Source: Phycisphaerae bacterium (GTDB lineage: Bacteria; Planctomycetota; Phycisphaerae; SM23-33). From it: a stretch of 34,248 bases of DNA. The position numbers and the translations under genes are program-made. The DNA is taken from NCBI GenBank assembly GCA_016931655.1, contig JAFGEJ010000046.1, positions 1 to 34,248 on the forward strand, given 5' to 3'. Position 1 is the stretch's first letter, and each line of letters begins with the position of its first letter. Positions 1 to 34,248 of the stretch are shown here, piece after piece. Under the pieces are notes generated by a model, which had not been told where the DNA came from, made no database searches, and worked only from the letters and a program-made list of their open reading frames with translations.

Positions 1-1
1 G

Positions 2-322
2 GACGTGCGCGACGTGAACCCCAACATGTACTGGGGCCTGGGACGCGATATCCTTGCTGCCGCGAAAATCGTCGGCGACCACCCCAATCTGCACGTGATC
101 CACATTACCAATTTCAAGTGCGGGCCGGATTCGTTCATCCGGCATTTCATCCGCACCGCCGGCGGAAAACCCTTCCTGAGCCTCCAGTTCGACGGGCACA
201 GCAACGACGCGGGCATGATGACCCGCTGCGAGGCGTATCTCGACTCCAAGGGCATCCTGCGTCCGAGGCAACGGGAAGAAACGCCTTCCCCCGCCGGTGA
301 AGTGACAGCCGGATCGCGGTAA
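2..322 (+). CDS. Acyl-CoA dehydratase activase-related protein, C-terminal fragment (cut by window edge)
   Basis: The open frame enters from the left edge and ends at TAA 320-322, so only about the last 106 residues are visible. The stretch HITNFKCGPDSFIRHFIR, followed by GGKPFLSLQFDGHSNDAGMMTR, matches my memory of the end of the DUF2229/HgdB-like region in large activases of the 2-hydroxyacyl-CoA and benzoyl-CoA dehydratase type. Those proteins use ATP and an iron-sulfur centre to donate electrons to a partner dehydratase. The Cys in NFKCGPDSF is the conserved Cys of that block. The last 20 residues are a polar tail without similarity to anything I know. The ATPase part lies outside the window, so the exact substrate class cannot be given. 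The gene is followed after 51 bp by the GH20 gene on the same strand. Confidence 0.75.
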   Translation, partial: DVRDVNPNMYWGLGRDILAAAKIVGDHPNLHVIHITNFKCGPDSFIRHFIRTAGGKPFLSLQFDGHSNDAGMMTRCEAYLDSKGILRPRQREETPSPAGEVTAGSR

Positions 323-373
323 AATAAAACGAAACGAATTCCAACCGTCCGGCGGGAACACAAAGGAAAACTC

Positions 374-1915
374 ATGAACGGATTTCATCTCGACCTGAAA
401 CGCTCCATGCCCAGCCGGGAATACGTGGAACACGTCGTAAAGACCGTGCGAAGCTTCGGCATCGACACGATCCTTCTGGAATTCGAGGATAAAATTCTCA
501 TCGACTGGTTGACGCCGGAAGTGCATCCGGATCACTGGACGGCCAATGACGTTCAATGGTTCCTGCAACTGGCGAAGCGAAATCATATCACCGTGATTCC
601 CATGATCCCCATGATGGGACACATGGAATGGATTCTCCAATGGCCTCGCTGGGCGCACCTTCGGGAGAACCACGACCCCCGCGAAATCTGTCCGCTTCAC
701 CCGGAGACGCCCGCTTTCCTTCGGCGGTTCCTGCAAACGGCGCTGGATTTGTTCCCCGACGCACCGCTGATTCACATCGGCGGGGATGAGACGCGTGCTC
801 TGGGTAGCTGTTCTCGTTGCAAGGCAACGAAAAAATCAAAAAGCAAAATCTACCTGGATCATTTCCTTCCTCTGATTCGGCAGGTGGAATCCGCCGGCCG
901 GCGGGCGACGGTCTATGGCGACATCTTTCTTGCCCATCCCGAAATTCTCCCTCATCTGCCGCGCTCGGCTGTCATCTGCGACTGGGACTATCGAAGCGCC
1001 ACGGGATTGGGGCAAACCGTCTGGGGATACAGGAACATAACAAAACCGAAGCAACTCGACACCTTGCCGCCGCGGCTGCGACGGTTTCGGCGATATTTTC
1101 TGGATCGCAATGGAACATTCGTCCCTTTCCCCTATGCCGCGTTTTTGAAAGACCAGGGCTTCGACGTCATTCTCCTGTCGGCGGCCCGTTGCATCGGGGA
1201 CAATTACTGTGTTCCCCAGACGCTCCGGCATATTCAAAACACCACCGCCGCGGCGCGTCGGGCACGCGAACTGAACCTGATGGGCACAATTGTGACCGAC
1301 TGGGCGGTGCGGTACGATCATGTGGAAACCACCCTGCCTGCCGCCGCCGCGTCGGCCTGGACGTATCAGGATCCGCAATTGACCACGGAAGAACTTGCGG
1401 AGCGATTTGCCGAAGAATACTTCGGCTGCCGCTGGCCGACGATTATCCACGATTTGAATCTTCTCGCGCCGATCCTGCCGGATATCCAGGCCAACGACCA
1501 GAACACCTCGCCGGGCGGTATTGTGCGCCCCTACATTCGCGCAATGTACTCCGATCCCAACGGCTGGCCTTGCAAAGATGTCTCCTCGACGCTGGCGAAG
1601 GTCAAGCAATCGTATCAGCGGGGTTTGAAACGGCTGCGAAAACAGGCCCCGAAAATTCAGCGTAATCAAGACGCCTTCGCCCTTTGGATGCTCGCCGCCG
1701 AGACGCTGGTTCACAAAGCCGCCGCCGTTCCGACGATCATGAAACTCGCGCAAGGCAAACGCGTTCCCCCGGCGGCGAAACAAAAACGCATCGGTGAAAT
1801 CCGGCAACTTTGCCGAAAACACAAAAAACTCTTCGGCAAAACGTTTCTGCCCGTCTCCGTCGAAACGGAAATACGCCTCCGTTTCACCGAATCCCTGGAA
1901 CTCCTGCAAGCCTGA
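374..1915 (+). CDS. GH20-type beta-N-acetylhexosaminidase-like glycoside hydrolase
   Basis: A 513-residue protein with a TIM-barrel look. The motif HIGGDET at residues 134-140 is the H-x-GGDE signature of glycoside hydrolase family 20. D138 and E139 are the expected pair that positions the substrate N-acetyl group and protonates the glycosidic bond. Earlier barrel strands are visible in FGIDTILLEFEDK and ITVIPMIPMMGHMEW, the latter resembling the family's P-x-x-x-x-GH segment. There is no signal peptide and no N-terminal GH20b domain, so it resembles the short cytoplasmic GH20 relatives rather than secreted chitobiases. The likely role is removal of terminal N-acetylglucosamine or N-acetylgalactosamine from oligosaccharides; the substrate is not determined by sequence. 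The start follows AAAGGA with about 7 bp spacing. The C-terminal 100 residues are Lys/Arg-rich helices of unknown role. Confidence 0.85.
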   Translation: MNGFHLDLKRSMPSREYVEHVVKTVRSFGIDTILLEFEDKILIDWLTPEVHPDHWTANDVQWFLQLAKRNHITVIPMIPMMGHMEWILQWPRWAHLRENHDPREICPLHPETPAFLRRFLQTALDLFPDAPLIHIGGDETRALGSCSRCKATKKSKSKIYLDHFLPLIRQVESAGRRATVYGDIFLAHPEILPHLPRSAVICDWDYRSATGLGQTVWGYRNITKPKQLDTLPPRLRRFRRYFLDRNGTFVPFPYAAFLKDQGFDVILLSAARCIGDNYCVPQTLRHIQNTTAAARRARELNLMGTIVTDWAVRYDHVETTLPAAAASAWTYQDPQLTTEELAERFAEEYFGCRWPTIIHDLNLLAPILPDIQANDQNTSPGGIVRPYIRAMYSDPNGWPCKDVSSTLAKVKQSYQRGLKRLRKQAPKIQRNQDAFALWMLAAETLVHKAAAVPTIMKLAQGKRVPPAAKQKRIGEIRQLCRKHKKLFGKTFLPVSVETEIRLRFTESLELLQA

Positions 1916-1928
1916 AACGCCGCCGGAT

Positions 1929-1934
<6 letters not shown>
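1910..1934. terminator. Short hairpin shared by two convergent genes
   Basis: GCCTGAA at 1910-1916 pairs with TTCAGGC at 1928-1934 around an 11-nt loop. The stem overlaps the TGA of the GH20 gene (1913-1915) and the TGA of the convergent histidine kinase (1929-1931). No U-tract follows on either strand, so a rho-independent terminator is only possible, not clear. Confidence 0.35.
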
Positions 1935-4541
<2,607 letters not shown>

Positions 4542-4558
4542 AAATTGGTTTCCTCAAT

Positions 4559-5647
4559 TTACGGGGTTTTACCCGCCGTTCCTGGCGGCGTTTCATCGTC
4601 GATCAACGGATCGCTTGCCTTCGGTTCCATGCCGGCTTCGAGCAATTGTTCACGAAGCGCGTGAATTACGTCCTTCAGTTCCGCCATCCGTATTTCCCGT
4701 CCGGCCATCAGATCCACCGTGCGATGCAATTCCTCCGTGCGCTCCCGTACGCGCCGCTCCAGATTTTCGTTCAGGCGGGAAATTTTCCGCTCATTTTCCA
4801 GGCGGTCGGTCACGTCCACGCCCACGCCCCAGCTTGCCCAGCCGGGCACGGGAAACGTTTCACACATGTGCGACCAGGCAATGGTTCGCACGTGGCCGTC
4901 CTTGCAGGTGAGATCCCATTCCCAATTGCGGAATTCGTTTCCACGACGCTTCCATTCCGCCAGCATCTTCTCGCGATAGTCCTTGTCGGGATACAGAAGT
5001 TCCCACGCGTCGGCCCGGCCGATCATTTCTTCCGCCGAGTAGCCGGTCACCCGCTCGCACTCGTCGTTCCATTCGATGATCCTTCGGTTTTCATCGAAGG
5101 CGTCGAGCAGGATCGGCATGTTGCTCAGAACCGCGCGAAGACGCTGCTCGTCCTGACGAATCGTCTCCGTCGCCTGCCGTTGTTCGGTGATGTCCCGCGC
5201 GGTGGACAGCGAACCGACGACGTGGCCGGCTTTATCCTTCAGCGCCCGGCACCACCAGGCCAACAGGCGCTTTTGCCCGTCGCATCGTCGCTGCCAGCTT
5301 TCCACGTAAACGGTTTCTTCCGTTCCCTGAAAAAGTGGTTCCACAATCGCATAGGTATCCTGCTCGCCTTCGAAATAGTCCAAAGCCGGATGCCCGATCA
5401 CGTCGTCGCCGAAAAACGCCTTTCCGGCGTCGTTGGCCCAGGTGTATACCTTCTGCGCATCCACCTCCATGATAATGTCCGGCACGGCAGCCAAAATAGC
5501 GCGATACAATTCCATCAGGGCATGCAGCGCTTCGGTGCTCGACAAAAGAGGTGTTTTTTCGCCGGTCGGCGCTTTGTCAGGCGAAGAGTCTGAAGTTGGA
5601 CGGGGAGGGGGCATGTCGATCTTCCAGCGAACACTTGTTTTATCCAT
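4559..5647 (-). CDS. PAS-domain protein without kinase or output domain
   Basis: A soluble protein of 362 residues from the start chosen here. Two PAS/PAC modules are visible, the first around AVPDIIMEVDAQKVYTWAND and the second around NMPILLDAFDENRRIIEWND. Each is followed by a PAC end (ARDITEQRQ and GVDVTDRLE). A Glu/Arg-rich coiled coil (ENLERRVRERTEELHR) follows and the protein stops about 60 residues later. No HisKA, HATPase, GGDEF, EAL or DNA-binding domain is present. The coiled coil resembles the one that precedes the kinase core of the downstream gene, so it may pair with that kinase as a separate sensor subunit; this is inference. The start is ambiguous: GTG at 5698 and ATG at 5671 are in frame, but the first lies only about 20 bp from a predicted start of transcription, so ATG 5647 or 5671 is more likely. 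Confidence 0.78.
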   Translation of the reverse strand: MDKTSVRWKIDMPPPRPTSDSSPDKAPTGEKTPLLSSTEALHALMELYRAILAAVPDIIMEVDAQKVYTWANDAGKAFFGDDVIGHPALDYFEGEQDTYAIVEPLFQGTEETVYVESWQRRCDGQKRLLAWWCRALKDKAGHVVGSLSTARDITEQRQATETIRQDEQRLRAVLSNMPILLDAFDENRRIIEWNDECERVTGYSAEEMIGRADAWELLYPDKDYREKMLAEWKRRGNEFRNWEWDLTCKDGHVRTIAWSHMCETFPVPGWASWGVGVDVTDRLENERKISRLNENLERRVRERTEELHRTVDLMAGREIRMAELKDVIHALREQLLEAGMEPKASDPLIDDETPPGTAGKTP

Positions 5648-5724
5648 TCCCCGGCGTTCGACAATATGCATACACACGTTTTGCTGCCGAAACGCCACAG
5701 CGGAGTTTTACGAACAACGTTTAT

Positions 5725-5753
5725 ATTTTAACGGAAACATACTAAAGTGGAAA
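5725..5753 (-). promoter_or_regulatory. Candidate sigma-70 type promoter for the PAS protein / histidine kinase pair
   Basis: On the minus strand TTTCCA (5748-5753) and TAAAAT (5725-5730) are separated by exactly 17 bp, in a local AT-rich patch of otherwise GC-rich DNA. Transcription would start near 5718. Housekeeping -35/-10 consensus is assumed; no experimental support. Confidence 0.4.
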
Positions 5754-5922
5754 CAGACATCGTCTCGCGGAAATTCCCCGACCGGGATTTCCCAACCGCT
5801 CGAAATCCCCCAGCGCACGGAATTCCCTTGCCGTTAGGAATTATACCGATGGCGCGGAAAAATCCAAATACTTCCCGCGTATCTCAAAACGGGAAAGAAA
5901 GAATTATCCCCCAATGAGCCGG

Positions 5923-5944
5923 GCCTGCCGAAGCCAGGCTTTTT
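5923..5944. terminator. Hairpin after rplT with a CUUCGG loop on the minus strand
   Basis: GCCTG (5923-5927) and CAGGC (5935-5939) form a stem. Read on the minus strand the loop holds CTTCGG, an extra-stable UUCG-type tetraloop, about 33 nt past the rplT stop, so it can define the 3' end of the thrS-rplT transcript. The T-run (5940-5944) is on the plus-strand side, so as a classical terminator it would stop transcription coming from the left. The surrounding gap 5754-5971 holds no other feature I can support. Confidence 0.4.
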
Positions 5945-5971
5945 CTTAACACCCCGATTTTACCGAACGGG

Positions 5972-6322
5972 TTACGCCAATCCCGCCGCCGCCACCACCG
6001 CGTCGAAGGCGGCTGGGTCGGCGATGGCGAGCTCCGAGAGCATCTTACGGTTCAGAAGAATATCCTTCTCGAACAGCCCCTCCATCAGCCGGCTGTACCG
6101 CAGCCCGCGCTGCCGGCAGGCCGCCGAAATGCGGGTGATCCACAGCCGCCGAAAGTCCCGCTTGCGCGTCCGCCGATCGCGCGTCGCCGTCACGCCCGCG
6201 CGAAAAACCTTCTCCTTCGCCAGGCTGTACCGGCGGGAACTCGTGCCGTAAAAGCCGCGGGCGGCTTTGCGAATGCGGTTGTGCTTGCGGGTCCGGGCCG
6301 CTCCTTTGCGTACGCGTGGCAT
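5972..6322 (-). CDS. rplT: 50S ribosomal protein L20
   Basis: A 116-residue basic protein starting MPRVRKGAARTRKHNRIRK, typical of bacterial L20, with the family core RKRDFRRLWITRISAACR. L20 binds 23S rRNA early in assembly of the large subunit and in several bacteria represses its own operon. The start at 6322 was chosen because the conserved MPRVR begins there and a GAGAGAGA purine stretch lies just upstream; the frame is open 14 codons further, but those codons show no similarity. It is the last gene of infC-rpmI-rplT and is separated from rpmI by an unusually long gap filled by a palindromic repeat. Confidence 0.97.
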   Translation of the reverse strand: MPRVRKGAARTRKHNRIRKAARGFYGTSSRRYSLAKEKVFRAGVTATRDRRTRKRDFRRLWITRISAACRQRGLRYSRLMEGLFEKDILLNRKMLSELAIADPAAFDAVVAAAGLA

Positions 6323-6364
6323 GTTTCTCTCTCTCGTTTCGGCTAAACCATTCTTAAACTGCAC

Positions 6365-6458
6365 TCCACGGATTTCACGGATTAAGAAAAATTTACTCGG
6401 ATTTTTTTACCCTAAAAAATATCCGTGAAATCTGTCTTTTATCCGCGAAATCCGTGGA
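6365..6458. repeat. Palindromic repeat, CCACGGATT family, copy A
   Basis: A 94-bp imperfect inverted repeat in the rplT-rpmI gap. The left arm starts TCCACGGATTTCACGGATT and the right arm ends in its near complement, with Gs and Cs changed in a compensating way along the arms. An asymmetric mark, GTCTTTTATCC, lies in the right arm, so the copy can be given an orientation (plus). It would form a long RNA hairpin within the mRNA between two ribosomal protein genes. Copies B, C and D are at 6722, 27351 and 27872. Confidence 0.9.
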
Positions 6459-6485
6459 TAATTTTATGGCACTCTCGTGGACGAC

Positions 6486-6680
6486 CTAGATTCCCAGCAT
6501 CCGGCGGATGTGCCGCGCGAACGGCGGCGAAACGTCCTTGACCTTGCGGAAGCGGCGAAGGCGTTTGGGGCTTTTGCGGCTCTTGAGATGCCCCGCCCCG
6601 GGCGAGCGGCGTTTGATCTTGCCGCTGCCGGTCACCTTGACGCGCTTGACCGCCGATTTGTTGGTCTTCATCTTGGGCAT
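6486..6680 (-). CDS. rpmI: 50S ribosomal protein L35
   Basis: A 64-residue, strongly basic protein, MPKMKTNKSAVKRVKVTGSG at the N-terminus and a C-terminal HIRRMLGI. Both are close to the bacterial L35 pattern (MPKxKTxxxAxKRF...). It is a structural component of the large ribosomal subunit. It stands between infC and rplT as in most bacteria, but both flanking gaps (163 and 247 bp) are far longer than usual and each contains one CCACGGATT-family palindrome. The usual Phe after KR in the N-terminal block is Val here. Start ATG 6680 follows AGGAACG, a reasonable ribosome binding site. Confidence 0.95.
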   Translation of the reverse strand: MPKMKTNKSAVKRVKVTGSGKIKRRSPGAGHLKSRKSPKRLRRFRKVKDVSPPFARHIRRMLGI

Positions 6681-6721
6681 AGGTTTATTCGTTCCTGAGG
6701 TCTCGTTCTGTCAAGAAATCA

Positions 6722-6817
6722 TCCACGGATTACGCGGATTCCTTTGGATTTCACGGATTTTTTATTCCTGCAAAAGAAAATCCGTATAATCCGTCTTTTA
6801 TCCGTGTAATCCGTGGA
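6722..6817. repeat. Palindromic repeat, CCACGGATT family, copy B
   Basis: A 96-bp imperfect inverted repeat in the infC-rpmI gap. The left arm starts TCCACGGATTACGCGGATT and the right arm ends ATCCGTGTAATCCGTGGA. The mark CCGTCTTTTATCCG is in the right arm, so it has the same orientation as copies A and C. The rest of the 247-bp gap shows nothing else clear. Confidence 0.9.
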
Positions 6818-6927
6818 ATATTCATCGGTTACACGGCGCGGCTATATATTCTCCATTCGCTCCGAAGCGGAAAGACGGATTATTGTATCCGGGATTCGCC
6901 GAAAGTAAACCCCTCGACAAAAGATGT

Positions 6928-7581
6928 TTATTCAGCCGGGGTTTCCCCGGAGGCTTCGGCGGCTGGCGTTTTCTCCGCGGGAACCGCCTGCGGCGCGGGG
7001 GTTTCCTTCGTGGCTGCCGTTTCGGGCTTAGGGGTCTTTTTCCGCGAGGACTCCGGATTGGGCAGAAGCAGCATCGTCAGGCGCCGGCCTTCAAAACGAT
7101 GGCTCTGATCCACCTTCGAGATGTCGGAAAGGGCCTCGATGATCTTGTTGAAGACGTCGCGTCCCTCGTCGATGTGGGCCAGTTCCCGCCCGCGGAAGCG
7201 AAGCGAAAATTGCACGCGGTCGCCGCGTTCGAGAAATTCCCGCGCGTGGTTGACCTTGATCATGAGATCGTGATCGTCGATCTTGGGCGTCTTGATGCGG
7301 ACTTCCTTCAGTTCGATCTCGTGGCGGTGGGCCTTGCTTTTGCGTTCCTTTTTCGCCAGGGCGTATTTGTACTTCCCGTAGTCCATAATGCGGCACACGG
7401 GCGGCCGGGCGCTCGGCGAAACCTCCACAAGGTCCAGCCCCACTTCCAGAGCGCGGGCGATGGCGTCCCGGGTTTCAACGATCCCCACCTGGTTTTCATT
7501 TTCGTCGATCAGGCGGATCGGCGTGATGCGGATCCGGTGATTTCGACGCAGTTCCTTAGAAGCCTGCTGAAATTTTTTCAT
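6928..7581 (-). CDS. infC: Translation initiation factor IF-3 with an Ala/Pro/Lys-rich C-terminal extension
   Basis: A 217-residue protein. The N-domain is visible as ITPIRLIDENENQVGIVETR and the linker motif DYGKYKYALAKKERKSKA, followed by the C-domain (ELKEVRIKTPKIDDHDLMIK and FSLRFRGRELAH). IF-3 binds the 30S subunit, checks the initiator tRNA and start codon, and prevents subunit joining. Typical IF-3 has about 170-180 residues. Here residues from about 178 on are a low-complexity tail rich in Ala, Pro, Glu, Lys and Thr, as seen in some planctomycete and actinobacterial IF-3 proteins. The start is ATG at 7581 with GGAG about 7 bp upstream; I see no rare AUU start. It lies 92 bp after thrS, the classical order. 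Confidence 0.97.
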   Translation of the reverse strand: MKKFQQASKELRRNHRIRITPIRLIDENENQVGIVETRDAIARALEVGLDLVEVSPSARPPVCRIMDYGKYKYALAKKERKSKAHRHEIELKEVRIKTPKIDDHDLMIKVNHAREFLERGDRVQFSLRFRGRELAHIDEGRDVFNKIIEALSDISKVDQSHRFEGRRLTMLLLPNPESSRKKTPKPETAATKETPAPQAVPAEKTPAAEASGETPAE

Positions 7582-7673
7582 CCTGTTCTCCGGCTGGGTG
7601 ATTCGGGGGCCTCGATTTGCCCAGCCCTGCGTGTCAACATGTCCATTATACCGGCCCCGCGTATCATCTATAA

Positions 7674-9671
7674 CTACGCGTTAACTTGCAAGGGGGTACT
7701 GCCGCGGCTGGCTTTTTCCGCCAGCAGGCCGTCGCGAAACGCCTCCAGGCTCATCGCGCCGAGATCGCCTTCGGTGCGGTGTCGAACCGCGACGGTGTTG
7801 GATTCTTCTTCGCGCCCGCCCACGACGGCCATGTAGGGGATTTTCTGCATGGTTGCGCGGCGGATTTTCGCGCCGATCTTGTCGGGCGAGTCGTCCAGTT
7901 CAACCCGCAGGCCCGCTTCGTGCAGGGCCTGGTGGATTCCCTGTGCGTAGGCCAGGAATTTTTCACTGACCGGCAGGACGGCGGCCTGCACGGGCGCCAG
8001 CCAGAGCGGAAACGCCCCGGCAAAATGCTCGATGAGAATTCCGATGAATCGTTCCGGCGATCCCAGCGGCGCGCGGTGGATCATTACCGGGCGGTGCGGG
8101 GTGTTGTCGGCCGCGGTGTATTCCAGCTCGAACCGCTCGGGCAGATTGTAGTCCACCTGAATCGTGCCGAGCTGCCACTCCCTGCCGATGCAGTCCTTCA
8201 CAACGAAGTCGATCTTCGGCCCGTAAAACGCGGCCTCGCCCGGCTCTTCGGTGAAGTTCATGCCGAGCTTTTGAACCACGTGGCGGATGTTGTTTTCCGC
8301 CCGATCCCAGTTTTCGCTCTTGCCGACGTACTTGGTGCTGTCCGGATCGCGCAGGCCGATACGAACGCGGTAATCGTTCAGGCCGAGCGTCGCCAGGCAC
8401 AGCTTGGTCAGATCGACGCAGGATTCGATCTCGGCTTCGAGCTGATCCGGGGTGCAGAAGATGTGCGCATCGTCCTGCGTGAAGCCGCGCACGCGGGTCA
8501 GGCCGCTTAACTCACCCGACTGCTCGAACCGGTACACCTGGCCGAATTCGCTCAGCCGCACCGGCAGGTCGCGATAGCTTTTTTGTGAGGATTTATAGAT
8601 TCGGATGTGGAAGGGGCAGTTCATCGGCTTGAGCAGGTATCCGTCCTCGCCGTCGCCCTCGGCGAGGTTCATGGTCGGGAACAGGCCGTGCTCGTAGTAC
8701 GGGTAGTGGCCGCTGGTGCGCCACAGGTCCAGCTTGCCGATGTGCGGGGTGTGCACCGGCTGATAGCCGCGCTTCAGCAGCTCGCCGCGCAGCCAGCCTT
8801 CCAGTTCCATGCGGATGATCGAGCCGTTGGGCAGCCAGAGCGGCAGGCCCGGGCCGACCTTCTCGTCCAGCAGGAACAACCCCAGCTGCCTGCCCAGGAC
8901 GCGATGATCGCGCTTCTTGGCCTCCTCGATGCGCTCGAGGTGGGCGGCCAGTTCCTTCTTGTCGAAAAAGGCCACGCCGTAGATGCGTGTGAGCATTTTA
9001 TTGTTTTCATCGCCGCGCCAGTACGCGCCGGCGACGGACATGAGCTTGAAGGCCTTGCCGAGTTTGCCGGTATCGGGCAGGTGCGGGCCTCGACACATGT
9101 CGATAAAATTTCCCTGCCGGTAAACGCTGACAAACGAAAGGCCGGAATTTTCTTTCTCCAGATCGCCGATCATTTCAATCTTGTACGACTGGCCGATTTT
9201 TTTCATTTCCGCTTTGGCGTCGTCGGGCGACAGCTCGATGCGCTCGAGAGGAATTTTTTCGCCGACGATTTTCGCCATTTCCGCTTCGATCTTCGGCAGG
9301 TCGTCCGTGGAAATACTAACGCTCTCCGGCAGGTCGAAATCGTAGTAAAACCCGTACTGGAAGTCGTTTATGAGTGCGGGGCCGATGGTGTATTGCGTAC
9401 GGTTACCATAGAGGCGTAGAACGGCTTCGGCCATTACGTGTGCGGCGGTGTGGCGCAGCACTTCCAGGGCTTCGGCGTCCCGGCTGGTGATGATCCGTAC
9501 GTTGTGCTCACCGTCGTCCAGGGCGGCCGTGATATCTTTGAGTTTCCCGTCGACCTCGGCGGCAATCGCCGCCGACGCCAAACGCGGGGAGATTCCCTCA
9601 GCTACCTTCAGCGCGGTAACGCCGGAATCATGGGCCTGCTTCGACCCGTCTGGAAGTTGAACCGTTACCAT
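7674..9671 (-). CDS. thrS: Threonine--tRNA ligase
   Basis: 665 residues from the chosen start. An N-terminal TGS domain starts at MVTVQLPDGSKQ. The editing domain has its zinc-type HTAAHVMAEAV and CRGPHLP motifs, which clear Ser-tRNA(Thr). The class II catalytic core contains motif 2 around RFEQSGELSGLTRVRGFTQD and motif 3 around MIHRAPLGSPERF, with MNCPFH giving a zinc ligand, and an anticodon-binding domain follows. It charges tRNA(Thr) with threonine using ATP. The frame is open 14 codons upstream (to 9713), but the TGS domain begins at 9671; neither start has a strong ribosome binding site, so the exact start is uncertain. It heads the thrS-infC-rpmI-rplT cluster and has a structured leader (see 9743-9797). 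Confidence 0.96.
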   Translation of the reverse strand: MVTVQLPDGSKQAHDSGVTALKVAEGISPRLASAAIAAEVDGKLKDITAALDDGEHNVRIITSRDAEALEVLRHTAAHVMAEAVLRLYGNRTQYTIGPALINDFQYGFYYDFDLPESVSISTDDLPKIEAEMAKIVGEKIPLERIELSPDDAKAEMKKIGQSYKIEMIGDLEKENSGLSFVSVYRQGNFIDMCRGPHLPDTGKLGKAFKLMSVAGAYWRGDENNKMLTRIYGVAFFDKKELAAHLERIEEAKKRDHRVLGRQLGLFLLDEKVGPGLPLWLPNGSIIRMELEGWLRGELLKRGYQPVHTPHIGKLDLWRTSGHYPYYEHGLFPTMNLAEGDGEDGYLLKPMNCPFHIRIYKSSQKSYRDLPVRLSEFGQVYRFEQSGELSGLTRVRGFTQDDAHIFCTPDQLEAEIESCVDLTKLCLATLGLNDYRVRIGLRDPDSTKYVGKSENWDRAENNIRHVVQKLGMNFTEEPGEAAFYGPKIDFVVKDCIGREWQLGTIQVDYNLPERFELEYTAADNTPHRPVMIHRAPLGSPERFIGILIEHFAGAFPLWLAPVQAAVLPVSEKFLAYAQGIHQALHEAGLRVELDDSPDKIGAKIRRATMQKIPYMAVVGGREEESNTVAVRHRTEGDLGAMSLEAFRDGLLAEKASRGSTPLQVNA

Positions 9672-9742
9672 GTCAAACTCGTGTTTCTCGCGAACAAAAT
9701 CCCTGTACACCATTAAAAAAACCGGCCTTCAGAACATGAAAC

Positions 9743-9797
9743 CCCGCTGGCGCAGAGACGACGCTTCCCAGGCGGGATTTTTCAACAGCACGTCGTC
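9743..9797 (-). promoter_or_regulatory. Possible structured leader of thrS with two competing stems
   Basis: On the minus-strand transcript CCCGCCTGG (9768-9776) can pair with CCAGCGGG (9743-9750), leaving a 17-nt loop. That loop contains CGTCGTC (9757-9763), which is complementary to GACGACG just upstream (9791-9797). The two helices compete or form a pseudoknot, about 30-70 nt before the thrS start region. Such mutually exclusive pairings are typical of attenuators and translational operators, but I see no conserved T-box motif and no U-run. Family unknown; inference only. Confidence 0.3.
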
Positions 9798-9890
9798 GTT
9801 GTGGCGGTGATGGTTCGCATATCCTGCATACCGGAATTGTTGCATGGTCGCAAATGATGTATCTATTGGTTACCTATTAGATTATAGTCC

Positions 9891-9921
9891 TGTATCGGAT
9901 TTGCAAAGACAATTTTTTCAA
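9891..9921 (-). promoter_or_regulatory. Candidate promoter for the thrS cluster
   Basis: A perfect TATAAT on the minus strand (9891-9896) with TTGAAA (9916-9921) 19 bp upstream, in an AT-rich patch directly after the PPC gene. The spacing is long, so the -35 assignment is weak. It would give a leader of about 170-210 nt in front of thrS. Confidence 0.35.
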
Positions 9922-9942
9922 AAAGGACATAACCTGGCGGGG

Positions 9943-10377
9943 TTATTTCATTTCCCATAACGGCAAGCCGGTCGGCTCGTCAAATGCGCGATGGAAGTCC
10001 GGCCCTTCCAGTTCCTGGACGAGAGCCTCGCACGCGAACACAATTGTACCCGGCGCGAGATGTCCGCCGAACGCCCGGCCGGCCTTGTCCGTCAGCGTGA
10101 CGTGGGCGTGAACGAAGGGTTGGCTGTCCTTCAACGAAACATTTCCCGTAAGATTCGTAATCTCCATCGGCTCGTTGCACTCGTGAAATTCATATTCGCG
10201 CGTCGCCTGGTTGTAATATCCCAGCCGGGCCTTTTTCACCGCTCCAATGGCTTCGACGCGCCCGTGCCGAATTCCATGTTCCGCGCAGAAGGCGTTTAAT
10301 TCCTCCAGCAGATCGCCGTCGTGCGCCAATCGTCCCAGAAAGGTTTTGCCGGGCTGAACTTGTTCCATGCGGGTCAT
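9943..10377 (-). CDS. PPC (DUF296) domain protein, putative DNA-binding or metal-binding
   Basis: 144 residues, covering one complete PPC domain (plants and prokaryotes conserved). The diagnostic block is HAHVTLTDKAGRAFGGHL followed by APGTIVFACEALVQEL, with the H-x-H and GGHL residues that line the pocket in solved trimeric members. LNAFCAEHGIRHGRVEAIGAV is the usual first alpha-beta unit. Plant members carry AT-hooks and act in DNA binding; bacterial stand-alone members have no proven function. The start at 10377 was chosen for the purine-rich stretch AAGGAAAGGA 10 bp upstream and because the domain begins there; the open frame extends to 10506. It precedes thrS on the same strand but with its own intervening promoter candidate, so a functional link is not indicated. 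Confidence 0.85.
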   Translation of the reverse strand: MTRMEQVQPGKTFLGRLAHDGDLLEELNAFCAEHGIRHGRVEAIGAVKKARLGYYNQATREYEFHECNEPMEITNLTGNVSLKDSQPFVHAHVTLTDKAGRAFGGHLAPGTIVFACEALVQELEGPDFHRAFDEPTGLPLWEMK

Positions 10378-10543
10378 TGGGTCTGCGTCCTTTCCTTGAA
10401 GTTCTGTACCACCGCCGCGAGACGATGATTTGAGAATACCAGTTGACCCCGTAAAACATATCGCGGGCACGGCCTGGTTTCCAGGGATGCCCGCGAGGAA
10501 AGGCACGATTTTTTCACAATGTGACGGAAGGAATGTTCCCGGA

Positions 10544-11590
10544 TTACGCGATCATGGCTTCTTTTCGAGCGAGTTGTTCGCAGATCTTGGCCGCCATCAT
10601 TTCCAGGGGGGCGATCTGCTCAACGGCGCCGCATTTGACCGCTTCCTTGGGCATACCGTAGACGACGCAACTGGCTTCGTCCTGGGCGAGGGTATGTGCG
10701 CCCGCTTCTCGCATCGCCAGCAGGCCCTCCGCCCCGTCGGCGCCCATGCCGGTGAGGATCACGCCCACGGCATTCGATCCGGCGTGACGCGCGATCGAAT
10801 GGAAGGTCACGTCCACGGCTGGACGCTGATGGTGGACGCGCGGGCCGTCCTTGATTTCGACGTAATAGCGCGCACCGCTCCGCCGGAGCACCATATGGAA
10901 ATTTCCCGGCGCCAGCAGCGCCACGCCGGGCACGACGGGATCGTTGTTGCGGGCCTCGCGCACTTCCATGGGGCAGATCTGGTTCAGGCGTTCGGAGAAC
11001 GATTTGGTGAAATGCTCGGGCATGTGCTGCACGATCAGCGTGCCGGAGGTATTCCGCGGCAGGTTCAAAAGCACTTCCTTGATGGCTTCCGTTCCGCCCG
11101 TCGAGGCGCCGATGGCGAGAATTTTATGCGTGGTGGAGATCATCGCCTGCACGTGCCCTTTTTGCGGCGCGACGGCCTGGGTCGCTTCGCGTTTCAGGCA
11201 CGTGACGCAGGCGGCGGCGCGAATGCTTTCGACCAGCGACGTGGTCAGCTCGGCCACCGAATAGGCCGATCCGGGCTTGGCGACCACTTCCACCGCGCCA
11301 AGTTGCAGGGCGCGCACCGCCGCCGCGGAACCCTGCGGCGTGACGGAACTGACCACGATGACGGGCATGGGATGATGCTTCATCAGTTTTTCCAGGAACG
11401 TCAGTCCGTCCATGCGGGGCATTTCGATGTCCAGCGTGAGGACGTCGGGTTTGAGGGAAAGGATTTTGTCGCGTGCGACGTATGGGTCGATTGCCGAACC
11501 GACCACTTCAATTCCGTCGGCCTTGGAAAGTTCCTTGGTCAGCACCTGCCGCACGACGGCCGAGTCGTCCACCACCAATACTTTAATCAT
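10544..11590 (-). CDS. cheB: Chemotaxis protein-glutamate methylesterase/deamidase CheB
   Basis: 348 residues with receiver domain 1-120 and CheB esterase domain about 155-340. In the receiver, D9-D10, phosphoacceptor D54 (LTLDIEMPRMDG) and K105 are present. In the esterase the Ser-His-Asp triad is visible as S163 (GASTGG), H189 (VQHMPEHF) and D285 (GMGADG). Phosphorylated CheB removes methyl groups from receptor glutamates and so resets sensitivity, opposing CheR. It is the last gene of the che operon and its ATG overlaps the TGA of the CheX-like gene by 4 bp, indicating translational coupling. The stop at 10544 leaves 166 bp to the PPC gene, where I see no clear terminator. Confidence 0.97.
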   Translation of the reverse strand: MIKVLVVDDSAVVRQVLTKELSKADGIEVVGSAIDPYVARDKILSLKPDVLTLDIEMPRMDGLTFLEKLMKHHPMPVIVVSSVTPQGSAAAVRALQLGAVEVVAKPGSAYSVAELTTSLVESIRAAACVTCLKREATQAVAPQKGHVQAMISTTHKILAIGASTGGTEAIKEVLLNLPRNTSGTLIVQHMPEHFTKSFSERLNQICPMEVREARNNDPVVPGVALLAPGNFHMVLRRSGARYYVEIKDGPRVHHQRPAVDVTFHSIARHAGSNAVGVILTGMGADGAEGLLAMREAGAHTLAQDEASCVVYGMPKEAVKCGAVEQIAPLEMMAAKICEQLARKEAMIA

Positions 11591-12129
11591 GATCGGGCCT
11601 CTGTTTCGGTTTCCGGCTGCCGCGTCGCGGCAGAAAGGTCCACCTGTGGGTCAAGAAATAACGATATGTGCGCCGAACCGACGTCCAGGTGCAGCAAGGT
11701 TTGACCGGTCAGCGCAAGGCTCTCGGGGAGAGGCAGCGTCGCGTCCGCCGAAAGAATCGGGGCGTCGATGTGAAAGACCGCCTGATCGCCGCCGAGGACC
11801 GGCAGAAGGTTTCCACACGTTACGTTGACCAATTCCTTCAGGGCGTCTTCGAGTTTCACGCCTTCAGGAAGCTCCTCATACTCGTCGATGCCCAGCATGT
11901 TCGTCGCCAGGGGAAGAAGCATCTCTTCGGTGATCTTGATATGCATCTCTCCGTTGAACGGGCCGGTGAACTCAACCCGGGTGGCGTAGCCCCAGCGGGG
12001 ATCCGCGGGGCGTTTCGACTGGGCGATCTCGTCCGGTTCGACCAGCAGAAATGCCAGTTCGCCGAAGGTTTTTTCAGCCACCTGGAACAGGAGATCGTTA
12101 AAATTCGGTGTCGGAAGGTTGGGAGACAT
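11587..12129 (-). CDS. CheX/CheC-family chemotaxis phosphatase, second copy
   Basis: 180 residues. The active-site signature of CheC/CheX/FliY phosphatases, D-x3-E-x2-N and then Pro, is complete: D95, E99, N102 (EDALKELVNVTCGN) and P124. These residues normally place a water for dephosphorylation of CheY-P. The single motif suggests a CheX-like rather than two-site CheC-like protein. It overlaps the 3' end of the CheY-like gene by 32 bp and the start of cheB by 4 bp, so the three are co-translated. It differs strongly in sequence from the other CheX-like protein at 16725-17219; the two are not recent duplicates. Its probable target is one of the two CheY-like proteins of the same operon. Confidence 0.82.
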   Translation of the reverse strand: MSPNLPTPNFNDLLFQVAEKTFGELAFLLVEPDEIAQSKRPADPRWGYATRVEFTGPFNGEMHIKITEEMLLPLATNMLGIDEYEELPEGVKLEDALKELVNVTCGNLLPVLGGDQAVFHIDAPILSADATLPLPESLALTGQTLLHLDVGSAHISLFLDPQVDLSAATRQPETETEARS

Positions 12130-12505
12130 AGCGTTGTCCTGTGATTTGTTCTATGGTTTGGCACACCACTTCAGGAGAAAACGGTTTATGAACGAATTTC
12201 GCGTCCAGCCGCTGGAACCGTTCGATTCGGGTTCGGCTGCCTTCCGTCGAGACGACAATGACCGGAAGAGACGCCCATTTCGGATTGCTCCGCAGGGTTT
12301 CGATCATTTCCTCGCCGTTCATCACGGGCATGTTGATATCCACCAGCGCCAGGTCGATGTTCTGTTTCTCAAGCTGCGCGAGACCTTCCCAGCCGTTGGA
12401 GGCCTGGTGAATTTCGCCCAGCGGCAGGCCGGTCATCTTCAACGTCTTGATGATCATCGCCCGAGTGATGGAGCTGTCATCGACAACCAGAATATTCAGT
12501 GCCAT
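12098..12505 (-). CDS. CheY-like single-domain response regulator, second copy
   Basis: 135 residues. Receiver residues are all present: D9-D10 acidic pair, phosphoacceptor D56 (LALVDINMPVMNG), the Ser/Thr switch in VIVVSTEGS and K107 in FVHKPF. No output domain. The start at 12505 has GGAGGTG about 8 bp upstream; the frame is open six codons earlier without a site. Being placed between cheD and a phosphatase gene whose start it overlaps by 32 bp suggests its phosphorylation is controlled by that phosphatase. Whether this protein or the one at 17253-17690 is the motor or output CheY cannot be decided; the other may be a phosphate sink. Confidence 0.93.
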   Translation of the reverse strand: MALNILVVDDSSITRAMIIKTLKMTGLPLGEIHQASNGWEGLAQLEKQNIDLALVDINMPVMNGEEMIETLRSNPKWASLPVIVVSTEGSRTRIERFQRLDAKFVHKPFSPEVVCQTIEQITGQRYVSQPSDTEF

Positions 12506-12598
12506 GATGTTGCACCTCCGCAACGACGAATCCGAAACCGCGCAACCACGCGGACTCGCTGCGACTTGTCGTTCCGTATTGTTTCGTTTTCGTTCATC

Positions 12599-13078
12599 TT
12601 ATAATTCCCGCTCCCGTCCCGCCGAGGTCAGGCGCACGCGGCCGGAGTCGATGTGCAGATACATCGTCCGCGCCTTGTCGCCGCCAACGTCCTCGGCCTG
12701 AATCAGGACGCCGTTTTTCCAGAAAACCTTTTTGAGCGAAATATAATTGCGTTTCCCGATGGCAAAACGATCGGAGTTTCCATTCTGAAGATTGGCGCCG
12801 CCGGCGACCTTGACGATCAGTCGTTTTTTCTGGGCGCCCAGGGAGTAAAGTTTTTTGAAAAACGCCGGCAGGCCCGTGTCCACAAACATGAACGGATTCA
12901 GTTTGGCCTTGTCCGGATTCACGCTGGAGACGGGCATCATGACGTGCAGAATTCCCCCGACGTGCGCCTGGGGGTCGTACACGCTCACGCCCAGACAACT
13001 CCCCAGCGCATGGGTGACGACGACGTCTCCCGACTGGTTGGAGAGTTTCATGTCCGCAACTCCGACAACGTGTATCAC
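12599..13078 (-). CDS. cheD: Chemoreceptor glutamine deamidase CheD
   Basis: 159 residues. The motif THALGSCLGVSVYD gives T22, H23 and nucleophile C28, and H45 lies in GGILHVMMP; these correspond with one residue offset to Thr21, Cys27 and His44 of the Thermotoga enzyme. CheD deamidates receptor Gln to Glu, preparing sites for methylation, and is usually regulated by binding CheC. Here no two-site CheC is present, only CheX-like proteins. GTG start at 13078 with AAGGA about 9 bp upstream. It lies 23 bp after cheR, same transcript. A 93-bp gap follows before the CheY-like gene. Confidence 0.95.
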   Translation of the reverse strand: MIHVVGVADMKLSNQSGDVVVTHALGSCLGVSVYDPQAHVGGILHVMMPVSSVNPDKAKLNPFMFVDTGLPAFFKKLYSLGAQKKRLIVKVAGGANLQNGNSDRFAIGKRNYISLKKVFWKNGVLIQAEDVGGDKARTMYLHIDSGRVRLTSAGREREL

Positions 13079-13101
13079 GACAGCGTTTCCTTATCCAAAG
13101 G

Positions 13102-13935
13102 TTATTTCACGTAGGTGGCCGGCTGGCTGTAACGGAATCGGTGTTTGGTTCCGGTCAGGCTCTCGGAATGCCCCAGCAGCAACGCGCCGCCGTCGGCCAG
13201 CAGGTCGTAAAACCGATTGACCAGGCGATTTTGCGTGGGTTTGTCAAAATAAATCATGACGTTTCGGCAAAAGATCACGTCGAAGGGACCTTTCATCGGC
13301 CAGGCGTCCATCAGGTTCAGTCGGGCAAAATGGATCATGTCGCGCAGCAAAGGCAGGACTCTGTAGATTCGTTTGGGGCGGCTTTGCACAAGCTCGAAGT
13401 ATTTCTGGACCAGAACCGCCGGGGTGTCGCGGAAGGCGTCCTCGTCGTACACGCCCCGACAGGCGGTGGACAACACGCGCGTGGACAGATCGGTAGCCAG
13501 GATTCGCACGTCCAGGAACGAGTGGGAAGGAAGGGTTTCCCGGAGCAGCATGGCGATGGAATACGGTTCCTCGCCGCTGCTGCAGCCGGCGCTCCAGATG
13601 CGAATTTTTTTTTGCCCCTGGAAAAGACGGGGAAGCATTTTGTCGCGCAAATAGTCAAAATGCTTCGATTCGCGGAAAAAGAACGTCAGATTGGTGGAGA
13701 GGGCGTCGAGCATGAGAATCAGCTCGCGCCCGGTCGTATCGTTGCGGACGTAGGCGATGTATTCGTCGAGGCTTTGCAGTTGAAGTTGCCGCGTGCGCTT
13801 GGCGAGGCGGGCTTTGACCAGTTCCTTTTTTCCCTCGTGCAGATGAATGCCCGCCAGTTGATGGACCAGCGCGCTGATTTCCTCGAAGTGTTCTTCCGAG
13901 AAGCCGATTTGAAGTTGGGCGAACTGCATGTGCAT
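13102..13935 (-). CDS. cheR: Chemotaxis protein methyltransferase CheR
   Basis: 277 residues. N-terminal helical domain (about 10-80), then the SAM-dependent methyltransferase core: IWSAGCSSGEEPYSIAMLL is the SAM-binding loop of CheR, and FDVIFCRNVMIYFD the conserved catalytic-face motif. It transfers methyl groups from S-adenosylmethionine to receptor glutamates. The protein ends right after the core and carries no TPR or other tether domain. Start ATG 13935 has a poor ribosome binding site; a second in-frame ATG two codons later is equally possible. Placed between cheA (62 bp) and cheD (23 bp) in the operon. Confidence 0.97.
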   Translation of the reverse strand: MHMQFAQLQIGFSEEHFEEISALVHQLAGIHLHEGKKELVKARLAKRTRQLQLQSLDEYIAYVRNDTTGRELILMLDALSTNLTFFFRESKHFDYLRDKMLPRLFQGQKKIRIWSAGCSSGEEPYSIAMLLRETLPSHSFLDVRILATDLSTRVLSTACRGVYDEDAFRDTPAVLVQKYFELVQSRPKRIYRVLPLLRDMIHFARLNLMDAWPMKGPFDVIFCRNVMIYFDKPTQNRLVNRFYDLLADGGALLLGHSESLTGTKHRFRYSQPATYVK

Positions 13936-13997
13936 CTTTCATTGCGGTCGCCGAAGCCTCCCCGGCGCCTCGCGAAGTAATGTTTTTTCCTTTTTCC

Positions 13998-16610
13998 TCA
14001 TGCCATAACCACGTCAGCCGTCTCGGTGCGTCCCTCCGCCAGTTGCAGCAGGCCGAGGGCGTCGAGGATCAATCCCACGCGCCCGTCGCCCAGAATCGCA
14101 CCGCCGCTGACGCCGGGAACCGACGCCATGCCCCGTCCGAGGGACTTGATGACCACCTGCTGTTGTCCAAGCAGTTCGTCGACCATCAGGGCGCAGCGCC
14201 GGCCGTCGCCCTCGATCACGATCAGCAGGCCCTGCTGGGGTTCCTGAATGGCGTCGTCGATGTGGAACAGTTCATGCAGGCGGAACATCGGCAGCAATTC
14301 TCCGCGGAGCATGACCATTTCGCCGCGGCCGGTGACGGAAAAAATCGAATCCGCTTCCGGCTGGAAGCTCTGCTCGATCGAAACGGTCGGCAGGAGGTAG
14401 CGGTTTTGCCCGACGCGAAGGATCATGGCGTCGGTGATGGCCATCGTCAGCGGAAGGCGGACGTGGAACGTCGTGCCTTTTCCGGTGACGGAACTCACTT
14501 CCACGCGCCCGCGCAGGCGTTCGATGTTTCGCTTCACCACGTCCATTCCCACGCCGCGCCCGGAGACGTCGGTTATTTTTTCCGCCGTCGAAAATCCCGG
14601 CGCGAAGATCAGGTTGAAAACATCCGCGTCGGACATTTCGCGTCCATTCTCGATGAGTCCTTTTTCGACGGCCTTGTTGTAGATGCGATCCCGATCGAGT
14701 CCGTTTCCGTCGTCCTGCAGGACGATCACCACGTTTCCGGCGGCGTGATACGCCCGCAGGCGCACGGTTCCGGTCGGGTCCTTGCCTTTTTCCTGGCGCG
14801 CCTCCGCCGACTCGACGCCGTGATCCAGCGAGTTTCGGATCATGTGCACGAGGGGATCGTTAAGGCTTTCGACCATGTTGCGGTCGATTTCGGTTTCTTC
14901 GCCTTCCGTGATGAACTGGACCTTCTTTCCACTCTTGCGGGCCAGGTCGCGCACCAGACGGTTCATTTTCTGGAAGACGCCCTTGAGGGGAACCATGCGC
15001 AGGGACATGGTCAGATCCTGCAGTTCGCGGATGATTTTGCCCGCGTGGGAGACGCTTCGCTGCAGCCGGGGGGTCGCGTTCTGGATAATTTCCGGATCCT
15101 GGGCGACCATTGACTGTGCGATCACCAGTTCTCCGACCATGTTGATCAGGCTGTCCAGGCGGCTCGTGCCGACGCGAATGGTTCCTTCAACGGTGGTGGT
15201 CTGCCCTTCCTGGAGTTGTTTCTGTGTGCGGATGGCGTCGACAACCTGCGGGGCGCTCACGACGCCCTTTTCCAGCGCCGCGGCGCCGAGTTTCTTTTCA
15301 CCTTTGCTTTTTTCCAGGGTTTCGATCTTTCGGCGCGACGTTTCCTCGCGGGCGACCAGGATGTCCCCGACGCGCAGCGGTTCGGTTGCGGACGTTTGTT
15401 CGCCGTAGCCGGCCTTTTCGGGATTCAGGAGAATCTCCAGCAGGTCCGTCAGGTCGTCGGGAATGTACAGCGCCTCGCCCGGCTTGACGCCGCGCAATGC
15501 CCCGAGCATGGTCCGAAGGGAGTCGCAGCTGCGGAGGCACAGGTCGGCGTAGCCGCCGCGGATCTGGATCTTTCCCTCGCGGGCGCGGTCGAGCATGTTT
15601 TCCGCCAGGTGGGCCAACTTCTGGATGCGGTCGAAGCCCAGGAATCCGCTCGTGCCTTTGATGGTGTGATAGGCGCGGAAGACCACGTCGATTTGGTCGC
15701 GGTCGTTGGGATTCGATTCCAGTTCCAGCAGCGCTCCCTCGGCGTTGGAAATGTGGTCCAGGGATTCAACGATGTATTCGGCCAGGAGTTCCGCGTCGGT
15801 GTCTTCGGCCAAGACAGCCGGCGTGGCGAATTCGATGGAGTTTTTTTCCGCCTGGCTCAGCGCCGCCGGTTGCGGAGGCGCCGGCTGCGCCGCTGGTTGA
15901 GCCGGCGGCGGAGCGGATGCTTCGGGCGCTGACGAAGGGGTTTCCTGTGCCCGGGCGGCCTGGCCGAGAAGTTCCACAACCTGATCGATGGCCGCTTCGG
16001 GTTCATCCGTTTTTCCCTGCCGAAGGGTTTCAACCAGCGAGACGGCCTTCTTCAAACACCGCGTGGCGTCGTCCGTGACGTCGGTCGAACTGATCAGCCG
16101 CACCAGATGTTCCCGCAAATCCTCCAGCTCTTCGGTTTCCGACGGATCGAGTCCCATCAGTCGCGCCGCGATGCATTCGATGGCGGAGAGCGTGTCAACG
16201 GATTCAGACGCTTTTTCCTCCGGCGGAGGCAGGGGGATCGGCGAGGCGGCTTCCATCAGGCACGTAAGTCCTTTCGCGGCCGCCGAAACGGCTTCCGCAC
16301 AGCCGTCCTTTTGGGACAGGGCGTCTTCGACCGCCTGAACCGCCAGACCCACGACCGACCAGACGGCCTGCGAATCCTGGAGTTTGTTCTGATAGAGGTT
16401 TTGCAGAGCAGCGAGGGAATCTTTCAGCAGGTTGAGCGTGGTCTTGTCGACCCCGCCGACGCGCAAGGCGGTCCAGGCCTTCTCCAGCCGAACCCCGATC
16501 CGAACGATGTCGTCTTTCGAGGAGGCGTCTACTCCGGCGACGTCTTTTGCCAGACCCTGAAATTCCTCGGGAAGTTTTTTTTGTTTTTTTCCGGTTTTGC
16601 GGGTAGCCAT
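13998..16610 (-). CDS. cheA: Chemotaxis histidine kinase CheA with long N-terminal helical region and MshEN-like insert
   Basis: 870 residues. Residues 1-250 are helical and Pro/Ala-rich, of no family I recognise. The HPt (P1) domain is about 272-375 with phospho-His H315 in AYHTIKGTSGFLGF. Residues about 412-466 (VGDILVA, then KLGAAALEKGVVSAPQVVDA) resemble an MshEN-type module found in several delta-proteobacterial and planctomycete CheA proteins; no P2 domain is evident. Dimerization P3 is about 475-545 and the kinase core about 546-715, with N box HMIRNSLDHGVE (589-600), DDGNGLD (633-639) and the G-rich loop GRGVGMDV. The CheW-like P5 domain is about 720-860. It phosphorylates CheY and CheB in receptor arrays. 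P1 starts late, so the N-terminal 250 residues are an extra. No separate cheW is in the window. Confidence 0.97.
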   Translation of the reverse strand: MATRKTGKKQKKLPEEFQGLAKDVAGVDASSKDDIVRIGVRLEKAWTALRVGGVDKTTLNLLKDSLAALQNLYQNKLQDSQAVWSVVGLAVQAVEDALSQKDGCAEAVSAAAKGLTCLMEAASPIPLPPPEEKASESVDTLSAIECIAARLMGLDPSETEELEDLREHLVRLISSTDVTDDATRCLKKAVSLVETLRQGKTDEPEAAIDQVVELLGQAARAQETPSSAPEASAPPPAQPAAQPAPPQPAALSQAEKNSIEFATPAVLAEDTDAELLAEYIVESLDHISNAEGALLELESNPNDRDQIDVVFRAYHTIKGTSGFLGFDRIQKLAHLAENMLDRAREGKIQIRGGYADLCLRSCDSLRTMLGALRGVKPGEALYIPDDLTDLLEILLNPEKAGYGEQTSATEPLRVGDILVAREETSRRKIETLEKSKGEKKLGAAALEKGVVSAPQVVDAIRTQKQLQEGQTTTVEGTIRVGTSRLDSLINMVGELVIAQSMVAQDPEIIQNATPRLQRSVSHAGKIIRELQDLTMSLRMVPLKGVFQKMNRLVRDLARKSGKKVQFITEGEETEIDRNMVESLNDPLVHMIRNSLDHGVESAEARQEKGKDPTGTVRLRAYHAAGNVVIVLQDDGNGLDRDRIYNKAVEKGLIENGREMSDADVFNLIFAPGFSTAEKITDVSGRGVGMDVVKRNIERLRGRVEVSSVTGKGTTFHVRLPLTMAITDAMILRVGQNRYLLPTVSIEQSFQPEADSIFSVTGRGEMVMLRGELLPMFRLHELFHIDDAIQEPQQGLLIVIEGDGRRCALMVDELLGQQQVVIKSLGRGMASVPGVSGGAILGDGRVGLILDALGLLQLAEGRTETADVVMA

Positions 16611-16688
16611 GTCATTCCGCCTTTACAATTCTGTTTTTGGTTTGGGTCGCTCTCGACCGCGGTTTTCCACGAGGGAAATACAAAACAT

Positions 16689-16705
16689 CACCGTTTGAAA
16701 CGGTG
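16689..16705. other. Small perfect hairpin between the first cheX-like gene and cheA
   Basis: CACCGTTTGAAACGGTG is an inverted repeat of 7-bp arms with a 3-nt loop, followed on the minus strand by ATGTTTTGT and on the plus strand by CGGATTTTTA. It could weaken read-through or protect an mRNA end within the operon, lowering cheA relative to the two upstream genes. It is too short and U-poor to call a firm terminator. Confidence 0.4.
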
Positions 16706-16724
16706 CGGATTTTTACTCTCAGGT

Positions 16725-17219
16725 TCAGGCCACGACTCCCGCGTCACAGCCGGCGATAACGCCCGTCCACAGCGGCCCCAGTGAACAGGAATAGCACGTG
16801 CGCGTGGAATGCGAATTTCGCTGCTTCAGAATGTGCAGCCCTTCGGCGCGGAACACGCTGGGCAGGGAAATTTCGACGTTGACGCCTCGTTTGTCGAGAA
16901 TCTGTTTCACGCCGCCGGCCAGGATATTCGTCATTTCGCCGACGGCGTCTCCCATGTCTTCGCTGTCGAAGGGAATGGCAAATCCGGCGAATCCTTCGGC
17001 GACCGCGATGGCCGTCGCTCGCGGCAGGCCGAGGAAGATGGACCACTCCACGCCGCCCATGACCGAAATGACGGAAATGACCACGCCGTCCTGGAACAGG
17101 TCTTCGCCGAGATCTTCGCAGGGTTCGGCGACGGTTCCGCAGGTCGACATGAAAATTTCCTTGATTGCCTGGTTTACGGCGTCGCAATGAGGTAATTGGA
17201 TGGTGCTTTCCGCGGTCAC
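16725..17219 (-). CDS. cheX: CheX-like chemotaxis phosphatase, first copy
   Basis: 164 residues. The phosphatase signature is complete, D91-x3-E95-x2-N98 (GDAVGEMTNILAGG) and P120, spaced exactly as in the second copy. A long hydrophobic beta region precedes it (VVISVISVMGGVEWSIFLGL), as in CheX. After the fold there is a C-terminal tail rich in Cys and Gly (CYSCSLGPLWTGVIAGCDAG) that I do not recognise from CheX; it could bind metal or be disordered. GTG start at 17219 with AAGGAG about 8 bp upstream. It is 33 bp after the first CheY-like gene, so the pair CheY-CheX is repeated twice in this operon, at both ends. Confidence 0.85.
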   Translation of the reverse strand: MTAESTIQLPHCDAVNQAIKEIFMSTCGTVAEPCEDLGEDLFQDGVVISVISVMGGVEWSIFLGLPRATAIAVAEGFAGFAIPFDSEDMGDAVGEMTNILAGGVKQILDKRGVNVEISLPSVFRAEGLHILKQRNSHSTRTCYSCSLGPLWTGVIAGCDAGVVA

Positions 17220-17252
17220 GGGGACGCTCCTTTCATTGGAGTTATTTGAACA

Positions 17253-17690
17253 TTACGAGAATTTGCTGGCCAGGGCGCCGAAGAAGCCGTCACCGCTTTC
17301 GGCGGCATCCTGAAGTTTTTCAAACAAAGGTTCGAGCTTCTTCTGAATGACTTCCGTGGTGAACGGCTTGCAGATGAAGGTATCCACGGCGCCGCCTTCC
17401 ATCGCCTCTTCGACCTTGCCCATGGTGCTTTCGGTGGTGATCATCACCACGGGGATGTGATGATCCGTCATTTCGCGGATTTTCTTGACGAACTCCAGCC
17501 CGTTCATATTGGGCATGTTCCAGTCCACGAAGATCATCTCGTGCACGCTCGGATCGAACTTCGACAGCGCGTCCTGTCCGTCCGTACCCTCGGTGAACGT
17601 GAATTCGGCGATCTTCGCCTCGCTGAGGGAGCGCATCACCATTTTTCGCATGATGCCGGAATCGTCTATGACCATCGCGTTGATTTGCAT
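17253..17690 (-). CDS. cheY: CheY-like response regulator, first gene of the che operon
   Basis: 145 residues. Receiver fold with D9-D10, phosphoacceptor D56 (MIFVDWNMPNMNG), T85-T86 switch (VVMITTEST) and K108 (FICKPF). The short C-terminal extension (about 20 residues, ending GDGFFGALASKFS) has no known domain. The strong ribosome binding site AAGGAAGG lies 6 bp before ATG 17690. As the operon's first gene and close to CheX it is the better candidate for the output regulator that is phosphorylated by CheA and switched off by CheX. The binding target (flagellar switch or other) is not visible in the window. Confidence 0.95.
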   Translation of the reverse strand: MQINAMVIDDSGIMRKMVMRSLSEAKIAEFTFTEGTDGQDALSKFDPSVHEMIFVDWNMPNMNGLEFVKKIREMTDHHIPVVMITTESTMGKVEEAMEGGAVDTFICKPFTTEVIQKKLEPLFEKLQDAAESGDGFFGALASKFS

Positions 17691-18315
17691 GACCAGCCTT
17701 CCTTCTGTTTCTTCCGCTCACCGCAAAGGGAGACACGAAGTGTGCGAGACGACCTCGCACGCACTTCGGAATCCCCAGGCGAACGATGAACCGATTCTGG
17801 GTCGAAACGCCAAGCCGAATTCCCCGCGACGAGGCACAACGTTGTGCTCTCCACCGGCGGGGACGCCGTTATCTGGACGGACTCATCGCCAAGCCCGCCA
17901 TGATTTAATCGGAGGGAACGAACGGAAATTTCACGAAATTGCCCGGAGAATTCGCCCCAGAGATCAATTTAATATCTTGCCCTGACGAGTCATCGTCATG
18001 GGAAAATTTCCAACCGGCCCCGCGAGACGCGGCGACGTTAAGTGCTTTTGAAAAAGGCGCCTATATTTCGGCGTTCCGATCCGCGAAACAAAGCGGACTC
18101 AGGCGGGCTGTTCCCGGCATGGAAGAACATTTTTACCGGGGAAACGGAGAATCCGTTGCAGCCTTCCCGAAAATATGCCGATGTATTCTTGGTACGAGGC
18201 ACGTTGGTCCGTTCGCATGTGCGGCGGGCGCGGGGGGCGGTATAGGAGTACGCCCGAGACGGCTCCGGGGACGGGTCGGGCCCGGACAAGAAGGACGGCA
18301 GGACAGGTGTTGGGT
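17691..18315. promoter_or_regulatory. 625-bp divergent control region with operator-like palindromes
   Basis: No coding sequence I can support lies between the che operon (minus) and the EAL/HDOD gene (plus). Two structures stand out. At 17736-17768 CGAAGTGTGCGAG pairs with CTCGCACGCACTTCG around ACGAC, about 45 bp before the cheY start. At 17821-17863 a perfect 14-bp palindrome GCACAACGTTGTGC (17834-17847) is nested inside a TCCCCGC/GCGGGGA outer stem. The inner palindrome has the form of an operator for a dimeric regulator. I found no convincing sigma-54 or sigma-28 promoter. The long region suggests shared control of both transcripts. Confidence 0.45.
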
Positions 18316-19518
18316 ATGGAAATTCACTGCGCCAGGAATCCGATCTTTGATCAGCAGCGGAACGTCTTCGGGTACGACCTGAATTTCCGCTCCGGATTCC
18401 AGGACTATTACGACCATCTGGATCCCCGGAACACCTCCGATCCGATTCCCTTTTTCAAATTCCGCGAGCTGACGGACGGGCGGCGTGGGTTTGTGACGGC
18501 CTCCCGGGAACTCGTGTTGAATCTCAACACGTCGGTGTTTCCCAAGGGGCTGATTACCCTGGCTGTCCCGGAGGATCTGCCGCCCGAATCGGACGTTCTG
18601 GACGCCTGCAAACGCCTGAAGAACGCCGGCGTGATTCTGGCGAAAAACCACGTCCGTCCCGACGAGGCCGACAGCCCCCTGCTGGACCTTCTGGACGTCG
18701 CCCGCCTGGATTATCGCTCGGTGCCCGAAGAGGAGCGGCGAATTGTCCACGAAGTGCTCCGCGAAAAGCGGGTCAAAACCCTGGCGGCCGGTCTGACATC
18801 CGCGGAGGAATATGAAGACGCCGCCGCGAACGAATTCCATCTGTTTCAGGGAGAATTTTTCTTTCGTCCCGCCACGGCTCCCCAGGGCGAAATCCACACC
18901 AACAAACTTACGTACCTGCGGGTGATGAACGAGGTGTTCAAACCCAGCCTGCTGTACGATGAACTGGCCGGGCTGATTGAGCAGGACGTTTCCATGTCCT
19001 ACAAACTGCTGAAATTCATCAACTCGGCCTGGTTCGGATTGAAGTACGAGATCAAATCCATCAAGCACGCGCTGGTGCTTCTGGGGCCCCAGGAGATCAA
19101 GCGATGGCTGAGTATTGCCGTCGTGCGCGACACCGGCCAGGATAAACCCTACGAACTTCTGCTGCGCTGTCTCAGCCGGGCCAAACTCGCCGAGCAGATC
19201 GGCGAACAACTGCCCGGATTTTCCCGTCGGGCGTCGGAATTGTTCCTTATGGGGCTTTTATCCGGCATCGACGCGCTGATCGATCAGCCGATGAACGTGG
19301 TGCTGGAAGGTCTGCCCGTCTCGCCGAGCATCAAGTCGGCCCTGCTGGGCGAGCGGGGTGGGCTGCGCGACGTGTACGACGTTATCCTGGCGTATGAAAC
19401 CGGGCGATGGGGCGATTTTTCCGAGACCGCCGGCGTGATTCGCCTTGACGAGAGCGCCATGCCCGACATGACGGCGGCCGCCCTGAAGTGGGGAAACAAT
19501 ATCCTCAGCGAAAGCTGA
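18316..19518 (+). CDS. EAL-like/HDOD signalling protein (YuxH family)
   Basis: 400 residues. The N-terminal part (ARNPIFDQQRNVFGYDLNFR) resembles the EAL domain of YuxH-type proteins, but the catalytic E-A/V-L motif is replaced by Y-D-L-N-F-R and other metal ligands are missing, so cyclic di-GMP hydrolysis is unlikely. The HDOD domain begins about residue 205: LAGLIEQDVSMSYKLLKFIN, SAWFG, IKHALVLLGPQEIKRWLSI. HDOD is a metal-dependent-phosphohydrolase-like fold without catalytic His-Asp, used in bacterial signalling and competence regulation. Start ATG 18316 was chosen because the domain begins directly and AGGACAGG lies upstream; the open frame reaches 18175. It diverges from the che operon and converges with the MCP gene, so it may belong to the same sensory module. 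Confidence 0.9.
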   Translation: MEIHCARNPIFDQQRNVFGYDLNFRSGFQDYYDHLDPRNTSDPIPFFKFRELTDGRRGFVTASRELVLNLNTSVFPKGLITLAVPEDLPPESDVLDACKRLKNAGVILAKNHVRPDEADSPLLDLLDVARLDYRSVPEEERRIVHEVLREKRVKTLAAGLTSAEEYEDAAANEFHLFQGEFFFRPATAPQGEIHTNKLTYLRVMNEVFKPSLLYDELAGLIEQDVSMSYKLLKFINSAWFGLKYEIKSIKHALVLLGPQEIKRWLSIAVVRDTGQDKPYELLLRCLSRAKLAEQIGEQLPGFSRRASELFLMGLLSGIDALIDQPMNVVLEGLPVSPSIKSALLGERGGLRDVYDVILAYETGRWGDFSETAGVIRLDESAMPDMTAAALKWGNNILSES

Positions 19519-19541
19519 TTCGTTTCATCACGATAAAACGA

Positions 19542-19586
19542 CGCGGGCTTCGACTGTTTTTCGGAACAACCGAAGCCCGCGTTTTT
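19542..19586. terminator. Bidirectional rho-independent terminator
   Basis: CGCGGGCTTCG (19542-19552) pairs perfectly with CGAAGCCCGCG (19571-19581), with an 18-nt loop. On the plus strand TTTTTA follows at 19582; on the minus strand TCGTTTTAT follows. It lies between the stops of the convergent EAL/HDOD gene (19518) and MCP gene (19620) and can terminate both. Confidence 0.9.
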
Positions 19587-19619
19587 ATTGAGAAAAATTG
19601 AGAAAAGGAAATACCCGAA

Positions 19620-22124
19620 TCAGAACGTCACGTATTCCTCTTCATTGGTTTCTTCGCTGTTTGCATTCTCCACGGCGGGGTCGCAGAAATTCGCCGAGGC
19701 CGGGGGTTCACGTCGTCGTGACGCGGCGCCGTCATAATCCGCGGCGTCGAGGTGATAGTCCGCCTCGTTTTCTTCGCCTTCGCCGCTTTCCGTTATGTTT
19801 CCGACCCGGTTGCCGTCCACCAGTTGCCGCAGTTCTCGCACCATGCCTCGCAGTTCGTCGGCCTGGTGGGCCAGCTCTTCGCCGGCCGAGGCCGACTCCT
19901 CGGCGCTGGCGGCGTTGGACTGGATGACGCGATCCATTTCCGAAACGGCGCCGTTCACTTCCTCGACCGCGGAGGTCTGTTCCCGACTGGCGGCGGTAAT
20001 CTCATTGACGAGTCCGGCCACCTTGCCGGCGCGGTCGGCGATCGTCTCGAACGCGCTTTGGGTTTCCTTGGTGACGGACACCCCGTGTTCGGCGCGATGG
20101 GTGGAATCGTCGATCAACTCGCCGGTACTCCGGGCCGCCTCCGCGCTGCGCAGCGCCAGGCCACGTACTTCTTCGGCGACCACGGCGAAGCCCTTGCCCG
20201 CTTCGCCTGCCCGGGCCGCCTCCACAGCCGCGTTCAGGGCCAGTAAGTTCGTCTGGAAGGCGATGTCGTTAATGGTTTTGACGATCTTGGCCGTCTTGTC
20301 CGAGGAGGTTTTAATCTCTCCGATTGCCTCGGCCAGGCGTTTCATCGCTTCCTGGCCATTTCCGACGGCCTGACTGGCTTCGTTCATGAACCCGCTGGCT
20401 TCGGTGGTGCTTTGGGCGGACTGGCGGATCATGGACGCGATTTCTTCCATGCTCGCGGAGGTTTCCTGGATATTGGCGGCCTGTTGACTGGCCCCGCCGG
20501 CCAGCGACTGACTCGACTGGGCGACCTGCGCCGACGCCGAAGCGATATGCTCCGAACCCTCGTGCAGATTGCGAATGATCCGACGGACCGGACGGGCAAT
20601 CGAACGCGCGACCAGAATTCCGACCACGATCGACGCGAACAATCCTCCCACGACGACCAGAAACTGAATCCACTGGTTCCGGGCAATGGCCTGGACGCTC
20701 TGTCCCAGCGTTCCGGCGATCCGGTTCCGCGTGTCCTTTGCCATTTGCGCCAGGTCGATTTCGACCTTCTGCATCGTCTGACGAAGATCTTCCGAGAAGG
20801 TGTTGAATTCATGATCCGCCAGGAGCATGGTGTCTTTGGCGTTCATCGTCTGGACCAACTGTTTGCGCAGCGTGACAAAGGACGTTTTCGCCTGCGTCGT
20901 CTGCTCGTTTTCCGGCAGAACGGGGAAAAACGACGCGGCAAAGGCGATGGTTTCATCGATGCGTCTCAGATACATGCTGAGGTCCGATCGTTCCGTTGTA
21001 ATCAGCGAATCCTTCAGCAAGGCGTTGATTTCGTGGCAGGAGGACTGTAACTGGAACGCCGCCGTGATCGTTTCGGAAGCCTGGCGCAGCGTTTTGGCCA
21101 GGCCGTACAGACTTTTTTTCATCTTTTGGGCGTTCTCGTCGGAGGACGCTTTGGCCTTGGTGAGAGTTTCGTTGATGGCCTTGGTGGAGGCGAGTTCGCA
21201 TTCCTCCACGAGTGCGATGGTATTGGCGTCGATGTCCGCCAGGAGCTTTGTGCTTTGCTCCTGCACGCCGCCGAGGGCTTTCTGGATGTCGGCCCGCGCG
21301 GCAAGAGAATCCGTAGCCAGCAGGTTCTTTTTCTGTTTTGCCAGCTCCGTAAAGGTCGCGACGAGTTTTTCCAGGGCGGCGCCCGCGTCTTTGGCCTTTT
21401 GGCCGGTGAAATTTTTGATATTTGCCTGGGACTGCTGAATCGTTTTTTGCGCTTCGCCGGCGGCCTGATCCGCGCCCGCGGCGTCTTCAGCGGCCAGGAT
21501 GTCTCGTGAAATCACTTTGAGGTGATGACAGGCGGCGCGCACGCTCATCGCGGTTTTGACGTCGGCGATGTTCTTCGCCGCCGAGGCGGACAGCGTCTCA
21601 AAGGCCTTGTTCGATTCCCGGGTGTTCTGGCCCAGGAAGCCCTGGATCGACTGGATGGCTTCCTGAATGCTCGATGCACTTTGCGATTCAATGTCGTCGG
21701 CCGTCTGAACGGCAATTCGCGAAATACCCGTCAGCGTACCGTGGCTGGCCTTCTGGTGAACCTGCAACTCCTTCTGCGCGCGCAATTCCGCCTCTTTGCG
21801 CCCCCAGAGTGTATTGAGGCGCTGTTTCTGATCGTCCGTGCAGAGTAGTTCCGCCAGTTGGCTTTGCAACCGCGAAAGGACTTCGTCGGTTTTCGCCCGA
21901 CGAATGGCCTCCACCATGCCGCGCACGGAGGACATCTCGGCGGTCTGCGCATTTTGATGTTCGATCAGGGTGGTGATCTGTCCGGAGGTGGATATCATAT
22001 CGTTCCGGGCGCCGTACAGGGCCCAGATGCCCAGACCCCCGCTGATGCCCGCCACAGCCACGCACAGCAGGACCATGCCCAGAATTCGCCATTGCAATCC
22101 CAGTCGTCCAAACCATTTTATCAC
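19620..22124 (-). CDS. Methyl-accepting chemotaxis protein with very large helical periplasmic region
   Basis: 834 residues from GTG 22124, which has AAGGAG 7 bp upstream; the open frame to 22244 adds 40 residues without support. TM1 is about residues 11-36 ([21 protein letters not shown]), TM2 about 485-507 ([19 protein letters not shown]). The roughly 450 residues between are predicted by their Ala/Gln/Lys/Glu heptads to be all-helical, more like two or more stacked bundles than the usual 150-residue four-helix sensor. A HAMP-like linker follows, then the cytoplasmic hairpin whose tip ([20 protein letters not shown] and [18 protein letters not shown]) binds CheA/CheW. The end EEEYVTF, after an acidic linker, resembles a CheR/CheB tether peptide (xWxxF type), with Tyr for Trp. 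Ligand unknown. It is transcribed towards the che operon but is separated by the terminator at 19542 and the EAL/HDOD gene. Confidence 0.93.
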
Positions 22125-22374
22125 GGCTCGACTCCTTGTGTTGGTTGATGGATTTGCCGTACCTGCATGGCGCAGAGACGGATGGACATAAAAAGAAGAT
22201 TCGCCAAGCCGGTTGTATTTACCGATACCGTACAAAGAGTTCATCGGAATGAATTATCCGAAGTTTCAGAAAAAATAGTGAAATACCCCGAAACGAAGTG
22301 AAGGGAAGACCCGACGAAAGTTGTTTTTTTCCCGCGAGGCAAAAACGGGCGACATTTCCGGTTCGGCAGGTATA

Positions 22375-23151
22375 ATGAACGCCGTGAAACTCGCCACGTG
22401 GAACGTCAATTCGATCCGCTCCCGCCTGGGGCGCCTGGAGGCCTGGCTGCGACGGCATCGCCCCGATGTGCTTTGTTTGCAAGAGCTTAAATGCACGGAT
22501 GAACAGTTCCCCTATGAGGCCCTAGCCGGAGTCGGCTATCAGTCCGCCGTCTTTGGCCAGAAGGCATATAACGGCGTGGCAATTTTGGCGCGTCAGGAAC
22601 TTCGAGATGTTCGCAGGGGATTTGGCGACGGTTCCCCCGATACCGAGGCCCGGCTGATCTCCGCCGAGATTGAAGGCGTGCGCGTCTTCAGCGCGTATGT
22701 GCCCAATGGGCAAGTCGTTGGCTCGGAGAAATTTACTTACAAACTTGCCTGGCTGGCCCGGCTGGCGGATTTGCTCCGGCGGGATTTCGATCCTGCCGCA
22801 CCCATCGTCCTGGCGGGGGATTTCAACGTAGCCGTTTCGGACCGCGATGTATACGACCCCAATGCCTGGGCAGAGTCCGTCCTTTGCGTTCCTGAAGTAC
22901 GCGGAGCGCTGGAACTCGTTCGGCAGTGGGGGTTTGTGGACGTTTTCGCCCGGTTCCATCCCGAAGGCGGCGTCTATTCGTGGTGGGATTATCGTCGCCT
23001 GGCCTTTCCTCGCAATCAGGGGCTTCGGCTGGATCACGTTTACGCGACAGCGGCCTTCACCGAGCGGTGCACGTCGGCCTACGTTGACCGGGATGAACGA
23101 AAGGGCGAGAAGCCTTCCGATCATGCACCCGTGGTCGTGGAGTGGACGTAA
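22375..23151 (+). CDS. xth: Exodeoxyribonuclease III-type AP endonuclease
   Basis: 258 residues of the exonuclease III/APE1 family. Visible catalytic residues: N10 (ATWNVNSIRSR), E37 (LCLQELKC), the Tyr in FSAYVPNG, D and N in LAGDFNVA, and the closing D-H in PSDHAPVV. It removes 3'-phosphate and 3' blocks and cuts at abasic sites in base excision repair. The ATG at 22375 is preceded by GCAGG; a GTG three codons later is a possible alternative. No signal peptide, so a DNA-repair role is preferred over secreted nuclease relatives. Upstream lies the divergent MCP gene. Downstream a 232-bp gap with repeats precedes guaA. Confidence 0.93.
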   Translation: MNAVKLATWNVNSIRSRLGRLEAWLRRHRPDVLCLQELKCTDEQFPYEALAGVGYQSAVFGQKAYNGVAILARQELRDVRRGFGDGSPDTEARLISAEIEGVRVFSAYVPNGQVVGSEKFTYKLAWLARLADLLRRDFDPAAPIVLAGDFNVAVSDRDVYDPNAWAESVLCVPEVRGALELVRQWGFVDVFARFHPEGGVYSWWDYRRLAFPRNQGLRLDHVYATAAFTERCTSAYVDRDERKGEKPSDHAPVVVEWT

Positions 23152-23164
23152 GTGGCCGTGCAAA

Positions 23165-23243
23165 CCTGCCGGCAGGCAGGCAGGATTAACTGAGAAGACG
23201 TATCTCCTTTTCAAGCTGTGTGGACACAGGTTACAAACCTGTG
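23165..23243. repeat. Two small hairpin repeats in the xth-guaA gap
   Basis: At 23165-23184 CCTGCCGGCAGGCAGGCAGG contains a CCTGCCGGCAGG palindrome extended by two GCAGG units. At 23225-23243 CACAGGTTACAAACCTGTG is an 8-bp stem with a 3-nt loop, set in a short GTGG/CCACC-like context. Both have the look of dispersed intergenic hairpins that I recall from metagenome-derived genomes; I cannot count other copies here. The rest of the gap up to the promoter at 23319 shows nothing else. Confidence 0.6.
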
Positions 23244-23318
23244 CCACCATGTAAATTCATCATTTACTTTTGCACGGCCTCTAAAGGCGCCGGCTTCAAA
23301 ACGCCCGCCCTCTGTTTA

Positions 23319-23347
23319 TTGCTTTTGGTTTACACGGGGGCTATCAT
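23319..23347 (+). promoter_or_regulatory. Candidate promoter of guaA
   Basis: TTGCTT (23319-23324) and TATCAT (23342-23347) are exactly 17 bp apart. The predicted start near 23354 leaves a leader of about 30 nt with GAGGAG 6 bp before the guaA ATG. I see no guanine (purine) riboswitch core upstream. Confidence 0.45.
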
Positions 23348-23383
23348 TCCTTTTTCGATCCGCCGCGGAGGCGAGGAGATGAT

Positions 23384-24943
23384 ATGCCCCAGCCGCTGGG
23401 ACAATCCGAAACGATTCTCATTCTGGACTTCGGTTCGCAGTACGCCCAGCTCATCGCGAGGCGGGTGCGCGAGAAGAACGTATACAGTTTGCTCGCCAGG
23501 CCCGACGTGACGGTGGAGGAAATTCTCGCCCACAATCCCAAAGGCCTGATCTTCACCGGCGGGCCGGGCAGCGTGTACGAAGCCGGCGCGCCGCGCTGCC
23601 GGCCTGAACTGCTCGAACTGGGCCTGCCGATTCTGGGCATCTGCTACGGTATGCAGATTGCCTGCCAGTTGCTCGGCGCGGAGATTCACCCCGCCGCGTC
23701 GCGCGAATTCGGCAGGGCGAATCTGAGCGTTCTTCAGCCGGCGGGTCTACTGAAAAACGTGCCCGCCGAAACGACCGTCTGGATGAGCCACGGCGACCAG
23801 GTGCGCGACTTGTCCGACGACTTTGAACCCCTGGCCACCACGCCCACCTGCCCCTACGCCGCCGTCAAACACAAAACGCGCCCGTTCTACGGTGTGCAGT
23901 TTCATCCTGAGGTAACGCACACGCCGCACGGAAACGAGATTTTCGACAACTTTTTATATGACATCTGCGGCTGCAAGGGATTGTGGCAGATGGGGTCGTT
24001 CATCGACGCGGTGGTGGATGACGTGCGTCGGCGCGTCGGCCCTAATGAGCGCGTAATCTGCGGCCTGTCAGGCGGCGTGGATTCTTCGGTCGTGGCGGCC
24101 TTGCTGCACAAGGCCATCGGCGACCGCCTGGCGTGCATTTTCGTGGACAACGGCTGTCTGCGGATGAACGAGGTGGAACTCGTCGAAACCACCTTCGCGG
24201 ATCATTTTCACATTAACCTCACGACCGTCCATGCCGCGGACGTTTTTTTAAAGCGGCTTGAAGGAGTGACCGATCCGCAGGAGAAGCGGCGCATCATCGG
24301 CCATACGTTCATTGACAAGTTCAGGGAAGCCGCCCGGTCGATTCCCAACGCGAAATTCCTCGCCCAGGGCACGCTGTACCCGGACGTGATCGAGTCGGGC
24401 CATTCGCTGGCCGGTCAGGCGGCCAACATCAAACTGCACCACAACGTCGGGGGCCTGCCGGCCGAGCTGGGCTTCGAGCTGATCGAACCGCTGCGGGACC
24501 TGTTCAAGGACGAGGTCCGCCGCATGGGCGAACTGCTGGGCCTGCCCGAACGGATGGTCTGGCGGCATCCGTTCCCCGGCCCGGGCCTGGCGGTCCGCTG
24601 CCTCGGCGAGGTGACGCCGCAGCGCCTCGATACGCTCCGCCAGGCGGACAACATTTTGATCGAGGAAATCACGGCCGCCGACCTGTATCGCAAGACCAGC
24701 CAGACCTTCGCCGTTCTGCTGCCGGTTCGCTCCGTCGGCGTGATGGGCGACGGACGCACGTACGAAAACGTCGTGGCCCTTCGCTCGGTCGATACAAACG
24801 ACTTTATGACCGCCGACTGGTCGCGGATCGGGTACGACGTGCTGGCGACGATTTCCAACCGGATCATCAACGAAGTGCGCGGCGTGAATCGCGTCGTGTA
24901 TGATATTTCCAGCAAGCCTCCCGCCACCATTGAGTGGGAATGA
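23384..24943 (+). CDS. guaA: GMP synthase (glutamine-hydrolysing)
   Basis: 519 residues, the usual length. Glutamine amidotransferase domain 1-200 with nucleophile C87 in GICYGMQ and His/Glu in [16 protein letters not shown]-pyrophosphatase domain from about 215 with the P-loop-like [10 protein letters not shown], and the C-terminal dimerization domain from about 400 ending [13 protein letters not shown], the almost invariant end of GuaA. It converts XMP to GMP with glutamine and ATP. All catalytic motifs are intact. The ATG is supported by GAGGAG at good spacing. The stop overlaps the start of the enolase-superfamily gene (ATGA), suggesting coupled translation. Confidence 0.98.
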
Positions 24944-26124
24944 CCATGACCCCCAGGCCCGTCCAACTTGACCTGTACCGAACGGAAATTCCGATGCGGG
25001 GATTCGATCACGCCGCCGCCAGCCGGTCGACGTCCGAGGCGATCCTTGCGAAGCTGACGTACGACGACGGGTTTGTCGGCTGGGGCGAAACGCTGCCGCG
25101 GGATTACGTCACCGGCGAAACGCTCGAAACCGTGCCCGAGGACATCGAGCGGACGATTTGGCCGGCGTGTGTCGAAAAAGAACTGCTTTTGCCTTCGCCG
25201 AAGCCCAAAGCGATTCCCACCAAAACGGGCCGGCGCTGTTTGAACGCCGCGGCCTGCGCGGTGGACCTGGCGGGTCTGCGCCGCGTTCTGCACGACCTGA
25301 ACAATCTTCCGCCGGCTGTTCTTCAGCAATTGGCGCACCGCGCCCGCCCGCGAACGTACATCGACGTGAAAGTCTCCGGCGTGCTCGGATCCAAAGACCC
25401 CGCGAAGACCGCGGGCCGGCTTCGCCTGATGCGATGGTTCGGCCTGACGGATTTCAAACTCAAGCTCGGCCTGGGCGACGACGTGGACCGCGAAAATCTG
25501 CGCCTCGTCCACAAAAAGCTGCGCCGCGCCCTCCGCGCCGGTGCGGCGACGCTGCGCGTGGATGCTAACGGCGCCTGGGACGAGCAGACGACACCCGAAC
25601 GCATCGAGGCCTTGCGGGAATTCGACGTCTGCGCGGTCGAACAGCCGGTGTATGTTTCCGCGAGAAAACTGGTGAGCCTCGCGAAGCGCTGCTCCCTGCC
25701 GCTGATCGCCGACGAGACCCTTCTGACCGACCGCCACGCCAAAACTTTATTGGCGGAACCGGAAAAGATATGGTGGAACCTTCGCCTGGCGAAAAACGGC
25801 GGGCTGCTGCCGACGCTGGCGCTGATGAATCTTGCGGCTGGGAACAACGTGACGTTTGTCCTGGGCTGCATGGTCGGCGAGAGCAGCATCCTCTCAGCCG
25901 CCCAGCGCCGCCTGCTGCAACTGGGACCGGCGCCGCGATTCGTCGAGGGAAACTACGGCCGATTCCTTCTCTGCGACGATCTGCTTCGCGGCCGAAAGAG
26001 CCTCACGTTCGGCTACGCGGGGTGCCTGCGAACCCTCAAGGACGACGGCCTGGGCGTTGAAATCAGCGAGGAAAAAATCGCCCAATACGCTCGTCCCCTC
26101 AAAACGCTCTTTGCGGAAGGATAA
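24940..26124 (+). CDS. Enolase-superfamily (mandelate racemase/muconate-lactonizing subgroup) enzyme
   Basis: 394 residues. Barrel motifs in order: K-x-K in DFKLKLG, first metal ligand Asp in VDANGAW, Glu in VEQPV, third ligand Asp in IADETLL, then a Lys in NLRLAKNGG and the GCMVGESS loop. This set, with Lys on both faces of the barrel, is that of the MLE subgroup, including dipeptide epimerases and o-succinylbenzoate synthases. It abstracts the alpha-proton of a carboxylate substrate with a bound Mg2+. Epimerization of dipeptides (for instance from murein turnover) is the most likely activity, but substrate cannot be read from sequence. No men genes are nearby, which argues against OSB synthase. 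The first ATG overlaps the guaA stop; a second ATG two codons later is also possible. Confidence 0.85.
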
Positions 26125-26139
26125 TACCAAACGCATTTG

Positions 26140-26354
26140 TTTCGGCCCGAAGGGCCGAGGAGCGTCTGGCCGGGGGTGAGCGAAGCGAACCCCCGGAAAC
26201 GATTTTTTTGATTGGAGTCCCGACGGGACGACAGCAAGTTTACTGAAAAGGAATCGTTGCTGTCGCCCCGTTGGGGCTCTAAAAAAATAAACCTTCTTCC
26301 GGGGGTTCGCTTCGCTCACCCCCGGCCAAATGCTTTTCGTCCCTTCGGGACGAG
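26140..26354. repeat. Compound 215-bp inverted repeat made of nested hairpins
   Basis: Two arms of about 95 bp (26140-26237 and 26258-26354) are near-perfect inverted copies. Each arm holds three small palindromes in order: TCGGCCCGAAGGGCCGA (TCGTCCCGAAGGGACGA in the other arm), a CCGGGGG...CCCCCGG hairpin with core GTGAGCGAAGCGAAC, and GTCCCGACGGGAC (GCCCCAACGGGGC in the other). Compensating changes in the first and third keep the hairpins paired in both arms. The centre (26238-26257) is AT-rich. It separates the convergent enolase-superfamily and ispD genes and could terminate both. Sequence 26355-26545 holds no further feature I can support. Confidence 0.85.
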
Positions 26355-26545
26355 GAAAAACGCAACAAAATTTCGGGGAAGCCCCATCCATGTTTTGGTT
26401 GCCTGAATTTTTGGACGGTCTCAAATAATTACCTCGTTTAACAAGCTCACAAATAGAAATACTTCTTTTGATATTTCTTTAAAATGTTTGATTTTCCACT
26501 TCACAAAATGGGCAAGTGCTTTTTTTCATCGTCAATCCTGTCTTT

Positions 26546-27283
26546 TTATAAACGCAGGTCATCCTGGAAGGGATGCAGCGCGCCGAGGTCGCGGGGTTTG
26601 GGCAGGGTGTTCACGACGGCCTTGGCGAAGGCCAGGTCCGCCGGCGTGGTGACCTTGATATTTCGCGGGTCGCCCGCGACAACGCTGACCGGATGTCCCA
26701 TTGCCTCCACGAGCGCGGCGTCGTCTGTGGCCTCTTTGCCCGAAGCATAGGCCTTTTGCAGAATGTCTTTGCGAAACACTTGCGGCGTCTGGGCTTCCCA
26801 GAGATTTTTAAAATCAGCCCGTGGGAGAGTTTCGTCCACCACGCCGGAATCAGCCACCCGCTTCAGCGTGCCGTGCAGCGGCAGGGCCAGCAGGGCGGCG
26901 CCGGTTTTGGCGGCCTCGGCGAAGACCGCATCCGCCCACACGCGCGACACGCAGGGCCGGGCCGCGTCGTGCACGGCGATCAGTTCCGCTTCGTCGCAAA
27001 CCTTCCCCAGCGCGTTGCGCACCGATTCCGTCCGTGTTGCGCCGCCTTCGACGAGCGAGGCGCCCATGAATCCCAGATGCCCGCCGAAGCGCTCTTTCAC
27101 CTCGGCCATGTCCGCCGCCGAGCAGACAAAAATCGTCTGCACCACGTCGCGATGGCCGGTGAAGACCTCCAGCGTGCGGATGAACATCGGCTGATCCTTG
27201 ATTTTCTCGAAGATTTTATTTCGCCCGCCGCCGAAGCGCTCGCCCGCCCCGGCCCCGGGAACGATCACTGCTACCTTGGGCAT
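26546..27283 (-). CDS. ispD: 2-C-methyl-D-erythritol 4-phosphate cytidylyltransferase
   Basis: 245 residues. The nucleotidyltransferase signature is visible as VIVPGAGAGERFGGGRNKIF. The usual A-A-G-x-G is here P-G-A-G-A-G-E-R, and NKIF takes the place of PKQF as in planctomycete-like members. Further motifs: GGATRTESVRNAL, AVHDAARPCVS and AQTPQVFRKDIL, then the C-terminal NIKVTTPADLAFA. It joins CTP to 2-C-methyl-D-erythritol 4-phosphate in the MEP isoprenoid pathway. ATG 27283 has AAGGAG 8 bp upstream; the open frame upstream to 27322 is not needed. No other MEP gene is adjacent. It diverges from the rnf operon across a gap holding palindrome C. Confidence 0.94.
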   Translation of the reverse strand: MPKVAVIVPGAGAGERFGGGRNKIFEKIKDQPMFIRTLEVFTGHRDVVQTIFVCSAADMAEVKERFGGHLGFMGASLVEGGATRTESVRNALGKVCDEAELIAVHDAARPCVSRVWADAVFAEAAKTGAALLALPLHGTLKRVADSGVVDETLPRADFKNLWEAQTPQVFRKDILQKAYASGKEATDDAALVEAMGHPVSVVAGDPRNIKVTTPADLAFAKAVVNTLPKPRDLGALHPFQDDLRL

Positions 27284-27350
27284 GGACAAAACTCCTTGTG
27301 CCACTTCAAACAATTTCTTCATTCACGACAAACACGACGTTGGAAAATCA

Positions 27351-27449
27351 TCCACGGATTACACGGATTGAATTCAGATTTCACGGATTGTATTACAACG
27401 ATTCAAAAAAATTCGTGTAATTCGTCTTTTAATCCGTGTAATCCGTGGA
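27351..27449. repeat. Palindromic repeat, CCACGGATT family, copy C
   Basis: A 99-bp imperfect inverted repeat between ispD and the rseC-like gene. Left arm starts TCCACGGATTACACGGATTG, right arm ends AATCCGTGTAATCCGTGGA. The mark TTCGTCTTTTAATCCG is in the right arm (same orientation as A and B). The rest of the gap to 27503 shows no feature besides an AT-rich flank. Confidence 0.9.
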
Positions 27450-27503
27450 GAATTTTAACTAACCCCCATAGAATACAAGCCCAAAATGCTCTCCGCAAAC
27501 GTC

Positions 27504-27532
27504 TTTACACTCCCGCGACGGATTGCTACACT
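27504..27532 (+). promoter_or_regulatory. Candidate promoter of the rnf operon
   Basis: TTTACA (27504-27509) and TACACT (27527-27532) are 17 bp apart, in the gap before the small Cys-rich gene. The predicted transcript start near 27539 gives a leader of about 33 nt before ATG 27572. It is the only such pair I see ahead of the operon; the evidence is a consensus match only. Confidence 0.4.
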
Positions 27533-27571
27533 CTTTCGTTTCCTGCGGCTGGTGTTTTCCGCGAGATACGT

Positions 27572-27892
27572 ATGGGTACACAAGTCACCAAAACTCCTGA
27601 TGAGGCATCGAGTTGCGACGGTTGCAGCGCCTGTGGACATTCGCATGAAATGCCCTGCAATGTCCCTGGCGGTCTGGCCGGCTGGCCGCTGGCGACGGCG
27701 GCGTTCTTTGTTTTCGTCCTGCCGGTGGGTCTGGCCATCGCCGGGGCCGCCCTGATCGGCAGGGATCCGAACCGGCAGATGCTCGGCGCCCTGGCGGGAT
27801 TTGTCGTCGGCGTGGTCCTGGCCGGCGTCGTGGCGAAAATTCTGCGGCGAAGAGTAAAAAACAAAACAGACTCCACGAATTTCACGAATTAA
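27572..27892 (+). CDS. Small Cys-rich two-helix membrane protein, RseC-like, first gene of the rnf operon
   Basis: 106 residues. A short N-terminal region holds SSCDGCSACGHSHEMPC, a C-x2-C-x2-C-x6-C cluster like that of RseC/MucC (SoxR-reducing system) proteins. Two membrane helices follow (ATAAFFVFVLPVGLAIAGAA and MLGALAGFVVGVVLAGVVA) and then a basic RRR tail. The N-terminal beta domain of full RseC (about 150 residues) is absent. RseC-like genes often accompany rnf/rsx genes, and here it stands directly before rnfC, so a role in electron transfer from Rnf or in its assembly is inferred. The last six residues (STNFTN) and the stop codon are encoded inside palindrome D, so the natural end was replaced by repeat insertion. 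Start ATG chosen because upstream in-frame sequence has no similarity to anything. Confidence 0.72.
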   Translation: MGTQVTKTPDEASSCDGCSACGHSHEMPCNVPGGLAGWPLATAAFFVFVLPVGLAIAGAALIGRDPNRQMLGALAGFVVGVVLAGVVAKILRRRVKNKTDSTNFTN

Positions 27893-27969
27893 AAGACGAA
27901 TTACACGAATTTTTTTGAAAATACAAAACCAATTCGTGAAATTGTTTTGAAATTCGTGTAATCCGTGGA
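27872..27969. repeat. Palindromic repeat, CCACGGATT family, copy D (inverted, overlaps gene end)
   Basis: A 98-bp imperfect inverted repeat. The mark, here AATTAAAAGACG, lies in the left arm, so it is reversed relative to copies A-C and forms an inverted pair with copy C around the rseC-like gene. Many CGGATT units are changed to CGAATT in both arms, keeping pairing (compensated changes). The first 21 bp are inside the rseC-like reading frame and include its TAA. Confidence 0.88.
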
Positions 27970-28017
27970 TGATTCAACGACGACAACGCACACATTGAAT
28001 AAGGATAAAAGAGCATT

Positions 28018-29373
28018 ATGACAAGGACGGTATTGACACCGGCCGGCAGGGGCACATTCGCCCACGGCGTGCATCCTCCGGAGCGGAAGAATCTGGCAGC
28101 CGACGCCGCCATCGAGGTCCTGCCGACGCCCACGCAGGTGAAAATTCCCCTGCTGCAACACGTCGGCGCGACGTGCGAGTCGAAGGTCAAGAGCAAGCAG
28201 GAACTGGCCATCGGCGAACTGCTCGCCGACAGTGAGGCCTTCATTTCCGCCCCCATCCACGCGAGCATCAACGGCGTCGCCGGCATGCAGTCCGTCGCGA
28301 CGCTGCCGAACGGCAGGCACGTGCCGGCTGTCCCGGTCGCCGCCGGGGAAAACCAACCCTCCGCGGAAGATCTTTTCAAGGACGTCTTCGGCGGAGACTG
28401 GCCCACCAGCGGGCTGGAGCAGTACGCCCCCGAGCAGATCGTCCAGGCCGCCCGCGACGGCGGACTCGTCGGGCAGGGCGGGGCGGCCTTTCCGACGTAC
28501 GTAAAACTCAAACACAATCCCGAAAAGCCCATCGACACGATTCTGCTCAACGGCTGTGAGTGTGAGCCGTACCTGACGGCGGACTATCGCATGATGGTCG
28601 AGACGCCCTCGCCGATTATTACCGGCGCTCTGCTGGCGGCCCGGGCGTGCAGCGCCAAGCGCGTTCTGATCGCCGTGGAGGACAACAAACCCCTGGCGGT
28701 CGATACGCTTCGTCGGGCGGCCCGGGGCACGGACGTGCAGGTGGTTGTGCTGAAAACGAAATATCCGCAGGGTGGCGAGAAGCAGACCATTCTGGCGACC
28801 CTCGGCAGGACTGTACCCGCCGGCGGCCTGCCATTGGACGTGGGGGTGGTGGTCATCAACGTCGGCACGGCTGCCGCACTTGCCCGGGCCGTCCTGCGAG
28901 GCAAGCCGCTGACCCATCGCGTCGTCTGCGTTACCGGTGCGGGCATAGAGCGGCCTGGAAATCTTCTGGTCCCCATCGGCGCAAGCTACAGGGATTTGAT
29001 CGACTACTGCGGCGGACTCAAACCCGACGCCGCGCGCGTGATCGCCGGCGGGCCGATGATGGGCTTCACGCTGGGCGACCTGGATACGCCCGTAACGAAG
29101 GGAACCAGCGGCGTGACGGTATTGACAGAGCGGGACGTCCAGCGCCCCGGCGAGACGAACTGCGTCCGCTGCGGGCGATGCGTGGACGCCTGCCCGATGA
29201 ACCTCGTGCCGACGCGACTGGCGCTGGCGAGCCGGGGCAAGGACTGGGACCTGGCGAAAAAATATCACATCACCTCGTGCGTCGAGTGCGGCTGCTGTGC
29301 GTATGTCTGCCCCGCGAGCCTGCCCTTGGTGCAACTGATCCGCATGGGCAAAGCCCAGATGCCGAAAGAATAA
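28018..29373 (+). CDS. rnfC: Ion-translocating oxidoreductase complex subunit C (RnfC)
   Basis: 451 residues. The N-terminal HPPERKNLAADAAIEVLP and GGVHPP-like start are typical of RnfC. GGLVGQGGAAFPT (about 147-160) is the flavin/NADH-binding loop shared with NuoF. Two 4Fe-4S motifs lie at the C-terminus: CVRCGRCVDACP near 380 and CVECGCCAYVCP near 422. RnfC is the peripheral NAD(H)-side subunit that exchanges electrons with the membrane complex driven by ferredoxin. ATG 28018 has AAGGA 13 bp and AGAG 5 bp upstream. It is 125 bp after the rseC-like gene, a gap mostly filled by palindrome D. Like other short RnfC forms it lacks the long Ala/Glu-rich C-terminal extension of E. coli RsxC. Confidence 0.97.
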   Translation: MTRTVLTPAGRGTFAHGVHPPERKNLAADAAIEVLPTPTQVKIPLLQHVGATCESKVKSKQELAIGELLADSEAFISAPIHASINGVAGMQSVATLPNGRHVPAVPVAAGENQPSAEDLFKDVFGGDWPTSGLEQYAPEQIVQAARDGGLVGQGGAAFPTYVKLKHNPEKPIDTILLNGCECEPYLTADYRMMVETPSPIITGALLAARACSAKRVLIAVEDNKPLAVDTLRRAARGTDVQVVVLKTKYPQGGEKQTILATLGRTVPAGGLPLDVGVVVINVGTAAALARAVLRGKPLTHRVVCVTGAGIERPGNLLVPIGASYRDLIDYCGGLKPDAARVIAGGPMMGFTLGDLDTPVTKGTSGVTVLTERDVQRPGETNCVRCGRCVDACPMNLVPTRLALASRGKDWDLAKKYHITSCVECGCCAYVCPASLPLVQLIRMGKAQMPKE

Positions 29374-29382
29374 ACCGGAAAA

Positions 29383-29416
29383 GAGCTGATTGCTGAGAGC
29401 TGAAAGCTGAGAGCTT
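29383..29416 (+). repeat. GCTGA-rich tandem tract, copy 1 (rnfC-rnfD gap)
   Basis: An imperfect tandem array of AGCTGA/AGCTGAGA units (for example GAGCTGATTGCTGAGAGC) fills nearly all of the 48-bp gap. The only ribosome-binding-like purine stretch for rnfD (GAGAG, 29409-29413) is part of the repeat itself. A related tract stands before rnfA (32330). Confidence 0.7.
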
Positions 29417-29421
29417 ACACA

Positions 29422-30459
29422 ATGGCAGAAGAAGCAAAAAACAACGAACCCTCCGCCCCGGTGCTGCACGTGGCGCCCGGCCCGCATTTGCAGGACGTGA
29501 ACCTCACCACCCGCCGCATGATGCTGGACGTGCTGATCGGCCTGGCGCCGGTGATCGTCGCAGCGACGATCTTTTTCCGTCAGTACGCCTGGCTGCAGTT
29601 CGGCGTTTGCGTGGGCACGTGCTGCCTGAGTGAGGCGATCTGCTCGGCGATTCGTCGCAAGCCCATCCCGCTGCCGGACCTCTCCGCCGTCGTTACCGGC
29701 CTGATTCTTGCACTGTCCCTGCCGTGGAACTCGCCGATCTACGTCAGCGTGATCGGCTCTGCCGTCGCCATCGTGCTGGGCAAGGTGATCTTCGGCGGGC
29801 TGGGGCAGAACATTTTCAATCCCGCGATGGTCGGCAGGGCGTTTGTGATGCTCTCCTTCGCCGCGGCCATCGGGGCGCCGGCCTACGTGCTGCACACGGG
29901 CGAAAATCCCGCCAACCCGATCATGGACGTGGTCTCCGGCGCCACGCCGATGACGGCGTTGAAGGAATCCGGCGGCGTGACGCCCCTCCTGGCGCTGCTG
30001 CTGGGCAACACCTACGGCTCGCTGGGCGAGACCAGCGCCCTGGCGTGCCTGCTCGGCGGAATGTACCTGTGCATCCGCCGGACGGCGTCGTGGGAGATTC
30101 CCGCGGGCGTAATCCTGGCGGCTGTCGTTATTTCCAGCGCGATCGAAGGCTATCTGGCCGCCACTCAGGGCGGCGGGCTGCTGAATTTCATCGGCAACGG
30201 CGGCCATTGGGGCGTGCTGAGCGAAGTGCTCGGCGGGGCGCTGCTGTTCGGGGCGTTCTTTATCGCCACCGACCCGGTCACAAGCCCCCTGACGCCCAAG
30301 GGCAAGTTCATCTTCGGCCTGGGCGTGGGTATTTTCATCATGTTCATCCGCAAACTGAGCGTTTACCCCGAAGGCGTGATGTTCGCCGTGCTGCTGATGA
30401 ACTCCGTCACGCCGCTGATTAACCGCTGGACCGTGCCCAAACCACTGGGAACGAAATAG
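29422..30459 (+). CDS. rnfD: Ion-translocating oxidoreductase complex subunit D (RnfD)
   Basis: 345 residues, nine or ten hydrophobic segments of the NqrB/RnfD family. The FMN-attachment motif SGATPMT lies near residues 171-177 (covalent FMN on Thr). GLGQNIFNPAMVGRAF and FIATDPVTSPLTPKG are conserved family signatures. It lies in the membrane and with RnfG, A, E carries electrons and ions across it. The start has no classical ribosome binding site other than the GAGAG inside the GCTGA tract. The stop at 30459 is followed within 11 bp by a four-helix-bundle element that separates it from rnfG, an unusual break of the D-G junction. Confidence 0.97.
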   Translation: MAEEAKNNEPSAPVLHVAPGPHLQDVNLTTRRMMLDVLIGLAPVIVAATIFFRQYAWLQFGVCVGTCCLSEAICSAIRRKPIPLPDLSAVVTGLILALSLPWNSPIYVSVIGSAVAIVLGKVIFGGLGQNIFNPAMVGRAFVMLSFAAAIGAPAYVLHTGENPANPIMDVVSGATPMTALKESGGVTPLLALLLGNTYGSLGETSALACLLGGMYLCIRRTASWEIPAGVILAAVVISSAIEGYLAATQGGGLLNFIGNGGHWGVLSEVLGGALLFGAFFIATDPVTSPLTPKGKFIFGLGVGIFIMFIRKLSVYPEGVMFAVLLMNSVTPLINRWTVPKPLGTK

Positions 30460-30469
30460 GCAAAAAATA

Positions 30470-31050
30470 ATCAATATTCAATAAATCAATAATCAAACAA
30501 TAGAAGAAAATATCCAATAAGAGAAAATAAGAATTAGAAAAAGAAGAACATTCTGTTGTTTCTGAAGGAGAGTGATGAATATTACGTCACAATCCAAAAC
30601 AAATGCGTCCGGGAAACCGTGGGACCTAGAAGAACGAATGTTTTTGTTCGCACAGCGAGTCCGAAGGTTTTTGAGGCGAGTACCCAGAACGATTGCAAAT
30701 CAGGAATACGGCAGACAGTTAATTCGTGCTTCCGGTTCTGTTGGCGCGAACTATATAGAGGCCTGTGAGTGTTTGGGCAAAAAAGACCATCAAATGCATC
30801 TTAAAATCTCCAGAAAAGAAGCTCGAGAGTCACGGCATTGGCTTCGGCTGATAGATACGGGAGGGGAAAAAGATGTTGAGGATGAACGACAGGAATTAAT
30901 ACAGGAAGCAACAGAACTTGTAAGTATTCTGAGCAGTATTTTACATAAATCCAAAAAGGCAAAAGAAGTGGTTTGATCGAAGCGTTGTACTGTTTTCGGA
31001 TTATTTAAATTTTTGTCTTTTTGAATATTGTTTGAATATTGAATATTGAT
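30470..31050. mobile_element. 581-bp AT-rich IVS-like element with terminal inverted repeats, carrying a four-helix-bundle gene
   Basis: The unit sits between rnfD (stop 30459) and rnfG (start 31081). Its ends are inverted repeats. The left end is 30470-30502; the right end, read on the minus strand, is 31050-31026. ATCAATATTCAATA matches exactly at both ends, and CAATAATCAAACAATA (30487-30502) matches CAATATTCAAACAATA (31041-31026) in 15 of 16. The left end has 8 extra bases between the two blocks. The element is far richer in A+T than the operon. The only gene inside is a 23S rRNA intervening-sequence-type protein gene. I see no transposase, recombinase or reverse transcriptase, so mobility needs trans factors or another mechanism. 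Target duplication cannot be judged because no empty site is available. Confidence 0.65.
30575..30976 (+). CDS. Four-helix-bundle protein of the 23S rRNA intervening-sequence (IVS) family
   Basis: 133 residues. The family block is clear: YGRQLIRASGSVGANYIEAC followed by a short linker and HLKISRKEARESRHWLRLI, i.e. the Q-L-x-R-A-x-x-S-x-x-A-N-x-x-E-A and K-E-x-x-E-x-x-x-W-L pattern. Known homologues are encoded by insertions in 23S rRNA genes (Leptospira, Coxiella) and by Avd, an accessory of diversity-generating retroelements that binds nucleic acid as a pentamer. No reverse transcriptase is nearby here. Start ATG 30575 has AAGGAG 4 bp upstream. The codon use is much more A/T-rich than the flanking rnf genes, consistent with transfer. 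Whether it is only a passenger or has a role in handling the rnf transcript is unknown. The protein may bind RNA; this is inference from the family. Confidence 0.9.
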   Translation: MNITSQSKTNASGKPWDLEERMFLFAQRVRRFLRRVPRTIANQEYGRQLIRASGSVGANYIEACECLGKKDHQMHLKISRKEARESRHWLRLIDTGGEKDVEDERQELIQEATELVSILSSILHKSKKAKEVV

Positions 31051-31080
31051 CTATTGAATATTTTCTCGGAGAGAGCAAAC

Positions 31081-31659
31081 GTGAAATTTCTCAAACAAGG
31101 CTGGTTGGTATTGGTTCTGGCGGTGGTCTTCGGCGTGGGGCTAACGGCGGTCGACCGCACGCTGGGCCCGAAGATCGCCGAGAACCAGAAGAACGAAACC
31201 TACGGCCAGATTGCCAATCTCGTACCTGGCGGCGCCGCAGCCAACACCAAGGAAGTACGGATCGGCGGCCAAACGGTATTGAAGGTCTACAATACCGAAG
31301 GCGAGCACGTCGGCTGGGTGATCCCCGCCACGGGCATGGGATATTCCGACGCGATCAAGGCCCTGCTGGGGCTGGACGCACAGGCCAGAAGCATTACGGG
31401 CATTTACATCCTCGACCAGAAGGAGACGCCCGGCCTGGGCAGCAAAATCACCACCGACTGGAATCGACAATACGTCGGCAAAACCATTTTGCCGCCGCTG
31501 ACGGTCGTGAAAACCACGCCGACGAAAGAAAACGAAATCAAAGCCATTTCCGGCGCGACGATCTCCTCGAATTCCTTAACGGACATCGTGAACCGCGCCG
31601 CCGAGGCGTTTGCCAAAGCCCTTACCGCCGACGCGACGGCGAAGAACAAAGGACAATAA
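31081..31659 (+). CDS. rnfG: Ion-translocating oxidoreductase complex subunit G (RnfG)
   Basis: 192 residues from GTG 31081 with GGAG about 10 bp upstream. One N-terminal membrane helix (GWLVLVLAVVFGVGLTAVD), then a periplasmic FMN-binding domain with the flavinylation motif SGATISS near residue 158, where FMN is attached to Thr by phosphodiester bond. GMGYSDAIKALLGLD and YILDQKETPGLGSKI are family motifs. The frame is open 14 codons further upstream, to a TTG within the terminal repeat of the IVS-like element; that extension does not belong to the family. RnfG and RnfD hold the covalent FMNs of the complex. RnfE follows after 3 bp. Confidence 0.96.
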   Translation: MKFLKQGWLVLVLAVVFGVGLTAVDRTLGPKIAENQKNETYGQIANLVPGGAAANTKEVRIGGQTVLKVYNTEGEHVGWVIPATGMGYSDAIKALLGLDAQARSITGIYILDQKETPGLGSKITTDWNRQYVGKTILPPLTVVKTTPTKENEIKAISGATISSNSLTDIVNRAAEAFAKALTADATAKNKGQ

Positions 31660-31662
31660 CCC

Positions 31663-32310
31663 ATGAGCAACGGCCCCGCACCTTTGGAGAGATTCTGGAA
31701 CGGCATCCTGCCGGAGAACCCGGTGTATCGGCAGATTCTGGGCATGTGCCCCACGCTGGCGGTCACCGGCACGATGACCAACGCCATGACGATGGCCGGC
31801 GCGACGGCGTTTGTGCTGATCTGCGCGAATATCATCGTCGCGCTGATTCGCAATCTTCTTAAACCGCACTTGCGCATCCTGGTGTTTGTGCTGACGATCG
31901 CCGCGTTTGTGACCATCGCCGATCGCGCCCTGGCGGCCTACATGTACGAAACGAGCAAGCAACTGGGTCCCTACGTGCCGCTGATCATCGTCAACTGCCT
32001 CATCATCTGCCGTTGCGAAGTCTGCGCCAGCAAGCAGAGCGTCTGGACGGCCGTCTGCGACGCGGTGGGCAACTCGATCGGCTTCGCCCTGGGGTTGGCG
32101 TCCATGGCTACCGTTCGCGAGCTGCTCGCGTCGGGCAGTTGGTTCGGGATTGAAATGTTCTGGCAGGCCGGGACTCCGAGCGAAAAATTCCGCTGGGCCT
32201 TGATGGCCCTGCCGCCCGGGGCGTTCCTGACGCTGGGGTTCCTGCTGGGCGCGGGAAACTGGATCGGCGAGGCGATGGCGAGGCTGAAAAAGAAACCCCA
32301 AACGGCGTAA
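31663..32310 (+). CDS. rnfE: Ion-translocating oxidoreductase complex subunit E (RnfE)
   Basis: 215 residues, six membrane helices. Typical motifs are NPVYRQILGMCPTLAVT near the start, with the conserved Cys of GxCPxLAVT, and YVPLIIVNCLIICRCEVCAS in the middle. The protein pairs with RnfA in the membrane core, and the Cys residues of the two pseudo-symmetric subunits hold a 2Fe-2S centre in related structures. Starts 3 bp after rnfG, so tightly coupled. The 58-bp gap to rnfA is mostly GCTGA tract. Confidence 0.96.
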   Translation: MSNGPAPLERFWNGILPENPVYRQILGMCPTLAVTGTMTNAMTMAGATAFVLICANIIVALIRNLLKPHLRILVFVLTIAAFVTIADRALAAYMYETSKQLGPYVPLIIVNCLIICRCEVCASKQSVWTAVCDAVGNSIGFALGLASMATVRELLASGSWFGIEMFWQAGTPSEKFRWALMALPPGAFLTLGFLLGAGNWIGEAMARLKKKPQTA

Positions 32311-32329
32311 AACAGGCAATAGGAAAAAC

Positions 32330-32354
32330 GCTGACTGCTGATCGCTGAAAGCTA
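32330..32354 (+). repeat. GCTGA-rich tract, copy 2 (rnfE-rnfA gap)
   Basis: A short array of GCTGA-type units (CGCTGACTGCTGATCGCTGA) ends 1 bp before the AAGGA ribosome binding site of rnfA. It is related to the tract at 29383-29416. Confidence 0.65.
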
Positions 32355-32368
32355 ACAAGGATATATTC

Positions 32369-33157
32369 ATGGAATACCTGGTGGAATTATTTCTGATCGC
32401 CGTGGGCGCGGCGCTGATCAACAACTTCGTGCTGACGTACTTCGTCGGCATTTGTCCGTTTATCGGCGTGTCGCGCCGGGTGGACATGGCCTTCGGCATG
32501 GGCTGCGCGGTGACGTTCGTGATGGCCATCGCCGCGACGCTCAGTTGGGTCTTCACGTATTACATTCTCCGCCCGGACGCCCCGCTGGCGACGGCGGTCT
32601 ACCACGCCTTCGGCGGCGAGGGGTCCAGCGACCTGAGCATCCTGAATTATCTCGTTTACATCTTCCTGATCGCCTCCAGCGTGCAGCTCGTGGAAATGTA
32701 CGTGCGGAAATTTTTCCCTTCGCTGTACAAAAGTTTCGGCGTGTTCCTGCCGCTGATTACCACCAACTGTGCGATCCTGTTTTCCTGTCTGTACATTTTG
32801 AAAATGATCGTCGGCGCCGAGACGCCCGAGCAGATGTGGGACCTGGGCCAGTCGCTGACGCTGGCGGTGTTCGCGGGCGTGGGCTTTACCATCGCCATTG
32901 TCATCATGGCTGGGATTCGCGAGGAACTGGACCTCTGCGACGTGCCCAAGCCGCTGCGGGGCGCGGGCATCACGCTGCTGACCGCGGCCATTCTGGCGAT
33001 GGCGTTCATGTCCTTCGCGGGCGTGACCAAGAACCTGGATGCACTGTTCAAGGTCGACCCCGCCGCCGCCGCGACGAGTGACGCGAAGTCCGACGCGAAC
33101 GCGACCCCGCCGACGAGCGCCCCCACAAAAGTTTCCACGACGCAGGGAGTGAACTAA
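32369..33157 (+). CDS. rnfA: Ion-translocating oxidoreductase complex subunit A (RnfA), with insert and C-terminal extension
   Basis: 262 residues against about 190 in most RnfA. Conserved parts: [20 protein letters not shown] with the iron-sulfur Cys, [28 protein letters not shown]. Between helices 2 and 3 an insert of about 25 residues (around [20 protein letters not shown]) lengthens a loop, and after the last helix ([12 protein letters not shown]) a tail of about 45 residues rich in Ala, Thr, Ser, Asp and Pro follows. The tail starts after the last membrane segment and resembles a low-complexity extension rather than a domain. AAGGA lies 8 bp before ATG 32369. Stop and rnfB start are directly adjacent (33157/33158). 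Confidence 0.95.
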
Positions 33158-34078
33158 ATGACGACCGCGATCCTTCTTCTGATGGCCGCCGGCGCAATGC
33201 TGATCCTGTCGCTGGTGATGGCGTACGTACTCGGCTGGGCGAACCAGGCCCTGAAGGTCGAGGTCGACCCGCGTATTGAAAAGGTCAACGCCGCCCTTCC
33301 GGGCGCGAACTGCGGCGGGTGCGGCTACGTCGGCTGTATGGAATACGCCGAAGCCGTCGTGCACGGCGGAGCGGCCCCGAACCTCTGCCCCGTAGGCGGC
33401 GCCGCCGTCGCCGAAGCGGTCGCAGCCATCCTCGGCATCACGCTCGACGAGAGCTGCCCCTATCGCCCCGCCGTCCACTGCGCCGCGACGCGCGAGCAGA
33501 AGCTGGGCCGGCATGAATACCGCGGGGAGCAGACCTGTGCGACGGCAAATCTCGTCGCCGGCGTGATGGGCTGCACCTACGGTTGCCTCGCGCTGGGCGA
33601 TTGCGTCCGGGCCTGCAAGTTCGACGCGATCCACATCGTCAACGGCAAGACCGAAATCGACTACGACAAATGCGTCGGCTGCGGCGCCTGCGCGAAGGTC
33701 TGCCCGCGGAACGTGATTTCCATGGTCCCCTTCAAGGCCGAGCAGATGTACATCGTCGCGTGCAGCAACAAGGACTTCGGCAAGGACGTCCGCGCCGTCT
33801 GCAAGGTCGGCTGCATCGGCTGCAAGGCCTGCACGCGCGTGGCAAACGGCCTGATGGACGTGAAGGATAACGTCGCCGTTTTCGACTACGACAAATACGA
33901 TCCCGAAGAAATCGACGACGTCATGTCCATCGTGCTGGAAAAATGTCCCATGAAAAGCCTCGTGAAGATCGGCAAGCCCTCGCCGGAGGACCTGGAAGCC
34001 GTCAAGGACGAGGAAATGCCCGACATCGTCCAGGCGAAATTCGAGACCACCGTCGATAAGACCGAATGGCATGGGTAG
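33158..34078 (+). CDS. rnfB: Ion-translocating oxidoreductase complex subunit B (RnfB)
   Basis: 306 residues. One N-terminal membrane helix (AMLILSLVMAYVLGWANQAL), then the RnfB/Fe-S domain LPGANCGGCGYVGCMEYAEA with the four-Cys motif ending at CPVGG, then ferredoxin-like clusters with CLALGDCVRACKFDAI, CVGCGACAKVCP, and a third Cys-rich segment CKVGCIGCKACTRV. RnfB accepts electrons from reduced ferredoxin and passes them to the membrane part. It is the last gene of the operon, order C-D-G-E-A-B as in Clostridia and Planctomycetota. Translation follows GGGAG 9 bp upstream, inside the end of rnfA. Confidence 0.97.
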   Translation: MTTAILLLMAAGAMLILSLVMAYVLGWANQALKVEVDPRIEKVNAALPGANCGGCGYVGCMEYAEAVVHGGAAPNLCPVGGAAVAEAVAAILGITLDESCPYRPAVHCAATREQKLGRHEYRGEQTCATANLVAGVMGCTYGCLALGDCVRACKFDAIHIVNGKTEIDYDKCVGCGACAKVCPRNVISMVPFKAEQMYIVACSNKDFGKDVRAVCKVGCIGCKACTRVANGLMDVKDNVAVFDYDKYDPEEIDDVMSIVLEKCPMKSLVKIGKPSPEDLEAVKDEEMPDIVQAKFETTVDKTEWHG

Positions 34079-34248
34079 GAATTGCGAATTACGGATTTCT
34101 GATAGTAGCCACGGGCGCAAGCCCGTGGGAATCGATTCCCCTTTCATTCGGGGAGCCCCGTAGATGGCATAAGCAAAGACGATCTCCTTCGCAGGTCGAG
34201 GTATACTCGCCTGAAGAATGCTATGGTGGCATTCGATAAGTGGCCCGA
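34079..34248. repeat. Region after rnfB with hairpin repeats, no gene seen
   Basis: No coding sequence is supported. At 34109-34128 CCACGGGCGCAAGCCCGTGG forms an 8-bp stem with a GCAA (GNRA-type) loop, and GGGAATCGATTCCC (34127-34140) is an overlapping 14-bp perfect palindrome. The stem lies 31 bp after the rnfB stop and could mark the mRNA end, although no U-run follows. Downstream to the window edge nothing recognisable is seen. Confidence 0.55.

Follow-up and report, generated by a model that had tools for sequence, protein, structure and literature searches.

An S23-type gene between inverted heptad arrays in the rnf operon of a Phycisphaerae bacterium: a probable copy of a minimal mobile element

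The window analysed here, a stretch of 34,248 nucleotides from a Phycisphaerae bacterium, carries between rnfD and rnfG a unit of about 0.6 kb whose only open reading frame encodes a four-helix-bundle protein of the 23S rRNA intervening sequence type (IVP, or S23). Comparison of this unit with its relatives shows, at the level of sequence, a recurrent arrangement that we term the IVP element: one 23S-rRNA-IVP/S23 four-helix gene located between inverted arrays of a lineage-specific word of 7 bp (rarely 8 bp). The alignments also show that the word co-varies with the protein, that gene-less copies are abundant where the cognate protein resides, and that IVP units as well as gene-less arm pairs are mobile, since close relatives differ in whether a given junction carries one. 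We consider it quite probable that the unit in the window belongs to a widespread family of minimal mobile elements and moves by the mechanism proposed below.

The unit between rnfD and rnfG

The upstream host gene rnfD (29422..30459, + strand) is recognised by PF03116 and TIGR01946. The downstream host gene rnfG (31081..31659, +) is assigned from profile matches and the rnf operon context; its best NCBIfam match, TIGR01947 rnfG (E 4.6e-22), lies under the curated cut-off, and its match to PF04205 FMN_bind exceeds the cut-off of that profile. The initial annotation, made from this sequence alone, had described the two genes as normally adjacent, and in most relatives the gap is indeed about 0–70 bp without an insert. 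In the window, the gap between the end of rnfD at 30459 and the start of rnfG at 31081 holds the IVP gene (30572..30976, +, 134 aa), which starts with GTG, an ATG at 30575 being a possible alternative. The encoded protein matches PF05635 23S_rRNA_IVP (E 1.2e-12, 48.4 bits against a curated cut-off of 33.8) and TIGR02436 four helix bundle protein (E 2.3e-19, 69.6 bits against a cut-off of 24). Its AlphaFold model consists of four helices (pLDDT 93.5), and the best PDB matches of the model in Foldseek are the S23 structures 2rld and 2gsc. The earlier assignment of a single gene of the IVS-protein type is thus borne out by both the profiles and the S23-like predicted structure. Weaker structural matches are to Avd, the accessory protein of diversity-generating retroelements (DGR; 4dwl, TM-score 0.64 on the query), and to a chain of a DGR ribonucleoprotein (8ub7).

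The left arm contains the heptad array AATCAAT ATTCAAT AAATCAAT AATCAAA CAAT... (30464..30502, +), whose partner in the RNA fold is the right arm, and its full extent in the gapped inverted-repeat alignment is 30473..30549 (+, SW score 30). The right arm, which is the reverse complement of the left one as judged from fold and alignment, occupies 30984..31062 (+) with a heptad core at about 31021–31062. Aligned locally, the left flank and the reverse complement of the right flank give a score of 30, with 60/82 matches and a best block of 20/22. None of 1000 dinucleotide shuffles reached this score (mean 13.7, max 28), which rules out a chance AT-rich likeness of the ends. The inverted repeats reported earlier therefore agree with ours in their core, while the exact blocks of 14/14 and 15/16 were not reproduced. 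When the RNA of the whole element is folded, as proposed earlier for a check, the region that begins at 30464 is paired with one that ends at about 31064 (z -5.9, 20 shuffles), so that the unit is slightly wider than the 581 bp (30470–31050) originally assigned to it.

No transposase is present in the unit. A search of the whole window against Rfam at gathering thresholds returned zero matches; a group I or group II intron is excluded by the lack of a catalytic RNA match, and a known structured RNA is likewise ruled out as the identity of the unit. The layout had been compared to that of an rRNA intervening sequence placed in a protein operon without any transposase, and both the protein family and the stem-forming ends agree with this comparison. 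The 23S rRNA intervening sequences with an S23 ORF in Leptospira, Coxiella and Xanthomonas share with IVP elements the protein family and the single sense ORF, and with the unit in the window the stem-forming inverted-repeat ends, the AT-richness and the sporadic distribution. The Coxiella intervening sequence carries tandem heptamers GACAGAT upstream of its ORF, and mobility of such sequences was hypothesised long ago (PMC4990558). However, the unit sits between the protein genes rnfD and rnfG and not inside an rRNA gene, so that it is not an rRNA intervening sequence in the strict sense, though its ends form a stem. IVP elements differ further in that their arms repeat a word which is specific to the element and matched to its protein, that gene-less arms are dispersed genome-wide and that insertion polymorphism is directly seen.

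Heptad arms across the IVP family

We examined 107 distinct IVP genes from 35 genomes of the family and a few relatives outside it, taking an inverted-repeat score of 18 or more as the mark of cognate arms and arms swapped between elements as the control. Cognate inverted arms flank 91/107 genes, against 10/104 with swapped arms (mean scores 28.6 for the 107 genes and 13.2 with swapped arms); the remaining 16/107 are without arms by this test. The best period is 7 at 71/107 loci and at 2/107 in a distal-flank control. These two controls rule out that the arms are a general trait of intergenic DNA. Each element lineage has one 7-bp word of its own, for example ATTGCGG, AATGTCT, TCAGCTG or GGGACTA. 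On the protein tree the words group by clade, and arms of period 8 are confined to one clade, which takes a single change on the tree.

In a comparison of 141 elements, the similarity of arms on the same strand is correlated with protein identity (Mantel rho 0.249, where the maximum of 500 permutations is 0.059), and there is no correlation of protein identity with opposite-strand arm similarity; therefore the direction of the word relative to the gene is conserved as well. Part of this correlation would be expected from linked descent of arms and gene alone. It indicates that arms and gene travel together, and by itself does not prove that the protein reads the word.

The same arrangement recurs widely. 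When named genomes were searched with the Xanthomonas S23 protein, 76 loci from about 20 phyla proved usable, and cognate arms were found at 55/76 loci and in 6/73 swapped combinations; the period was 7 at 44 of the 76 loci and 8 at seven. Plasmid IVP genes of Cyanobacteriota and Bacteroidota have heptad arms too. Phages are rejected as carriers, since 50,697 phage records contained no IVP match. The arms as arrays of a 7-bp word, the match of word and protein, the recurrence across phyla and the gene-less dispersal were all absent from the initial annotation.

The period-8 clade comprises L103, L104, L079, L120 and L124, with arms such as GGTTGACT, and is a natural test of how the IVP protein sets register. 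Two other protein clades (L083, L102, L100, L101, L078, L082 and L126–L128) are largely without arms and are possibly domesticated host genes. Pairs of adjacent IVP elements that differ in their word, within a few kb of each other, occur at L090, L138, L018 and L064.

Insertion polymorphism and host operons

The left arm of the unit is matched at about 25 other sites in the same genome, and its right arm is also matched by dispersed copies. These further copies of the ends, for which a search had been suggested, are mostly gene-less. At the rnfD–rnfG junction itself, only the left arm is retained in a congeneric genome (G001), while in G019 the junction is occupied by a decayed IVP gene whose arms consist of another word. 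A pair of arms with no gene between them lies there in G014, and one arm in G035; the gap has therefore been hit repeatedly. Arm-less rnfD–rnfG junctions do occur among the relatives, as had been looked for, although none of the relatives' junctions is a clean empty counterpart of the exact copy in the window. Because other copies and arm-less junctions exist, neither of the two outcomes named in advance as speaking against the initial annotation was found (the same gene at the same place in all relatives, or ends without further copies). Its suggestion of a minimal mobile element holds, as copies occur with and without the gene and units are present or absent at the same junctions in relatives.

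Heptad arms are not confined to this gap. The rnfC–rnfD gap contains a single gene-less arm, GCTGATT GCTGAGA GCTGAAA GCTGAGA (29382..29420, no strand assigned), detected as a lag-7 array, whose GCTGA word also makes up the arms of a further IVP gene in this genome (L163, 570–610 and 987–1035). Another single arm of the GCTGA word, read directly from the sequence, lies in the rnfE–rnfA gap (32329..32356, no strand assigned). Counts for the window's genome are based on pattern searches and on 230 kb of its sequence, in which self-similar arrays number 14 at lag 7, 13 at the harmonic lag 14 and 0–2 at the other lags within 4–13.

Insertion polymorphism is seen in Nostoc plasmids. At the junction of a TraM-like gene with the next gene, three plasmids have an arm-less spacer of 52 bp and two an IVP unit of 489–496 bp bounded by arms of (GGGAACA)n; of two further plasmids, one carries a pair of arms with no gene and the other an element with a different word. 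A second operon has a B–C junction of 3 bp in five plasmids, and three plasmids carry an IVP unit there. Its C–D junction is 0–4 bp long or an overlap in eight plasmids, and in one plasmid it is occupied by a different IVP element. Target duplication at these TraM-like and second-operon junctions is at most 3 bp (CTA, ATG) and ambiguous, and the TraM spacer is partly replaced at the insertion. On plasmid pNPM1 of Nostoc strain N6 (L346, 1202–1766), an IVP gene is broken by a 182-bp gene-less heptad pair of the same word. The flanks are near-identical to two uninterrupted copies, in comparison with which no sequence is missing and there is no visible target duplication (0–1 bp). No single consistent signature of target duplication was found across the polymorphic junctions. 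The IVP copies L168 and L169 on Calothrix plasmids are identical and looked like a recent move, but both lie in a shared 3.6-kb segment and are therefore not used as evidence of mobility.

The elements have a strong orientation preference. Where an armed element has two assigned co-directional neighbours, the IVP gene is sense in 72 cases and antisense in 2 (binomial P 3e-19), and with a cruder gene caller at the named loci the counts are 32 and 8; one Nostoc copy in an nrdB–nrdA gap is antisense. The host genes (rnf, acc, tra, cas, nrd, restriction) are unrelated across loci. It is conceivable that arms and IVP form a module serving the host, which regulates or processes the mRNA of its operon and is kept for that role. 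The sense orientation, the intercistronic position, the accB–IVP–accC order common to 13 Luteimonas species and Dokdonella, and an arm-less IVP clade that may be domesticated would fit such a role. However, the same junctions in relatives carry different elements and words or none, the host genes have nothing in common and the N6 copy has been broken by another insertion, so that we regard a regulatory module as improbable and prefer the reading as a mobile element.

Two IVP elements lie within defence operons, namely cas6–IVP–cas4 (L177) and DISARM drmD–IVP–restriction gene (L173). IVP genes have been reported in cas loci (PMC3936711), and the one at L177 has heptad arms like those at other loci. 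This suggests that 'cas-associated' IVP genes need not have CRISPR functions and may be element insertions.

Dispersed heptads, partner enzymes and a proposed mechanism

Dispersal is seen in Luteimonas, where an IVP gene 74% identical to Xanthomonas XCC0516 occupies the accB–accC gap between GGGAATC arms, a word which is exactly the Xanthomonas heptamer of PMC4692102. A Luteimonas genome with this gene contains 194 matches to a two-heptad pattern, against 0 for the reversed control. With dispersed heptads counted as GKGAWTS, at least 10 matches of GKGAWTSGKGAWTSGKGAWT were present in 13/13 genomes that carry the cognate IVP and in 4/39 that lack it (52 Luteimonas; Fisher P 3.7e-9, P values here overstating independence because the species share ancestry). 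A prediction made in advance also held, in that the GGGAAT share follows the arms of the resident IVP (0.34–0.81 against 0–0.23). Three heptad-rich genomes (G061, G069, G070) have no cognate IVP and have perhaps lost the gene recently. One Luteimonas junction, chosen to reveal target duplication, showed instead species-specific words between orthologous junctions and some arm pairs that bracket a host terminator which also occurs without arms; therefore the arms do not in every case mark the two ends of a single inserted block, which suggests rewriting in place or repeated separate insertion of arms.

These data bear on the view that heptads and IVP are two unrelated things, the heptads arising by slippage or through another transposase (e.g. 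RAYT/Y1) and the IVP being tolerated cargo or a host regulator. According to PMC4679880, earlier work had proposed slippage as a source of heptamers; in addition, Y1_Tnp was found in 8/8 genomes of one tested set and some heptad-rich genomes lack a cognate IVP, as just described. Against it stand the cognate pairing of the arms, the co-variation of protein and word, the Luteimonas association with its successful word prediction, and the clean insertions of whole units. Moreover, Y1_Tnp was not found in the heptad-rich genomes G092, G095 and G098, and its association with heptads is weak (Fisher P=0.07). The present data already argue against an unrelated origin, to which we give a low probability.

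The lack of Y1 in those three genomes also leaves a resident Y1/RAYT transposase unsupported as a required partner. The same holds for a resident reverse transcriptase, since a profile search with RVT_1 had no match in several IVP carriers: the window's own genome (G000, 90% complete), G009 (96% complete, with 8 IVP genes), G048 and G061. Neither enzyme is thus a universal resident partner, and no trans enzyme for movement of the element was identified among the reverse transcriptase and Y1 candidates.

In our proposed mechanism, an oligomer of the IVP would recognise its own arm word (solved relatives are pentamers) and join both arms as a hairpin, in single-stranded DNA or in RNA. In this form it would aid the copying or insertion of any arm-framed sequence, whether its own unit or a gene-less pair. 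The catalytic step would fall to enzymes of the host or to others, for example those of host replication or repair, and insertion would leave no target-site duplication. With no evident promoter of its own, the gene would be expressed by read-through from the host operon, and sense insertion between cistrons would therefore be selected. The hairpin of the arms may be excised from the transcript in the manner of rRNA intervening sequences, which RNase III removes with no ligation afterwards, and this would spare the neighbouring genes; by this analogy, removal of the element from RNA is plausible. In the window, such an element would have entered the rnfD–rnfG gap. To our knowledge a four-helix bundle has no catalytic activity, and none is expected, which counts against this otherwise best explanation.

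It is also possible that the element moves at the RNA level, the excised RNA (an RNase III cut or a spliced hairpin) being reverse-transcribed and inserted while the IVP acts as Avd does with the DGR reverse transcriptase. Avd belongs by structure to the same four-helix fold family (PMC10053308), and the matches of our model to 4dwl and 8ub7 reflect this likeness. The pairing of the arms in the predicted RNA fold, the sense-strand bias and the lack of target duplication at N6, the cleanest insertion, are consistent with such a route, as is the removal of rRNA intervening sequences by RNase III (PMC4990558). However, the sense bias is also explained by the need for read-through expression, and the carriers without RVT_1 include one with 8 IVP genes, which makes an RNA-level route rather unlikely. 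A diversity-generating retroelement proper is rejected for the window's genome, which is without a reverse transcriptase and where no template or variable repeat was seen.

In REPIN–RAYT systems, one gene per genome is accompanied by many gene-less intergenic inverted repeat pairs, and repeats and protein diverge together. IVP elements resemble them in the single gene with many gene-less inverted pairs and in this co-divergence. In contrast, the IVP protein is a four-helix bundle and not an HUH/Y1 transposase, the arms are tandem 7-bp arrays and not a single REP palindrome, and IVP genes are located within operons and mobile in their own right. The IVP as only ORF of the unit, together with the heptad-rich genomes devoid of Y1_Tnp, excludes REPIN–RAYT as its identity. 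Gene-less arm pairs resemble MITEs as inverted-repeat copies that depend on a trans factor, but we know of no transposase-bearing parent. A MITE or insertion sequence is also rejected for the unit, given its lack of a transposase and target duplications of 0–1 bp at N6 and of at most 3 bp, ambiguous, elsewhere.

The STRR heptamers of Calothrix and Nostoc, GGGAATC of Xanthomonas and TAACTGA of Beggiatoaceae have the same repeat length and intergenic location as IVP arms. In Xanthomonas, GGGAATC frequently forms inverted pairs (70/186 sites in Xcc; PMC4692102). Such heptamers have been described without a linked gene (PMC4692102, PMC4679880) and with no evident transmission mechanism (PMC4679880). 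We found no paper in the openly licensed PMC literature which links heptamer repeats to IVP, and as far as searched the link is new; for TAACTGA it is a candidate only. In CPR bacteria, IVP genes have also been reported from insertions in 16S and 23S (PMC11270868).

Taken across bacteria, it is slightly better than an even chance that IVP elements are an unrecognised mobile class in which a word-specific, non-catalytic IVP borrows host enzymes, a class that would be the source of STRR, GGGAATC and many other heptamers and of which rRNA intervening sequences would be the copies landed in rRNA genes. Structures of S23/IVP proteins were solved in 2006–2007, with their function unknown. This function and the heptamer repeats of cyanobacteria, xanthomonads and many others, unexplained for decades, were separate puzzles that are now tied together. 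Both become testable, since a 7-nt word goes with a protein clade, the element has no transposase and solved relatives are at hand for structural work. If this is true, many genes annotated 'four helix bundle protein' would be mobile-element genes.

A few other repeats were noted in passing. At L004 (about 1501–1640), a gene-less TTGAATA hairpin lies in the middle of a CACAGAG-type inverted repeat, so that small elements are nested there. In the window, positions 27344–27974 contain long inverted repeats (49 nt at 94% and 45 nt at 80%) with CACGGATTACACGGATT-type words, and the small ORF inside them at 27.5–27.9 kb is RseC-like by eye only. A hairpin at 26142–26353, with 57-nt arms that are 89% complementary, is of a different, GC-rich kind.
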